Notes under the pieces: generated by a model
Database searches by the model: none
Told to the model about the DNA's origin: nothing
The model's input: only the letters and a program-made list of their open reading frames with translations
Translations under genes and position numbers: made by a program
Assembly: GCF_003952365.1 (NCBI RefSeq)
Contig: NZ_CP034443.1
Span: 2,473,001 to 2,537,000, forward strand
Origin: Mesorhizobium sp. M9A.F.Ca.ET.002.03.1.2
GTDB taxonomy: Bacteria; Pseudomonadota; Alphaproteobacteria; Rhizobiales; Rhizobiaceae
DNA length: 64,000 nt
Reading direction: 5' to 3'
Part shown: piece after piece, positions 1-64,000 of the stretch
Numbering within the stretch: the first letter of the stretch is position 1
Layout: every line of letters starts with the position of its first letter

Positions 1-1
1 A

Positions 2-322
2 TCATTTGCAGGACTTGCCGCAGCCGCACGTCTCACGCGCATTGGGGTTATCGAAAACAAAGCCGGATGTTTCGAGCCCAGTGACGAAGTCCACGGTCAT
101 GCCGGCGGCATGGGGTTGGGAGCCTCTATCCATGAACACCTTGAGCCCATCTCGCTCGATGATCGCATCGCCCTCACGTGAGACGCTCTCCAGGCCCATT
201 GAGTATTGGAAGCCGGCGCAGCCGCCGGCATGGACCATGATGCGAAATCCTTCCGCCGGCTCGCTGGCGCGGTAAAGAGCGGCCTTGATGGCGGCAACAG
301 CGTTGTCGGTGAGCGTAATCAT
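2..322 (-). CDS. iscN: HesB/IscA-family iron-sulfur assembly protein (IscN-like)
   Basis: This 106-residue protein belongs to the A-type Fe-S carriers that hold or pass on clusters during maturation of enzymes such as nitrogenase. The family pattern is visible: a first cysteine in GGCAGFQYSMG near residue 35 and the C-terminal pair in ETCGCGKSCK. The start at 322 is preferred over the longer frame from 361 because an AGGAG ribosome site lies just upstream and family members begin at the MITLTD stretch. A sigma-54 promoter lies 43 bp upstream. In rhizobia such a gene usually heads iscN-nifU-nifS; those genes would lie beyond the left edge, which is inference. Confidence 0.88.
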   Translation of the reverse strand: MITLTDNAVAAIKAALYRASEPAEGFRIMVHAGGCAGFQYSMGLESVSREGDAIIERDGLKVFMDRGSQPHAAGMTVDFVTGLETSGFVFDNPNARETCGCGKSCK

Positions 323-364
323 GGCTCGATTTCTCCTCGGTCCGACGTTTTCGCGGATCATCTC

Positions 365-379
365 GCATGGACCGTGCCA
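365..379 (-). promoter_or_regulatory. sigma-54 -24/-12 promoter of the iscN-like gene
   Basis: On the minus strand the sequence reads TGGCACG-GTCC-ATGC, with GG and GC ten bases apart, against the consensus TGGCACG-N4-TTGC. It sits 43 bp before the iscN-like start. Confidence 0.75.
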
Positions 380-473
380 AAGGGAAGACGTGTCAAAAAC
401 CGTAGGACATCCCGACGTCTCTTATGCTCGATTGCTGGGGAGACGTCCGACAACCGACACTTACTGTCGGGTT

Positions 474-489
474 TGTCGCGTCCGCGTCA
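474..489. promoter_or_regulatory. NifA-type upstream activator site, shared by two divergent promoters
   Basis: TGT-N10-TCA, one base away from the NifA consensus TGT-N10-ACA. It lies about 95 bp from the leftward -24/-12 site and 86 bp from the rightward one. A perfect inverted repeat CCGACA-N5-TGTCGG lies next to it at 454-470. Part of the sequence resembles the nifH upstream site near 21827-21852. Confidence 0.5.
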
Positions 490-574
490 CAGGAAGGGCG
501 CCTGAGTTCGCGATGCACTCACGCGTAAAGCAATGAACAGAGCCAAAGATGTTCAGAGCTTGCCGCGGAGCAAC

Positions 575-589
575 TGGCACGATTTTTGT
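575..589 (+). promoter_or_regulatory. sigma-54 -24/-12 promoter upstream of small ORF and hmuS
   Basis: TGGCACG-ATTT-TTGT: a perfect -24 element, with T instead of C at the -12 GC. The first ATG with a good ribosome site follows at 671. Confidence 0.6.
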
Positions 590-670
590 GAAGCCTTCGT
601 TGCGGCGGCAAAATTGCCGGCCGATTCACCTTTGGGTTGCCCTCGCAATCGAAGAACGAAGGAAAGCAAT

Positions 671-904
671 ATGATCCATCAGACCCGCCTTGAGTGGGAA
701 AGCAGCACCGCCGGTGGTACCCGAATGCTCGATCGGCCGATTGGCGCCGACCACCCAACAATCGCTCTCTACCGGCGATTGGCCGCTGACCGCCCGGAGA
801 CAGGATTCGACTGGCATGTGCCTGACGATCGATCGCGTCCGCCGTGCACACCCCTGAGGCCCGTTTTTCGATCGATCGTCAAAAGAAGAACGGGGCGGGG
901 GTAA
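671..904 (+). CDS. Small protein of unknown function, upstream of hmuS
   Basis: A 77-residue reading frame that I do not recognise. It is arginine-rich at the C-terminus with no obvious membrane segment. Support comes from context: the leader just before the ATG (654-670) nearly matches the nifH leader (gaacgaagga...aaagc), it lies behind a sigma-54 promoter, and its stop is only 4 bp before the hmuS start, which fits translational coupling. It is not HemP, which commonly accompanies haem-uptake genes. It could still be only a leader with a chance frame. Confidence 0.45.
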   Translation: MIHQTRLEWESSTAGGTRMLDRPIGADHPTIALYRRLAADRPETGFDWHVPDDRSRPPCTPLRPVFRSIVKRRTGRG

Positions 905-908
905 AAAC

Positions 909-2045
909 ATGGATCAGCGCAAGAAGCGGTCGCCCAACGAAATCCGGCGTGCGTGGGAAGTCTGTCCGAACATTCCCGCGCGTGATTTCGCCGCCCAATT
1001 GGCCATTTCGGAAGCGGAACTGGTCGCGGCCCATTGCGGTTTCGGCGCGGCACGCATCGACCCGCGCGTCAATCACCTTCTGACGGGCCTCGAATTCGTG
1101 GGCGAAGTGACGGCGCTGACCCGCAATCAAGGTGCCGTGCACGAAAAGATTGGCGTCTTCAACAGAGTGATAACCGGCAACAATCACGCCATGGTCCTTG
1201 GTGACGAATTCGACCTTCGCGTCTTCCCGCAGGCTTGGAGGTATGGTTTCGCTGTTGAAAGGCGCCATCGCGGCGGAATCCAGCGCAGTTTGCAATTCTT
1301 CGACGCCACCGGCGCAGCAGTGCATAAGGTGCATCTCAGGCCGGTCTCCAACCTTCATGCCTATCGAAAGCTGGTGGCCGAGCTCGTATCCGCCAACCAG
1401 GAGCCGACCATGTCGCTTAAGGCGAGAGTAGCCGACCTGGGCGCGAGGACTGCGGACTGGGCCGGCACGGTGGACGACCTACGCGAGCACTGGAGCCGGC
1501 TGACTGACGTCAACCTTCTAAAGACGCTCAAGCTCAGCCGCTGCCAGGCTTTGCGCATGGTCGGCCAGGATTACGCTTGGCTGCTCGACAATGCCGCAGT
1601 TGGCGCCGTGCTCCAGCGTGCGGCCGAAGACGAATTGCCGATCATGTGCTTCGTCGGCAACCGAGGTTCTATCCAGACCCATTCCGGCTTAATCAAGTCG
1701 GTCAAGCAGATCGGGCCGTGCATCTATGTGCTGGACGAAACGTTCCGGCTGCATCTCAGGACCCACCAAATCCGTGAGGTTTGGGCCGTGCGCAAGCCGA
1801 CCAATGACAGTCACGTCACCTCGCTCGAAGCATATGGGTCCGACGGCAAGATTATCATCCAGTTGTTCGGTGCGCGCAAGGAAGGCGAACGCGAGCGCGA
1901 CGACTGGCGGGTTCTGGCGGAAAACCTGCCTCGTTTCCCCGACAGCTACATGAGAAAAGACCGATCGTCGTCGGTGGGACGCCGGCGCCCATCTGCCTCC
2001 GCAGCCAGTAGCCGGGCATTGAAGCCGAGATCGGGGACACGATGA
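909..2045 (+). CDS. hmuS: Haem-degrading factor, HmuS/HemS/ChuS family
   Basis: Cytoplasmic haem-binding/degrading protein, 378 residues, with the two-repeat HemS architecture. The N-terminus carries the family opening (PNEIRRAWE, RDFAAQLAISEAELVAAHCG). The probable haem-ligand histidine is in AVHKVHLR near residue 140. The second repeat starts near ALRMVGQDYAWLLDN and ends at DDWRVLAENLPRFPD, where homologues usually stop. The last 28 residues or so are serine/arginine-rich and look like out-of-frame read-through, so a 3' frameshift is possible. No haem transporter genes (hmuTUV) follow. The sigma-54 site upstream suggests symbiotic expression. Confidence 0.85.
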   Translation: MDQRKKRSPNEIRRAWEVCPNIPARDFAAQLAISEAELVAAHCGFGAARIDPRVNHLLTGLEFVGEVTALTRNQGAVHEKIGVFNRVITGNNHAMVLGDEFDLRVFPQAWRYGFAVERRHRGGIQRSLQFFDATGAAVHKVHLRPVSNLHAYRKLVAELVSANQEPTMSLKARVADLGARTADWAGTVDDLREHWSRLTDVNLLKTLKLSRCQALRMVGQDYAWLLDNAAVGAVLQRAAEDELPIMCFVGNRGSIQTHSGLIKSVKQIGPCIYVLDETFRLHLRTHQIREVWAVRKPTNDSHVTSLEAYGSDGKIIIQLFGARKEGERERDDWRVLAENLPRFPDSYMRKDRSSSVGRRRPSASAASSRALKPRSGTR

Positions 2046-2204
2046 CGCAATAAGCGCGCTGTATTATCGCAACGCGATGAGCAGGAAGCAATTTGGCGCT
2101 GCCCCATCGACCGCATGGTTACGACGAAGCCGCGGCCTTTGGGCCGAGCTCAGAGGTGACAATAGCGTGAACGCCGCCGACCGTCGTCACTCCCCACCAG
2201 GCGG

Positions 2205-3437
2205 TCAGGTTTTGCGGTTCGGGCCGAGCAAAAATACTGTCAAGACAGCGAGGAACGTAGCAACCGCGCTGTAGACAAAGACACTGGCAATACCCGTGTG
2301 ATCCACCAATAGGCCACCGAAAGCTGTGCCGGCTGCGATGGGCACTTGGAAGGCTATGACCATCAGTACACCAGCGCTCTCGGCCTGTTCCGGAGCGACG
2401 CGCAGCACCATCCAGGTCTGCAATCCGACCGGGACTGCGCCAAAAGCAAAGCCCCATACGGTAACTGCAATTGCCGAGATCAAGGCCGATGCTCCCATCG
2501 TCAGGAGCGAGACAGCGGCTACGGCAATGAGCAGGGGCGGCAGGGCCGCGACCGCCTTGAGACTGTGTTTGGTGAGGAATGCGCCGGCTAAATTGCCGAA
2601 GACGCCGGCCGTGCCAAAAGCAAGGAACACGAGCGGGATCGACTTCTTGTCGAGCGCAGGAACGCTCTCAAGAAAGGCGCGGATGTAGGCGAAGCTGGCA
2701 AAATGGCCGGAAGCGACCAATAGCACGACTAGCACCGCAACCTTCATCGCCGGATTCTTCGCGACATCCAGCGGACTGCGGAATCTGCGCACTTCGATCG
2801 GAGGCAGTGGCGGAATGGTTACGAGTTGCACGAGCAGCGCAACGGCACTCACGATTGCGGCGACCTTGAACGAGGCTCGCCATCCCCAAATGTCACCGAC
2901 ATAAGCGCCGATTGGAGCCGCGCAGACGGAGGCGACAGAAACGCCGGTGAGGATGATCGACATGGCGCGCGGCATGAGGTGACTTGGAACCAGCCGCATC
3001 GCCAACGCTGCCGAAATTGACCAAAAACCACCAAGCGATATGCCAAGGACGACGCGTGCCGCCAGCAAAACCGGCAGCGACCCCGCAACCTCCGCCAGAA
3101 CGTTCGACAGGATCAGCAGCAGCGTCATCGCCCAGATGACGACCCTGCGGTCCAGACGCTTTGTCACGATGGCGATTATCGGTGCCGAGATCGCCGCGAC
3201 GATTGCGGTCGCTGTTAGCGCCTGTCCAGCCGTGCCCGTGGTGATACGGAGATCATGCGCGAGCGGTGTCAGAACGCTGGCGGGCAGAAACTCTGCCGTC
3301 ACAAGCCCGAAGGTGCCGAAGGAAAGCGAAATGATGGCACCCCATGCAGGGCCAGAACGTTGATAGGGACTTTCTGGGTCAAGCCGATCTCGGTCGAACA
3401 AAGCCGCGTCCACTAAATCTGTCGCCGATTCGGTCAT
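2205..3437 (-). CDS. MFS transporter, drug:H+ antiporter-like (AraJ/DHA1 type)
   Basis: A 410-residue integral membrane protein with about twelve hydrophobic segments. The first begins at AWGAIISLSFGTFGLVTAEFLP, typical of DHA1-type sugar or drug efflux permeases. The loop after helix 2 contains TKRLDRR, a version of MFS motif A. A GGAG ribosome site lies 9 bases before the ATG at 3437. It stands alone, convergent with hmuS, and its substrate cannot be read from the sequence. No sigma-54 site was seen, so it may not be part of the nif regulon. Confidence 0.85.
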   Translation of the reverse strand: MTESATDLVDAALFDRDRLDPESPYQRSGPAWGAIISLSFGTFGLVTAEFLPASVLTPLAHDLRITTGTAGQALTATAIVAAISAPIIAIVTKRLDRRVVIWAMTLLLILSNVLAEVAGSLPVLLAARVVLGISLGGFWSISAALAMRLVPSHLMPRAMSIILTGVSVASVCAAPIGAYVGDIWGWRASFKVAAIVSAVALLVQLVTIPPLPPIEVRRFRSPLDVAKNPAMKVAVLVVLLVASGHFASFAYIRAFLESVPALDKKSIPLVFLAFGTAGVFGNLAGAFLTKHSLKAVAALPPLLIAVAAVSLLTMGASALISAIAVTVWGFAFGAVPVGLQTWMVLRVAPEQAESAGVLMVIAFQVPIAAGTAFGGLLVDHTGIASVFVYSAVATFLAVLTVFLLGPNRKT

Positions 3438-4708
3438 GAATGAGTTCTCCGGCTAGGAGCTGTTGCAGCAGGGGTGGCTACATCGCCGGGGATCAAAGCC
3501 GCGAGACCTTCCGGCGGCGGCCAGTCGGCATCAGTCGAGGCCTCGGCGCCCGACGCATCCGAGGCCTCATCGGAGGGCCGACGGACCCAACCGTCGACAA
3601 TGCGGGAGAGTTCTCGGCGCGGTCGCATCGATCGCATTCGTCGAAGTGCGGCCTGTTCACTGCGAACCAAGCAAGCCGAACGCGGTGTCCTCGATCGAGG
3701 CCTTGATTGGGGGATGATCGACGATCTCTATATTGCTTTGAAGCAGGAAGTTCCGTCGCCATATGTGGTTATCCTGGCAGCCAGAATTGAGCGGTTGTCG
3801 CAAGCACCAAGGCGGTCGCAATGAGTGCAACGAGGCGGAAGTCTGATCGATGGCTGCGGTTCGATGGCCGCGCGATCGACAAAATTGAGGTGATGAGTTA
3901 TCCCTTTTGAAGCCGTTGCTCCCAATTTTGGGATAAGGTGATTGCAGGCGGTCCCAGCAACGTCGGGCGGCCTTTTTGGTGATCGAATTCATGGGACGAC
4001 ACTCTCGGTCCGTGACGCATCTGCGAATGACTGCGCAAGTTCCGTGCCATCAACGACAAATCTGGCTCTGCTGAGCGGGTGGTGGAGGCACGAGCGTGGG
4101 CTATCCCAAGAGCTTGCCGCAAGGTTGTTCGAAGTTGAGGTGCCGGATAGACCGCAAATATGTCGGGCGGCCTGGGGTTGGCCAACACGAAGATGCGCAA
4201 GTTCAAAAGGACGAGCTGAACCCTTGCCGATATCCGTCCGAGGCTGATCTGGAGAAGGTCAAGAACTGCGTCTTGAAGGCTTCCGCCGCACCGGCAAATG
4301 CGAAGCCAAGGTGCTGGGCAAGATGGACAGGGCCATCCAACCCGTCGACTGGACGCTCATGGCGTCGGTGTGGCTCTGTAGCTGGCGAGAAAAACGCCCT
4401 GCTGAAAGACAAAAGCTCGTGTGGCCGGCTCTGAAGGACGGCCAATGAGGCAGGCGAGGAGAGGCTATAGTCCATTCGTGTAGACTGATCTTGTCCCACG
4501 GAGGCGGCTAACCACCCCGCCAGACATCATCGAGGGGAGCGCCACTAGGCTCACCCCAAGTGTTGGTCATTTCCACCTGGGTGACCTCGGCCAAGTCACC
4601 AAGCCGCTTAGCGCAAGCTTTCGAACTGGATGCTCCCCGGGCACATGATCGGCTAGCGATCCCACCAGTTGAGTTGCTCCAAGTCGGTGTCTAGCTTTCT
4701 ACATTCTG
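3438..4708. other. About 1.27 kb without a supportable gene
   Basis: Several short frames exist on both strands (for example 3474-3824 and 4096-4434, plus strand). None shows a recognisable family, a convincing ribosome site or an operon partner. It is probably decayed island DNA. Confidence 0.5.
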
Positions 4709-4724
4709 TGTCCGACGCTGGACA
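4709..4724. promoter_or_regulatory. NifA upstream activator site of the P450 operon
   Basis: TGTCCGACGCTGGACA is a perfect TGT-N10-ACA match, centred about 100 bp before the -24/-12 element. Confidence 0.75.
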
Positions 4725-4807
4725 AGAATGTTGCAATCCCGACCAGCAAGTCAGCGCAGGCGCCACCTGCTGCCCAGCAAACAGCAAGGATTATCGAAAG
4801 ACGAATT

Positions 4808-4823
4808 CGGCACGGAGCTTGCA
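4808..4823 (+). promoter_or_regulatory. sigma-54 promoter of the P450-nifQ operon
   Basis: CGGCACG-GAGC-TTGCA differs from the consensus only at the first base. The predicted transcript start (about 4833-4836) almost coincides with the first ATG of the P450 gene. Confidence 0.8.
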
Positions 4824-4834
4824 CCAACGATTGC

Positions 4835-6100
4835 ATGCAAATGCCGACAGCATCTCATGAACGGTCTCTCGATTCTGGCGCGGTTAAATCGCGGCCGGTT
4901 CCAGATCATGTCCCGCCCGAAATGGTGAGGGACTTCAACCTGTTTACGTCGCCCGGCATGTTGCCGACCGCTAACGGGGATCCGCATGCAGCGGTTGCTT
5001 GCATTCATGCCGGGCCTCCGATCTTTTATTCAACCAGCAACACGCGCGACGGTCGGGGTACCTGGGTCATCACTCGCGCGAGCGACCAGCGCCGGGTGCT
5101 GCAGGACACCGAAACGTTTTCCAGCCATCGCAGCATCTTCGCCTCTGTGCTCGGCGAGAGCTGGCCGATGATCCCGCTTGAGCTCGATCCGCCATTCCAC
5201 GGTGTTTTTCGCTCACTGCTCAATCCGCTGCTTTCGCCAAAGCGGGTAATGGCATTGGAGCCGGCTGTCCGGGAACGAGCGATCAAGCTGATCGACAGGA
5301 TCGCCGCATCAGGCACGAGCTGCGACATCATGAAGGATTTTGCAGTTCCGTTCGCGGTCAATATCTTCCTTCGCTTTATTGGGCTTTCGGACGACGGACT
5401 AGAAACATTTGTCGGCTGGGCTAGAGATCTGCTCCACGGCGATAAGGAGCAACGACCACCCGCAGCCCGGACGATCGTGGCCTTCATCGACGAACTTGCC
5501 ACCGAGCGCCGCAAGGAGCCGGTCGATGATTTCATGACCTTCATCGTGAAGGCAAAGGTCGAGGGCCGTCTGCTCAGTGACGAAGAAGTCCGTGGCATCG
5601 GCGTGCTTGTGTTTGTCGCGGGGCTCGACACGGTCTCAGCAGCCATATGCTTCGACTTGGCCCATCTCGCGCGCAACCCCAAAGATCAGGAATTGCTACG
5701 AAGCGAACCGGACCGGACTGCCGTCGCTGCGGAAGAATTGCTGCGCGCCTATTCGACCATTCAGATGATCCGAGTGGCAACGAAGGATGTCGACTTCAAA
5801 GGCGCGCCGATCCGCAAGGGAGACTATGTTTCCTGTGCCACGATGATTGCCAATCGTGACCCGGCGGAATTCGAATGCCCGAATGAGATCGATCTGGCGC
5901 GCGAGGACAACCGGCACGCTGCCTTTGGCTATGGTCCCCATCGTTGTCTTGGCTCACACCTTGCCCGGCGGGAGATTGTCATTGGCCTGGAGGAGTGGCT
6001 GGCGCGCATCCCAGCCTTTCGGATCAAGACAGGGACTGAACCTATCACCTTCGGCGGCCATGTGTTCGGGATCGAGAATCTGATCCTGGACTGGTCCTGA
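4835..6100 (+). CDS. Cytochrome P450 (CYP127-like)
   Basis: Soluble bacterial P450 of 421 residues. The I-helix motif is VAGLDTVSA, the ExxR motif is in EELLRA, and the haem-thiolate loop is [17 protein letters not shown]. It takes electrons from a ferredoxin; the next gene encodes one. Layout and sequence recall the CYP127 locus of rhizobial symbiosis plasmids (the y4lA-y4lD region of NGR234), from memory only. No terpene synthase or GGPP synthase is nearby, so this is not the gibberellin operon. The start is uncertain: 4835 or 4841 would be almost leaderless from the sigma-54 promoter, and the next in-frame ATG (4922) would cut off the conserved N-terminus. Confidence 0.88.
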
Positions 6101-6129
6101 AGTTTCAGCCAACGACATTGGAGTTCGCT

Positions 6130-6978
6130 ATGCGTGTCGTCGTACATAAAGCCAGATGCCAGGGTCATGCGCGCTGCTGGGCGCGGGCGCCGAGAGTCTT
6201 CAAGCTTGATGACGCCGGCTACATCTTGCCCGGTGATATTGATGTTGCCGATGGGGAGCAACTGCTTGCCTCAAAAGGGGTACGAGCCTGCCCCGAACAA
6301 GCTCTGGAAGTTGACGAGCCCCCCGCTAACTCAGTTGTAGAGAGAGACACACGCAAAGTGCAGACTGGCATCGGGAAGGATAAAACAATCATACAATTCG
6401 CGACAGACCCTGTCGACCACGCGAAAATTACCGAACTGCGTGACCGAGAGGCGATCCGCAACTGCCTGTATCGGTACTGCCGCGGGATAGACCGCGCCGA
6501 TGAGGCGGCGCTGCGTAGCGCATACTGGCCCGAAGCGTATGACAGGCACGGTCCCTATTGCGGACCGGCAGAGGACTTCATCCAATTTGCTCTCGGTCTG
6601 CCGGGGCACCGTAATATCCATCAAATCACGAACAGCCTGATCGACTTCATCAGTTCAGCAGAGGCCGCGGTCGAGAGCTATTTCACCGCGCTGCAACGCG
6701 GACCGGATACAGACCAAGAAATACGTCAGACGCTGCTTTGCGGCCGTTACTGCGATCTGTTTCAGAAGAGGCAGGACGAGTGGCGAATTGCGGAACGGAC
6801 AGTCGTCTACGATTGGGTTGAGGAGCAAATCCCGCCAGCGATTCTTGAGGCAGATAGGTTCGGCCGGCGACAGCCGATTGGAGCACCACATCCAGACGAT
6901 CCCATCTACCAGTTGCTCAAGGGTCACATCCCCACCGACCAAGATGGCGTCGAGGGTCCCCAACTGGGAGCTGCATAA
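6130..6978 (+). CDS. Ferredoxin fused to a SnoaL/NTF2-like domain
   Basis: The first 65 residues or so form a small P450-type ferredoxin: CQGHARC (C-x5-C) and a third cysteine in ACPEQAL, the [3Fe-4S] arrangement. A linker leads to about 170 residues resembling the SnoaL-like, ring-hydroxylating dioxygenase beta-type fold ([20 protein letters not shown]...LRSAYWPEA...[12 protein letters not shown]). The ferredoxin presumably feeds the P450 30 bp upstream. The second domain may be catalytic or a substrate holder. ATG 6130 follows GGAG, while the frame opens at TTG 6118. I do not know this fusion as a described protein type. Confidence 0.8.
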
Positions 6979-7126
6979 GTGGGTAGAAATGGAGGATGAG
7001 CGCCCTACGGGAACGACATCTGTGTGGGGCCGCAACTGGCGGTCACTGCAACGATTTGGCTCGGCCCTTCATTCCGCCCAAGGTTGATGGGCTGAGATCA
7101 CAAGCGGTCATCGTGGAGAAGCTCTC

Positions 7127-8728
7127 GTGAAACTGGCAGCACGCACCGTAATCATCACAGGCGCTGCGGGCGGGATCGGCCGTGCCCTGGTCGATATCCT
7201 TGCCGCGGACGGAGACACTGTAGTTGCGGTGGACCTTCCGGGCAGTGGTGTGGTTGAACTGGCTCGGGATCTCGGGTCGCCGCACGTCGGTCTGGAGTGC
7301 GATGTGTCGCGAGAGAAGGACATGCTCTCACTTTTCGGCCAGGTCGAAGCACGGTTCGCGCAAATCGATGTCCTCATCAACAATGCGGCGGTTGGACCCA
7401 CGATGGATAGGATCATCGACACCGCTGTCGATACCTTCCGACGCGGCGTGACAGTGAACCTTATTGGGCCATTCGTTATGGCCCGGGAAGCGGCGCGGCG
7501 CATGAAGCCGGGCGGTGCGATCGTCAATGTGGCTTCGATGGCGGGCGTGGTCGGCAATCCCAGGCGCAACGCCTACGCAGCCTCGAAAGCTGGCGTGATC
7601 TCGTTGACAAAGTCCCTTGCATGCGAGTGGGCTATGCGAGGAATCCGCGTCACGGCGGTGGCGCCGGGCTCCGTCCGCACCCCAATGGTCACAGAACTGG
7701 CACGCGCTGGCAAAATGGACCTCGCGGCGATACGCCGCCGCGTGCCGATGGGGCGCTTGGCTCGCCCCGACGAGATCGCCAGGGTCGTGCGTTTTCTGAG
7801 CAGCACGCAGGCGCGCTACATCACCGGCTCGGTGCTGGCAGTCGACGGAGGCTGGATGTCATTCAACCAGCCGGGGGATGCTCACCCGCCGGTGGATGGT
7901 GCGCTCCAAGCCGAGCTCTCCTGTCCGGCCGAATGCACAGATGCGCGAATCGTGCTCGTCACCGGTGGCGCAAAAAGCATTGGCGCGGCCGTCGCTCGCC
8001 GCTTTGCCGCGAACGGCGACACCGTCGTGATTGCTGATAAAGATGGCACTGCAGCGGCAGAGCTGGCTACATCGCTCCCCGGCAAGCATCTGGCGAAATC
8101 GCTGGACGTGGCCGTCGAGAGCGATGTGGTGTCGATGTTCGAAGAACTGAGGGGACGCTTCGGGTATATCGATGTTCTGGTCAATAGTGCTGATACCGCC
8201 GACAGGATTGTGCCTGCGATCGAGCAACTGTCGAAACAGCTCGAACACGTCCTGGATGTCAACCTTACCGGCGCCTTCACCTGCGCGCGCGAAGCGATCA
8301 AGGCTATGCGCCCGGGCGGCGTGATCCTCAATCTCGGGTCGATCGACAGCTTTCTGCCGTTCGCGCCGCGCCATGCCTACGGCGCCTCCAAGGCGGGGAT
8401 GGATATGCTGACCCGTTGCATGGCGGCCGAACTCGGGCCGGTCGGAATTCGGACAGCCACCGTCGCTCCTGGCCACATCCGCACGCCCGCACTTGCTCAG
8501 TTGGCCAAAGCCGGCCGCATCGACCTGGCAGCAATCGGACGACGCATCCCCATGGGCAGGATGGGACGGCCAGAAGACGTCGCAGATGCATCGTTCTTCC
8601 TTGCTTCGTCTGACGCCTCATACATCAACGGCTCGATCCTCTACGTGGACGGCGGCTGGACCTCGTTCGGTGATGCGGGAAACGCCAGCGAACTCTATGA
8701 CGAATGTTTTGCGGAGGCCGCAGGTTAA
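7127..8728 (+). CDS. Tandem short-chain dehydrogenase/reductase (two SDR domains)
   Basis: A 533-residue protein made of two SDR units. Unit 1 (about 1-245): ITGAAGGIG cofactor motif, NNAA, catalytic serine in NVASMAG, and YAASK. Unit 2 (about 260-515): VTGGAKSIG, NSAD, LGSIDS and YGASK. The unit 2 cofactor motif has S in place of the second glycine. Both end in the usual VDGGW tail. The two units resemble each other, suggesting internal duplication. It starts with GTG behind GGAGAAG, 148 bp after the ferredoxin fusion. It probably oxidises or reduces an alcohol/ketone in the same pathway as the P450; the substrate is unknown. Confidence 0.87.
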   Translation: MKLAARTVIITGAAGGIGRALVDILAADGDTVVAVDLPGSGVVELARDLGSPHVGLECDVSREKDMLSLFGQVEARFAQIDVLINNAAVGPTMDRIIDTAVDTFRRGVTVNLIGPFVMAREAARRMKPGGAIVNVASMAGVVGNPRRNAYAASKAGVISLTKSLACEWAMRGIRVTAVAPGSVRTPMVTELARAGKMDLAAIRRRVPMGRLARPDEIARVVRFLSSTQARYITGSVLAVDGGWMSFNQPGDAHPPVDGALQAELSCPAECTDARIVLVTGGAKSIGAAVARRFAANGDTVVIADKDGTAAAELATSLPGKHLAKSLDVAVESDVVSMFEELRGRFGYIDVLVNSADTADRIVPAIEQLSKQLEHVLDVNLTGAFTCAREAIKAMRPGGVILNLGSIDSFLPFAPRHAYGASKAGMDMLTRCMAAELGPVGIRTATVAPGHIRTPALAQLAKAGRIDLAAIGRRIPMGRMGRPEDVADASFFLASSDASYINGSILYVDGGWTSFGDAGNASELYDECFAEAAG

Positions 8729-8865
8729 TTGCCAGGCCTTCGCAGGCGACCGGCCGAGCATTATGAAGCCTCGGCTCCACGACGCACCCGAGGTGCTTGA
8801 GATCCAAGCATGTGCATGCCGAGCACATTCCCGGTCGGCTGACGTGTCTATAACGAGGAGAAATC

Positions 8866-9918
8866 ATGGAATTTGCCACGTTCATTCTGGCCGCCCAGCG
8901 TGGCTATCACCAATCCTCAGAAAGCGTCATCCGCAACTCCATCGAACAGGCCGTCGCTTCGGAGCAGGCTGGGTTCAACACCGCGTGGTTTGCTGAGCAC
9001 CACTTCAACAATTACAGCCTCATACCATCCCCGCTGATGATGGTGGCGCACTGCGCCGGCTTGACAAGCACGATTCGCCTGGGCACTGCCGTCTGCGTGC
9101 TGCCGCTTTACCAACCGCAGCGCCTGCTGTCCGAGATCGGCTTCGCCGACATCGTTGCGAACGGCCGTCTCGAGCTCGGCGTAGGCTTGGGATACCAGCA
9201 GTTCGAGTTCGAACGGTTCGGCGTGGACATCAATGAGGCGCCGGCCGTCTTTTCGGAATACCTGGACATCATTCTCAAGGGCCTCAACCAAAACGTCTTC
9301 GAACACGACGGCCAGTATGAGAAGATCCCCCCAACAGCGATTTCGGTCCGCACAGTCCAGCAGCCGACGCCGCCTATCTGGATCGCTGGCGGAGCCGCAC
9401 GGATGGCTCGGGCCTACCGCGACGGGCACAATTTTTTTGTCACAGCCTTCCACGACGGCTTAGAGACTTTGACCACACTGCGTGAATCAGTCGAGAGGGC
9501 GGCGGCATCCGAGGAAAAGAACGTCACCGACGTCAAGATATCGCTGCTGCGCTGCTGCTATGCCAGCCACGACGAGTTGGAGATCAACAGCTATCTCGAC
9601 AACGCCCGCTTCCAGCGCCGGCTTTCTGAAGCCCTGCATCAGCGCCGCCAACAGAGCCACGATGGCTACCTGCTGCAGGAGACACCGACCCAGCAGGATC
9701 TGTCCTTCGAGACCATGCGCAAAAATTTGCCGATTGGCAGCGTAAATCGCGTGATTGATCGCCTGCTGGAAGAGATCGATATCTTGAAACCGGACCAGAT
9801 CGCAGTTCAGACTCAATTGGGCGACTTCGACCAAAAGACGATGCTGCGCCAGATCGAGCTCTGGGGCGACAAGATCATCCCTGCGGTCAACAAGGCGCTT
9901 TGTCATGCCGGAAGCTGA
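8866..9918 (+). CDS. LLM-class flavin-dependent oxygenase (luciferase-like)
   Basis: A 350-residue bacterial-luciferase-type TIM barrel that would use reduced flavin from a separate reductase. Family markers are FNTAWFAEHHF near residue 40, STIRLGTAVCVLPLYQP, and GRLELGVGLGYQQFEFERFG. A GAGGAG ribosome site precedes the ATG. The 3' end overlaps nifQ by 14 bp, so both are in the NifA/sigma-54 operon started at 4808. With the P450 and SDR it suggests an oxidative pathway; the substrate is not readable. Confidence 0.85.
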   Translation: MEFATFILAAQRGYHQSSESVIRNSIEQAVASEQAGFNTAWFAEHHFNNYSLIPSPLMMVAHCAGLTSTIRLGTAVCVLPLYQPQRLLSEIGFADIVANGRLELGVGLGYQQFEFERFGVDINEAPAVFSEYLDIILKGLNQNVFEHDGQYEKIPPTAISVRTVQQPTPPIWIAGGAARMARAYRDGHNFFVTAFHDGLETLTTLRESVERAAASEEKNVTDVKISLLRCCYASHDELEINSYLDNARFQRRLSEALHQRRQQSHDGYLLQETPTQQDLSFETMRKNLPIGSVNRVIDRLLEEIDILKPDQIAVQTQLGDFDQKTMLRQIELWGDKIIPAVNKALCHAGS

Positions 9919-10531
9919 AGCCGGCCGTTACGATGATGGCTGCCTATCCAGCGCGCAATGGCGTGGGTCCGAGCTAGGGAGGAGCTTCGATCAGCATGTG
10001 CTGCCCTGCGTACATTCACGTTCGCTTGAGGAGGTCCAGGCGGGCGAGGTGTTGGCGACGGAGGGGACAGGCCTTTCGTCTGTCGAATTGCGTGATGTCT
10101 TGGCCGCAACTTTCCCGTCTACCTCCAGCAGCGTATTCGCTTTGGAGGAGTTGAGCGAGCCCGAGCCGGAACTGGAAGAGGAGCTGCTACGCCGGCTGCT
10201 GCTAGCGCATGCTGCGCCGGCCGACCCGGCGAGCGGCCGCTTGGCCAAGATCATCGCCCGGCGTGCGATGCGCACGGACCATCTTTGGCGGGATCTTGGC
10301 CTCTCAAATCGCGCTGAGCTCAGCCGCCTGCTTGCCAGACATTTTCCCGCGCTGGCGGCAGGCAACACAGAAAACATGAAATGGAAAAAGTACTTTTACC
10401 GCAAGCTGTGTGAGGCCGAAGGCTTTTCGTCATGCACTGCACCCAGTTGTCGGGAATGCCAGGACTTCGAAAGCTGCTTCGGCCCGGAGGAAGTTGAGAG
10501 TCGCCTCTCGCCGACCAGGAATGCCGGTTAG
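9905..10531 (+). CDS. nifQ: NifQ, molybdenum donor for FeMo-co synthesis
   Basis: A 208-residue protein. The C-terminal third is diagnostic: MKWKKYFYRKLCEAEGF followed by C-x4-C-x2-C-x5-C (CTAPSC, RECQDFESC), which binds the Mo-Fe-S cluster delivered to NifEN/NifH. The N-terminal 70 residues are poorly conserved, as usual. The ATG overlaps the end of the oxygenase gene by 14 bp. It converges with rpoN, and the two stop codons overlap by 2-4 bp. Placing nifQ last in a P450 operon implies the whole operon serves the nitrogen-fixing state. Confidence 0.92.
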   Translation: MPEAEAGRYDDGCLSSAQWRGSELGRSFDQHVLPCVHSRSLEEVQAGEVLATEGTGLSSVELRDVLAATFPSTSSSVFALEELSEPEPELEEELLRRLLLAHAAPADPASGRLAKIIARRAMRTDHLWRDLGLSNRAELSRLLARHFPALAAGNTENMKWKKYFYRKLCEAEGFSSCTAPSCRECQDFESCFGPEEVESRLSPTRNAG

Positions 10532-11961
10532 TCACTTCGCTTGATCGCAGCTGCGGACAAACGCTTATCGCGGCGCCGTCGTATGGAGGAAGGGATGTTC
10601 ATCGCCTCGCGATATTTGGTGACGGTACGGCGAGCGACATCGATGCCGGTCTCCTTGAGTTGAGCAACGATGTCTTCGTCGGAATGTACCTTGTCGAGCG
10701 ATTCTTCGGCTATGATTGCCTTGATCCGATGGCGGACAGCTTTGGCGGAGTGCGCGTCGCCGCCCTCGCAGGATGCGATTGGCGCAGCGAAAAAATACTT
10801 CAGCTCGAACACCCCGCGCGGAGTCAACATGTACCTGTTCGAAGTCACCCGGCTTACCGTCGACTCGTGCATGCCGATCTCGTCAGCGACATTTTTGAGA
10901 CAGAGAGGCCGCAGATGGGCGGCGCCGTGTGTAAAAAAGGCATCCTGCTGGCGCACGATTTCGGTCGCAACCTTAAGGATCGTCTTAGCGCGCTGCTTGA
11001 GACTGCTGATCAGCCAGTTCCCTTTTTCCTGGCAATGGTCGAGAAACGCTTTGCCTTCCGGATTTTGCTTGGTCTGCTGCGAGATTTCGGCGACATAGGT
11101 GTGGTTGATCAACACTTTGGGCAGCGTGGCCGGATCAAGCTCCACCCGCCATCCACCTTCGGACTTGGGCATTACCCAGACGTCCGGTACGATGGTTTCC
11201 GGCGTCCCGGACTGGAACCGGTCTCCAGGCTTGGGATCGAGCGCGCGGATTTCGTTCCTCATGTCGAGGAGATCCTCCTCGTCGACTCCGCAACGCTGCT
11301 TCAATCCCTGAAAATCCCCCCGTGCAAGCATCTCGAGATTGGCGACCAAAGCTGCCATAGCCGGGTCGAACCGGTCTTGCTGGCGCAGCTGAATCTCCAG
11401 GCATTCGCTGAGAGTTCGCGCAAAAATGCCCGGCGGATCAAATTGCTGCAAGATTCCGATGACCCGTTCCACATCAGCTTGCCGAACGTTTAACCTCCTG
11501 GCCAGATCGAAAAGGTTTACCTGAAGATAGCCAGTGTCCTCCAGATGGGCGGCGAGCTGTCCGGCAATCAGCCGCTCCTGGGGGGTGAACGGGGTGAGGG
11601 CGACCTGGCGGGCGACATGGTCGTGCAATGTTTCGGTGTGGGCGGTAAACTCCTCGACGGCAGGTCGATCGTTGCCGCTACTGCGTTGCGACTTCCATTG
11701 CCCGCGCCCGCCAGACGGCCCGCCAATGGGCGATTCGCCGATTTCGCTTCTGCTTTGACTGCTCCGCTGATCCACCCCTGACAGCGGCGAATCGTCGTCA
11801 AACGGGTCAGGCTTCAAAACGGGGTTCTTCTCGAGTGCCTGCTGCACGAGCTGATGGAGTTCAGTATGCGTCAATCGCAGCAAGCGAATAGCTTCAATGG
11901 CTTGAGGCGATAAGACCATACGTTGCTTCTGGCGTTGAAGCAGGCTTGCTGAGAGATGCAT
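10528..11961 (-). CDS. rpoN: RNA polymerase sigma-54 factor (symbiotic copy)
   Basis: A 477-residue sigma-54 protein. Region I: SLLQRQKQRMVLSPQAIEAIRLLRLTHTEL. An acidic, low-complexity region II follows (DPFDDDSPL onward). The C-terminal DNA-binding part contains the helix-turn-helix and the RpoN box ARRTVTKYRE. It directs transcription from the -24/-12 promoters found throughout this window, with NifA. Its own operon (prxS then rpoN) starts at a sigma-54/NifA promoter (12834-12849), so it should be self-amplifying. The layout matches the prxS-rpoN2 operon described in Rhizobium etli. Confidence 0.94.
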   Translation of the reverse strand: MHLSASLLQRQKQRMVLSPQAIEAIRLLRLTHTELHQLVQQALEKNPVLKPDPFDDDSPLSGVDQRSSQSRSEIGESPIGGPSGGRGQWKSQRSSGNDRPAVEEFTAHTETLHDHVARQVALTPFTPQERLIAGQLAAHLEDTGYLQVNLFDLARRLNVRQADVERVIGILQQFDPPGIFARTLSECLEIQLRQQDRFDPAMAALVANLEMLARGDFQGLKQRCGVDEEDLLDMRNEIRALDPKPGDRFQSGTPETIVPDVWVMPKSEGGWRVELDPATLPKVLINHTYVAEISQQTKQNPEGKAFLDHCQEKGNWLISSLKQRAKTILKVATEIVRQQDAFFTHGAAHLRPLCLKNVADEIGMHESTVSRVTSNRYMLTPRGVFELKYFFAAPIASCEGGDAHSAKAVRHRIKAIIAEESLDKVHSDEDIVAQLKETGIDVARRTVTKYREAMNIPSSIRRRRDKRLSAAAIKRSD

Positions 11962-12030
11962 GTTGAACCGGTAATCTGCCGAGGAGGCTCTAGTGTGTGC
12001 TGGGGTTGTGTGAGACTTGCCACTTCTGGG

Positions 12031-12563
12031 TCATGCCGCCGCCTTCAGTTTGTCGAGAACGTTTTGCGGGGATGAAACGCCATAGGGGTCCGTCTCGCAG
12101 TTGTCACAGAAGCCTTCCTCCTCGAACCACTGCTCCACCACGCCATCGTCGATCAGAGCGGCGTATCGCCAGGAGCGCATGCCAAAGCCCAGATTGTCCT
12201 TCGCGACCAGCATGCCCATCTTGCGCGTGAACTCGCCCGACCCGTCTGGGATCAGCTCGATCTTCTGCAGCCCCAAGGACTTTCCCCACGCATTCATGAC
12301 GAAAGCATCGTTGACTGAGACGCAGTAGATCGCGTCAATTCGCAGTTCCAGAAATTGATCATAGAGTTTTTCGAAATCGGGCAGTTGGAAGGTCGAGCAG
12401 GTCGGGGTGAAGGCGCCAGGCAGCGAGAACAGGATAACGCGCTTGCCCCCGAAATAATCGTCGGAGGTCTTGTTCTCCCACCGATAAGGATTTGGCCCCC
12501 GATCGACTCATCGCGAACACGCGTGCGAAAGGTCACGAGAGGAACGTTCTTTCTATCGGTCAT
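12031..12563 (-). pseudogene. prxS: prxS peroxiredoxin, broken by a 1-base deletion
   Basis: The start is intact (MTDRKNVPLVTFRTRVRDES). The frame is then lost at a run of G/C near 12494-12500: the expected GGPNPYRWEN would need one more C. After that point the rest of a peroxiredoxin reads cleanly in another frame, including the peroxidatic motif PGAFTPTCS and the C-terminal part MNAWGKSLGLQKIELIPDGSGEF. The second cysteine pair is in FCDNCETDPYG. PrxS of R. etli detoxifies peroxide during symbiosis and is co-transcribed with rpoN2. The shift could also be a sequencing error; only one base separates it from a whole gene. Confidence 0.82.
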
Positions 12564-12833
12564 TGATTTGCTCCCAGGCCAAAGTGGTACGGTGCATTTT
12601 TCGGTTAAACTGAAGCGGCATCGACTTCGGTGGACAGTTCCGGCAGCCTTTCGCCCTGGCGTGGTTGCCTCGGACCAGTCTTGTGCAAGACCGCCCCCGA
12701 GCAGGGACGTTTAACGGCGACGAGCTTCCAGTTTTCCGCGGGGACGGGGAATGTTTGCTCGCGTGCTTTATCGAGCTTTGAGAGGTAGGCATGGTCTCCA
12801 ACCGTGGTTTTGACTGCGTTCTAGCGACCGGGT

Positions 12834-12849
12834 CGCAAGCGCCATGCCA
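12834..12849 (-). promoter_or_regulatory. sigma-54 promoter of prxS-rpoN
   Basis: On the minus strand TGGCATG-GCGC-TTGCG, close to consensus. The leader to the prxS ATG is about 260 bases and holds no supportable gene. A nearly identical element precedes the acetoacetate decarboxylase gene (37850-37865). Confidence 0.75.
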
Positions 12850-12978
12850 ATTGACCCCATGCCTTGGGTTCACTTCGGTTTTTGCAGCAACTTTCGTGTT
12901 GTGCAGTAATGCCGGTCGATATTATTGCTCAAGCAGCACTGGAAATTGGGTGGGACTCCGTTCGGCAAACCCGGCCTT

Positions 12979-12994
12979 TGTCCGAAGCCGGACA
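12979..12994. promoter_or_regulatory. NifA upstream activator site of prxS-rpoN
   Basis: TGTCCGAAGCCGGACA, a perfect TGT-N10-ACA site and almost fully palindromic, 130 bp upstream of the -24/-12 element. Confidence 0.75.
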
Positions 12995-13559
12995 CGAATG
13001 TCGGAAATTAGCCAAACGCCAGGACCTGGGGCGGGTTTAAGAAACGTTGCCGTGGGCACCGTTCTTCAGCACAATTGCGCCACGCGAGCATGGCTCCCAG
13101 CGTCAATGCCGTGCAGCAGCGAGACGAAAGTCACTGCAGAATATCAACCTCTGCGAAGTCGTTGAGACCCAGCATGTGCGAGCCGTTCGAGCCGCAGATC
13201 AAGGCATGCTCGAGGAAGAGCTCGTGCTCTCGGCAGCAAGTGTTGCGACGTCTGACAAGGATCGTCGCGCTTCAAGGAAAAGAACCTGAATGGTGCACGG
13301 CTTGTGAAGGCCTGGCGCATGGAAATGGCTGGGCTGATCATCCTCCATGGCGGTTGGATGAAGAGCTGGCCCCTATCTCCCTCAGCTGCAACGGGGGGAG
13401 ATAGGGCATGCCGGTCTATCGCGCTGGGTAACATTCCTCGGTGAGGCAATAAGGGGAGCAATTTCTCATTTCGGCCGACACGACCCAGCTCTCCTTTCAT
13501 GCGCTGATTCCCCTAGGGAAATCGCGACTCCAGCCTTCCTATGCAGCGAATCGCGGTGC
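12995..13559. other. No gene seen
   Basis: Short frames only, without recognisable content. It separates the prxS control region from the asnB relic. Confidence 0.5.
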
Positions 13560-13575
13560 TGTCCGATGTCCGACA
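13560..13575. promoter_or_regulatory. NifA upstream activator site before the asnB relic
   Basis: TGTCCGATGTCCGACA, perfect TGT-N10-ACA. It lies in a stretch of about 95 bp (13553-13650) that is repeated, in reverse orientation, at 37850-37947. Confidence 0.7.
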
Positions 13576-13635
13576 ATGTCGGATGCGGATCGTAGCTGGG
13601 CTAGATCCGTCACTTTGCCTCGAATGGTTTCCCAC

Positions 13636-13650
13636 TGGCCTAATATCTGC
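13636..13650 (+). promoter_or_regulatory. Weak sigma-54 promoter before the asnB relic
   Basis: TGGCCTA-ATAT-CTGC keeps GG and GC ten bases apart but departs from consensus elsewhere. It is 45 bp before the asnB-like coding remnant. Confidence 0.4.
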
Positions 13651-13694
13651 TTCGCCCCAAATGCGGCGACAGTTATCTCAGGAGGGAGCCAAAC

Positions 13695-14344
13695 CTGTGC
13701 GGCATCTGTGAATGGATCGACTTCAATCGCGACCTCGGAGGTCCCGACGCGCGAAGAAGCTTGCCGATATGACGGCCACCATGGCGAACCGCGGTCCGGA
13801 CGACGAGGGGACTTGGATCGGCGGGCCTGCGGCGCTGGGACACCACCGCCTGGCAATCATCGATATCCATGGCGGCCGTCAGCCCGATGATGCTCCAGGA
13901 GGATGGCCGACCTGACTTGGTGCTCGTCTACACGGGTGAGACTTACAACTACCGCGAGCTGCGTCAACAGCTGGCCGGCCTAGGCCATCGCATGAACACG
14001 AGCAGTGACACCGAGGTGGCGCTGCACCGCGCCCGCGGGTGGGGCTCTTCGGCGGGTACACTTTTTTCACGAAATCCGTGAATGTTTCTCGCGACATCAT
14101 CCCGCAATCGGTGGTGCAGCGGGTGAAGAGCCCGTATCCGGCTATCCAGGATGCCGCCTACGACAAAATGCTACGTACGCGGTTCACTGCGGTGCTGGAC
14201 GACCCTAGTGCGGCAGTGGCACCGCTGTTGTCCGTCGACAGGTCCCGCGCTTTGCTCGGTGCGACCAACAACCTTAAGGGGCTAGGGCGTATCCTGACCC
14301 TGCAAGATCTCCTCGCCGACTATAAGGTGCGCCTCACGATCTGA
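13695..14344 (+). pseudogene. asnB: Asparagine synthetase (AsnB) relic
   Basis: An AGGAGGG ribosome site is followed by CTG-TGC-GGC where ATG-TGC-GGC is expected, so the start codon seems lost while the catalytic Cys2 remains. The glutaminase domain continues in changing frames: NRGPDDEGTWIGGPAALGHHRLAI, then GRPDLVLVYTGETYNYRELR, then SSDTEV. The whole synthetase core is missing; the sequence jumps to a typical AsnB C-terminus (SPYPAIQDAAYDKMLRTRF). At least two frameshifts and one large deletion are needed to explain it. The NifA and sigma-54 sites upstream suggest it was once symbiotically expressed. Confidence 0.85.
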
Positions 14345-14916
14345 GACGATGGGACAGGATGGCCAAGGAGGTGCGCCGTCTTGCATGCCCCGCCAGCGAG
14401 GCGAACCCTCTTGGCTACGCGCGCCACCAGAGACGCTCCATATCGTCAGGCCCGCGTCTCATGCTCAGATGAGCCGGTATTTGGCTCTCTCATCAGCGAA
14501 CCGAGAGAGCCCATGCCAAGACGGAAGCAAGCAAGACGAACGAGCGTCAGATACCCTGCGCCTGACCCATAAACAGGGCAGTCCGGTGGGCGAGGTGGCA
14601 GAGCAACTGAGGTTCGGCAAGACCTCGGTTTCCACCTATTTCTGCGGGCGCTGGAGGCGGGCTGTCGTGCTGGCCCTGCATGCGGCTTTGACGACGATGC
14701 GATGTTGAAACACCGTCTGTTGCGCCGAATCGGCCGTCGGCCACACGTTGGGTCGTCATCAGGTTCTCGACAGCTTCCCGGTGTCAAATCCAAACCGTGG
14801 TCGGCGATCCCCACCAAGGTGGGAAGGCAGCGCTGACACAGCCGAACGTCGATCAAGTCACGATCAACGATTGCCTCATGTCACATGCCCTGCGGGACTG
14901 AAAAACGGAGAAGAAC
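14345..14916. other. No intact gene
   Basis: A stretch near 14560-14650 (plus strand) reads LTHKQGSPVGEVAEQLRFGKTSVSTYF, faintly like a helix-turn-helix of a recombinase or transposase, without the rest of such a protein. Confidence 0.35.
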
Positions 14917-16113
14917 ATGTGCGATGCAAAACTGAAGACCGTGCTTTCGCTTTTTTCGCCGGTGGCCAGCAAATTAGATGCTCTCTCGTCCAACGGACCA
15001 GCGACGGATGCAAATTGCGTTAAGCTAAATACGAACGAGAACCCGTTTCCGTTGCCGAAGAGCGTAATGCAAAGTGCAATTGCTGCGATCGAACACCAGT
15101 ATCTTTATCCGGAAGACGACAATCTCAGCTTAAGGGCAGCTGCCTCCGACACTTACGGATTTTCCAAAGATCAGGTGATTGCCGGCAACGGTTCGTCGGA
15201 ACTGCTCGGACTCATCTACAGAGCTTTCCTCGCCCCAGGAGATAGAGTGGCGATGCTGTCGCCCGGATTTTCGTTCAACCGTAAACTTGCCATGTTGCAG
15301 GGTGCTGAGTTTCTCGAAATCGCATCGAGCGAAGCTCATCCCCTGCCGATAGAAAAACTGCTGTCCGGCCCCGCAAAAGACGCGAAGTTCATTCTGTTGG
15401 CTAATCCGAACAATCCGACCGGAACATTCGTGCCGGTGGCCGAAATCGAACGCCTTGTGGAGCAAGCAGATCGCTTGATCGTCTTGGATGAGGCCTACGT
15501 TGACTTCGCACCCGACCATGCCCTGCGCCTCGTCAATAGGCATCCGAATCTTTTGATCTTGAGGACTTTTTCAAAGAGCTATGCTGCCGCTGGCGTGCGA
15601 GTCGGCTTCGGTTTCGGTCACCCAGAAATCATTGGCAGGCTGCGCAACATCCAGAATGTCTTCAACATGAACGTGATCGGGCAGGCGGTCGGGAAAAGCA
15701 TTCTTGCGCATCGCCACGCCTACGAAGAGAACCACAGGCACATCAAGCATGAACGACAGCGAGTGACCCTGGCGCTGTTGCAACTTGGCTTTTCAGTAAC
15801 ACCCTCCCACGCAAACTTTTTGCTGGCCCGTGTGCCGGCGGGACAGGAGGGCTCATGCTGGCAAGCCGCGTTGAAAGAGCAGAAGATCCTCATCGCCAGC
15901 TTTCCTGACATAGATTTGAAGAACTGCATTCGCGTCAGCATTGGCACCACAGAGCAGATGGACAAATTCCTTGCTGCCGCCAAAAACGTTTGTATGAACG
16001 TTAAGAGGAATCGCGGTATGCACAAGCATGAAGTCAATTCACATTGCTTTGGAAATGTATCAAGTAATAAGTGTCGATGTGTTGTGAGTTATGATGTTTC
16101 CAATAGTGGATAA
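14917..16113 (+). CDS. Histidinol-phosphate/aromatic aminotransferase (HisC-like)
   Basis: A 398-residue fold-type I PLP aminotransferase. Markers: KLNTNENPFPLP near residue 33, AGNGSSELLGLIYR, LANPNNPTGTF, VLDEAYVDFAP, and the PLP lysine in RTFSKSYAAAGVRVGF. HisC homologues end near AAKNVC; about 35 further residues here are unusual, rich in Asn, Ser and Cys, and AT-richer. A GGAG site precedes the ATG. The next gene, a luciferase-like oxygenase, starts 27 bp downstream, so this is probably a specialised enzyme rather than the housekeeping histidine gene. Confidence 0.82.
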   Translation: MCDAKLKTVLSLFSPVASKLDALSSNGPATDANCVKLNTNENPFPLPKSVMQSAIAAIEHQYLYPEDDNLSLRAAASDTYGFSKDQVIAGNGSSELLGLIYRAFLAPGDRVAMLSPGFSFNRKLAMLQGAEFLEIASSEAHPLPIEKLLSGPAKDAKFILLANPNNPTGTFVPVAEIERLVEQADRLIVLDEAYVDFAPDHALRLVNRHPNLLILRTFSKSYAAAGVRVGFGFGHPEIIGRLRNIQNVFNMNVIGQAVGKSILAHRHAYEENHRHIKHERQRVTLALLQLGFSVTPSHANFLLARVPAGQEGSCWQAALKEQKILIASFPDIDLKNCIRVSIGTTEQMDKFLAAAKNVCMNVKRNRGMHKHEVNSHCFGNVSSNKCRCVVSYDVSNSG

Positions 16114-16140
16114 ATCATAGGTAATTTGGAGAATAATTAA

Positions 16141-17175
16141 TTGAAGAAAATTTTCGCTTCGGGCCTGACCTTCGGCATCTTCGATCATCTGGACGAAAAC
16201 GGCGATGACATCGCCCAACAATATGCAGATCGGCTGAGCCTAGCAGAAGCGTGCGATGGCTATGGCTTTTATGCGTATCATCTCGCAGAGCACCACTGTA
16301 CGCCGCATGGCAGAGGTCCATCACCGAATTTGTTCTTAGCGAGCGTCGCCCAGCGAACCCGCAGTCTTCGTGTTGGTCCCATGGTAATGCTACTTGCGCT
16401 CTATCATCCGCTGCGTGCCTTCGAGGAGATCTGCATGCTTGATCAGTTGAGCGGCGGCAGGCTTGAACTCGGCATAGGGCGCGGCTCTGCTCCGACTGAA
16501 TTGGGATACTTCGGGGTTGCTGTAGAAGCAGCACCAGAACAGTATGCGGAGGCCAGCGAGATTCTCATCAATGCGATGAAAGGCGGGACGCTTTCTTATC
16601 AGGGCCGCCACTTTGAGTTGAAAGACGTTCCGCTGACGTTGAGACCTCACCAATATCCCCATCCGCCGACATGGATCGCCACCAATCGACCCGAGCCGGC
16701 TAGCTGGGCCGCCGCGAATGGGGCAAACATCGCCTGCGTCGGACCTTCCACTTCTGTTCGCAGCGTTACCGACGCGTTCCGCGCCGCCCGAATTCACGAT
16801 GCTGACATTGGCCACCAAGCGCCATTTCTTGGATTGCTCCGAATGGTGGTGATAGAGCGTTCTGAAACAGATGCGTATTTGCTCGCAGCACCTGCCTATG
16901 AACGATGGCTCAAGAGCTTCAAATTTCTATACGAACTAAATGCCATTCCCACTCCACCAAACTTGCCTCTGAACTTCGATGCAGCAATTGAAAGTGAATT
17001 GTGCGTCGTGGGAACGGCAGCTTCTGTCCGAAAAGCTCTCCTTGATCAGTTGGAAGAGGCAGGTGCTAATTATCTTCTGTGTCAACTGGCATTTGGGGAT
17101 TTGCCGCTGGATGCGTCCCTATACACCGCATCGACCATTCGATCCGAAATCATGGCTCGAGTTGGCGCATCGTGA
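16141..17175 (+). CDS. LLM-class flavin-dependent oxygenase, second copy
   Basis: A 344-residue luciferase-like protein beginning with TTG, supported by GGAG nine bases upstream and by KKIFASGLTFGIFDHLDENG matching the usual N-terminus. Motifs: GYGFYAYHLAEHHC, SLRVGPMVMLLALYHPLRA, LSGGRLELGIGRGSAPTEL. It is only distantly related to the protein at 8866-9918. Paired with the HisC-like aminotransferase, it may oxidise an amino-acid-derived substrate; that is inference. Confidence 0.83.
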   Translation: MKKIFASGLTFGIFDHLDENGDDIAQQYADRLSLAEACDGYGFYAYHLAEHHCTPHGRGPSPNLFLASVAQRTRSLRVGPMVMLLALYHPLRAFEEICMLDQLSGGRLELGIGRGSAPTELGYFGVAVEAAPEQYAEASEILINAMKGGTLSYQGRHFELKDVPLTLRPHQYPHPPTWIATNRPEPASWAAANGANIACVGPSTSVRSVTDAFRAARIHDADIGHQAPFLGLLRMVVIERSETDAYLLAAPAYERWLKSFKFLYELNAIPTPPNLPLNFDAAIESELCVVGTAASVRKALLDQLEEAGANYLLCQLAFGDLPLDASLYTASTIRSEIMARVGAS

Positions 17176-17253
17176 AATCCGTTGCGTGATTGGAGGAGCA
17201 GCGGCAGCGCTGCTCCTCATTCCGAAACGGTTGTGGGGGCCGAACCTCTTGTG

Positions 17254-17840
17254 TCAGGCGTAAACCACTAGAGCACGTCCTGTTTGATCCAGTTCATATC
17301 CTGCGGCTTTGAAGTAGTTGGCACATTCGGCTGGGGTGAAGAGGTCGACGACCGCGCCGACGCGTCTCATAGAGCCTTGATGGTTCTCTCGGCTTTGCTC
17401 GCAGCAGCGCCTTAAGTTTGGCGAAGGCGTTCTCAATCGGATTGAAGTCGGGACTGTAGGGCGGCAGGTAGAGCAGGCTCGCGCCCGCGGCCTCAATCGC
17501 GTCGCGCACGCCGGCGGCCTTGTGGGCGGGCAGGTCGCCCATGACGACTACGTCGCCCCGCGACAATGTCGGTGAAGGCCTTGGTCTTCCAGTGGCATGT
17601 GGCACGCCGGCCTGGCAGCGCTCGCCGCGCAGGGTTCTCCAGGCGGATGTCGCCAATGTCAAATTTGCTGGCATCCATGCCGCCATCGCTTTCTGGTTCC
17701 AGATCGAAAAATCGCCGAATGGAACCAGCGCATCAACCTGCGCCTCAAGGAGCTCACTGCCACTTTCGGTCGGCGGGGTGTGCCGCCCCACAAATAGAAC
17801 ATCAATTGTCGTGCCAACCGCGCAAGCGAAGGCCAGAAAG
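17254..17840 (-). mobile_element. IS630-family transposase remnant
   Basis: Minus-strand reading gives the IS630 DDE C-terminal half: [13 protein letters not shown], then [26 protein letters not shown]. The frame then breaks near 17380, and the tail [20 protein letters not shown] follows in another frame. The N-terminal half is missing or scrambled. Not functional. Confidence 0.82.
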
Positions 17841-18085
17841 CCAACCTGTGTTTCTACGGCTTAATTGAGAGGCAGCCGATGTCGGCCGAACATCACCTTG
17901 TCTCGAAGTCGACGAATCCGACAGCAGGTTGCGAAAGTGCGCGCGACGCGAACAAACTGCTGAAGCGCTCAACTCTTATTGATCACGCGTGTTGGACGCG
18001 AACCATTCTCGTTCCAATCGGGCTGAGCGCAAATTCTCCCGGTTCACAAAATTGCGTTGCTGGAGTAGTGGGGGCGCAGAGAAAT

Positions 18086-18119
18086 CTCCGGTCGCAGCCT
18101 TACCCGGTCAAAACAAGGA
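18086..18119 (+). ncRNA. preQ1-I riboswitch controlling queCDE
   Basis: CCGG pairs with CCGG around a loop holding GTCGCAG, followed by an A-rich tail (TCAAAACAAGGA). The order and several bases match the well-studied Thermoanaerobacter tengcongensis preQ1 aptamer (GGUCGCAG..ACCC..ACAAAACAAGG). The AAGGA of the tail is the ribosome site of queC, 5 bases before the ATG. The loop CCTT can pair with AAGG, so ligand binding should hide the ribosome site and shut translation when preQ1 is plentiful. Confidence 0.8.
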
Positions 18120-18124
18120 TACCA

Positions 18125-18826
18125 ATGATGAAGACTCTCGCCGTCTGCTCTGGCGGATTGGACTCCGTTTCCCTTGCTCACATGGTGGCAGCGGAGCATG
18201 AACTCACCGGCCTTCTATCTTTCGACTATGGCCAACGGCACAGGAAGGAATTGGGCTTCGCCGCTCTTTGCGCGGAGCGACTGAAGGTCCCGCACCAGAT
18301 CATCGACCTCCGCGAAATTGGCCGTGGCCTTTCCGGCTCAGCGCTCACCGACAGTGTCGACGTGCCGGACGGCCATTACGCCGAAGATACTATGAAGATT
18401 ACGGTGGTGCCGAACCGCAATGCCATCATGTTTGCAATCGCCTTCGGGCTGGCCGCCACGCATAAGGCAGAAGCGGTGGCGGCGGCCGTGCATGGTGGGG
18501 ATCATTTCATCTATCCAGATTGCCGTCCGGCCTTCATCGAAGCTTTCCAGACAATGCAAGACCGCGCGCTCGACGGCTATGCGCAGATACGCCTCTATGC
18601 ACCGTACGTGAACCTCGGAAAAGCTGACATTGTGGCGGATGGCGCAAGATACGGCACCCCGTTTGCCGAGACCTGGTCCTGTTACAAGGGCGGCGTGCGT
18701 CACTGCGGGCGATGCGGGACCTGCGTCGAGCGGCGCGAAGCGTTCCATCTCGCCGGGCACGCTGATCCCACCGACTACGAGGACGCCGATTTCTGGCTCG
18801 AGGCACTCCGCAGGAGGCGCGCGTAA
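18125..18826 (+). CDS. queC: QueC, 7-cyano-7-deazaguanine (preQ0) synthase
   Basis: A 233-residue PP-loop ATPase that turns CDG into preQ0 using ATP and ammonia. The PP-loop is CSGGLDSVSLA near residue 10, and the zinc-binding cysteines are in CYKGGVRHCGRCGTCVERR. Other markers are LLSFDYGQRHRKEL and VPNRNAIMFAIA. The start is ATG 18125 (or the adjacent ATG 18128), placed by the riboswitch and ribosome site. The stop overlaps queD by one base. Together queC, D and E supply preQ0 for queuosine; queF and tgt are not in the window. Confidence 0.93.
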   Translation: MMKTLAVCSGGLDSVSLAHMVAAEHELTGLLSFDYGQRHRKELGFAALCAERLKVPHQIIDLREIGRGLSGSALTDSVDVPDGHYAEDTMKITVVPNRNAIMFAIAFGLAATHKAEAVAAAVHGGDHFIYPDCRPAFIEAFQTMQDRALDGYAQIRLYAPYVNLGKADIVADGARYGTPFAETWSCYKGGVRHCGRCGTCVERREAFHLAGHADPTDYEDADFWLEALRRRRA

Positions 18827-19182
18827 TGTTCCACATCAGCAAGGAATTCCACTTCTCGGCCTCGCATCAGCTCACCTCCTTGCCCCCCAACCATCAATGT
18901 GCGCGCCTGCACGGGCATAACTATATCGTCGTAGTGGAGCTATCGGCCAAGGAACTGGACGCCCGCGGCTTCGTGCGCGACTATCACGATCTGGCGCCGC
19001 TCAAACGCTATATTGACGAGAGCTTCGACCATCGGCACCTCAACGACGTGCTGGGACATGAGAAAGTCACGGCGGAATGCCTGGCCAGACATTTCTATGA
19101 ATGGTGCAAGGCACGTCTGCCGCAGACCACGGCCGTGCGCGTTAGCGAAACACCGAAAACTTGGGCGGAATACCGTCCGTGA
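18826..19182 (+). CDS. queD: QueD, 6-carboxy-tetrahydropterin synthase
   Basis: A 118-residue protein of the PTPS family, converting dihydroneopterin triphosphate to 6-carboxytetrahydropterin. Zinc ligands are the histidines in FSASHQL and LHGHNY; the catalytic cysteine is in [19 protein letters not shown] and the C-terminal [13 protein letters not shown] are also family-typical. It overlaps queC by one base and is followed directly by queE. Confidence 0.93.
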
Positions 19183-19187
19183 CCGAC

Positions 19188-19913
19188 ATGCATCCCGCAA
19201 TCCGTGTGAGCGAGATATTTGGGCCGACGATCCAGGGCGAGGGCGTGCTCATCGGCTTGCCGACGGTGTTCATCAGAACCGGCGGATGTGATTATCGCTG
19301 TTCATGGTGCGACAGCCTTCACGCGGTGGACAATCAGTATCGCAATGAATGGCTACCGATGCCGATCGATGCCGTGTGGCAAACCGTCCATGCGCTTTCC
19401 GGCGGCAGGCCGGTTATGGTCTCCTTGTCAGGCGGCAACCCGGCCATTCAGCCGTTCGGTCCCCTCATAGAACGAGGCCATCGCGAGGGCTATCGTTTTG
19501 CACTGGAAACGCAGGGTTCCGTGGTGAGGGAGTGGTTTGCGGATCTTGACGTGCTGATCCTTAGCCCAAAGCCGCCGTCCAGCGAAATGACGACCAGTTG
19601 GGCTGCGTTTGAGGCGTGCCTCGAAGCGGCGCAAGAGAAGCCGCAAATCGTGCTCAAGCTCGTCGTTTTCGACGAGAGTGACTATGCCTACGCCAAAGAA
19701 GTCGCGGCGCGATATCCGCACCTTCCGATCTATCTGCAACCCGGCAATCACACGCCGCCGCGCCCTGGCAGTGAAGACACCTCTGTCGACTTGGACGGAA
19801 TAATGATGCGAATGGAATGGCTTGTCGAAAGGGTGACCAGCGACAGGTGGTTCGAAGCCCGCGTGTTGCCGCAGCTGCACGTTCTGCTTTGGGGTAACAA
19901 GAGGGCGGTCTAG
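19188..19913 (+). CDS. queE: QueE, 7-carboxy-7-deazaguanine synthase (radical SAM)
   Basis: A 241-residue radical SAM enzyme making CDG from 6-carboxytetrahydropterin. The cluster motif C-x3-C-x2-C is CDYRCSWC near residue 30, preceded by [21 protein letters not shown] matches the SAM-binding GGEP-like segment. ATG 19188 is taken; a GTG at 19179 overlapping the queD stop (GTGA) is a reasonable alternative and would add three residues. Last gene of the riboswitch-controlled unit. Confidence 0.92.
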
Positions 19914-20490
19914 TCTGCGGCTTGCGTCGCACCGGAAGGCCGGGCTCCGACGGCTTGGCAGGCTCTCTTAGCGTGCCGAGTACAGCCGAGCTTTGTTCGC
20001 GCCAGCGGTCTCGCATTGTGCGGCTGGAAACCGCCCGGACACCCGCTGCCGGCGTGTGTTACCTTGACTCCGATGAGCGGTCGTCACGCAAAGTTGAAAT
20101 CCGCAAGAACTGGCCTTCTCGCCCCAGCTGCTTGACTGTTTCCTCCGTCGCAAGCACGTCATCCCTCCCATCCTTGTCCAGCCCTTATCGATGTATCTCA
20201 TGGTCCGGCCTGACGCTCGACTGTCAGACACCAGAACGCCAAAGGGGCTGGCCCGCCGGTCAACGGCAGCTGCTAAACAGAACGGCGATGTGCATGGGAA
20301 TGCATCCGTTGCTTAAATGCCTTCCATAAAGAAGATCGATTTCCTCACTGGCCCAACGATCTCATGGATTTGTTCACGCAACAGGTGAAGCCGTCCGAGA
20401 TTACGGCGCAACTCGGCTCGGCTTCGTTCCGGTCGGGGCATACGCTACCCGCACCGTCGGACCCTTTGCCCGCGCGTGTTCGATTGCCGC
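19914..20490. other. No gene seen
   Basis: Only short frames without recognisable content between queE and the toxin-antitoxin pair. Confidence 0.5.
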
Positions 20491-20919
20491 TCACTCGTCA
20501 TCTTCTGGCGGTTCTAGTTTGCCAACCGAAACCTCTAGCCTCGTGGTGCACTCAATAAGGTTAGCTAGCAATTTGGCATCAATGTCTGTGTGCCCCTCGT
20601 ACTCGGAGAGGTTTCGCTCGTTGTGCGCCTTTAGAAAAATCTGAATGTCAGCCTTGTCGGTTCCGACGGTATGAACGAGCGCTTGAAACACCGAAGTGCG
20701 ATTGTCCGAGCGATAGCCTTCGCGGCGTAGGGCTGCCAGGGCAAGCCGATGCGCAGCTCCATATAAGAGAGTGAATTGGCTGTCGGGGTCGAGACCTTTC
20801 TGTGCGTCAGTTAAATTCTTGCGCGCGCCACCCAGCATGCCGTCATATTCGGACAGCGATGGGGGCTCACTTTTCATCAGCCCAATCTTTACGAGGTTGT
20901 CTAGTTCTTGCTTGCCCAC
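20491..20919 (-). CDS. HEPN-domain protein, probable toxin of an MNT/HEPN pair
   Basis: About 142 residues. The frame resembles the small HEPN family paired with nucleotidyltransferases: DNLVKIGLMKSEPPSLSEYDG, LLYGAAHRLALAALRREGYRSDNR, and AHNERNLSEYEG, where the RN step is the likely RNase motif. A GTG at 20919 is chosen as start because the homologous region begins there; it overlaps the upstream gene by 19 bp, typical of these pairs. ATG 20877 would be a shorter choice. It likely cleaves RNA unless AMPylated or held by its partner; this is family knowledge, not shown here. Confidence 0.75.
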   Translation of the reverse strand: MGKQELDNLVKIGLMKSEPPSLSEYDGMLGGARKNLTDAQKGLDPDSQFTLLYGAAHRLALAALRREGYRSDNRTSVFQALVHTVGTDKADIQIFLKAHNERNLSEYEGHTDIDAKLLANLIECTTRLEVSVGKLEPPEDDE

Positions 20920-21464
20920 GCTTGTAAATCTTTCTCCGAGCCGATGAGGAAAATCTTTGGAAGGGTACTTACCTTGCGGACAAACGACCCTTTCTGAGAC
21001 GCCTTTCGTTGCCATTCCTCCGGCGACAGAAATGTCGGACTGACCTTTCGGCCTAGTCTCAGTTCCGCGTTTTGTGCGGCTGAATAAAGTTCAGAGAGGT
21101 TCAGGTTATCGCCGACCACCATCAAATCGATATCGCTGCGTTCTGTGTCCGTGCCTTTGGCGACTGAACCGTACACGAAGGCAGATTTGATCGAATGAAA
21201 GTGCGACAGCAATTCCCTTAGTGGCTCGGTTGGTATTTGGTTCTTAAGTGAAAAGTGCGCCGTGCTCTGCAAAGCAGGGGGGGCTGCGTTCTCAGGCCCC
21301 GCGCTAGTGCCGTCACGATGCGCCTTTAGGCGCTGGTATTCATCGACCGAAAGCAGCACAAGCCGTTCGCGGCCATTCTTGCTGATGATCACGGGTTCCG
21401 CTAGCGCCTTGTCCTGATACACCCCAAAGTTGCGCTGAAATTCAACCGAGCTAATGACCGACAT
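20901..21464 (-). CDS. Phd/YefM-like domain fused to MNT nucleotidyltransferase (antitoxin)
   Basis: About 187 residues in two parts. Residues 1-50 read like a Phd/YefM antitoxin (ISSVEFQRNFGVYQDKALAEPVIISKNGRERLVLLSVDEY). After a linker, residues 80-187 form a minimal nucleotidyltransferase with GS...D-x-D (VYGSVAKGTDTERSDIDLMVVGD). The Phd part would bind the operator and the MNT part would modify or neutralise the HEPN toxin. ATG 21464 is preferred; the frame's first ATG (21488) lies at the predicted transcript start. Phd-MNT fusion is not a layout I know as well described. Confidence 0.78.
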   Translation of the reverse strand: MSVISSVEFQRNFGVYQDKALAEPVIISKNGRERLVLLSVDEYQRLKAHRDGTSAGPENAAPPALQSTAHFSLKNQIPTEPLRELLSHFHSIKSAFVYGSVAKGTDTERSDIDLMVVGDNLNLSELYSAAQNAELRLGRKVSPTFLSPEEWQRKASQKGSFVRKVSTLPKIFLIGSEKDLQAWASKN

Positions 21465-21491
21465 AGAATTGTCCCGATAATCCGTCATATC

Positions 21492-21522
21492 CGTATAATA
21501 CGTATCTTTTTGAAAATATCAA
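21492..21522 (-). promoter_or_regulatory. sigma-70-type promoter and operator of the toxin-antitoxin pair
   Basis: On the minus strand TTGATA-N16-TATTAT (-35 at 21517-21522, -10 at 21495-21500). The -10 is covered by an inverted repeat, CGTAT-A-ATACG at 21492-21502, as expected for repression by the Phd-like domain. Confidence 0.5.
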
Positions 21523-21836
21523 TGATCTCGTGCTAAGGTACTGAATTACTTGCCTTCGATATAGCGCGTCGGCGGAACCAACTCGTAGACGGGCTATGAA
21601 AGGTTAAGCGCGGATGTCTATCGGCCGCCGGCGTTCCCGCTCCGCAAGCCTGCCTGAACTATTCCGCGCGGCGGTCAAGCCCCAGGCTCCTGCTCATCCA
21701 GCGACCGCAGGCTGGAAAAGACAATAGCCGACGTCTTCCGATGGTCTCGCCATCAGCTTTGGGCTAGCTCCCCATTATCCCGCTTCGAGCTCGACACAGG
21801 GCGGTTTCGATGGCGCACGACAATCTGTGTCGGCTT

Positions 21837-21852
21837 TGTCGTGTCCGTGACA
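21837..21852. promoter_or_regulatory. NifA upstream activator site of nifH
   Basis: TGTCGTGTCCGTGACA, a perfect TGT-N10-ACA site about 90 bp before the -24/-12 element. Confidence 0.85.
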
Positions 21853-21942
21853 GACGCCTGAAAGGCCCGCTCGCGCGTTTTGCCGCCGTCTAAGTGGCTG
21901 GAATTTAATAACAAAGTTTCTTCTCGGATCGGCCGATCACGC

Positions 21943-21958
21943 TGGTACGCTTTTTGCG
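21943..21958 (+). promoter_or_regulatory. sigma-54 promoter of the nifHDKENX operon
   Basis: TGGTACG-CTTT-TTGCG, the usual form of rhizobial nifH promoters. The transcript would begin near 21970, leaving a 75-base leader ending in the purine-rich ribosome site before nifH. Confidence 0.88.
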
Positions 21959-22024
21959 ATGCTTGGTGTGAGGTGGCACGAGCTGCCTATCGGCACTTGT
22001 GTCGCGGGCAGTCGCGATGATTAG

Positions 22025-22939
<915 letters not shown>

Positions 22940-23025
22940 TGACATTAGCGCTGCCATGAATCGGCGCGCCTTGCAGAGAACGGCGCCTATTCGTTGAGGC
23001 GTCACCCAACCTTGAAAGGGGACTC

Positions 23026-24528
23026 ATGAGCCGGGAATACGAGAATGACGGTGCTCTTCATGCGAAGCTTATCGAAGAGGTGCTGTCGCATTATCCCGAC
23101 AAGGCGGCGAAGCGCCGCAAGAAGCACCTCAACGTCGCAAAGAGCGGCAACGAGGCTGGCGGGGAAAGCGAGGTCCTTTCCGAATGCGACGTCAAATCGA
23201 ACATCAAGTCCATTCCCGGGGTGATGACGATTCGCGGCTGTGCATATGCGGGTTCGAAAGGCGTGGTGTGGGGGCCAGTCAAGGATATGGTCCATATATC
23301 GCACGGCCCGGTCGGCTGCGGCCAATATTCTTGGTCGCAGCGCCGCAACTACTACGTCGGTACGACGGGCGTCGACACGTTCGGGACAATGCAGTTCACC
23401 TCCGATTTCCAGGAGAAGGACATCGTCTTCGGCGGCGACAAGAAGCTGGAACAGATCATTGACGAGATTGAAGTCTTGTTTCCGCTCAACAACGGCATCA
23501 CCGTGCAATCCGAATGCCCTATCGGCCTGATTGGCGATGACACCGAGGCGGTTTCTCGCAAAAAGACCAAGGAGTATGACAAGACGATCGTGCCGGTACG
23601 CTGCGAGGGTTTCCGCGGCGTCTCGCAGTCGCTTGGCCACCACATCGCCAATGATGCGATCCGGGATTGGGTCTTCGACAAAAAGGATGTCAAGTTCGAG
23701 GCCGGCCCCTACGACGTCAACGTCATCGGCGACTACAATATCGGCGGCGATGCCTGGGCCTCGCGCATACTGCTTGAGGAGATAGGGCTGCGCGTGGTCG
23801 GCAACTGGTCGGGTGACGCCACACTCGCAGAGATCGAGCGCGCCCCGAAGGCTAAGCTCAATCTTATCCACTGCTACCGGTCGATGAACTACATCTGTCG
23901 GCATATGGAGGAAAAGTATGGCGTCGCTTGGATGGAGTACAATTTCTTCGGTCCCTCCCAGATCGAAGCCTCTCTGCGCAACATAGCCAAGCATTTTGGG
24001 CCGGAAATCGAGGAGAAGACCGAAAAGGTCATTGCCAAGTACAGGCCGCTTGTTGATGCGGTCATCGCCAAGTACCTGTCGCGCCTGGAAGGAAATACCG
24101 TGATGCTCTATGTCGGCGGCCTGCGCCCCCGCCACGTCGTCACGGCCTACGAGGACCTCGGCATGGTCATCGTGGGCACCGGCTATGAATTCGCCCACAG
24201 CGACGACTATCAGCGCACCGGCCACTACGTGAAGAACGGCACGCTGATCTATGATGACGTGACCGGCTATGAGTTGGAGAAATTCATCGAAGGGATTCGC
24301 CCAAATCTGGTCGGCTCGGGAATCAAAGAAAAATACCCGGTGCAGAAGATGGGCATACCGTTCCGCCAGATGCATTCCTGGGATTATTCAGGCCCGTATC
24401 ACGGCTACGATGGCTTTGCCATTTTCGCACGTGATGTGGATCTCGCCATCAACAACCCGGTCTGGGACCTATTCCACGCGCCTTGGAAAAGAAGCCGGGG
24501 CGATGAGCGGGCGATGGCTGCCGAATAA
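23026..24528 (+). CDS. nifD: Nitrogenase MoFe protein alpha chain
   Basis: 500 residues. With NifK it forms the alpha2-beta2 MoFe protein that reduces N2. P-cluster cysteine regions include [15 protein letters not shown] and [11 protein letters not shown]; the FeMo-co cysteine lies in [10 protein letters not shown], and the homocitrate/cofactor histidine near the C-terminus in [17 protein letters not shown]. It starts 86 bp after nifH with AAAGGGG before the ATG. No frame damage seen. Confidence 0.98.
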
Positions 24529-24657
24529 ACATCTGCTTTAGCCCCAGTCTCCCACTGGGACGGTGAACTCCCGCGGCCTCTGATCCGCCGGAGCCTGGAA
24601 CGTCTCGACGTCCTGAGCTGCCGTACCGCGCAGCCAGATGCAAAAGAGGTAATCATC

Positions 24658-26199
24658 ATGCCGCAGTCGGCTGAAAAAATTCTCGATCACGCTCCCCTGT
24701 TCCGCGAGCCGGAATACAGAAAGATGCTCGCTGAGAAGAAGCTAAACTTCGAATGTCCGCACCCCGATGAGATCGTTTCCGATCAGCGCGATTTCACCCA
24801 GACGTGGGAATACCGCGAAAAGAACCTCGCCCGCAAAGCGCTTGTCGTGAACCCGGCCAAGGCCTGCCAGCCGCTGGGTGCGGTATTCGCTGCCGCCGGC
24901 TTCGAGCGAACCATGTCCTTCGTCCACGGCAGCCAAGGTTGCGTCGCCTATTACCGCTCGCACCTGTCGCGCCATTTCAAGGAGCCTGCCGCGGCGGTCT
25001 CCTCCTCAATGACCGAGGATGCGGCGGTGTTTGGCGGCCTGAAGAACATGGTCGACGGGCTCGCCAACACCTACCAGCTCTACGACCCGAAGATGATTGC
25101 CGTGTCGACGACCTGTATGGCAGAGGTCATTGGCGACGACCTGCACAGCTTCATCCAGAACGCCAAGGACGAAGATTCAGTCCCGCGCGACTTCGACGTA
25201 CCCTTTGCCCACACGCCGGCCTTCGTTGGCAGTCATGTCGACGGCTATGACAACATGGTCAAAGGCATTTTGGAGCACTTCTGGAAAGGCCAGGAGCGTA
25301 CGCAAGTCGAGGGAACCATCAACATCATTCCGGGCTTCGACGGCTTCTGCGTCGGCAACAACCGGGAGCTCAAGCGCCTCCTCGATGTAATGGGCGTGTC
25401 CTACACATTGATCCAGGATGCCTCTGACCAGTTCGACACGCCTTCGGACGGTGAATACCGCATGTATGACGGGGGCACGAAGATCAACGAGGTGAAGAAG
25501 GCCCTCAACGCCGAGGCAACGCTTTCGCTGCAGCATCACAACACCCGAAAGACGTTGGGCTATTGCGAGGAGGTCGGGCAGGCGACGGCCTCGTTCCACT
25601 ATCCGCTCGGCGTTCAGGCGACCGACGAATTCCTGATGGAGGTCGCGGCGATTTCCGGCAAGGAGATCCCCGAGGCAATTCGCCTCGAGCGCGGCCGACT
25701 GGTAGACGCCATGGCGGACAGCCAATCCTGGTTGCATGGTAAGAAATACGCCATCTACGGCGATCCCGACTTCGTTCACGCGATGGCCCGCTTTGTCATG
25801 GAGACCGGCGGCGAGCCAACCCATTGCCTCGCCACCAATGGCACCTCGGCATGGGAAGCCGATTTGAAGAAGCTGCTAGCATCCTCGCCTTTCGGCAAGG
25901 CTGCCCAGGTTTGGGCGGGCAAGGACCTGTGGGCGCTGCGCTCGCTGCTCTTTACCGAGCCGGTGGACCTTTTGATCGGCAATTCCTACGGCAAGTACCT
26001 GGAGCGCGACACCGGAACGCCGCTGATCCGGCTGATGTTTCCGATCTTCGATCGGCACCATCATCACCGCTTTGCGCTCTTTGGCTACCAGGGCGCGTTG
26101 CGCGTGCTGACGACGATCCTCGACAAGATCTTCGACAAACTCGATCGCGAGACGAGCGAGACGGGTGTGACGGATTATTCCTATGACCTCACGCGCTAA
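24658..26199 (+). CDS. nifK: Nitrogenase MoFe protein beta chain
   Basis: 513 residues. P-cluster ligands are visible in [37 protein letters not shown] and [14 protein letters not shown]. The N-terminal extension ([18 protein letters not shown]) and C-terminal [22 protein letters not shown] are typical NifK. It follows nifD after 129 bp, with a ribosome site AGAGGTAATCATC before ATG 24658. Confidence 0.98.
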
Positions 26200-26260
26200 G
26201 AGCCGTGGCCGGCTTTTCGCCGAGGCCATTCCTTGCCCAATGGACTGGGGAGGCTGAGCG

Positions 26261-27736
26261 ATGTCCTCCCTCAGCGCCAAAATCAAGGACGCCTTCGATG
26301 AGCCCGCCTGCGATAAGAACCGTGGCAAAGATGCCAAGGCGCGCAAGGAGGGCTGCTCGAAGTCGCTGACACCAGGGGCGGCAGCCGGCGGCTGCGCCTT
26401 TGACGGAGCCAAGATCGTCCTGCAGCCGATCACCGACGTTGCGCATCTGGTCCATGCGCCGCTCGCCTGCGAGGGCAATTCTTGGGACAACCGTGGTGCG
26501 GTTTCGTCAGGGCCGACCTTGTGGCGGACAAGCTTCACGACCGACCTCACCGAACTCGACCTGGTGATGGGGCAGGGCGAGCGGAAACTCTTCAAGGCGA
26601 TCCGCGAGATCAAGCACACATACGCGCCGCCGGCGATCTTCGTCTACTCAACTTGCGTAACGGCGCTGATCGGTGACGACATCGAGGCCGTGTGCAAACG
26701 CGCCACGGAAAAGTTCGGTTTGGCCGTGGTGCCGATCAATGCGCCTGGCCTGGCAGGCTCCAAGAACCTCGGCAACAAGCTCGCCGCCGAGGCGTTGCTC
26801 GATCATGTCATCGGCACGGTCGAACCCGACGACCCCGGGCCCTACGACATCAACATCCTTGGCGAATTCAACCTCTCGGGCGAATTCTGGCTTGTAAAGC
26901 CGCTCCTCGATCGGCTCGGCATCCGGGTGCGCGCCTGCATTCCCGGCGATGCGCGTTACCGCGACATTGCTTCCGCGCACCGCGCCCGGGCGGCAATGAT
27001 CGTGTGCTCGACCGCGCTGATCAGTCTTGCCCGCAAGATGGAGGAGCGCTGGGACATCCCGTTCTTCGAGGGCTCCTTCTACGGCATCTCCGACACATCG
27101 GAAGCTCTTCGCAACCTTGTCAGGCTGCTGGTGAGGAAGGGCGCCGATCCGGAGATCCTCGAGCGCACGGAGACGCTGATCGCGCAGCAGGAGGCGATCG
27201 CGTGGAAGAAACTCGAATCCTACCGGCAAAGGCTCCAAGGCAAGCGCGTGCTGCTCAACACAGGCGGTGTGAAGTCCTGGTCGGTTGTCCATGCGCTGAT
27301 GGAGATCGGAATCGAGATCGTCGGCACCTCGGTCAAGAAATCTACCGTGCAGGACAAGGAGCGCATCAAACAAGTTCTCAAGCACGACAAGCATATGTTC
27401 GAATCCATGGCTGCGCGCGAGCTGTACGCCATGCTCTCTGAACACAGGGCCGATATCATGCTGTCGGGCGGTCGCACGCAATTCATTGCGCTCAAGGCCA
27501 AGACGCCCTGGCTCGATATCAACCAGGAGCGCCAGCATCCTTATGCCGGCTATGACGGCATGGTGGAACTCGTACGCCAGATCGACCTCGCCATTCACAA
27601 TCCGATCTGGTCTCAGGTGCGCCAGCCGGCCCCGTGGGATTGCCAGCCTGAGCTGATAGGCGAATTGCCGTGCACGAGGAACGAGACCGCGTACCTGTTT
27701 GATGAATTCGCCTGCGCGACGGCACACGAGTGTTGA
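26261..27736 (+). CDS. nifE: NifE, scaffold for FeMo-co assembly
   Basis: 491 residues, related to NifD. Together with NifN it hosts maturation of NifB-co into FeMo-co. Cluster-binding segments: AAAGGCAFDGAKIVLQP, HAPLACEGNSWDNRG, and VYSTCVTALIGDD. The N-terminal 30 residues (KIKDAFDEPACDKN, KARKEGCSKSL) are typical. It follows nifK by 61 bp and precedes nifN by 8 bp. Confidence 0.97.
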   Translation: MSSLSAKIKDAFDEPACDKNRGKDAKARKEGCSKSLTPGAAAGGCAFDGAKIVLQPITDVAHLVHAPLACEGNSWDNRGAVSSGPTLWRTSFTTDLTELDLVMGQGERKLFKAIREIKHTYAPPAIFVYSTCVTALIGDDIEAVCKRATEKFGLAVVPINAPGLAGSKNLGNKLAAEALLDHVIGTVEPDDPGPYDINILGEFNLSGEFWLVKPLLDRLGIRVRACIPGDARYRDIASAHRARAAMIVCSTALISLARKMEERWDIPFFEGSFYGISDTSEALRNLVRLLVRKGADPEILERTETLIAQQEAIAWKKLESYRQRLQGKRVLLNTGGVKSWSVVHALMEIGIEIVGTSVKKSTVQDKERIKQVLKHDKHMFESMAARELYAMLSEHRADIMLSGGRTQFIALKAKTPWLDINQERQHPYAGYDGMVELVRQIDLAIHNPIWSQVRQPAPWDCQPELIGELPCTRNETAYLFDEFACATAHEC

Positions 27737-27744
27737 GGCGACCG

Positions 27745-29127
27745 ATGGCCCGCATCCTTCCCCAGAGCAAATCGGCGGCAGTCAACCCGCTGAAGTCGTC
27801 GCAGCCGCTGGGTGCCGCCTTTGCCTTTCTTGGCGTCGACGGTGCGATGCCGCTGTTCCACGGCAGCCAAGGATGCACAAGCTTTGCGCTCGTTCTCTTC
27901 GTGCGGCACTTCAAAGAAGCGATTCCCTTGCAGACTACGGCGATGGATGAGGTGGCGACCATCCTCGGCGCAGCCGACCATCTGGAAGAGGCGATCCTCA
28001 ACCTCAAGAACCGCACGAAGCCAACGCTGATCGGGGTGTGCACGACCGCGCTGGTGGAGACGCGTGGCGAAGATTGCGCGGGTGATATTGCCAACGTCAA
28101 GCTGAAGCACACGCAAGAGCTTGCGGGTACGGAGGTCGTGCTGGCCAACACGCCGGATTTTGACGGCGCGATCGAAGAGGGCTGGGCCAGGGCAGTCACC
28201 GCAATGATCGAAGGGATTACACGCTCGGGCGAACGGGCGCGGCACCCGAAGAAGATCGCAATCCTGCCCGGATGCAACCTCACTGTCGCCGACGTCGAGC
28301 ATATGCGGGACATGGTTGAAAGCTTTGGGCTCAAGCCGGTTATTCTGCCCGACATCTCAGGCTCGCTCGACGGTACGGTTCCTGACCGCTGGGTAGCGAC
28401 CACATACGGCGGCACCAGCGTCGAGGACATTCGCGAGTTGGGCACGGCCATGCAATGCATCGCCATCGGTGAGCACATGCGCCGCCCGGCGAAAGCGCTG
28501 CTCGGGTTGACCGGCGTGCCTTACGTGTTGTTCCAGTCACTGACTGGGCTGCAGGACACGGACCGCTTCGTGTCGCTGCTGTCTTCGATTTCGGGCGCGG
28601 CGGTACCGGCCCGCGTGCGCCGGCGCCGGGCCCAATTGCAGGACGCGATGCTCGACGGACATTTCCATTTCGGCGGCAAGAAAATTGCCATCGCTGCCGA
28701 ACCAGACCAGCTGTTCCAACTTGCAACCTTCTTTGCTGGCCTCGGCTCCGAGATAGCCGCGGCCGTCACAACGACCGACAGGTCTAAAATTCTCGAGAAA
28801 GTCCCGGCGGTTTCGGTTCAGATCGGCGATCTCGGCGATCTGGAAAGTCTTGCCGTCGGTGCTGACCTGCTTGTCACGCATTCGCACGGGCGCCAAGCAT
28901 CGGAGCGGCTCCGAATTCCGCTCATGCGCATCGGGTTCCCGGTCTTCGATCGACTAGGCAGCCAGCACAAGCTCGCAATTCTCTATCAGGGCACCCGCGA
29001 CCTGATCTTCGAGGTCGCCAACATCTTCCAGGCCAACCAACACGCGCCCACTCCTGAGGCGCTTGATCCACTCCGTAATCGAGAAATATCACATGAACGC
29101 TGTTCGCCGCCTCTCGCTGGTCAGTAA
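27745..29127 (+). CDS. nifN: NifN, partner of NifE in FeMo-co assembly
   Basis: 460 residues, related to NifK. ATG 27745 gives the usual start MARILPQSKSAAVNPLKSSQPLGAA. Cluster-side motifs: HGSQGCTSFALVLFVRHFKE and GVCTTALVETRGED. The C-terminal IRIGFPVFDRLGSQHKL..YQGTRDL matches the family. Its 3' end overlaps nifX by 35 bp, so translation of the two is probably coupled. Confidence 0.97.
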   Translation: MARILPQSKSAAVNPLKSSQPLGAAFAFLGVDGAMPLFHGSQGCTSFALVLFVRHFKEAIPLQTTAMDEVATILGAADHLEEAILNLKNRTKPTLIGVCTTALVETRGEDCAGDIANVKLKHTQELAGTEVVLANTPDFDGAIEEGWARAVTAMIEGITRSGERARHPKKIAILPGCNLTVADVEHMRDMVESFGLKPVILPDISGSLDGTVPDRWVATTYGGTSVEDIRELGTAMQCIAIGEHMRRPAKALLGLTGVPYVLFQSLTGLQDTDRFVSLLSSISGAAVPARVRRRRAQLQDAMLDGHFHFGGKKIAIAAEPDQLFQLATFFAGLGSEIAAAVTTTDRSKILEKVPAVSVQIGDLGDLESLAVGADLLVTHSHGRQASERLRIPLMRIGFPVFDRLGSQHKLAILYQGTRDLIFEVANIFQANQHAPTPEALDPLRNREISHERCSPPLAGQ

Positions 29128-29590
29128 TGAGGTTTTCGCCCCGATGCCTGAACGACGTGCGGGCGCATTGCGCGTTGCGATCGCCACTCAGGACATGCAG
29201 AACCTCAATGCCCATTTCGGATCGGCCAGGCGCTTTGCTGTCTACGACGTGACGCGCGAGGAATGGAATCTCGTCGAAGCCGTGGCCTTCGATGACGTTT
29301 CGGATGAAAGCGGGGAGCATCGGGCCGAGGGCGATGACCGCATCACGCCCAAGGTGGATGCGCTGAAAGGCTGTCATCTGCTGTTTTGTCTGGCGATTGG
29401 CGGACCTTCGGCAGCCAAGGTTGTCGCGGCAAAAATCCACCCGATCAAAGTGGCGGAGCCCCAATCCATCCGAGAGGTGCTGTTGCGCACGCAGATGATG
29501 CTCAGGACGTGTCCTCCGCCCTGGCTGCGCAAGGTGCTGGCGCAAGCGGGCGTTGCCGAAACGAAACCGTCCTTCGAGGACGAGGACTGA
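29093..29590 (+). CDS. nifX: NifX, cofactor carrier
   Basis: 165 residues. A NifX/NafY/VnfX-domain protein that binds NifB-co or VK-cluster on its way to Nif[30 protein letters not shown] and [23 protein letters not shown] are diagnostic. It starts at ATG 29093 inside the end of nifN and ends FEDED-stop, followed by AGGAGG for the next gene. A broken copy of its 3' end occurs near 40500-40603. Confidence 0.95.
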
Positions 29591-29604
29591 TAGGAGGACG
29601 CCAA

Positions 29605-30084
29605 ATGTCTGACCCCGCAATCCCCCCAGCTGTCACCGAAGACGAGGCGGCTCTTTGCACCCCGTTCGTCAAATGCCTCGTGCGGCTGATCCGTGCTCAG
29701 GATTCCTATGGCTCGTGGGAACGCAAAGCGGACGCCGAGCTGCTGGGCGACTTCATCATTACCAAGGAACAGCGCCGGGCGATCCCGATCATCGGAGATC
29801 CCGATCCGGACGTGCTGTGGAGGCTCGACAAGTACTACGCCGCCATCGGGCTTGCGATCGAGGAGCGCTGCGGCCTTATGGCATCGCCGATGATCCAGGT
29901 GAGCCATGAGGGTTTTGGTCGGGTGCTTTTCACGACCGGACGGTTGGTCGTTTTGTCCAAAACGCTGCGCGATGTCCACCGGTTTGGCTTCGAGACGCTC
30001 CTGAAGCTCGCCACGGCCGGTACGAAGCTGGTCGACGATGGGATTGCAGTCATCGAAGCCTTTCCCCACGTGGCGCTGGCATGA
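29605..30084 (+). CDS. NifX-associated nitrogen fixation protein (DUF269), copy 1
   Basis: 159 residues. DUF269 proteins are found almost only in nif operons between nifX and fdxB; the precise role is unsettled. [45 protein letters not shown] and [14 protein letters not shown] match the family. AGGAGG lies 8 bases before ATG 29605. The stop overlaps an ATG (ATGATG at 30081). Here the usual DUF683-fdxB genes do not follow; they follow the second copy at 40604 instead. Confidence 0.92.
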
Positions 30085-30188
30085 TGGGCGCGATTTTCGA
30101 GAAAGGCCATCATGACGGAACCGAGAATTGTTGGCCAGCCCCCTCGATCCAGGGGCTCGAGGCCGACCAGGTTGCTGGGGTATCGCTG

Positions 30189-30893
30189 ATGAAGAAGCCG
30201 CTGGTCCTGATCTGCTCGCAAGATGCCGAGTTCTATCTGCTCTACAGTCACATACTGGAGGTGGACGGTTTCAGCAGTGAGACGGCAGACGGCGCGAAGG
30301 CTGCGCTGGCCTTGGCCGACCAACGGGAGCTTCAGGCCGTGGTGCTGGATTGCGACCCAGCCAGCATAAACGGGCCCGCAATTTGCGCCCACCTCAAGCG
30401 GGAACCGCGCACCACCGACCTGCCCATTATCGCCCTGATCGCACCTGGCGCCGAGCACCAGCACCTCGATCTCTTGAAGGCAGGCGTTGAGAGCTTTGTG
30501 CGGCCAGTGGCTCCGGCCAAGCTGCTCGACTGCCTGCGGGCGAGGCTCGGGCTGACCAAGCGTGGTTCCAACGGGGTTGAAAACGACAGTTGGATTTGTT
30601 GTGGAGGCCTGGAGATGAAGCTCGATGCCCATCGGGTTCGCGGTAATGGCCACGACATCCATCTCGGACCGATCGCGTTCAACGTGCTGCGGCTTATGAT
30701 TGAGGCCCCCGGCAAGGTCTTCAGCCGGAACGAGCTTATCGGGGCGGCCTGGCGGGCCAACATTCATGTCGGTGAACGCACCGTCGATGTCCATATCAGC
30801 CGAATCAGGAGGGCGCTGAAAACGGCCTTGCCCGGCAGTGTCATTCGCACCGTCAGGTCGGCCGGCTACTCGCTCGAGAAGCCGGACGACTGA
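30189..30893 (+). CDS. OmpR/PhoB-type response regulator in the nif operon
   Basis: 234 residues from ATG 30189; the frame is open from 30081, where an ATG overlaps the previous stop, so a longer form with about 36 extra residues is possible. The receiver (1-120) has the acceptor aspartate in VVLDCDP, but the conserved lysine is replaced by arginine (SFVRPVAP), so phosphorylation signalling may be atypical. The C-terminal winged helix is standard (FNVLRLMIEAPGKVFSRNELI, ERTVDVHISRIRRAL, IRTVRSAGYSLE). No histidine kinase is in the window. Confidence 0.88.
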   Translation: MKKPLVLICSQDAEFYLLYSHILEVDGFSSETADGAKAALALADQRELQAVVLDCDPASINGPAICAHLKREPRTTDLPIIALIAPGAEHQHLDLLKAGVESFVRPVAPAKLLDCLRARLGLTKRGSNGVENDSWICCGGLEMKLDAHRVRGNGHDIHLGPIAFNVLRLMIEAPGKVFSRNELIGAAWRANIHVGERTVDVHISRIRRALKTALPGSVIRTVRSAGYSLEKPDD

Positions 30894-30911
30894 AATCGGT
30901 CGAATGTGGTG

Positions 30912-30939
30912 CCGCTCTCTCTTCCTCTGCTGAGAGCGG
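30912..30939 (+). terminator. Stem-loop after the response regulator
   Basis: CCGCTCTC and GAGAGCGG form an 8-bp stem with a 12-base loop, 19 bp after the regulator stop. No T-run follows, so it may be an RNA-stability or rho-dependent element rather than a classic terminator. Confidence 0.4.
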
Positions 30940-30987
30940 TGTTGCCGCTTTGAGACGCTCCTAACGAAGACCAGGAGAAGCAGGCAA

Positions 30988-31860
30988 ATGGAATTTAAAA
31001 GCATATTCAGTGTAACGGGTGCTGATCATTCTGATGAGGACCTCTCAACAGCTGCCGGACTGTGTGCCGAGGTCGGCGCGCACCTATCTGTACTGATTAT
31101 ACCGCCTCCATTGCTCTTGATGTCGTCTCCGCCCCCCGAGTGGGGTACGGGACGTGCACAGGCAATTGCAGTACCGAATTATCGATTTCAGCAAATCGAG
31201 AAATTTTCACAGGACGTGACCAGAATGGAAAGACGGTCCGCGGATATCCTCAAACGGCTGAAAGCTATGTCGCTTTCCTGTGACGTTGACACCGACTATT
31301 GCGATCCGGCTAGCCTCGGTGAAGTGGCACGACAGCGGGCGCTCTGCGCTGACCTGACGATCGTTGGAGGAGACCTCCTCAACGATGAGACTCTCGGACC
31401 TCCTGTTGTCAACGGCTGCTTGTTCGATAGCGGAAAGCCGGTGCTCATCGTGCCGAAGGGCGCTAAGGCGACCCTGTCGCCTCGACGCGTGCTGGTCGGC
31501 TGGGATTCGCGCGTAGAGGCCTCGCGTGCGGTTCGGGAAGCTCTTAGTCTCCTATCCGCTGCTGAGGAAGTTTGTGTCGCTATGGTCGATCCGAAGGCGC
31601 AAAACAACGGGAAAGGTGCGCAGTCTGGAGCAGACATCGCTGCCTATCTTACTCGGCACGGTGCTCGGGTCTCGGTTGACCTGCTTAAGAGCGCCGGTAA
31701 ATCGGCGGCCACAGTGCTGACGCAGCACGCGGCCGACACCTGCGCCGACATGATAGTCATGGGTGCTTATGGCAGCCGTCGGCTGCGTGAGCGGATTTTC
31801 GGCGGTCCGCCGAGCTGGAGCTTTGAGAAGACCACATTGCCGCTGTTTTTGGCTCGCTGA
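30988..31860 (+). CDS. Universal stress protein, two UspA domains
   Basis: 290 residues in two Usp halves. The first half (1-145) ends GKPVLIVPKGA. The second (about 155-290) begins RRVLVGWDSRVEASRAVREAL and carries the ATP-binding-like stretch DMIVMGAYGSRRLRERIFGG. Tandem Usp proteins respond to low oxygen or starvation in many bacteria. A GGAG-containing leader precedes the ATG. No sigma-54 site was seen in the 95 bp upstream, so it may be read through from nif or have its own promoter. Confidence 0.85.
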   Translation: MEFKSIFSVTGADHSDEDLSTAAGLCAEVGAHLSVLIIPPPLLLMSSPPPEWGTGRAQAIAVPNYRFQQIEKFSQDVTRMERRSADILKRLKAMSLSCDVDTDYCDPASLGEVARQRALCADLTIVGGDLLNDETLGPPVVNGCLFDSGKPVLIVPKGAKATLSPRRVLVGWDSRVEASRAVREALSLLSAAEEVCVAMVDPKAQNNGKGAQSGADIAAYLTRHGARVSVDLLKSAGKSAATVLTQHAADTCADMIVMGAYGSRRLRERIFGGPPSWSFEKTTLPLFLAR

Positions 31861-32263
31861 TCAGTTCCGTAGGAACACCGATCAGGTCGTAGGACCGCCA
31901 ACCAGTCCGAAGTCGTCGTCGGTTACCGGTCGGATTGCGGAGACATGGCTGGATCCGCGAACATCGTGCGATGCTTGTCAGAGCCAAACCGGACGCCTCG
32001 ACTGCTTCAGGACGCTCTCGTGCATCCAACTCGTGCGAGATCGTCTGTAACGGGCAGTAAAGACGAACGGCTGCAGCAGACCGCAGCCAAGCCACAGGGC
32101 GGGTGTACCAGGGGACCCCCGCCTCGGGGCGCGAACCCTGTTGGAAGGCCCCTGATCAGTACCCGGACGCGGGTCAAATCGGCGGCTGCCCCCTGTCAGG
32201 CCTGCGGTGTGCAAGGGCCGCTGCCGCGGAGCTTCCTCTGCCCGATCGTCGGGCGTGCGACAA

Positions 32264-32279
32264 TGTCGGGTTCCAGACG
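32264..32279. promoter_or_regulatory. NifA-like site, one mismatch
   Basis: TGTCGGGTTCCAGACG (TGT-N10-ACG), 45 bp before the -24/-12 element. Its left half matches the sites at 47441 and, less closely, 38863 (TGTCRGGTT). Confidence 0.45.
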
Positions 32280-32323
32280 AGCTGGAATTACGAGAACTCG
32301 TTGGTTTGACAGTTTTCTTTATC

Positions 32324-32339
32324 CGGCACGCTGCATGCA
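32324..32339 (+). promoter_or_regulatory. sigma-54 promoter upstream of the N-monooxygenase gene
   Basis: CGGCACG-CTGC-ATGCA, with GG and GC ten bases apart. Confidence 0.6.
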
Positions 32340-32707
32340 TGGGAGTCTACGAACGCATTACGAGCCGTTATCCATGGTTACGCCCCTCGAAGAAAGAGCC
32401 GCTTCCGTCGTAACCGGGAAACAGCCAATCCTGGGGTGGAGGCAGCCGCTAGGAGCCGCCGTAAAATCCGGAGAGCTGCGCGACAGCATCACACGCGGTC
32501 CTTCTCGCTCTTGGGTTCGGATGATGCGGTGCCCGCTGTCGATGTCGCCCATTGAGCCCAAGATCTGGAAGGCCGCGCAGGCTTTTGCCTTCCTCTCAGT
32601 CGGGACCGCGGCTCAACGATGCCTGTGAGGTTCGCAATGCTCAATGCCTGGCGGTCGCCGCGCACATGCCGCTGAGTTGGAAAACACTCCTAGAGGAGCA
32701 AGGATAA

Positions 32708-34006
32708 GTGGACCTCTTTTGCATTGGTATCGGTGCTGGGCCGTCTAATTTGAGCCTTGCGTGTCAGATACAGGAAGAGATTGCGCAAGGGGCACTGTTC
32801 CTGGATCGGCAGGTTGATTTCCGAGGACATCCAGGCAGCGCTTTCGATTGCGCGGAGCTCCAGGTCGGCCACTTCCAGGATCTGGTTACTCTGGTCAATC
32901 CGCGATCAGCCTACACATTCGTAAACTACCTCCACGAGAACGGGCGTCTTTACAATTTCCTCAATGCGCAATTTCACGGGGTGCTCAGAGCCGAGTTCGC
33001 TCAATATCTCAACTGGGCGTTCCAGAAGAATCCGCTTGTCCGTGGCGGCGAGGCCGTTCGCGAAATCCGCTTTGACGGCGAGTTTCGCGTGCGGACGGAC
33101 AACGCGGTCCTTGATGCGAGAAACCTCGTCATCGACATAGGCAAGCAGGCGCAAATTCCGCCTCAGTTTCATGGCTGGACTGGACCCAACCTGTTCCACT
33201 CATCAGACCTAGCGCATATCCATCCTGAGGTACACAAAAAGCATGTCTGCGTGGTTGGCGGCGGACAGTCGGGAGCCGAGCTGCTGCTGCACCTTGTCGG
33301 CCGGCCGAAAGAACGGCGGCCCGCGGCGATCACTTGGGTCTTGACGCGCGAGATGCCTTTCGACGACCACCCGTTCACAAACGAGCTGTTCACGCCTTGC
33401 TTTTCGGATCGTTTTGCGGCCATGAGCGAGGTGCATCGCCAGCTGTTCCTGCGTCGTTTCGCGCTTGCCTCCGATGGGATTTCAGAAAGCACGTTGCGCG
33501 CGGTCTATCAGGCGCTCTATCACCACGCCTTTCTCGAGCCACACCAATGCGACATCAAACTGCGGCCAAGTTGCAACGTGTCGCGCTGCATCAACGCAGG
33601 GGCGGGGCACAGGCTCACGCTGCAGCGCGGCATGGATAACATCGGAGAAGTAACCGCCGACATCGTCATCCTGGCCACGGGGTACGAGAACGCGCTGCCG
33701 GACTTCCTGGAACCGATCGCAGATCGCCTCGAGCAGATCGGCAATGAGCTCGCCACCGGCGAGGATTTTTCGGTGTACTGGGACGGACCGCGAGACAGAC
33801 GCCTTTTCGTTCAGAACGCCTGCCTTGGACAGCGCGGGCTGGCTGATCCGAACTTTGGCCTGCTGGCCTGGCGAGCGCGCCGCATCCTGGACAGCCTTCT
33901 GGGGCGCGCGCCATGCACCAATCCCGAGCATCTCGGCCTCATCAGCCGTACGTTGATCGAGCGCCGGCCCGACCTCGTAGCCGAAGAAATGGGCAGCGGG
34001 ATATAA
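32708..34006 (+). CDS. L-lysine/L-ornithine N-monooxygenase (siderophore type)
   Basis: 432 residues, FAD/NADPH-dependent amino-acid N-hydroxylase of the IucD/PvdA/SidA family, which makes the hydroxamate unit of siderophores. FAD motif GIGAGPSNLSLAC near residue 7, FHSSDL, NADPH motif CVVGGGQSGAELLLHL near residue 180, and the C-terminal ILATGYENALPDFL. It starts with GTG; GAGGAG lies 10 bases upstream. No siderophore synthetase or receptor is nearby. It may act with a partner elsewhere or on a different product. Confidence 0.9.
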   Translation: MDLFCIGIGAGPSNLSLACQIQEEIAQGALFLDRQVDFRGHPGSAFDCAELQVGHFQDLVTLVNPRSAYTFVNYLHENGRLYNFLNAQFHGVLRAEFAQYLNWAFQKNPLVRGGEAVREIRFDGEFRVRTDNAVLDARNLVIDIGKQAQIPPQFHGWTGPNLFHSSDLAHIHPEVHKKHVCVVGGGQSGAELLLHLVGRPKERRPAAITWVLTREMPFDDHPFTNELFTPCFSDRFAAMSEVHRQLFLRRFALASDGISESTLRAVYQALYHHAFLEPHQCDIKLRPSCNVSRCINAGAGHRLTLQRGMDNIGEVTADIVILATGYENALPDFLEPIADRLEQIGNELATGEDFSVYWDGPRDRRLFVQNACLGQRGLADPNFGLLAWRARRILDSLLGRAPCTNPEHLGLISRTLIERRPDLVAEEMGSGI

Positions 34007-34107
34007 CTGGTCTACTATTGTTCATTGGCGGTGGCATCCAGGGAATGATGTACGCCTTCGTTGCGGCGAACGCGGGAGCCTTAGCCCAGATCATCTTGAC
34101 CGAATAA
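34007..34107 (+). pseudogene. Short hydrophobic tail, possible transporter remnant
   Basis: Directly after the monooxygenase stop, an overlapping frame reads LLLFIGGGIQGMMYAFVAANAGALAQIIL, like the last membrane helix of an MFS exporter. No start and no preceding helices, so at best a remnant. Confidence 0.3.
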
Positions 34108-34793
34108 GCACTCGGGCCCTGAGGCACATCGTATATTCTGCGGACGTTTCCCCTACGCTCGTTAAGTCCTTACGTTCACTCGAAAGAGTGCGGTAGCCTC
34201 AGCGGCCATGGCTGAGCCCGCGCTCAGCGGGGAGGGTCCTTGCCTTTGGCGATGCATGTCGTGGCTGGACCCGGTGAGTTAGGTGAGTCCGGCCCGGTCT
34301 ACCCAGCCCCTGCGCCCGCCCCGAAGCCGCTCGCCCGCTCAGCGCTATCGAGGGGGCGCTCGCGCGGCTTCGCTGACCGTCGCGTTACAGCGTAAGGACG
34401 CGACCCCAGTGAAGGCATACTCCAGTGTCGCCAATTCCGTTTCGTTGGCCCGCCGCAAGCCGGTCTTCCAACCAAAGGCCGAACTCGCCAATTCGCCAGC
34501 CAACTCCACCAACGATTGTCTAAATCCGCACCCCAGGGCGGTTCGCTCGGGCTCGCTTGCTTGAGCACGGCACAGACGGGATCGCGAGCATGATGCCGCG
34601 GAATGGGAACGCACCATGGTTAGGCACGAGGGCCCGTGCCAACGCGCATCGCGCCAATCGGCGTCGTCACGTCCGAGATTCAGCACCGGCTGCTCGGCGC
34701 TTTTACGCTCGCATCATGGGCCGGCATGCCGCTGGCGATCCATGACGCGATGCCGCCGAGGCTGCTCGTTCATGGAAAGCGATAAGCACTAGA
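34108..34793. other. No gene seen; contains a palindromic repeat copy
   Basis: Unrecognised short frames only. The repeat at 34320-34385 is listed separately. Confidence 0.45.
34320..34385. repeat. GC-rich palindromic repeat, copy 1
   Basis: AAGCCGCTCGCCCGCT ... GCGCTCGCGCGGCTTCGCT forms an imperfect inverted repeat. A close copy lies at 49418-49475. Confidence 0.55.
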
Positions 34794-35144
34794 TTAATGG
34801 GCAACCTCGTCGGGACCGAAAAGGGCGCTAAACCGGCTGGCTAGATCGATCCAGGGTGCCGCGTCTCCGCGCTCTGAAGCTATTCGAACGACCGTCGCCA
34901 GATAATCGGTAAAGGCCTTCAGTCTGATGGCGCCTTGCTCAGAAAGGTGGTCAATGGCGTCAAGCCGCTGGTGAACGGCAGCCAGCATATGTTGCACCAA
35001 AAGCAGTGAGGATGGGCAAGGGCAGTCGCCCTTACTCGCGAGGCGCCTGCACTCGCTGCAAAGCCGCGGAATGTCCTCTAAGGCTAGGTCGCCGGAAAGC
35101 CGTTGTATGAGATTGTCAGTGGCGTTCCACAAATTCGCTCGCAT
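34794..35144 (-). CDS. Hypothetical protein overlapping the end of pyrE
   Basis: 116 residues, unrecognised. The ATG (35144) lies inside the last codons of pyrE (29-bp overlap), suggesting coupled translation. A cysteine-rich segment [15 protein letters not shown] near residue 27 could bind metal; the rest looks helical ([21 protein letters not shown]). The closest reading is a small regulatory or helper protein, with no evidence for a particular function. Confidence 0.55.
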
Positions 35145-35712
35145 GCAGAACGGAATGCAGCGTGACCCCATGTTGGGCTAGCAGCGCCGTAGCTCCCTCG
35201 TCGCGGTCCACGAGGCAAGCAGCGTCACCTACAATGCCCCCGACGCGGCGAACCTCTTCAATCGCCTTCAATATCGACTTGCCGCTTGTGGCAACGTCGT
35301 CAACGATCAGGACGACTTTTCCCTCGAGATCTTCTTTGGGCCCAAGACCTTCAATCACGTCCCTTGTGCCATGAGGCTTTGGAGTCTTGCGAACGAAGAT
35401 CGTGTTTATGGGTTTGTTCATCGCCGAGCTGACAGCTGCCATCGATCCGATTACGGGGACCGCTCCCATTTCAAGGCCGCCGACGTACTCTGCTTTCACT
35501 TGCTCAGCGATTTTTAGGAACTCAAGAGCGGCAAGTTGCGCGCCTCGCGCCATCATCATGGTAGGCTTCATATTGAAATAGATGTCGCTCTCTATGCCCG
35601 ACGAGAGCGTGTAGCGTCCGGATCGAAAAGAGCGCTCACGGACGATTTCGCGGAGTTCGTCCTTGTCGTGTTGGCTGGAATCAACTGGTCTGAATTTTGC
35701 CAGTGCCGCCAT
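35116..35712 (-). CDS. pyrE: Orotate phosphoribosyltransferase
   Basis: 198 residues. It makes OMP from orotate and PRPP in pyrimidine synthesis. The PRPP-binding motif [14 protein letters not shown] lies near residue 130, [10 protein letters not shown] near 78, and [22 protein letters not shown] near the N-terminus. The ribosome site GAGG is 8 bases before ATG 35712. No other pyr genes are near, so it may be an island-borne second copy or serve a specialised PRPP-transfer with the overlapping downstream gene. Confidence 0.92.
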
Positions 35713-36738
35713 AGATCAGACCTCGCCCTAGGGAAAAAATTGGGTGCGGCATGCACCTAGTCACTACCGCTATGTGGCTTATGCAAGTGTTCGCGGGGTG
35801 TGTCAATTAATGTCAATACCGGTGCGACCGTTTCGCGCAGATTTTTCCATTATCGTTATTGGGTGCCTAAAGCGTGATCACGGGTTTCCCTACGGCTGGG
35901 TAGCGTTGGCCACCCGCCCTTGCCCGATCTCGGCAGGCACGGCTTTTCTCGATGCGGGCCGTCTCTTTGAGGATTTGGGCGTTTCATCCTCGTCCCCTCG
36001 AGTTCCGCCTCGCTCGGCCCCGTTTGCGCCAGCTTCTTAACCAGGTTGCGCATGAGGTGAGCGTTTCGGCCGCCATGTCGGCCCGTGTCGCTCTTGTGAT
36101 GACGAGTGGGCAAGGCCGCGCTTTTCGTGCAACCTCCTCGTCGAGGCGCGAGAGGTAAAGTTCGAGCCGCCGAGAATTTTTGTCATCAGCACCGCGGCGC
36201 AACATTTCGGCTCGCTTCATCTGACGACGGTAGAAAGCAAAGTTCAAGGTAGGTCGTAGTCCACCTCCCTGCCGGCCGAGTCTTTACGGCGATATCGGCG
36301 ACAGGGGCGAGCGTCTGCCTCTGAGGCAGACGCCGAACAGCAGGCCGAGCCTTACACTGATTTTGGTGACATTGAGTTCGCCGACACCCCTGAGATGGAG
36401 CCTATCACGGGCGGGAAGCGCCTTGTGGCAGAACTCGACAAGCGGCGCTACGTTCTGGACGCCGGCGTTGCTGACAGGACATCGAGGCGCCCGAAGGTTT
36501 CGATTGCCTGCATCAGCCGCGTTCCACCTGCCTCTCACCCTGGCAACCATTTTTCGTCAATCGATCGATCCCGGACGCCGTCGTTGGACTTCGCTGTGAT
36601 CAAGATCCGCGGACCACTCTTGCTCCCTCGCGGGCGAACCGCGCTTTCCTTGCCGACCCCGCTCGCGGCTTCGGCGATCACCGCCACCTTGTCGATAAGC
36701 CGGCCACCGGCTCCCCGTCGCGCTGGTTCAACAAAATA
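35713..36738. other. About 1 kb without a supportable gene
   Basis: A plus-strand stretch near 36300-36500 (SEADAEQQAEPYTDFGDIEF and onward) looks protein-like but has no start and no family I know. It follows the palindrome at 36311. Confidence 0.4.
36311..36333. repeat. Perfect 23-bp palindrome
   Basis: Eleven bases GCGTCTGCCTC, one T, then the exact reverse complement GAGGCAGACGC. Confidence 0.8.
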
Positions 36739-37524
36739 TCATTGTGAAAGTTCATGGTTTCTTCCTTTCCGATGGCGAGGCTCGGCTTCCGCGAGATAGT
36801 CGTGGACGACCTTCCCGAGCGCGAGCGTGAGATCGGCGACGAGGTGTACGGCCGAGACTACTTCCAGCACCGGCAGTTCGGCGACGGGGGCAAGCGCATG
36901 CGACCAGAGGTTCAGGGCTGCCGGGCCGGTCCAGGCGCCTCTCAGATCGATGTCCTCCAGGTGGTATTCCACGAGTTCGCAGATGCGCGGCGTGCCGTCG
37001 ACATGCGGGATGATTTTGAGGAGGAAGTTCGGGTCGGCGAGCGAGGCCTTAACGCTCGCAAGGTCCGCGGCCCGGTGCTTGTAGCCCATCGTACCCGTCG
37101 CGACGCGGACCGGGCCGTAGTCCAGCGTGCCAACAAGCGTGTCCGTCTCTGTTCGGAGCGTTGGGCTGGCGAGCTTCTTGGGAAAGCCCCACAACTCGCG
37201 TCCGCCCGCTGTCGGCGGATGGTCGTCGAGAAACATGCAGTGGGTGTAGCTCCCCATGCGGCCCCAGAAGGAGACAGGGATGACCTGTCCGCTTTCCGTG
37301 TAGTCGCCGAAGCCCGTCGAGTCCGGCATGCGAATGAACTCGAATTTGACCAGAGGCTCGCACACCTGAAGCGGCTCCGGCACAAGGTCGCGCAGTTTTT
37401 GCGGATCGGTGCGATATGTGATGATCAGATACTCCCGGTTGCTGAAGCGATATGGGCCGGGTGGGTAGGCTGGGCTGGTCAGGGGCATGGCGAAAGCTCT
37501 CCCACGGACGGTATCTTGGTGCAT
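36739..37524 (-). CDS. adc: Acetoacetate decarboxylase
   Basis: 261 residues. It decarboxylates acetoacetate to acetone and CO2 through a Schiff-base lysine, seen in [12 protein letters not shown] near residue 110. Other family features: [30 protein letters not shown] and [11 protein letters not shown] 37524 follows AAAGGAA; a longer start at 37551 is less likely. About 325 bp upstream are a sigma-54 element and a NifA-like site, so bacteroid expression is likely. It might drain acetoacetate formed from polyhydroxybutyrate, which is inference. Confidence 0.92.
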
Positions 37525-37849
37525 GTTTGAAATTCCTTTGTGCTGGCTCAAGTGGGCTTAGATAGGTCTCGATGATGGCGGCGAGGCTCTCCGAGGTGCC
37601 TTCGTTAGCCTGGATGCATGGCGTGATCGCGCGTAGCCATTTTGCGCTGGGCAATTGCCTCGGGGCGCACTCATTGTATGGTCGCGGACGCGGTTCCATG
37701 GGTCCGGTTGTAGTCGAGAGGCAAGATTCGAGGTAAAGTGATTTTGTTCCTCATTTGAAGGCGCTGCTTCCCGTCTGCTCTCGTGGTAGGAGGAAGTGGA
37801 GTGGCGGCCAGCTCCGATTTCGCCTCATGGCGGGGTTTGCGGATCAACG

Positions 37850-37865
37850 CGCACGCGCCATGCCA
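37850..37865 (-). promoter_or_regulatory. sigma-54 promoter of adc
   Basis: Minus strand TGGCATG-GCGC-GTGCG, nearly the same as the prxS-rpoN promoter (TGGCATG-GCGC-TTGCG). Confidence 0.6.
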
Positions 37866-37925
37866 AATGAGAATCGTTCGAGGCAAAGCGATAGATCTTG
37901 CTCAGCTACGTTACGCCTCCGACGT

Positions 37926-37941
37926 TGTCGGACATCGGATA
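37926..37941. promoter_or_regulatory. NifA-like site of adc, one mismatch
   Basis: Minus strand TATCCGATGTCCGACA, i.e. TAT-N10-ACA. The ten inner bases equal those of the perfect site before asnB (13560-13575). Confidence 0.55.
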
Positions 37942-37947
37942 GCGCCG

Positions 37948-38862
37948 AACAGGACCGCTTGCGGATTGGGAGGACGTGTCTTTTGCGCAAGAGGACCTCC
38001 GCCCCTCAGGCAAATAGCTCCGACCGGGGCGCTATGCTTCACCACCGTCGGCCCGGGAAGTAACGCTCTTTATGCCGAGGTGTTCTCCCACTGGACGCCG
38101 CGCATTCGCCATCATGTGAAAGAGTTCTACTGCTCGACGACCAGAAATTCTCGACCAGCCGGGGCACATGCGGCTAGGGCAAGGAGGCTCTGGGCCCAAA
38201 GGCAGGTTGACGTCGTGCGTACCCATTCGGCGCTGGTACGCCCGCAAGGTGAGCTGGACGCGCTCCGCCGGGGGAACGAGACATTTCAAGGGATCTTGCG
38301 ATATCCGTCGTGTTAGCCTCGCCGTCTTTACCGGTGTGGTTCGAGGCGCTAGTCAGCGTGACGCGCCTTGCATAGTGCCCGATCACCCGACAACGCCTGT
38401 GATCCATCGCGAGGAAATACAGCGGACCTCATTTGCTGGCAGAATGCCTATCCGACCCAATCGTACCTTCTAATGGCGGCTGGCTATCCGGCGGCGCAGA
38501 TTACTGCAGTCGCGCTCGAACGTGGGCAGGTAGCGTCGCTCGACGCCTGGCTGCAGAAGTGGAGGCAGCGAAGGGCATCCGATACATTGGTGCAGCATTA
38601 TGTTCTGTCGGGGCTCAACGCCGCGCTGATTGAGCCCAATGCCGCCGACTTGCCAGCCGCGTGGTGATTTATGTCCACGAGGCAAGGATCCACACGCGGC
38701 GGTGGCGGCACGAGGACCAAGCCGCCCCGCACTTTCGACCCGGCGCCAAAGTGCCACTGCTCGAGGACGCCGGCCAGTCTAATGACAGGCGAGCCATCCA
38801 AGCTCTCACCTGTCCTAAAGCGGCTGGCTCAAGAGGGCGAAACCCGACAGCGGCAGAAGACA
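37948..38862. other. No supportable gene
   Basis: Frames such as 38465-38667 (MAAGYPAAQITAVALERG onward) are open but unrecognised and lack ribosome sites. Probably decayed sequence. Confidence 0.45.
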
Positions 38863-38878
38863 TGTCAGGTTCACGACA
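38863..38878. promoter_or_regulatory. NifA upstream activator site of the TlpA-like gene
   Basis: TGTCAGGTTCACGACA, perfect TGT-N10-ACA, 70 bp before the -24/-12 element. Confidence 0.8.
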
Positions 38879-38947
38879 ATCGGCCGTGTTTGGGCTCGTG
38901 GAGAATTTTCAAAGCATTCCCCGCCGCTTACCGGAGCTGAGAGGGGT

Positions 38948-38963
38948 TGGCACGCCCATTGCT
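38948..38963 (+). promoter_or_regulatory. sigma-54 promoter of the TlpA-like gene
   Basis: TGGCACG-CCCA-TTGCT, a perfect consensus match. Confidence 0.88.
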
Positions 38964-39115
38964 GCTTGATGGGCGGCAACACTGTGAGAGGGCTGAATCG
39001 CATGCAAACGCGCAAGACGAGCGATGGCCTCCTGATCCGTGTGTTGCGATTCTGACAGAGAACCAACTACGCATAAAAGCCACGAAAGGTGTGGGTAGCT
39101 TTGGATAAGAACATC

Positions 39116-40273
39116 ATGGAACTGCGTATGGGGTCCCCGGCTCCTCCGATCAAAGTGGAGAACTGGCTGCGTGGCGAGCCCGTCAAAAACTTTAAGCCCG
39201 GCAAGGTCTACCTCGTTGAATTTTGGGCGACTTGGTGCGGACCATGTGTGACGGCCATGCCGCATTTGGTTGAACTGCAGGAGAAACATGCAGACAGCGG
39301 ATTTGAGATTATCGGAGTCGCAGCTGGCGAACGGGCTGCAACCGCGGACGAGGCACGTACTAAGGTGGATGCCTGGCTGACCGAGAAGTTCTTGAATCTG
39401 AATTATCGTATCGCGTTCGATTACACTGGCGAAATGAACAAGCTCTGGATGGATCCCAGCTCTTCGATCGGGATTCCCACCTCGTTCGTGGTCGACCGCG
39501 ACGGCCACATCGCTTTTATCGGCCACCCGGCGGAACTCGATGACGTTTTGCCGAAAGTCCTTAACGGCAGCTGGCGCAGCAGCTATGAAGCGAAAGCCGC
39601 CGATGCAAAGCGAATCGCGCGTAACCAAAGTATAGCGCGCGAAAGGTCGCTGACCCGGCCGATATACGCCAAACTTAGGCCGGCGATGCAGGACGAGGAT
39701 TGGACAGCGGCACTATTGGCCATCGAAGAAGGCCTCGCCGTGATGCCAGAATCTTATCATTTTCGGCAGATTCATGCGGATCTTGTGCTTCACAAGCTGC
39801 GCGACATCAAAACCGGCTTGCCGCTTATGCGCCAATTGGTCGAGGACGCGATCGACAAAAAGTTCGAAGCGATGTCTTGGATGGTCATGGCGCTGAACCA
39901 ACTCTTCGATCCCACGATCGACAACTCCCATCTTCCGCATGATGATCGCTTTGCGATGGGCAACGAGCTCTCAGAACAGATCCTGGAACTTAATCCTCCG
40001 CAAGGCGACGGGCCCCTTAAATTCCGTTGGTACATCCCGGTCGCTCAGTATTATTACGAGAGCGGCAACAAGGATCGCGCGATCGAGCTGATCGAGGTGG
40101 CAATCAAATCGCTGGACCACCCGGAGCCAATGCCGGACCACACCAAACAGCACTACCTCACCCCGTTGCTCCAAGCCCTGGCCAACTACACGGGTGAGCC
40201 CGCCTGTCACGCAGATATCTGTGTGGCTCCGCAAAATAAGGCTTTCGAAACTCAAAACGCAGTCACTTCCTGA
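39116..40273 (+). CDS. TlpA-like thioredoxin-fold protein with long helical C-terminus
   Basis: 385 residues from ATG 39116. Residues 1-150 form a TlpA/ResA-like thioredoxin domain with active site ATWCGPCVTAMPHL and cis-proline region IGIPTSFVVDRDG. Residues 170-385 are helical and TPR-like (WTAALLAIEEGLAVMPES, PVAQYYYESGNKDRAIELIEVAI). No signal peptide or anchor is seen at this start, so it is probably cytoplasmic. GTG 39089 and TTG 39104 lie in frame but lack better ribosome sites. The perfect NifA and sigma-54 sites make it a clear symbiotic gene; its substrate is unknown. Confidence 0.85.
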   Translation: MELRMGSPAPPIKVENWLRGEPVKNFKPGKVYLVEFWATWCGPCVTAMPHLVELQEKHADSGFEIIGVAAGERAATADEARTKVDAWLTEKFLNLNYRIAFDYTGEMNKLWMDPSSSIGIPTSFVVDRDGHIAFIGHPAELDDVLPKVLNGSWRSSYEAKAADAKRIARNQSIARERSLTRPIYAKLRPAMQDEDWTAALLAIEEGLAVMPESYHFRQIHADLVLHKLRDIKTGLPLMRQLVEDAIDKKFEAMSWMVMALNQLFDPTIDNSHLPHDDRFAMGNELSEQILELNPPQGDGPLKFRWYIPVAQYYYESGNKDRAIELIEVAIKSLDHPEPMPDHTKQHYLTPLLQALANYTGEPACHADICVAPQNKAFETQNAVTS

Positions 40274-40499
40274 GCAAAGATCGCGAAGGGGATGACAATT
40301 GGAATTGAACACTGGCCAATCCGCCCATCGAGGCTCGCTTCGCAGCAAGTATGTCGATGCAGCAAGGGCGGGCGGCTTGCGGCAGGTTGGATTTCAATTG
40401 CGTTGACCACCGGTCGGATCGCGGCGCAGACGATGTGCGCCGCGAATTCGCGCCGTAGGTCTCGCACTCGTGGACATGTCGAGGTCGGCCACGGGGCAC

Positions 40500-40603
40500 T
40501 CTTGCGTGGGGTTGGCCCGCCCAAGCCATTCGTCGGCCACGCAAGTGGGCCCGGAGTGGGCATCGCAGAAAAAGGAAATCGTCTCTCGAAGACGAAGACT
40601 GAA
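40500..40603 (+). pseudogene. 3' end of a second nifX, broken
   Basis: The DNA before the second DUF269 gene resembles the end of nifX (29500-29590): CACGCAAG...GGGC, then GCAGAA, and finally TCGAAGACGAAGACTGA matching TCGAGGACGAGGACTGA. The frame is disrupted and the 5' part is absent. Confidence 0.6.
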
Positions 40604-41047
40604 ATGAGAAACAACGAAATGCCTCATGCACCGGTTGGCCCTGATGTCAACAAGGACGAAGAAGCCCTTGCTCGCCCGTTCGTCAAATGCCTTCTGCGGC
40701 TGATCCGTACTCAGGATTCCTTCGGCTTATGGGAAGGCAATTCGGACGCCGAGCTGCTGGCCGAATTCATCATCACCAAGGAACAGCAATGTGCGACCCC
40801 TCTCATCGGCGATCCTGATTCGGACGCGCTGTGGAGGCTCGACATGTTTTACACCGCCGTGGCGCTTGCGATTGAGGAGCGCTCCGGCGTGTCGACGTCG
40901 CCAATAATCGGAATGAAACCCCTGGGGGCTTCCGGCGGTTGGTCGTTCTATCGAGACGTCCACCGGTTCGGCTTCGAGACTTTCCGCAAACTGGCTGAGG
41001 CCGGTACGAAACTGGTCGACGATGCGACTGCAGCCATTGAAGCCTAG
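40604..41047 (+). CDS. NifX-associated protein (DUF269), copy 2
   Basis: 147 residues, clearly homologous to the protein at 29605-30084 ([51 protein letters not shown]). About 15 residues in the middle ([12 protein letters not shown] in copy 1) are lost and replaced by GMKPLGASGGW. Either ATG 40604 or 40619 may be used; no good ribosome site is present. It leads into DUF683 and fdxB, the canonical order. Function may be reduced. Confidence 0.8.
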   Translation: MRNNEMPHAPVGPDVNKDEEALARPFVKCLLRLIRTQDSFGLWEGNSDAELLAEFIITKEQQCATPLIGDPDSDALWRLDMFYTAVALAIEERSGVSTSPIIGMKPLGASGGWSFYRDVHRFGFETFRKLAEAGTKLVDDATAAIEA

Positions 41048-41093
41048 CCCGAGATGGCGCGCATCAAGAAAACCATTGTTCCAGGAAGGATCT

Positions 41094-41297
41094 ATGTCAG
41101 ACCTAGATAAGATGAGGAATAAAGTCCGAAAGCTCCAGTTGCGTGCAGCTATTGCCAAGATGGCATTGCAGGACCTTGTCGAGGGTCTGCCGGGCAAGTG
41201 GGCCGACATACAGGAAGTCGCCGAGAAAACCCACGCCGTTTATGCCGAGTTGGATGTTGCCAAGAGAGAACTCGCTTCAATGAAGAATTTAGGATGA
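41094..41297 (+). CDS. NifX-associated small protein (DUF683 / CCE_0567 family)
   Basis: 67 residues. Helical hairpin protein found after DUF269 in nif operons (MSDLDKMRNKVRKLQLRAA, MALQDLVEGLP, KTHAVYAELDVAKRELA). A cyanobacterial member is reported as a metal-binding protein. AGGAAGG precedes the ATG. The stop overlaps the fdxB start (ATGA). Confidence 0.9.
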   Translation: MSDLDKMRNKVRKLQLRAAIAKMALQDLVEGLPGKWADIQEVAEKTHAVYAELDVAKRELASMKNLG

Positions 41298-41611
41298 CGC
41301 GCACATTCACCACCCGTGACGGCTCCATTTGGATGCCGTCGTACCTGACCTTCATCGATAGCAAGACCTGCATCGGCTGCGGCCGTTGTTTCAAGGTCTG
41401 CTCGCGCGATGTCATGCATCTTCACGGTGTCAATGACGCGGGTGAAATCCTCGGCCCCTGCGATGACGAAGACGACGATTTCGACGGCGAGCTCAATCGC
41501 ATGATCATGGTTGTCGATGATGCCGGCCGCTGCATCGGCTGCGGAGCCTGCGGCCGCGTCTGCCCCAAGAACTGCCAGACGCATGTTGCGGCCGACGAGC
41601 TCGCAACATGA
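41294..41611 (+). CDS. fdxB: Ferredoxin III, nif-type 2[4Fe-4S]
   Basis: 105 residues with two clusters: CIGCGRCFKVCSRDVM near residue 25 and CIGCGACGRVCPKNC near residue 80, separated by the acidic insert DDEDDDFDGE typical of FdxB. It probably supplies electrons for nitrogenase or cofactor assembly. Starts by ATGA overlap with DUF683 and ends by ATGA overlap with the SyrA-like gene. Confidence 0.94.
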   Translation: MTRTFTTRDGSIWMPSYLTFIDSKTCIGCGRCFKVCSRDVMHLHGVNDAGEILGPCDDEDDDFDGELNRMIMVVDDAGRCIGCGACGRVCPKNCQTHVAADELAT

Positions 41612-41883
41612 TCTGGCGAAAAAACCAGGAGAACGGCGTTACACTTCATATCTTTTGTCGGCTTGTGGGGCTGATCCTGTGCAGCAATGCGTCGATGGTT
41701 TACTTCGCTTCGCATTCGCCCCGTGTGGCAGTCGTCACGACGCTGGCCTGTTCGCTGCTGCTTCAGGCCTGCTATTTCGGCCGCCTACTCTTTCTGATCC
41801 GGCAGTCTAGCCGCGCTCGTGGAACTCGCCACAGGGGCCAGCATGTCAATGGTTCCAGGAAAGCTCGGGTATCAGTCGTCTGA
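41608..41883 (+). CDS. SyrA-like exopolysaccharide repressor (small membrane protein)
   Basis: 91 residues with two hydrophobic segments (CRLVGLILCSNASMVYFA and VVTTLACSLLLQACYFGRLLFLI) and a basic tail, as in SyrA/ExoX-type proteins that lower exopolysaccharide synthesis. The ATG overlaps the fdxB stop, so it is translated from the nif-type operon. This would tie lower polysaccharide output to the nitrogen-fixing stage; that is inference. Confidence 0.65.
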   Translation: MIWRKNQENGVTLHIFCRLVGLILCSNASMVYFASHSPRVAVVTTLACSLLLQACYFGRLLFLIRQSSRARGTRHRGQHVNGSRKARVSVV

Positions 41884-42294
41884 ACTCTGATCAGCTGCGG
41901 AATGAAATTTCAGCTGTGTCCGAGCTAAGTCAATTACCCAGCATGTGCTGCTGCTTTGACGCGCGAATGACATGATCAGTGCTCAGGCCCACACCACTTT
42001 TGGTAACCCTCTGATCACTGAGCTGATCGATATAGGGGATCTGTATTTGGCAGTGGGACGCGACCACATTCGGTTTGTCCTTAGGCCAAGGAGATGCGGG
42101 TGTTGGGTCGATTAGGCACATAAGAGTCATCGCAGCACGCCGGATGCGGTCTGCTTGTCGCAATGACAAACTCGGTGCTGCAATAACGATGAACGTCTTC
42201 TGCACCCGCTTCGAAAGACGGGTGGCTTTGATCACACACACCCTTGGGCTGACCGGTGCGTAGCCGGTTCAGGTACTTTTTTGCTGGAGAGAGC
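41884..42294. other. acdS upstream region without a clear nif promoter
   Basis: Only weak matches were found: TGT-N10-TCA at 41917-41932 and poor -24/-12-like sequences near 42082 and 42148. No gene is visible. Confidence 0.5.
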
Positions 42295-43308
42295 ATGCTG
42301 GAAAAATTCGAACGTTATCCGCTCACCTTTGGGCCCACGCCGATCGAGAGGCTCGACCGCCTCGGCAAGCATCTGGGCGACAAGGTGGAAATCTACGCCA
42401 AACGCGAGGACTGCAACTCTGGTCTCGCGCTCGGCGGAAACAAGCTGCGCAAGCTCGAGTACATTGTGCCCGACGCGATCGCGTCAGATGCCGATACGCT
42501 CGTCACAATCGGTGGCGTGCAGTCCAACCATACGCGCATGGTCGCTGCGGTCGCCGCCAAGATCGGCATGAAATGCTTCCTGGTCCAGGAGAGCTGGGTC
42601 CCACATGATGATGCCGTCTACGACCGGGTCGGCAATATTCTCTTGAGCCGCATCATGGGGGCAGAGGTGCGCCTGGTTGACGAGGGCTTTGACATCGGCA
42701 TCCGCCGCAGCTGGGAAAAGGCACTTTATGAGGTCAAGGCAAGGGGAGGACGGCCCTATGCGATACCGGCCGGCGCCTCTGTCCACAAATACGGCGGCCT
42801 GGGCTATGTGGGGTTCGCTGAGGAGGTACGCGCCCAGGAAAAGCAGCTTGGGTTTGCCTTCGACTACATCGTCGTCTGTACGGTGACTGGTTCAACCCAC
42901 GGCGGCATGCTCGTCGGGTTCGACAAGGACGGTCGACAGCGCAACGTGATCGGTATCGATGCCTCCGCCATGCCCGCCAAGACCAAGGCGCAGGTGCTTG
43001 GCATCGCCCGAAATACAGCGAAGCTCGTCCACCTCGGAGCGGAAATTGTCGAGGAAGACGTGGTATTGCTCGAGAACTACGCGTACCCGCGTTATGGCGT
43101 TCCATCGGAGGAAACCAAAGAGGCAATCCGTCTGTGCGCGCGGCTCGAGGGCATGATTACCGATCCCGTTTACGAGGGCAAATCGATGCAAGGGATGATC
43201 GACCTCGTCCAGAGGGGCTTCTTTCCAGAGGGATCGAGGGTCCTCTACGCACATCTAGGCGGCGCGCCGGCGATCAACGGGTACGGCTACACCTTTCGCA
43301 ACGGCTGA
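42295..43308 (+). CDS. acdS: 1-aminocyclopropane-1-carboxylate (ACC) deaminase
   Basis: 337 residues. PLP enzyme that cleaves the ethylene precursor ACC to ammonia and 2-oxobutyrate, easing nodulation. PLP lysine in [11 protein letters not shown] near residue 51, [15 protein letters not shown] near 77, and the active-site region [15 protein letters not shown] near 265. GGAG precedes ATG 42295. In M. loti acdS is known to be NifA-dependent, yet the usual promoter is not evident here; a clean one sits at 47441-47538 before an acdS fragment. Confidence 0.96.
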
Positions 43309-44037
43309 CATTCGGCAGACTGCGATTCCGCCGTCCTGCCGTACCGGACGTGCATAACATCGTTTCAGCGCTGGGCCGGAAAGGCCGAGGTCAATTTCGC
43401 GGACGTCGATGATCTGTAGAACTGTTCATTCGCTCCGCAGAGGGCCGGCGAATCCAATCTCTTCCTAAGGCCGTTGGCCGTAATCGAAAGACACGAGGCC
43501 GGCGAGTTCGTGCTCAGCTGTCACTCTGTTAGCAAGGGAACGGAATCCAATCCCCCGGAACAGATGGCGAGAGTTGAGCGAAGACTGCGGTCGGAGCTCC
43601 TGCGCTTCCGGGTCTCCGAGGGACGCCTTTGCGAACCGAAGGGAGTTTGATGCGTTGACGTGCCGGCGTGCGGCAGGTTGGGCCAGCGACAGGGCTCCCG
43701 GCCGGCCGGGAAGCACCGCCCTCTTCAATGTGCGTTGACTTCGCTTTCTTTGGCGAAATGTGGGTAACGGCGAGGGCCGCACACTTCCCGGACCCAAATG
43801 ACCGTCGACATTCCCGCCCTTTTGGTGCGTTCGCCGTGAGGCGCGACAATTCGGTGCCCGCGTGTAACTGCGGGCATTCGCCGAAGCTTAGACGTGGTGC
43901 ATTCCCGCCCGCCCGCTCGGCGGACAGTCCGGCCGTGCTGGTTTTGCCGGCCGTAACGCCCCCGGCTCGTCGGTAAGGCCTCACTGCCACACGCCTCTCC
44001 GGCAACGGCTCGGCGCATCGCGCAACCCGGTTGGCGC
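43309..44037. other. Decayed region after acdS
   Basis: Apart from the queC fragment at 43469-43558 nothing is recognisable. Confidence 0.45.
43469..43558 (-). pseudogene. queC fragment
   Basis: Minus-strand reading in shifting frame gives LANRVTAEHELAGLVSFDYGQ, against LAHMVAAEHELTGLLSFDYGQ in the intact QueC. Nucleotides also match well (GGATTGGA.TCCGTT.CCCTTGCT). Only about 90 bp remain. Confidence 0.75.
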
Positions 44038-45840
44038 TCAGGCCAGGCCCTTCGCTAGTTCCAACGCCTGCCGTTCGAAGAGGCGGCGGTAAATGCCACC
44101 ATCGAGATCGATCAGCGCGGCATGATCGCCGTCCTCCATGATGCGGCCACGGTCGAAGACGAGCAGCCGATCGAGCGAGCGGACCGTCGACAGCCGGTGT
44201 GCGATGACGAGTGTGGTTCGACCCACCATCAACCGATCCACCGCTTGTTGAATGAGCACCTCGGATTCCGAATCGAGGCTCGATGTGGCCTCGTCCAGAA
44301 TAAGGATCGGCGCGTTCGCGAGGAAGGCGCGCGCGATCGCCACGCGCTGGCGCTCGCCGCCGGAGAGCTTCAAACCCCTTTCGCCGACCAATGTCCCATA
44401 GCCCTTCGGCAGGGGCGCGATGAAGTCGTGCGCACTGGCCAGCCGTGCCGCTTGCTCGATCTCGGCCTGGCTCGCGCCAGGCCGGCCATAGGCGATGTTC
44501 TCGGCAAGCGACCTGTGAAACAGGATAGGCTCCTGCTGCACTATCGCGATCTGCGAACGGAGCGACTCTTGGGTTACTTCGGAGACGTCCTGGCCGTCTA
44601 TCAGGATCCTGCCGCCGCTCAGGTCATAGAGTCTCTGGATGAGCTTCACGAATGTTGTCTTGCCGGAACCGGAGGGTCCAACCAACCCAACCCTTTGGCC
44701 AGCTTCAATCGACAGCGAACATTCGCTATAGAGCGGCAGGGGATGGTCGGCGTAGCGGAAGTGGACGTTCTCGAAATCGATACGGCCCTTCGTGATCCGG
44801 ATCGGCTTGGCCTCTGGACGATCCGCAACATCCAGCGGCTGATTGTGGATGGCCACCAGTTCTTCCATATCATTAACCGAGCGTTGCACGTTGCGGACAT
44901 GTATGCCGGCATCACGTAGATAGCCCTGTAGGACGATGAAGGACGTGAGAACATATGCTATCTCGCCTGGCGTTGCCTGTCCGCGAGACCATAGAAGCAG
45001 GGCATATCCGATCACCGCCACCCTGAGCGCAACCAAAGTGACGCCTTGGGTTGAGCCGATGATCGTTACCCGCACCCAATTCCGGCGCGCGCGGTGCCGC
45101 CATTTCGTCATGATATTTGCAAGCCGCTCGTCTTCGCGAACCTCTGCGCCGAAGCCCTTGACCACAGCGTTGCAACTGACCGCGTCCGCAAGCGCGCCGC
45201 CGAGCCTTGTGTCCCATCGGTTGGCAAGGCTCGCCGCTGGCGCGACATAGCCGAGCGACAGCGAAATCGAAAACGCAAGGTAGACGAGAGAGCCGCAAGC
45301 AAAGATCACGCCCATGACCGGCCAGTGCCAGCCGAGCAGCACCGTCGAGCCGATCAAGATGACAAACGACGGGAGCAGCGTGACGAGTATCGTGCTGTTG
45401 AGGAGGTCGAGCGCCCACATGCCGCGCGTTATCTTGCGCACTGTCGAGCCGGCGAAGCTGTTTGCATGCCAGTCTGTCGAAAAGCGCTGCACATGATGGA
45501 ACGCTTCGGTCGCGACATCGGAAATCATTTTCAACACCAGGTCGCTCAGGCCAATGAAGGCGACGTGGCGCATCGCAATGCCACCGAGTGCCAATCCAAT
45601 CGGTACAGAGAATGCTGCAACAGCTGAATCCCAAGCTGGTGCTGCCGCATTAGCAGCACGAGAAACAGCGTCGATGAGTCGGCCAGAATAGAGCGGCATC
45701 AACACGTCAGCCAGCGTGGAGGCGAGCATCGCGGTCATGATGATCGCGAGCCGGGCCGGCTGCCTGTTCCAGAGGCGAACAGTGAAGGCGAAAACGTCGC
45801 GACAAGTGGCGCCGCGCCCATGGACGGGGAAACGTTTCAT
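44038..45840 (-). CDS. ABC exporter, fused membrane and ATPase (MsbA-like)
   Basis: 600 residues. The N-terminal membrane domain has about six helices (LAIIMTAMLASTLADVLMPL, ILVTLLPSFVILIGSTVLL). The ATPase carries Walker A VGPSGSGKTT, signature LSGGERQRVAIARA, Walker B ILILDEATSS and H-loop VIAHRLS. It functions as a dimer exporting a lipid, peptide or drug. ATG 45840 is preferred over TTG 45849. No biosynthetic partner is adjacent. A fragment of a close relative lies near 49095-49190. Confidence 0.88.
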   Translation of the reverse strand: MKRFPVHGRGATCRDVFAFTVRLWNRQPARLAIIMTAMLASTLADVLMPLYSGRLIDAVSRAANAAAPAWDSAVAAFSVPIGLALGGIAMRHVAFIGLSDLVLKMISDVATEAFHHVQRFSTDWHANSFAGSTVRKITRGMWALDLLNSTILVTLLPSFVILIGSTVLLGWHWPVMGVIFACGSLVYLAFSISLSLGYVAPAASLANRWDTRLGGALADAVSCNAVVKGFGAEVREDERLANIMTKWRHRARRNWVRVTIIGSTQGVTLVALRVAVIGYALLLWSRGQATPGEIAYVLTSFIVLQGYLRDAGIHVRNVQRSVNDMEELVAIHNQPLDVADRPEAKPIRITKGRIDFENVHFRYADHPLPLYSECSLSIEAGQRVGLVGPSGSGKTTFVKLIQRLYDLSGGRILIDGQDVSEVTQESLRSQIAIVQQEPILFHRSLAENIAYGRPGASQAEIEQAARLASAHDFIAPLPKGYGTLVGERGLKLSGGERQRVAIARAFLANAPILILDEATSSLDSESEVLIQQAVDRLMVGRTTLVIAHRLSTVRSLDRLLVFDRGRIMEDGDHAALIDLDGGIYRRLFERQALELAKGLA

Positions 45841-46325
45841 AGTTTCCAAGCGGGCGCATCAACACGCTCGCTCCCAAAGAAGTTAAATGACAAAGCTGGA
45901 ATTTTCGACCTCCCCCACAACAGCATCAATTTTGGCGGGCAGCTCCTGGCGCCTCACAATGTGAGCTTCAAAGGTCGTGCCAATTGAGCGGGAACAGCCG
46001 AAGGACAAATTCAGCAGGTTGCCGAGCCTGGAGAAAGTCAGCCGCGATCCAACGCGCCGCGAATACTTTCCTGCCCACATCCGGTCAATCGAATGCTCGA
46101 CTGTCGGATTGTGCGCTCCCCGACACAGTGCTGTTCGGTTCGCCTCCTGGGTACCTCGCTCCAGTCGGTTTACAACCTGAAAAAGCTCCGCTCGCAAGGT
46201 GGCACGACTCTTGATGCCACGTCTTTAGGTGGCGGAAGAGAACTCCGGCTGTCGATCCGTTCACTACGCATGTTGCGATGCTGGGCTGGAGCTGTGCACC
46301 TGAGGACGCAACTGAAGGAGAGATC
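45841..46325. other. No supportable gene
   Basis: A minus-strand frame (45883-46197) of 104 codons is open but unrecognised and lacks a ribosome site. Confidence 0.45.
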
Positions 46326-47075
46326 GTGAAACTCCCGCGGATTGAACTCGAGTTAGGTCTATTCCTCAACATGACTGATGGTATCGCTCAATCCGAACGG
46401 TTGTTCGAACTGTTGTCCGCGTTTGCGCTGAAGTTCGATTGCCCTTGGATTGCCTATGGCCCGCTCGCATCAAAACAGAGGGTTTTCAAGCCGAACCGAC
46501 AGGATTCTGTGGTGATGTGGAATTATCCTGCTGAATGGCAGGAGCGCTACTCGAGAATGGGCTATGCCAAAATAGACCCGCTCATCAAGAAAGGTCGAAA
46601 GGAGGCAGGGGCCTTTCGATGGAGCGAGGTGTATACCGATAAAAGCATAACTGAAGATGGACGCCGCGTCTTGGACGAAGCAGCAACATTCGGCTTGAGG
46701 TCAGGCGTTACCGTCCCTTTACATGGCCCTGCTGACAGCTTTAGGTTTATGAGTTTTGCTCAATCCTCGGACTGCGAATTGCTAAATAGAACGATCACCT
46801 ACCTGCAAATGGCCGCGCTACGGTTTCATCTGATGGTTACGAAGTTCGACACTACGACTGCGTCAGAACAAGTTCATAGCCTGTCTGCGAGAGAAATAGA
46901 GTGCATTGATTTGGTGTCACAAGGAAAATCGTCATGGGAAATAGGAACTATTTTAGGCAGATCACGAAATACGATAGATTTCCATTTAAAAAATGTAATG
47001 CGGAAGTTGGATGCGACCAGCAGAACGGTAGCTGTTGTAAAAGCTTTGGAACTTGGGATTATCGAACGGCAGTAG
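46326..47075 (+). CDS. LuxR-family regulator with autoinducer-binding domain
   Basis: 249 residues from GTG 46326 (GGAG 5 bases upstream). The ligand domain shows the usual pattern around MWNYPAEWQERYSRMGYAKIDPLI and FGLRSGVTVPLHG. The C-terminal helix-turn-helix is typical (LSAREIECIDLVSQGKSSWEIGTILG, TIDFHLKNVMRKL). No luxI gene is in the window, so it is an orphan or uses a signal made elsewhere. Its 3' end lies against an IS256 fragment, but the coding frame is whole. Confidence 0.88.
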   Translation: MKLPRIELELGLFLNMTDGIAQSERLFELLSAFALKFDCPWIAYGPLASKQRVFKPNRQDSVVMWNYPAEWQERYSRMGYAKIDPLIKKGRKEAGAFRWSEVYTDKSITEDGRRVLDEAATFGLRSGVTVPLHGPADSFRFMSFAQSSDCELLNRTITYLQMAALRFHLMVTKFDTTTASEQVHSLSAREIECIDLVSQGKSSWEIGTILGRSRNTIDFHLKNVMRKLDATSRTVAVVKALELGIIERQ

Positions 47076-47091
47076 GTTGCGCAGCTAGTTC

Positions 47092-47287
47092 TCCGCCCGT
47101 AGTAGCGCGAGTGATAGCCGAGACGCTCCGGCGTGCGCTCGCTCTTCGAAGCATCCAGCGCATCGTCCATCTCGGCCTCGAGCACCTCCTGCATGACCGC
47201 GCGGATCACCTCGTTCAATCTATCCGGGTTCCAAAGCAGAATGTCTTTGACGGCAGCGCTGGCGGTCTTACTTTCTGTCTTGATCAT
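47092..47287 (-). mobile_element. IS256-family transposase, 5' fragment
   Basis: The first 65 codons of a mutator/IS256 transposase: AAVKDILLWNPDRLNEVIRAVMQEVLEAEMDDALDA in form, then RTPERLGYHSRYYGR, where homology stops at the luxR 3' end. A ribosome site (AAGGAA) is still present before the ATG at 47287. Confidence 0.8.
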
Positions 47288-47440
47288 GGCGGCGTTCCTT
47301 CCAGGGAATCGGTGACGTTGAACACCACCCTGTCATGACCGCCCACTCTCAGCGAATTTGCAGAACTCAGCACGCCATTCCGTCTTAAGCGACTGACGCA
47401 TGAGTGATGTGTGTCCAAATCTGACAGCCGTCAGAAAACA

Positions 47441-47456
47441 TGTCGGGTTCAAAACA
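47441..47456. promoter_or_regulatory. NifA upstream activator site before the acdS fragment
   Basis: TGTCGGGTTCAAAACA, perfect TGT-N10-ACA, 67 bp before a perfect -24/-12 element. Confidence 0.8.
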
Positions 47457-47522
47457 GCGGAGCGTCTTGGGCCTGTCGGGCTTTTCGAAGCCCATCACGC
47501 AGTAACTGCGCGCCAGGCGCAC

Positions 47523-47538
47523 TGGCACGGCCTTTGCT
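47523..47538 (+). promoter_or_regulatory. Orphan sigma-54 promoter before the acdS fragment
   Basis: TGGCACG-GCCT-TTGCT, a full consensus match. The only thing downstream is the acdS fragment (47590) and, 380 bp away, the radical SAM gene. Confidence 0.85.
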
Positions 47539-47587
47539 GGTCGAGGTGCGGCAATATAGGGTGAGGGTTGACCCGCATGAGAACACG

Positions 47588-47710
47588 GAACTCGCTCGAT
47601 GAAAGGGGTGATCGACCTCATCCAGAAAGCTTCTTTCCGGCGGGTTCGAGGGTGCTGTGCGCGCATCTCGGCGATGGGCCAGCGATCACCGGTTGAGGCT
47701 ACATCTCCGG
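47588..47710 (+). pseudogene. acdS 3' fragment
   Basis: Matches the end of acdS (43190-43300): GGGTGATCGACCTCATCCAG against GGATGATCGACCTCGTCCAG, then GCTTCTTTCC..GGGTTCGAGGGT..GCGCATCT..GGCG, and ATCA.CGG at the end. Small shifts break the frame. The 5' four fifths of the gene are missing. Confidence 0.82.
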
Positions 47711-47921
47711 AGCGAGTGATGCCTCGAAAGATGCAATGCTGTCTCTGGTCCGACGCGCTCGAAGTTTGTGAGGAGTCGGCCCGGCAAATCGGCGAACCGG
47801 GCGGCTTAGGCTGCCAAAAGGGTAGATGGCCGCGTTGCCTCAGTAGATCAGCAGGCGGTGCCAGAAAGCCAAAGGCACACCATCGTGGCGCTTCGACGTA
47901 AGTAGATGGGAGTCGTCACCA

Positions 47922-48764
47922 GTGATTTTGCCGGAACTTCGCTTAGCAAACACAGCCGGCAGGGTTTTGGAGATAACGACGACCACGGGATGTGTCGTAG
48001 GATGTTCATATTGTCCCCAGGACAAGTTCGCGGTCCGGCAAAGAAAAGTGTCTCATGCGAGTCATCTGGGTCTTGAAGATTTCAAGCGGTGTCTAGCCCG
48101 CGTACCGGCTTCCGTCGACATTGGTTTTGCGGGATACTCCGAACCTTGGCTCAATCCGGACTGCACCGAAATGGTGGAGCACGCCTTCGCCAAAGGCCAT
48201 GGCATCAGGATTTTTACGACGCTGGTGGGAATGAACGGGGAGGACCTGCAACGATTGCAAGCCTTGCGCTTGGGCGTATTCGTGGTTCATGTTTTCGATG
48301 ATGGCACCTACATGAACAGCCGCCTGGTCGGAGACAAGTATCGCGATCTGGTTCGTCAACTCGTCGACGCGGATATCCCCTTGATCCGGTTCGTGGCTTT
48401 GGGCGAGCCCCACCCAGATATAGCCGACATTATTCCTACCGAAGCACTGATAAGAGCGCGGCCCATGAGCAGTAGGGGTGGAAGCGTCGACCCTAAGATC
48501 GTTGCACCACGCCAGCCAGTGGTCGGAGCCCTAACCTGCGTGGACGAACGACAGTATCGGAATGTTCTTCTTCCAAACAGCGACGTTACCCTGTGCTCCA
48601 TGGATTTTGAACGGCGTCACGTATTGGGCAACCTTCTATATGAGGGTTACTCCGCTCTGTTTGAAAAGCCAGTTTTTCGCGAAATCGTCGACCGCATGAA
48701 TGGAGCGGATGGTTTTCTGCTTTGCAGAATGTGTGAATTCGCCGACCCAAACGACCGGACCTGA
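47922..48764 (+). CDS. Radical SAM protein with C-terminal cysteine cluster region
   Basis: 280 residues from GTG 47922. The SAM cluster motif is C-x3-C-x2-C in TTTTGCVVGCSYCPQDKF near residue 24. IGFAGYSEPWLNPDC matches the next radical SAM motif. C-terminal cysteines (ALTCVDERQYRN, VTLCSMDFERRH, GFLLCRMCEFA) resemble a SPASM-type auxiliary cluster domain. Substrate unknown; such proteins often modify peptides or sugars. It lies between the acdS fragment and the biosynthetic cluster, and the NifA promoter at 47523 might reach it. Confidence 0.82.
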   Translation: MILPELRLANTAGRVLEITTTTGCVVGCSYCPQDKFAVRQRKVSHASHLGLEDFKRCLARVPASVDIGFAGYSEPWLNPDCTEMVEHAFAKGHGIRIFTTLVGMNGEDLQRLQALRLGVFVVHVFDDGTYMNSRLVGDKYRDLVRQLVDADIPLIRFVALGEPHPDIADIIPTEALIRARPMSSRGGSVDPKIVAPRQPVVGALTCVDERQYRNVLLPNSDVTLCSMDFERRHVLGNLLYEGYSALFEKPVFREIVDRMNGADGFLLCRMCEFADPNDRT

Positions 48765-48859
48765 GTGGATGCCGGCCGAGAGGGCGTACCTGGCAATCCG
48801 GATGGCCCCACGGCACATGCACCTGCCGGCGACGCGATCGTGTTTTCACGTTACGCGAG

Positions 48860-49005
48860 CATGATCCCGTAGGCGCGGCAGTGGGCCTCGACCATTCCCA
48901 GACGAGCTCATCGAAAGTGGTCTTCGGCTTCCAACCGAGCTTGTCGGCCTGCCTGCCTTGAGGTAACGCCGATCACAGGTCAACCTCGGTCGGACGGAAA
49001 CAGCG
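48860..49005 (-). pseudogene. GDP-mannose 4,6-dehydratase (gmd/noeL) 3' fragment
   Basis: Minus strand reads RCFRPTEVDL, then, after a shift, ADKLGWKPKTTFDELVWE, as at the C-terminus of GDP-mannose dehydratase. In rhizobia a symbiotic copy (noeL) makes fucose for Nod factors; whether this came from noeL or from a chromosomal gmd cannot be told. Confidence 0.7.
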
Positions 49006-49094
49006 TTGTCGATCCCGATCAGCGCTTGATTGCTTACTCACGGCCCACCTCGTCAACGCCTTTACCCTCCCAGACTATCTCCTTTTCGACTCGC

Positions 49095-49190
49095 CTGAAG
49101 GCAGCAGCCCCAGCTGCGGCCGGGGATGGTTGCCGTCGCGGTAGTGGACGTTCTCGAAACCGATTCGGCCCTTCGCCAGCGCGTCTCTCG
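49095..49190 (-). pseudogene. ABC exporter fragment
   Basis: Minus strand GRIGFENVHYRDGNHP matches GRIDFENVHFRYADHP of the intact exporter at 44038-45840, with strong DNA identity (GAAGGGCCG.ATCG.TTTCGAGAACGTCCACT). Confidence 0.7.
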
Positions 49191-49417
49191 GTTGCTTCCG
49201 CCTGGCCTACAAACGGGCTTTCCGTCAAGGGCGCCCACGGCGGCCCGCCCTCTTGACCCGGCGGCTCGGGCCAATCATCTCGCGCAAGAGATCGGAATCC
49301 GCAGTCTTCTCCAAGAGAGCGCGGCTTTCGCTCTGTCATCGGTCATCAAATAGTTTCTTGAATCAGGTTGGTGTCCGCAGCCCGAGGTTGAACGGCGAAT
49401 ATTGATGGCCGCCGCAA

Positions 49418-49475
49418 AGCCGCTCGCTCGCTACGGCGCTATTGAGGAGCGCGCTCGCGAGCGGCTTCGCTAGCG
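49418..49475. repeat. GC-rich palindromic repeat, copy 2
   Basis: AAGCCGCTCGCTCGCTACGG ... GCGCTCGCGAGCGGCTTCGCT; arms GAAGCCGCTCGC-like and GCGAGCGGCTTC pair. Homologous to 34320-34385. Confidence 0.6.
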
Positions 49476-49823
49476 CCGAGCTACACAACCTCTGGCGACG
49501 CGACCCTGCTAATCGTCCTTGGACCCATTCATTGTCCGGAGGCGCTATGGGTAGCGATGGGTGGGTACGTCAACTACCTGATGCCATAGTAGCGGTGCTT
49601 TCGCGGAAGCTTTAGAAACCATCCTGTTGCAGCACATTCTCCGAAGGCATCCGAATGGAGGGCAACGCAACCCAACAATATTCGATGAGGATCCCGGCAT
49701 CACCAGACCAACCAAAGCTTCCTCCGGCATTCTGCTCTCAATGTTAGATGACGAACATCTACCGCAAACCACTAGCCATTAAACAGCTCTCTTCTTTGAC
49801 GACCTATGTGCAGAGGACTCAAT

Positions 49824-51080
49824 ATGAACACCGACCCTTTCACGGCCCATGAGTCCAACGTTCGTCGCTATGGCCGGTCGTTTCCCGCGGTCTTTGCGAG
49901 GGCACTTGGGGCCACCATCTGGGACGAGTCCGGTAACGCATATATCGACTTCCTAGTTGGGTCCGGGGCGCTCAATTACGGGCACAACAATCCGGATATC
50001 ATGGCGCCGGCGATTGAATATCTCGTCGGTGAGAACATTCTTCTGTCACTTGATATGCATACGGCGGCAAAGCGTGACTTCATTGAAGGGTTCGTCGATT
50101 GGATCCTGAAACCCAGAGGCCTTTCGTACAAGATTCAGTTTCCTGGGCCGACCGGCACGAACGCCAACGAAGCGGCTCTGGCGCTGGCGCGAAAATACAC
50201 CGGCCGCTCGAGCGTCATGGCCTTTACGAATGCGTTCCACGGCATGTCGCTCGGCTCTCTAGCGGTGTCGGGCTCGGCCTCAACCAGGGAACTGGGAGGC
50301 GTTGCTCGCCACGATGTGATCCGTGTTCCCTATGACGGCTATCCGAGCCAAGCTTTCGATTCCGCCAGTTACATCGACTGCGTTTTGAGCGACCCGGGGA
50401 GCGGAATAGAAAAGCCGGCCGCAATCATTCTGGAGACCATCCAGGCAGAAGGCGGCATGAACGCCGCATCCGCAGCTTGGCTCACGGAAATTCAGCGCAT
50501 TTGCCGTACTCACGGCATTGTTTTTATCGTCGACGATATTCAGGCGGGTGCGGGCCGAACTGGCGATTTCTTTTCATTCGAGTCCGCAAAAATCGAACCG
50601 GACATTGTGTGTCTTTCCAAGTCCCTAAGCGGTTCAGGTAGCCCGCTTTCCATCGTTCTGATTCGACCCGACTTGGACATATGGAAGCCCGGAGAACATA
50701 GCGGGACTTTCAGAGGCAACAATTTCGCCTTCGTGACGGCAGGAGCCATGTGCAAGATGTGGTCGGATAGGAAATTTACTGCAGGTGTCGAGCGGACAGC
50801 CGTCAGGCTGCAAACGCACCTCGATCGCCTGGTTGCGAAATTTCCCAGATACATCCAACAAAAGCGCGGGCGCGGCCTGATGGCCGGCCTGAAATGCCGT
50901 TCACCGGCACTTGTCGGCCGCGTGCACGATGTCGCATTCGAAAATGGCCTTCTTATCGAATCCTCGGGGCCAAATCGCGACGTTATCAAAGTCCTCCCGC
51001 CGATAACCATCACCGATGCCGAACTCGATCGTGGCATCACCATCCTTGATCACGCACTACAGGAGCAAGACAATGCCTAA
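49824..51080 (+). CDS. Diaminobutyrate--2-oxoglutarate aminotransferase (EctB-like)
   Basis: 418 residues, class III PLP aminotransferase. PLP lysine in CLSKSLSGSG; EctB-typical LDIWKPGEHSGTFRGNNFAFVTA, FPGPTGTNANEAALALARKYTGR, and IVDDIQAGAGRTGDFFSFE. It should convert aspartate semialdehyde to L-2,4-diaminobutyrate, the first step of ectoine and of several peptide natural products. No ectA or ectC is here, so ectoine is not the likely product. ATG 49824 follows GAGGACTC. The end overlaps the next gene by 8 bp. Confidence 0.9.
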   Translation: MNTDPFTAHESNVRRYGRSFPAVFARALGATIWDESGNAYIDFLVGSGALNYGHNNPDIMAPAIEYLVGENILLSLDMHTAAKRDFIEGFVDWILKPRGLSYKIQFPGPTGTNANEAALALARKYTGRSSVMAFTNAFHGMSLGSLAVSGSASTRELGGVARHDVIRVPYDGYPSQAFDSASYIDCVLSDPGSGIEKPAAIILETIQAEGGMNAASAAWLTEIQRICRTHGIVFIVDDIQAGAGRTGDFFSFESAKIEPDIVCLSKSLSGSGSPLSIVLIRPDLDIWKPGEHSGTFRGNNFAFVTAGAMCKMWSDRKFTAGVERTAVRLQTHLDRLVAKFPRYIQQKRGRGLMAGLKCRSPALVGRVHDVAFENGLLIESSGPNRDVIKVLPPITITDAELDRGITILDHALQEQDNA

Positions 51081-51912
51081 GCAGATAACTCAAGTGCCAG
51101 CCATCTCCCCGGTTTCGATCAAAGAACGGACCGGGTCGATCAACACGGGGGAGATCATCTCGGTCCTGAAAGGTGAGCTCACCGCTCTGCACGTCAAGCA
51201 AGCTTTCAGCACCGAAGTAGCCGAGGAGATCACCACGAACTTTATTGGAAGCTCCGGTCTCAGAGAGCGTAGAGATGGTGTGCCCGGACAATATGTCGGC
51301 GCATCTCACTACAGGAAGGATGCAGCCACCTATTTCGCAGATGCGGAAGCTGCGCGACCTTACGTCGAGGCCCTTTTTAAGAATTTGGTTGACCCGGTCC
51401 GAGCAATATTCGGCGCGTTGAAGCGAGAGCTTCACAACCAGGGTATTGAATTGCGGCTCGCCCGTTCGGAACGCGGTCAGGCCAACGTCTGTCGCGCTCT
51501 CAGTTGGTCAGGCAGTGGCACGTTTTCCTTGGATCCCCACGACGACGTCGCTCAAGTCTTACGTGCTGGCGATGATTACGAGCTTTCTGCGGTGGCGCAC
51601 AATACGGTCGCAGCGCTCAACCTCTATCCCAGCATGTCCGAGCACGGGGGCAATCTGAGGCTCTGGAGCCATAAGCCGACAGTTGCGGACCGAAAGTCGC
51701 AGGGTGTGGAGACCACTGGATATCCCTATTCGGCAGCCTATCTTGAGGCCGTCCCGTGCCGCGAGTTCCAGCTCAAGGCCGGGGATATCGCCCTAATCGA
51801 TGGCGGCTTCGTTCACGGGGTTACCGGTCAATCAGGCGACGGAAAGCGTCGCCTGGTGCTGAATTGCTTTTTCGGGTTTGCGCGGCCGGATCTTGTTCTC
51901 TGGTGGACCTGA
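51073..51912 (+). CDS. 2-oxoglutarate/Fe(II)-dependent oxygenase
   Basis: 279 residues. The iron triad appears as H-x-D in LDPHDDVAQV near residue 157 and the distal histidine in DGGFVHGVTG near residue 256; the 2OG-binding arginine is likely in DGKRRLVLNCFF. It probably hydroxylates an amino acid or a small intermediate of the cluster, for example diaminobutyrate; this is inference. Translation is coupled to the aminotransferase by overlap. A strong hairpin follows 80 bp downstream. Confidence 0.82.
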   Translation: MPKQITQVPAISPVSIKERTGSINTGEIISVLKGELTALHVKQAFSTEVAEEITTNFIGSSGLRERRDGVPGQYVGASHYRKDAATYFADAEAARPYVEALFKNLVDPVRAIFGALKRELHNQGIELRLARSERGQANVCRALSWSGSGTFSLDPHDDVAQVLRAGDDYELSAVAHNTVAALNLYPSMSEHGGNLRLWSHKPTVADRKSQGVETTGYPYSAAYLEAVPCREFQLKAGDIALIDGGFVHGVTGQSGDGKRRLVLNCFFGFARPDLVLWWT

Positions 51913-51993
51913 TAGGCCGTGGATAGCGGCGACTGTTTTGTGCCGATAGTGAAGGCGTCACCTCCGTCATAGCGGGGAACCTTCAATGACAGA

Positions 51994-52027
51994 CCCCTCC
52001 GGACGTTTTTCCATTCTTCCGGAGGGG
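51994..52027 (+). terminator. Strong stem-loop after the oxygenase gene
   Basis: CCCCTCCGG and CCGGAGGGG form a perfect 9-bp stem around a T-rich 16-base loop. No T-run follows. It may partly separate the first two genes from the last three. Confidence 0.5.
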
Positions 52028-52192
52028 GCGAACCTGACTTGTTGAGTTCAGTAAAATGGCTTGGCAGTGACTTTTGCGTCCGCCCAGCCCCGTGTTTGCC
52101 GGAGCGGCGGACTGTGGCGCCTGCTCAGGCAGCCAGCGCCCTCAGGTTCTCGTAGTGGCTGATCAACTCAATGTACCTGACGCGGAAGTGAT

Positions 52193-53242
52193 ATGGCGAT
52201 CCAAAATTCTACCCATCCTATCGGCTCCGGCGGGGCGAGCATGTCGACTAGAGAACTTCTCGAGGCGGCCGCCGATGAAGTTTGGAGGCCGTACCTGTAT
52301 CATCAGACCTTTGATGGCGTAGATGCGGCCCAGAATATCGCCGACGACGGACAACAGCCACGGGTTTATTCTAGCGACGCGCTTTGTTGCGGCACATTCG
52401 GCGAGTTGCTCCAAGGACAGTTGCCGGTCGGTTCCGTTCCCGGGGACCCTCACTTCTTGATCACAATGCCTATCGCGCTCTTTGCGCGAGCTCACTTCAT
52501 GCCGATGGCAGGCACACAATCCGTAAGCGTTTATCCGTCACATAAAATCAAAGCGAAACGGCTGGCTGAGAATCTCGTGATTGCGCTCGGCGCCTCAGGA
52601 GGAATCCTCCTTTTGGAATCTGAGCTCCCTGAAGGCAAAGGACTCGCGAGTTCGTCGGCCGATCTTGTTGCGACTGCACGGTCAATCGCCTGCTGCTTTA
52701 AGCGTAGAATCCGGACACTGTTGATCGAAAAGCTAATGGCGGACATCGAGCCATCCGACGGGGTGATGTACCCGGGTGTGGTTGCATACCAACAGCGAGC
52801 ATGTAACCTTCTCTCGTTCCTTGGCCAAATGCCGCCGCTTGCGATCGTTGGTATCGATGAAGGAGGGACGATCAAAACCGTCGATTATGATCAACGGCGA
52901 GGTGAAATCTCCGCCAGTCGAAGAGCAGAATATCAAGGACTCCTGGACCGCGCACGGATAGCAATTCCGCGGGGTGACGCGGCGACGATAGGCAAAATAG
53001 CCACTGCCAGCGCTCTCCTGCATCAGGAGCGGACTCCAAAGAAGCATCTGAACTCGATGTTGAAAGCATCGCAGGCCACCGACGCTCTCGGGGTGATAGT
53101 CGCGCACAGCGGCACCATGATTGGAATCCTGCTTGATCGAACCGCGGATGACTTTACACGAAAGATTCAGTCCGTGCTCGCACATGTGTCGCGATTCGAC
53201 AACTCGCCAAGAATTTACCGGACCATGACTGGCTGCCGATGA
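52193..53242 (+). CDS. GHMP-family kinase (PduX/threonine-kinase-like)
   Basis: 349 residues. The ATP loop is LPEGKGLASSSADLVATAR near residue 145, and CGTFGELLQGQL near residue 65 is typical of the PduX-like branch that phosphorylates L-threonine or related hydroxyamino acids. ATG 52193 has GGAAG just upstream; ATG 52241 (MSTRELL) is an alternative. It is followed 10 bp later by the PLP enzyme, which could use the phosphoester as leaving group. Confidence 0.83.
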   Translation: MAIQNSTHPIGSGGASMSTRELLEAAADEVWRPYLYHQTFDGVDAAQNIADDGQQPRVYSSDALCCGTFGELLQGQLPVGSVPGDPHFLITMPIALFARAHFMPMAGTQSVSVYPSHKIKAKRLAENLVIALGASGGILLLESELPEGKGLASSSADLVATARSIACCFKRRIRTLLIEKLMADIEPSDGVMYPGVVAYQQRACNLLSFLGQMPPLAIVGIDEGGTIKTVDYDQRRGEISASRRAEYQGLLDRARIAIPRGDAATIGKIATASALLHQERTPKKHLNSMLKASQATDALGVIVAHSGTMIGILLDRTADDFTRKIQSVLAHVSRFDNSPRIYRTMTGCR

Positions 53243-53252
53243 GGTAAGAAAT

Positions 53253-54311
53253 ATGGACGCTGCTCGCAAACACCTTCTATTCTCCGGATATTCTGATGCG
53301 TATGCTCTTCCTAGAATTATTAGGTGCGGGACAAACCTTTATCTCGCGCAGTTCGCTTTCATGAAGCTTCTCCCTGCGAAGTACATTATCGAGAAAGCGG
53401 TGACTCGAGGGACGTTGACGCACGGCATGAAAGTTCTCGAGACCTCAAGCGGAACCTTCGCACTGGGGCTGGCCGTCATTTGCCGAGAACGTGGATTCCA
53501 GCTTGAGATCTTCACGGACCCGGTGATGGACAAAGGTCTCGAAAACAGGTTGAGCTCTCTAGGAGCCGAAGTCGTCATAGTAACTGAAAAGGCCCAGGAT
53601 GGTGGTTACCAACGAAGCCGGCTGGACGCGTTACACGCTAAGATGAGACAGTTGGGCCATTCCTGTTTCTGGCCCCGTCAGTACGAAACACCGGACAACC
53701 CCGCAGCCTACAAGCTTTTTGCTGATCAACTATCGGGGATGCTGGACGCCGACATAACTTTGGTCGGTTCTGTGGGGTCTGGTGGCTCTACTTGCGGAAC
53801 GATAGAGCGCCTTCGCCAAAAAGCCCCGGAGGCGCGCCTGATCGGAGTAGATACCTTCAATAGCGTCATTTTTGGCCAACCGGATGGCGACCGGAAACTG
53901 CGGGGCCTGGGGAACAGTCTTGTCCCCAAGAATGTGAAGCATGAACTGTATGACGACGTGCATCTCATTTCGGCTCCGCTCGCATTTGCTGCAACGCATA
54001 CCCTCCATGAGCGGCACGCCGTTTTCGCCGGTCCGACCTCCGGGGCGAGCTACATCGTTGGGCGTTGGCACGCTCGGCAGTATCCAGGAGAAACCGTGGT
54101 CGTCATATGTGCAGATGAAGGCCACCGCTATGCCGAAGCTGTTTATGACCACGAGTGGCTCAAGCAGAATGGATGTCTGCATGAAGGTGCTCTTCTGGAC
54201 GCTCCGTCCAGTGAAGAGCATCCCTCGACCGCTCTTCCGCCATGGAACCGATATCGTTGGAATCGGAAAAGCCGGGAAGCTGTCTTAAGCCTGCTGGAGG
54301 ACGATTCTTGA
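53253..54311 (+). CDS. Cysteine-synthase-like PLP enzyme (fold type II)
   Basis: 352 residues, related to cysteine synthase, cystathionine beta-synthase and SbnA. The PLP lysine should be in [12 protein letters not shown], where relatives read K-D-R-P-A; the D-R pair is changed. The substrate loop is [12 protein letters not shown] and the phosphate loop [11 protein letters not shown]. Likely performs a beta- or gamma-replacement on an activated hydroxyamino acid, perhaps the phosphoester made by the upstream kinase (SbnA uses O-phosphoserine). A GAGGTAAG ribosome site is present; its stop overlaps the next ATG (TGATG). Confidence 0.83.
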
Positions 54312-57010
54312 TGAACCGAGGTAGCTTCCTTTTCGTGGAAAGCAACACGACGGGCACCGGCGAACTATTAATGAAACGGGCCCGAGCTCTTGGCTTCGAA
54401 CCATATCTCGTTACGCGTAATCCTGCGCGTTATCCGTTTCTGAAGGACTCGGTCGCTCACGTTGTCGAAGCTGAAACGCGTAGTCCGGACGAACTCATCG
54501 GGGTCGCCGCCAAGTTGGGAAGGCTGGCAGGAATATACTCGTCGTCGGATTATTTTGTGGAAGCAGCGTCAAGTGCTGCGACGGCCATCGGGCTACCAGC
54601 AGCCAATCCGAAGGCTATAGCTACCTGCCGGAACAAATGGAAGCAAGCGGCCGAGTTGCAGCGACAATCAATCACGATCCCTGAGACTCGACTGGCCACT
54701 TCCGTCCGAGACGTGGAGAAGATACTTGCCCAAGCCACTCTGCCGGTGGTGGTGAAGCCGGTCTCCGGTAGTGGTAGTAGTGGCGTGCGGTTGTGCGATA
54801 CAGCGGCAGCCGCAATCAAGGCGTTTGAGAGTGCAAGGGGCGCGTTACTCGATCAGGTAGGTCTGTGCAGCCCTGATGTCCTCATCCAGAAATATATAAG
54901 GGGTAAGGAATACTCCGCAGAGATAATTGCGAACGATGGAACCCTGCATTGCCTTGGAATACTTGCAAAGCACAAGGGCCCGCCTCCCTGCTTCGTCGAG
55001 GTAGGGCACGACTTCCCGGCACCGCTCCCGGAGCGCTCCCTCCAGGAACTGGCCTGTTTTGCCGTGAGTGCGGTATCAGCGCTCGGCCTGGAGTTCGGAC
55101 CGGCTCATGTAGAGTTCGTAATAGCGGAGCCAGGCCCGGTCATCATTGAGGTCAATCCCAGACTGGCTGGAGGAATGATTCCAGTCATGCTGTCGCACGC
55201 TTTGCGCACCTCAATCCTTGATATGGTCATTAATCTTTACGCGGGACAAGGGTTTACGCCTCCGCGGGCGGGCGGAAGAGCGGGAGCTATCCGTTTCCGC
55301 CTTGCTCACGAATCCGGGAAGCTCAAACGCCTGAGCTTTTCTCGAACTCCAGGGCCGACAGTGCCCGAAGCGGGGCTTCTGAAATATGGGGGGGAGGATG
55401 TTCAAATAAATGGCGATTTCAGAGACCGAGTAGCCTACGCCGTAGGCGTCGCTGATGAACTCGACGCCGCCGTTATAGCAGCTCAACAGATGATCGATTC
55501 CACGGTGATGGATATGGAAGAGGCTGCTGGCGAATCGGACAACAAGCAAGTCGCTGGGGCAAGCGAGGGCAGGTGGAACCTACATCCCGAAGCGATGAAG
55601 TTGCTCGCTCCGCCTATCGAAATCTCGCGTGACGGTCGCCTTCTGCGGCACCAGGCGACCATAGATGAAGCACATCTGGTGATGCTCGCGGATCAGGGCT
55701 TGATCAACCGGGAAGTCGCTGCCGATCTCTTGAAGCACATCTTTCACCTCCAGGACGAGGGCTTTCAGTCTTTGGAGGGACGCGATGCTCCGCGCGGCCT
55801 CTACCTTGCCTATGAGGCAGAACTTGCCGCCAGAGCTGGCCCGGAAAAGGCCGGCTGGCTGCACCTTGCAAGATCCCGCAACGACTTGAACGCGACCATC
55901 TCTCTGCTGGTCCTTCGGGAAGCTGGGTGTGCTATCTCCCAAGAAATAGGCATTGCACAAGATGCCCTGCTTCAGCGCGTGGAGGAAGCATCGAGATTTG
56001 TTGCTCCTTTGTACAGTCAGTACCAGATTGCAATCCCCGGATCGCCAGGGCACTACCTGCTCAGCGTTTTCTTCGCTCTGCGGCGCGAGCGCCAGCGGCT
56101 CCATTGCCTCCTGGAAGACATCAAGAACTGCCCTATGGGAGCTGGTGCCGGCGGAGGCACCAGCCTGCCTATCGACCCTTTGAAGACAGCAAATCTTCTG
56201 GGATTTGAATTGCCGTCATTCAACTCGCTTGATGCGGTTGCAAGCCGTGACCATCACCTACAAGGGCTTTCACTCTTCGCTAGCGTTGCAATTTTGCTCA
56301 GCCGTGTGGCCCAGGACCTGCAGCTTTGGACGACCAGGGAGTTCGCGCTCATTGACCTTCCTCATTATCTTGCTGGTGGCTCTTCCATGCTTCCCCAAAA
56401 GAAGAACCCATTTTTGCTTGAACACGTCAAGGGGTCGGCAAGCACAGCGATTGGGGCCTACGTTTCTGCGGCAACAGCCACCTGCAAATCGCCTTTCAGC
56501 AACTCGATCGAAACGAGCAACTACGGTTGCTCTCCATTAGCCCTTGCAGAAGATGCCCTTAAGAGGGCCATCACCCTCACATCACTCATTGTGAAATTCA
56601 TGTCTTTCAACGTGCGGTCAATGCGTGAAAATCTGGAAGATGGCTCACCCATGACGGCAGTCGCCGCAGAACGGATGGCGTCGCGAGGCGTTCCTTTCAG
56701 GAAGGCCCACACACTAATTGGTGAGATCGCCCAACGCCTGTCTCTGGATAGCTCGGTTGCGGAGCGCCGAAGCGAGTTGGCAAGCCACCTCACTGGCGTG
56801 TTGCCGGAGAGTCTTGAAGAATGCAGGGATGCTCTGCAGTTCGGAGGAGGACCCGGACAACGATCAACCGATGATCAGCTTTCTGTAGCAAAGAAGATGT
56901 ATGGCGAAATGCAGCTGAAATGCGCGGAAATACGGGAGCGTTGGGCGCACGCTGAGATACACCGCAAACAGAGGGTGAATGAGCTTATTGATGATCATCA
57001 GGCAACTTGA
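54311..57010 (+). CDS. ATP-grasp ligase fused to argininosuccinate-lyase-like domain
   Basis: 899 residues. Residues 1-400: ATP-grasp carboxylate-amine ligase ([56 protein letters not shown], and the metal-binding [14 protein letters not shown]). Residues 430-899: fumarase/argininosuccinate lyase fold ([19 protein letters not shown], and the signature [13 protein letters not shown] with its catalytic serine). A ligase plus a fumarate-releasing lyase recalls PurC/PurB chemistry: attach aspartate to a carboxylate, then eliminate fumarate to leave an amide or amine. That role is inference. Starts within the previous stop; last gene of the cluster. Confidence 0.88.
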
Positions 57011-57288
57011 ACGAGCGACATATGGACAGCGCTTAATCTTATAATAATCGGCAGATCAGTCCGCGGCTGGAGCGGCGCAGCGGCTGCAGCCTAGGCATTC
57101 CCCCATTGGACGAGCCACGACACGCTCCGGTCATTTGCAGTGACGGGGGTTGCCCTTTTTGGGTTTGTCAATAAAAAACTCGACGGAACTACAATCGGCC
57201 CGGCGACAACATCGACGTACGCATCCGGTGAAGACCGCAGACGTGCGTATCTGGTGGCCATGAGAACCTGAGCACCGGAGTGCTGGGG

Positions 57289-57573
57289 TCAAGCTTTCGA
57301 TGGGGAGACGCGATGATATTCTTCGAGGAGGAGTTTGACCTCCTCGATGCCTTCATCGGTGAAGGCCAAGATCCCGTCGTCATCGTTGGCGCCGTACACC
57401 CAGATGACGCCGTCCTCGGGCTCCAGACCGAGGGTCAGTTCGTGGATGAGCGCTTCGCTGACGCCGAGGTCCCTGGCGACACGTTCGACGGTGTAGACGT
57501 GATGCACCTTATTGCGCTGCATGATCAGGCCGCCGCTGGTTGGGTCCGCAATTTTGCGGATCTCCAATTCCAC
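57289..57573 (-). CDS. Hypothetical protein linked to the IS66 remnant
   Basis: 94 residues, acidic, unrecognised (HHVYTVERVARDLGVSEALIHELTLGL, GIEEVKLLLEEYH). The middle looks like a helix-turn-helix. It overlaps the end of the IS66 tnpC piece by 49 bp. Start 57573 or the in-frame ATG 57522 are both possible. Confidence 0.5.
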   Translation of the reverse strand: MELEIRKIADPTSGGLIMQRNKVHHVYTVERVARDLGVSEALIHELTLGLEPEDGVIWVYGANDDDGILAFTDEGIEEVKLLLEEYHRVSPSKA

Positions 57574-57742
57574 GGCAGCAAATCATCGATCCGATGGGCC
57601 GGATAGGCGGGCAGTCGGGCGAGGACGTCGGCGAGCCAGGCCTGCGGGTCGATATCGTTCATCTTGGCGCTGACGATCAGAATGGCCGCGCGCTGTCCGC
57701 CGCGATCGGAACCGCAGAACAGCCAGGACTTTTCTTCCGAGA
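57525..57742 (-). mobile_element. IS66 tnpC, 3' part
   Basis: SWLFCGSDRGGQRAAIL, then KMNDIDPQAWLADVLARLPAYPAHRIDDLLPWNW, the typical IS66 transposase C-terminus. It is the missing end of the transposase at 60328-61777, cut off by an inserted element. Confidence 0.85.
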
Positions 57743-57772
57743 GCGAAGACTGATTCATTATGCACCTCATCT

Positions 57773-59842
57773 TCAAATGGCGGAAAACAGCGATTCCTGG
57801 TTGTCGTCGTGGATGCGACGCGGAGTATTGCGCGCCAAATCGGCCTTGATCCGTTCGTCTTCGAGGTCGCTGGCGCGGATCTGGTAGGGCGCGCCGCGCA
57901 TGACTTGCTCGGCCGGCAAGAGGCCATCCCTGATGAACCGGCGGATTTTGACGTGCGACACGCCGAGCTTCGCGGCCGCATCCGACATGGTGAGCCACTC
58001 GCCATTCTTGTCGGAAGAGCGATAGCCGCTGATCTTGTGCACCGTGCGCAGCGATTGGACGCGACGCGCGGTCCAGGTCTTTCCCTGACCGGTCTGCATG
58101 CCCATGCGGTTGAGTGTGGCAGCGATTTCGGCATCCGACCACCGGGTTGCCATGGATCGCATGATCGCCAGAGCCTCCTCAGGCGTACGCTGGCCATGCT
58201 CTCCGGATTTGGGCTTGCGAACCCGTACCTGCGAGTGCTGGCCTCCGTGCCAGTGGATGGTCAAGATCACGTCGCGCGCATCGTCATCGACATCCGCCAC
58301 GATATCCTTGATGAGCGCGCGCAGCAGTTGCTGACGACAGCGCATGTCGACACCCGGCGCATTCCAGGAGGCCTCGAGATCCTGGGCGAGGCCCGTGAAG
58401 TCCGGAACCGCGTCGACAGGCTCCACACGCTGGACTTCGCTCAGCTGGGCCTCGCAGGTCTCCACGCGCCTGAGTGTGGCTTCCCAACTCCTCTCGAGCT
58501 GGGCCGCAATAAGCCGGTTCTCCGGGTCGCAAGCGGCATAGCGGCGCTCGGCGAGCGATGCCTCATAGCGCGCCTGCTGCAGGTCCATCTCGATCATCTG
58601 CCGCCGCTTGGCTTCGCTCTCCAGCTGCATCCGTTCAGCCTCCAACGCCGCTTCGATCGCCATCGGCGCAACCGCCTCCAGCGCTTCGCGGGTCACCGCC
58701 GCGTCGGTGCGAAAGCCGTTGAACGACATGCATCGCGCCTGTGCCATCATGAGGTTGCCGCGCTCGCAGCGATATACCGGATAACCTTGGCCGCGTCCGG
58801 CATACATGACAACCAGTCTTCGCCCGCATCGACCACAGGAGATAAGACCCGGGAGCAGCGCGCGACCGCCGCGGCCCGACTTGACGCCGCCGGCTTTGCC
58901 GTAAGCGTTGGCTGCGAGCAGTTCCTGGTTCCGTTCGTACTCGCTCCATCCGATGTAGCCTTCGTGATGGTCCTTGAGCACCACCGCCCACTCGCTAGCC
59001 GGCTTGTAATGGCCATAGCTCTTGCGAACGCGGCCATCGACGATCTCAGTGCGCTTCTCGCTTTTACCATAGACATAGGCGCCGGCGTAGAATGGGTTCT
59101 TCAGGATCGAGATCACGTTGCGGTAACGGATCGGAACCCAGTCGAAGGACACCATCTTCTTGCCGTCGGAGGGTCTGGGGAAATGCACGCCATCGTCGAT
59201 CATCGAGATCAGGACCTGGCGCGCGCTGCCGAGTTCGCGGAAGCGCGCGAATATCAGGTGAATGGTCTCCTGCAGGCGCATGTCGGGATCGAACCCGAGA
59301 CCGTAATCGCGGTGCCAGACATAGCCGAAGGGCACGGAGATGCGCAGTTCTCCGCGCTGTGCCTTGGCGCGGGCGGCCTCGTACATGCGGGCACGCAGCA
59401 CGCCGAGCTCGAATTCGCTGATGCTGCCCTTCATACCCAGCAGCAGGCGGTCGTTCGGCAATCCCGGATCGTAGACTCCGTCCAGATCGATCACGCGTGC
59501 ATCGACTTCGCCGCACAACTCGAGCAGCCGATGCCAGTCCGGCCCGTTGCGCGACAGGCGGGACGCCTCCAGGCAAAGCACGGCGCCCACATGGCCGGTG
59601 CACAGATCGTCGACCAGGCGCTCGAAACCGGGACGCTCCACAGCCCCGCTTGCGGTTCGTCCCAGATCCTCGTCGATCACCTCTACTTTGCGGAATCCCC
59701 AACGCCGCGCGACGTCGACAAGCTCATACTGCCGACGCTGGCTCTCAAGGTTGAGCTGGACCTGCGCCTGAGTGGATTGACGCACATAGACGACGGCCTT
59801 GCGCTTGAGGACGGCAGTCGGAATCAGATTACCGCTCGTCAT
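57773..59842 (-). CDS. Large serine recombinase
   Basis: 689 residues. Resolvase domain: AVVYVRQSTQAQVQLNLESQ with the catalytic serine in VRQST near residue 22, and EASRLSRNGPDWHRLLEL near residue 96. The recombinase domain follows (YGYVW-like FGYVWHRDYG, LKNPFYAGAYVYGK), then the zinc-ribbon region LISCGRCGRRLVVMYAG...YRCERG, a long coiled coil (ALEAERMQLESEAKRRQMIEMDL) and a C-terminal helix-turn-helix (TMSDAAAKLGVSHVKIRRFI). Complete frame, so possibly active. It overlaps the small upstream gene by 14 bp. Confidence 0.92.
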   Translation of the reverse strand: MTSGNLIPTAVLKRKAVVYVRQSTQAQVQLNLESQRRQYELVDVARRWGFRKVEVIDEDLGRTASGAVERPGFERLVDDLCTGHVGAVLCLEASRLSRNGPDWHRLLELCGEVDARVIDLDGVYDPGLPNDRLLLGMKGSISEFELGVLRARMYEAARAKAQRGELRISVPFGYVWHRDYGLGFDPDMRLQETIHLIFARFRELGSARQVLISMIDDGVHFPRPSDGKKMVSFDWVPIRYRNVISILKNPFYAGAYVYGKSEKRTEIVDGRVRKSYGHYKPASEWAVVLKDHHEGYIGWSEYERNQELLAANAYGKAGGVKSGRGGRALLPGLISCGRCGRRLVVMYAGRGQGYPVYRCERGNLMMAQARCMSFNGFRTDAAVTREALEAVAPMAIEAALEAERMQLESEAKRRQMIEMDLQQARYEASLAERRYAACDPENRLIAAQLERSWEATLRRVETCEAQLSEVQRVEPVDAVPDFTGLAQDLEASWNAPGVDMRCRQQLLRALIKDIVADVDDDARDVILTIHWHGGQHSQVRVRKPKSGEHGQRTPEEALAIMRSMATRWSDAEIAATLNRMGMQTGQGKTWTARRVQSLRTVHKISGYRSSDKNGEWLTMSDAAAKLGVSHVKIRRFIRDGLLPAEQVMRGAPYQIRASDLEDERIKADLARNTPRRIHDDNQESLFSAI

Positions 59843-60017
59843 CGCAGCTCTCCTCCTCCGTTGCCACGCCGGCGGCGGCCCTCAGTACGTTGGCGAGCCG
59901 GGCGATCACTATGGTCCGTTGCGTTGAACTCAGCCCGTTCAGCTTCTGCGAGTCGAGCGGCAAGCTGAGTTGGCGAACGACCTCGAGAGATCGTGTCGGG
60001 GGTGGCAGGGTTCTCAT
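59829..60017 (-). CDS. Small protein upstream of the serine recombinase
   Basis: 62 residues (RTLPPPTRSLEVVRQLSLPLDS, GLSSTQRTIVIARLANVLRAAAGVA). Similar short proteins commonly precede recombinases of this type in rhizobia; role unknown. Coupled to the recombinase by overlap. Confidence 0.6.
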   Translation of the reverse strand: MRTLPPPTRSLEVVRQLSLPLDSQKLNGLSSTQRTIVIARLANVLRAAAGVATEEESCDDER

Positions 60018-60327
60018 GTTGCGACTCCGCGATGGTGAAACCATCCGGAGAGCCTCGCCGGAAACGGCGTTCGATCAAGAGCTTGTTAAGCTCAAGCAGC
60101 GCGGCAAGCGATACGCGCGGGGGGCCCAGGTCCATCGCCGCGCAAGCCACGGGATCGATCATCCAGGCCGGAGCGGTAATGACATGACCGGGCGCGACGA
60201 CGAGGTGAATGATCCGGCCGTCGGCGCGCTCTTCGCTGTTCTCGCAGCGAAGCCGACGTCCGAAATACGGGTGCCAACGGTAATGGACCTCGACCTCCTG
60301 CCCAACATGGGCAGAATGACCCCGAGA

Positions 60328-61777
60328 TGGCGATGCCGCGCAGGGCTAGCTCGGCTGCATTGTTGGATAGGCAGATCCGCCCATCGTCGAGGAACCGGGT
60401 GAAGGATGACCAGCGGCGCAGCATGTAGTTGAAGGCCTTGGTCAGGTCGTGCCCGCGCGAGAGCTTGTCGCGCGTCTCGATCATCCAGCGCTCGAGCTCG
60501 GTGACCAGCGGCGCGCTCCGCTCCTGGCGCACGGCGTGGCGTTGGGCCGGCAACAGGCCGTTGATCGCGCGCTCGATATCGAACAAGGCATCGATGCGCT
60601 TCACGGCTTCGACCGCCAGCGGATAGACCAGGTTGGGCTTCTCGCTGCGCGCCTTCTTGCGCGCCGCCGCTTCGACATCGGCCAGCTCAAACACTTTGCG
60701 CCGGCTGTGGGCCCAGCAGCTGGCCTCCAGAACAGGCGCCGGCTGACGACCCGTCGCATAGAGATCGCCGTAACCACCAAAGGCATCGGCCTGCAGAATG
60801 CCGTTCCAGCCGGCGAGATGCGCCGCGGGCTGTTCGCCTCGGCGATCGCGGGAATAGTAGAACACTGCCGCCGGCGGATCGGCGCCGCCGAACGGCCGGT
60901 CATCGCGCACATAGGTCCATAATCGACCGGTATCGGTCTTGCCCTTGGCCAGGACCGGCACCGTCGTGTCGTCGCCGTGCAGACGTGAAGCGGCCAGCAC
61001 ATGGGCTTCGAGCCGCTTGAACAGCGGCATCAGCGCCGCGGTGCCGGCGCCGACCTGGTCGGCGAGCGTCGACAGGCTGAGCGGCACGCCTTCGCGGGCA
61101 TAGCGTTCGGCCTGGCGGTTGAGCGGCTGATGCTGGCCGAACTTCTCGAACAGGATCATCGCCAGCAGGCCGGGACCGGCCCAGCCGCGCGGGGTGGCGT
61201 GGAAGGGCGCCGGAGCCTGGCTGATCGTCTCGCAGTCGCGGCAGGTGAACTTCTCCCGCACGTGCTGGATCACCTTCCATTGCCGCGGCACCACCTCCAG
61301 CGTCGGTGATATCCTCACCCAGCTTGCGCAGCCGATGACCGCCGCAGCAATGGCAAGCGGTCGGCGCCGGCTCGACCACGATTCGCGCGGCAGATGCTCT
61401 GGAAATGGCTGGCGCGCCGGTCGTTTGCGCACATAAGGCGCCACCTCGGTGGTCCGGGCCGCGCCCTGTTCGGCGGCGATCTCGTCTTGCGTCGCGGTGC
61501 TCTCGAGTTCCTCGAAGGTGAGCTCCATCTGATCGTGCAGGCGGGCTGAGCGTTCAGAACTCTGACCATGCAGCGCCCGCTGCAGCTTGCGGATCGTCAG
61601 ATCCTGATGTGCGATCAGCGCCGCATCATCCGATGCCTTGGCCCTGGCGACCGCCAGTTCGGCCTCGACCAGCGCAGCGCGCGCGGCCTCGTCTTCGGCT
61701 CTGGCCAGCGCCGCGGTCAGCGGTGCTCTCAGCGCGCCGATATCGTCCGGAACAGCATCCTGGGCGGTGGCAACCAT
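60328..61777 (-). mobile_element. IS66 tnpC, 5' part with internal frame damage
   Basis: The N-terminal leucine-rich part and DDE core of an IS66 transposase (LTIRKLQRALHGQSSERSARL, RLHGDDTTVPVLAKGKTDTGRLWTYVRDDRPFGG, SCWAHSRRKVFELAD, NNAAELALRGIA). Between about 61313 and 61380 two opposite frameshifts replace the usual zinc motif: PTACHCCGGHRLRKLGEDI is read in another frame. After GIA the frame runs into the inserted element. Not functional. Confidence 0.85.
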
Positions 61778-61842
61778 GCCTTGGAGTGAATCATAAAACG
61801 CGTCCGCTGACTCGCGGAAAATGGCGCAAACTCAAAGAAAAC

Positions 61843-62010
61843 TCAGCCCGCGCGCTGCGGGCGGAACGTGTGAACCGGGTTGCGCCAATCGATCCCGTCG
61901 AGCATGTAGGCGAGCTGCGCCGGCGATATGGAAACCGTGCCGTCCGCCGGCGACGGCCATAGAAACCGGCCCTTCTCGAGCCGTTTCGCATACAGCGACA
62001 TGCCGAGCCC
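61843..62010 (-). mobile_element. IS66 tnpB, 3' fragment
   Basis: SLYAKRLEKGRFLWPSPADG and VSISPAQLAYMLDGIDWR are the end of IS66 TnpB. The 5' part is replaced by a serine-recombinase remnant. Confidence 0.82.
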
Positions 62011-62019
62011 ACGCCACCT

Positions 62020-62780
62020 TCGAGGTTGCGCGATGCGAACCCGCACCTTGGCGGATCGCATTTATTCGGCGCCGGCCGTAGACATATGCGCCGGCATAGG
62101 CCGGGTTGTGCAAAATATGATGGACGTCGGCGATGGTGGCGTCTCGCCACACCAGCTCATGGGGCGCCGGCCCGCGAATCGGCGCACCGGTACGCGTAGG
62201 TCGTGCGTGCGCAGGTAACGCATAACGCGTCGCGCGGTCTGAAGCTCTCTAAATTTGTCGAAGATCAGACGCAGCCGAGCCTGAACCTCTTCATCAGGGT
62301 TGAACACGATCTGGCCGGAGCGGTTGTAGGCCAAGCCACCTGGCAGCGGTATGCGAAGCTCGCCCCGCGCCGCCTTCTGCCGTCCCCCTTGATGCAGGCG
62401 GGTGCGGATCTGGTGCAACTCCGCTTCGCTCATGATCCCCGAGAGCCCTAACAGCAGCCGGTCTTGATAAGCGCAGGGACCGTAGAGACGTTCACCATCG
62501 GCGATGACAACGCCGAGCAATGAACACAACTCGAGGAGTTGATGCCAGTCCCGGTTGTTGCGCGCTGCATCGAGGCTGACCACCAGACCCGCGTTGCCGA
62601 GCCCGATCTCGGCCCCGATCTCGGCGATGAGCCATTGGAAGTCGCCGCGCTCGACTTGGCCGTTTCCTGGTTTTCCAAGATCCTCGTCGATGGCGACGAC
62701 ACGATCCGGCGGCCAGCCCAATCTGACGCGCGGTCCACCAAGCTGTGCTGAAGTTCGGTGCTTTCCTGATGGTGGCGCAC
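62020..62780 (-). mobile_element. Second serine-recombinase remnant
   Basis: Resolvase and recombinase parts of a different serine recombinase, in at least three frames: RVVAIDEDLGKPGNGQVERG, VVSLDAARNNRDWHQLLELC, LLLGLSGIMSEAELHQIRTR, then HILHNPAYAGAYVYG after a shift near 62165. The catalytic N-terminus is damaged (frameshift near 62715). It ends where tnpB resumes. Confidence 0.82.
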
Positions 62781-63302
62781 CTAGTTTATCGAGGATTGGC
62801 GCACAACACGTAAGCGAAATTTGAACGCCGGACGGCCGCTCTCGGAATAACCAACATCAAACTGGTCCCTCGCGGCTGGCGCGTCCGGCGGCATCCGGCG
62901 GATCAGCGCGAGCATCTGCGCGACTTGGTGCTGAGATACCGGTGGGAGATTGTTCCAAAAGGCTGGGCGTATCTGGCTTGATCCGTACCAGTGGAACACT
63001 GGTCTCCGGTAGAGCCACCGCAATCCGATGCGCCAAAGCATGAGCACCATCGCAACTCGCCATTGAGTTATAAAGGTGATTCGCGCACAATACACTAAAG
63101 GAAGCAAAGTCCGAACGGGTATTAACTTTCCAGCCCGCTACGATGTTCACCATCATCATCGCTAGCAGGCGACAGATTCGTAACTGAGCGGCGGATATTG
63201 CGCGACCGTCCATCCGGAAGGCGGATGACAAAAAAGGCAGATCCGCGCACTGACCGAAGTGATGCCACCTCAAACTGCTGTCCACAGGGTGCGTGTCGAC
63301 GG
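62781..63302. other. Remnant region between recombinase and istB
   Basis: A minus-strand frame (62781-63107) ending WNNLPPVSQHQVAQMLALIRRM resembles the short proteins found ahead of rhizobial serine recombinases. Otherwise no gene. Confidence 0.4.
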
Positions 63303-63968
63303 TCAACCACCGTGACATGAGATACCAACCGGATCAACAAGAGGGGCATCCTGCGCTGCTTGGGTCGCCACGACCTCATGCCAAGCGGAGACGGGCAACT
63401 GGCTGGTTACGATGGTGGAGCGGCGTCCATAGCGGTCCTCGAGGATTTCAAGGAGGTCATGAGGGGCCTGGCCGTCGAGGGGCTCAAGGCCCCAATCGTC
63501 AAGGATCAGCAATTGCACACTGCCGAGCTTGCGCAGCAGGCGTAGATAGCGACCATCCCCGCGCGCCGATGCCAGGGAGCAAACAGTCTGGGCACGCTCT
63601 GGTAAAGGACGGAGCGGTCATCGCGACAGGCCTTGTAGCCGAGCGCACAGGCGAGCCAACTCTTTCCGACGTCTGATGGCCCGCAGATCGCCGGATTGTC
63701 GGGGCGGAGGAACAGGAGCCGATCGAGTCCGCGCGCTGCGATAGTCAACATCCTCGGGAATGGTCTGGTGGCGCAGCTTTGCAAAGCGCAGGCGGGCAGC
63801 AAGGTTGCGATCGTACCGCCAGCTCCATTCCCGGTCGAGTAGCAGACTCAACCATTCGACATGAGAGAGTTGTTCGACCTCGGCATTGGCGGTGAGTTCG
63901 TCGAATGCCCTGGCTATGCCGGACAGGCCCATGGCGTTCAGGCGATCGAGGGTGGGGGGTGCAAGCAT
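63303..63968 (-). pseudogene. IS21-family istB, frameshifted
   Basis: Start LDRLNAMGLSGIARAFDEL and VEWLSLLLDREWSWR in one frame; Walker A GPSDVGKSWLACALGYKA in a second; Walker B LLILDDWGLEPLDG and RYGRRSTIVTSQLPVSAWHEV in a third. The normal C-terminus is replaced by unrelated residues. At least two frameshifts; non-functional transposition helper ATPase. Confidence 0.88.
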
Positions 63969-64000
63969 CCCTTTCTACTTCAGTCGTTATAGCGACAGCC

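What the first reader, a model, noticed from the sequence alone, without database searches (positions are those of the whole stretch)
49824..57010. Unassigned amino-acid-derived biosynthetic cluster
Five adjacent genes, with overlaps or short gaps apart from one 280-bp gap, encode an EctB-like aminotransferase, a 2OG-Fe(II) oxygenase, a GHMP kinase of the threonine-kinase type, a cysteine-synthase-like PLP enzyme and an ATP-grasp/lyase fusion. A workable logic: make diaminobutyrate, hydroxylate it or a partner amino acid, phosphorylate the hydroxyl, replace the phosphate by a nucleophile, then ligate and release fumarate. I know no described pathway with this exact set. The product could be a signal, toxin, metallophore or opine-like nodule compound.
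Basis: partly seen in the sequence, partly recalled or inferred. Interest (0 to 1): 0.85.

Follow-up and report, generated by a model that had tools for sequence, protein, structure and literature searches.

The report
Two joined diamino-acid gene modules
The five neighbouring genes in this nitrogen-fixing nodule bacterium are two separate, mobile sets that happen to sit side by side: one probably makes and hydroxylates the amino acid 2,4-diaminobutyrate in nodules, the other probably turns threonine into a different diamino acid and attaches it to something; neither product is known.

Summary
Module A (ectB + 2OG-Fe(II) oxygenase, 49824-51912) is in 77 of 146 Mesorhizobium genomes, 76 of them nifH+. 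Module B (PduX-type kinase, SbnA-like PLP enzyme, ATP-grasp/lyase fusion, 52193-57010) is in 21 of 146. They are adjacent in three, the window's included. Homology to other A loci ends at the oxygenase stop in 40 of 45; homology to B loci never starts before 52148: the 280-bp gap is the seam. By synteny, A's ectB is msi260 of M. loti R7A, published as NifA2-dependent in nodules and dispensable for fixation; Rhizobium jaguaris fuses EctB to the oxygenase. B resembles kinase/PLP/ATP-grasp/ArgH-like cassettes seen beside NRPS genes in Streptomyces (recalled: 2,3-diaminobutyrate supply). Its lyase has Ser-Gln for the Thr-His of argininosuccinate lyase in 23 of 23 distinct proteins; the Gln aligns with Gln159 of EDDS lyase, which joins amines to fumarate. 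Likely: A makes hydroxylated 2,4-diaminobutyrate; B makes a threonine-derived diamino acid or aspartate adduct and ligates it. No product was measured.

The parts
49824..51080 (+). Module A: EctB, L-2,4-diaminobutyrate:2-oxoglutarate transaminase
   Evidence: TIGR02407 625.6 bits, over cut-off; three solved diaminobutyrate transaminases at E 9e-128 to 1e-122
51073..51912 (+). Module A: 2OG-Fe(II) oxygenase of the WelO5/HilA type with HxD...H...R; fused to EctB in R. jaguaris
   Evidence: PF22814 42.8 bits; HilA model E 2.8e-24, far below its cut-off; HDD and DGGF(V/I)HG in 33 of 33 distinct proteins, the window's included; fused ORF L050 10744-12834
51913..52192 (.). Seam between the modules. 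The hairpin at 51994-52027 lies within the A-type homology of L063 (to 52033), a locus without B; B-type homology begins at 52148
   Evidence: -21.3 kcal/mol, z -2.44
52193..53242 (+). Module B: GHMP kinase of the PduX (L-threonine kinase) type
   Evidence: Pfam GHMP N and C; family profile against the kinase of a pdu operon E 4.9e-24 over 250 columns; PEGKGLASSSAD in 21 of 23 distinct proteins
53253..54311 (+). Module B: SbnA-like PLP enzyme (beta-replacement), Lys of FMKLLPAK
   Evidence: TIGR03945 E 1e-62; SbnA best solved relative E 7e-54 by profile, MK aligned with MK of SbnA; motif in 22 of 22 distinct proteins
54308..57010 (+). Module B: ATP-grasp amino-acid-ligase domain (about residues 1-400) fused to an argininosuccinate-lyase-like domain (about 420-897) with Ser-Gln in place of Thr-His
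   Evidence: PRK02186 1178.6 bits
49741..49758 (+). lux-box-like palindrome upstream of ectB; TGT-N10-ACA form in 9 of 32 distinct upstream stretches
46278..47075 (+). LuxR-type regulator; a relative lies beside module A in 14 of 25 A loci
   Evidence: Autoind_bind + GerE

Best explanation
Two independent modules lie side by side. Shown: the two conserved units, their different distribution, the seam, the enzyme families, selection, the EctB-oxygenase fusion, the lyase motif. Inferred: the chemistry. Module A: EctB transaminates aspartate semialdehyde to L-2,4-diaminobutyrate and the oxygenase hydroxylates that free amino acid (most likely at carbon 3), in nodules, under NifA-dependent control. 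Module B: the kinase phosphorylates L-threonine; the SbnA-like enzyme swaps the phosphate for the amino group of L-aspartate, giving N-(1-amino-1-carboxypropan-2-yl)aspartate (a methylated 'toxin A'); the lyase domain, acting like EDDS lyase, splits off fumarate to leave 2,3-diaminobutyrate; the ATP-grasp domain ligates it to another amino acid. I put the two-module claim at about 0.95 and each chemical scheme at about 0.5; the figure below is for the whole.
For: Two modules: oxygenase in 77 of 146 genus genomes, fusion in 21, both in 12, adjacent in 3; A homology ends at 51908-51913 in 40 of 45 A loci, at 51972-52033 in 3, and runs through only in G469 and G474; B homology starts at or after 52148 in 28 of 28 B loci outside that lineage (in both sets some loci are from one genome); none of the 5 complete A plasmids is among the 13 plasmid records with B relatives at 60% identity or more. 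A: nifH in 76 of 77 A+ against 24 of 69 A-; M. loti msi260::lacZ in nodules 1339 units, 5.1 in the nifA2 mutant, mutant fully effective (PMC3538637 passages), with iron-sulfur assembly genes next to ectB in Mesorhizobium sp. 131-3-5 and, read by eye, in G415, as iscN/iscU are near msi260 in R7A; EctB-oxygenase fusion; a distant pair (61%/45%) followed by a methyltransferase and a LysE-type exporter in G044. B: kinase is PduX-like; SbnA nearest solved PLP relative; the same activities as separate genes in 2 Streptomyces NRPS loci, Azospirillum and Sulfuriferula; nifH in 20 of 21 B+; the lyase Gln aligns with Q159 of EDDS lyase, and EDDS lyase adds 2,3-diaminopropionate to fumarate (PMC10792612 passages).
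Against: No substrate is shown for any of the enzymes. An oxygenase fragment 3.3 kb from module B in S. americanum hints that the two met more than once. The PLP enzyme is below the SbnA equivalog cut-off and its nucleophile is unknown; SbnA itself uses glutamate (recalled). The role of the ATP-grasp domain is a guess, and G309 has a kinase-PLP pair with no ATP-grasp or lyase match in the 19.5 kb fetched. Stand-alone cassette lyases keep Thr-His, so the rhizobial lyase may have changed substrate. The oxygenase found no solved relative by sequence at E 0.001 and by profile nothing below E 0.28. The msi260 identity rests on synteny, not on the R7A sequence. The DABA role of the NRPS cassettes is recalled; my searches found no paper on it, and the one related passage cuts both ways: a gausemycin-type cluster whose product contains 2,3-diaminobutyrate has cysteine synthase and argininosuccinate lyase genes, but they are absent from the other gausemycin producer (PMC12471526 passages).
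Confidence: 0.55

Rival explanations
1. Module B keeps the aspartate adduct: it makes a small aminopolycarboxylate chelator of the toxin A / aspergillomarasmine type, with the lyase running in the C-N bond-forming direction or editing.
For: Gln at the EDDS lyase Q159 position in 23 of 23 distinct fusions; EDDS lyase makes toxin A from 2,3-diaminopropionate and fumarate; lyase domain as constrained as the ligase domain.
Against: The related NRPS-linked cassettes suggest a free amino-acid building block; position D290 of EDDS lyase is Phe or Tyr here. I did not test B's neighbours for metal-uptake genes.
Confidence: 0.12
2. One five-enzyme pathway: hydroxylated 2,4-diaminobutyrate is phosphorylated, aminated and ligated (towards 2,3,4-triaminobutyrate).
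For: Five genes in one direction in G000 and G469, and oxygenase and fusion at the same spacing in G474; A would supply a beta-hydroxy amino acid that B could use; an oxygenase fragment lies near B in S. americanum.
Against: In the other 9 of 12 genomes with both, the units are on different contigs (6) or about 82-116 kb apart (3); no positive association; a hairpin in A's tail lies between them.
Confidence: 0.06
3. ATP-grasp plus lyase act as a PurC/PurB-like pair: aspartate is joined to a carboxylate and fumarate is removed, leaving a carboxamide.
For: The two are fused in 26 of 26 B loci and adjacent or one gene apart in the four loci; known chemistry of SAICAR synthesis (recalled).
Against: The ATP-grasp half is nearest to L-amino acid ligases, BL00235 and DdaF; it leaves the PLP enzyme without a clear nucleophile.
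Confidence: 0.12
4. Module A is a stray osmolyte gene set (ectoine or hydroxyectoine).
For: EctB is over the ectoine equivalog cut-off.
Against: No EctA match in the genome (its control rang in 7 of 14 genomes, none over the cut-off); no EctC match, but that control rang nowhere; the oxygenase matched no EctD model in the scans.
Confidence: 0.03

Closest known systems
2,3-diaminobutyrate cassettes of actinomycete NRPS clusters (friulimicin, pacidamycin type; recalled)
   Same: Kinase, cysteine-synthase-like PLP enzyme, ATP-grasp and ArgH-like genes in one row; seen beside NRPS genes in two Streptomyces plasmids
   Different: Rhizobial form has ATP-grasp and lyase fused, no NRPS in the annotated flanks, and Ser-Gln instead of Thr-His
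SbnA/SbnB and CmnB routes to 2,3-diaminopropionate
   Same: PLP enzyme nearest to SbnA; CmnB also related
   Different: Substrate activated by a threonine-type kinase; a lyase in the row, no SbnB-like gene among the five
EDDS lyase (Chelativorans sp. BNC1)
   Same: Argininosuccinate-lyase fold, Gln at the Q159 position, same SS-x-x-PQKKN loop
   Different: The fusion scores higher against a true argininosuccinate lyase entry (2e9f 165.7 bits against 142.3 for 6g3d); D290 is Phe/Tyr; fused to ATP-grasp
M. loti R7A msi260 (PMC3538637)
   Same: Diaminobutyrate transaminase near iscN/iscU on the symbiosis island; NifA2-dependent in nodules
   Different: The passages I saw do not mention the oxygenase partner; identity by synteny only
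MetRS-paralogue/Lys-monooxygenase systems (PMC2922099)
   Same: A distant ectB-oxygenase pair sits beside a MetRS-like gene and a Lys/Orn monooxygenase in G044
   Different: No match to that MetRS-like protein in the window's genome at E 1e-10 (no positive control)

Membership tests
2,3-diaminobutyrate (DABA) cassette | PduX/GHMP-type kinase next to SbnA/CysK-like PLP enzyme | tested here: met
2,3-diaminobutyrate (DABA) cassette | ATP-grasp and ArgH-like lyase in the same row | tested here: met
   fused in rhizobia
2,3-diaminobutyrate (DABA) cassette | Product is 2,3-diaminobutyrate | not testable with these tools
   needs enzyme assay
Argininosuccinate lyase (ArgH) | Catalytic His of the Thr-His motif | tested here: not met
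   Ser-Gln in 23 of 23 distinct fusions, the window's included (22 by pattern, the 23rd printed as FSQYQ); own ArgH L111 keeps Thr-His
EDDS-lyase-like C-N lyase | Gln at the Q159 position | tested here: met
EDDS-lyase-like C-N lyase | Overall nearest relative | tested here: not met
   2e9f scores higher than 6g3d
SbnA equivalog (2,3-diaminopropionate synthesis) | Score over TIGR03945 cut-off | tested here: not met
   212 against 349.95 bits
Ectoine operon | EctA and EctC with EctB | tested here: inconclusive
   EctA: no match; control rang in 7 of 14 genomes, none over the cut-off. EctC: no match, control silent
WelO5-type halogenase | HxG/A facial triad (recalled) | tested here: not met
   HDD in 33 of 33 distinct proteins

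The most novel reading that the evidence does not exclude
Module B makes a secreted aminopolycarboxylate metal chelator of the aspergillomarasmine/toxin A kind in rhizobia, built from threonine and aspartate and extended by the ATP-grasp domain, with a lyase that has come to carry, like EDDS lyase, Gln instead of His; such compounds are known from fungi (recalled) but, as far as I recall and without a search for it, not from nodule bacteria.
Probability: 0.12. Interest if true: 0.8.

Novelty: new variant of a known kind. Interest (0 to 1): 0.52.

Why it matters
Module A is a nif-associated gene pair in 76 of 100 nifH+ Mesorhizobium genomes; its EctB, if it is msi260, gave the highest reporter value in the part of the R7A table that I saw, yet I know no product: a direct target for nodule metabolomics. 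Module B shows a diamino-acid cassette, seen here beside NRPS genes in Streptomyces, in nif+ rhizobia on plasmids and chromosomes, with a lyase that carries the EDDS-lyase Gln and is named 'argininosuccinate lyase' by its protein-family model. If right, it gives a natural case of the fumarate-diamine chemistry now used in biocatalysis.

Tried and rejected
Single pathway: rejected as a general reading by distribution and seam. Dead lyase domain: rejected, because it is as constrained as the ligase domain (median dN/dS 0.155 against 0.150 over 11 window pairs each) and the Gln has an active precedent. Halogenase: rejected by HxD. Conserved quorum-sensing box before ectB: rejected, 9 of 32 distinct upstream stretches carry the TGT-N10-ACA form. 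A NifA/sigma-54 promoter directly before ectB or the kinase: no match within one mismatch between 47537 and 59303. The window's Lys/Orn monooxygenase as the counterpart of G044's: only 27% identical; a MetRS-like partner in the own genome: no match. Structure prediction was not run: the rule allows only window and the search for related loci proteins (and a few like them), which would leave the oxygenase without an alignment.

Papers: PMC3538637, PMC8305402, PMC3557214, PMC5656905, PMC2922099, PMC12471526, PMC12363623, PMC10792612 and PMC2779060 were seen as matched passages (and start of abstract) only; the others only as search listings. Six literature searches for the diaminobutyrate/argininosuccinate-lyase chemistry found no paper that describes the cassette chemistry; the library holds open-licence papers only, and the two original papers that I looked up by DOI are not held.
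Full report
The place. The window lies in a 6.4-Mb single-contig genome. The five proteins are identical to those of Mesorhizobium sp. M00.F.Ca.ET.216.01.1.1 (L001), so the window is Mesorhizobium, in a region with nif genes and acdS. All five ORFs are present and intact. A recombinase-like ORF and an IS66-type transposase follow the last gene (57773-61777; names recalled from the translations, not scanned).

The five genes are two units. In 11 of 11 rhizobial loci first fetched from other strains (L002-L012), the unit is kinase, SbnA-like enzyme and fusion, with no EctB or oxygenase match at E 1e-8 in the flank held (flanks up to 9 kb, some under 3 kb because contigs end). In the genus search the oxygenase is found in 77 of 146 genomes (E <= 1e-20; G439's copy has two stops and is cut short) and the fusion in 21 of 146 (E <= 1e-80; the matches in G450 and G508 count one stop each). 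Twelve have both, where independence predicts about 11 (Fisher p 0.81); within nifH+ genomes the relation is slightly exclusive (A in 11 of 20 B+ against 65 of 80 B-, p 0.02; relatedness was not corrected for). Of the twelve, G000, G469 and G474 have them adjacent, with 100% identical oxygenase and fusion (all five genes in G469). In three (G420, G421, G508) they are about 82-116 kb apart on one contig; in six they are on different contigs, which in draft genomes does not by itself prove distance. One of these six, G415, has module B on a plasmid and module A on a 7.04-Mb contig; the plasmid coordinates equal those of pMLa of M. japonicum MAFF303099. Nucleotide comparison places the seam: of 45 A loci, 40 end at 51908-51913, three (L063, L082, L090) at 51972-52033, and two (L053, L054 = G474, G469) run through; all 28 B loci outside that lineage start at or after 52148 (in both sets a few genomes were fetched twice). 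A hairpin (51994-52027, z -2.44) lies in the stretch that L063 shares without having B, so it belongs to A's tail and may end its transcript. Against full independence: in Sinorhizobium americanum CFNEI 73 a fragment of the oxygenase (18% of the query) lies 3.3 kb from module B, on the other strand.

Module A. EctB is a strong member of its family. In plasmids, 5 of 5 EctB relatives at 84% identity or more sit with the oxygenase; the other 110 are below 60% (E <= 1e-100). tblastn of the oxygenase gave 9 plasmid records: those 5, 2 Streptomyces at 29-31%, and 2 fragments. In Rhizobium jaguaris the two are one 696-residue ORF without stops: a direct link between the two functions. nifH goes with it: 76 of 77 against 24 of 69. 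Published work on M. loti R7A reports msi260, a putative diaminobutyrate-2-oxoglutarate transaminase: 1339 units in nodules, 686 without nifA1, 5.1 without nifA2; the mutant is fully effective, and the authors consider direct NifA activation highly unlikely (PMC3538637 passages). msi262 and msi263 there are iscN and iscU. In Mesorhizobium sp. 131-3-5 annotated iron-sulfur assembly genes lie next to the ectB-oxygenase pair, and in G415 ORFs that I read as IscN and IscU do, so msi260 is very likely this EctB. In Paraburkholderia phymatum another nodule ectB is NifA-dependent and 2,4-diaminobutanoate falls in nifA-mutant nodules (PMC8305402 passages); I did not test whether an oxygenase accompanies it, and one search lists no Paraburkholderia record. 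A distant pair in G044 (EctB 61%, oxygenase 45%) is followed by a methyltransferase, a LysE-type exporter and a second 2OG-Fe enzyme, with a MetRS-like gene, a Lys/Orn monooxygenase and a Peripla_BP_2 protein nearby. This points to an exported or peptide-bound amino acid. The oxygenase carries HxD and a distal His in 33 of 33 distinct proteins, so hydroxylation is more likely than halogenation. That its substrate is diaminobutyrate is inferred from the overlap and the fusion.

Module B. The kinase family profile matches, nearly end to end, the kinase of a pdu operon (E 4.9e-24); the operon is recognised by its acetate/propionate kinase and aldehyde dehydrogenase, and the name PduX is recalled. 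In the phylum search the kinase profile found 6 of 398 genomes at E 1e-15: the window's, G309 and four of one other family, of which one lies in that operon and two lie beside ORFs that read as cobalamin synthesis genes (names recalled). The PLP enzyme is nearest to SbnA among solved structures (7e-54), with the MK of the cofactor-Lys motif aligned, but is below the SbnA equivalog cut-off. The same activities as separate genes, in the same order, appear in two Streptomyces plasmids beside NRPS genes and in Sulfuriferula, and with a transporter between the last two in Azospirillum. A kinase-PLP pair without the other two is in G309. Clusters for 2,3-diaminobutyrate in friulimicin and pacidamycin have such genes as far as I recall; I could not find this in the library. 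One passage touches it: a gausemycin-type cluster whose product contains 2,3-diaminobutyrate holds cysteine synthase and argininosuccinate lyase genes two ORFs apart, but the paper says that they are missing from the other producer's cluster (PMC12471526).

The lyase. In argininosuccinate lyase/delta-crystallin the motif His (H160/H162) is catalytic (PMC2779060 passages). The genome's own ArgH and all four stand-alone cassette lyases keep Thr-His. All 23 distinct rhizobial fusions, the window's included, have Ser-Gln (22 by pattern; the 23rd reads FSQYQ instead of YSQYQ). The solved entries 6g3d and 6rx8, labelled argininosuccinate lyase, have Thr-Gln there; 6G3H, listed with 6g3d under the same sequence, is EDDS lyase, and counting along the printed alignment the Gln is Q159, which lies 4-6 A from the substrate and changes amine acceptance when mutated (PMC12363623 passages). 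EDDS lyase makes toxin A from fumarate and 2,3-diaminopropionate (PMC10792612), the same kind of bond that the PLP enzyme would form here from aspartate. So the lyase is probably active on N-aminoalkyl aspartates. Its D290 position is Phe (19) or Tyr (4) in the 23 fusions, unlike both ArgH and EDDS lyase, so the substrate probably differs. The fusion scores higher against a true argininosuccinate lyase than against EDDS lyase; the Gln may be a parallel change, and no tree was built.

The ligase. The ATP-grasp half is nearest to L-amino acid ligases (BL00235, 2.7e-19); in NCBIfam, after a general family, DdaF of dapdiamide synthesis is the best named model (1.6e-19, far below its cut-off), which fits ligation of a diamino acid. 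Its partner is unknown.

Verdict. Observation confirmed; single-cluster reading not supported; two modules, both real and conserved, each a plausible route to an unusual diamino acid. Novelty: a new variant of a known kind for B; for A, a gene pair whose EctB is probably known from expression work but whose pathway, as far as the passages I saw go, is undescribed.

Noticed in passing
window 47441-48764: Radical SAM gene (47922-48764; PF04055 just below its cut-off) preceded by a NifA-type UAS (47441) and a perfect -24/-12 site, CTGGCACGGCCTTTGCT (47522-47538). The same letters are listed in R7A as 'Nr msi281, no annotated genes' (PMC3538637); the radical SAM gene may be its target. A relative is beside module A in 5 of 25 A loci.
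   Followed up: partly
G000:C1 2540485, 2554215, 2559122, 2689699: Four more ATP-grasp genes about 30% identical to the fusion's ligase half, within about 160 kb of it. One such family lies near 6 of 25 A and 10 of 26 B loci: a ligase family that recurs in rhizobial symbiosis regions.
   Followed up: partly
L137 11122-13556 (G000:C1 about 2694000-2696600): A second, different EctB (49%) overlaps an ORF that looks like an EgtD-type methyltransferase (recalled from the translation, not scanned), with an ATP-grasp gene about 3 kb away. It could be another source of 2,4-diaminobutyrate.
   Followed up: no
L018 and L019, 2507-3808: A 433-residue ORF that falls in the EctB/oxygenase similarity group follows the ectB-oxygenase pair in G209 and G309; not characterised.
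   Followed up: no
L009 2860-4335 (also L104): A broken piece in Mesorhizobium sp. SOD10 joins the front of a module-B kinase to part of a lyase, upstream of an intact module B.
   Followed up: no
window 38863-39089: NifA-type UAS and perfect -24/-12 site before a TlpA-like ORF (name recalled).
   Followed up: no
window 32708-34006: Lys/Orn N-monooxygenase in the nif region (PF13434); R7A has an L-lysine 6-monooxygenase, msi280, with a NifA-type promoter.
   Followed up: partly
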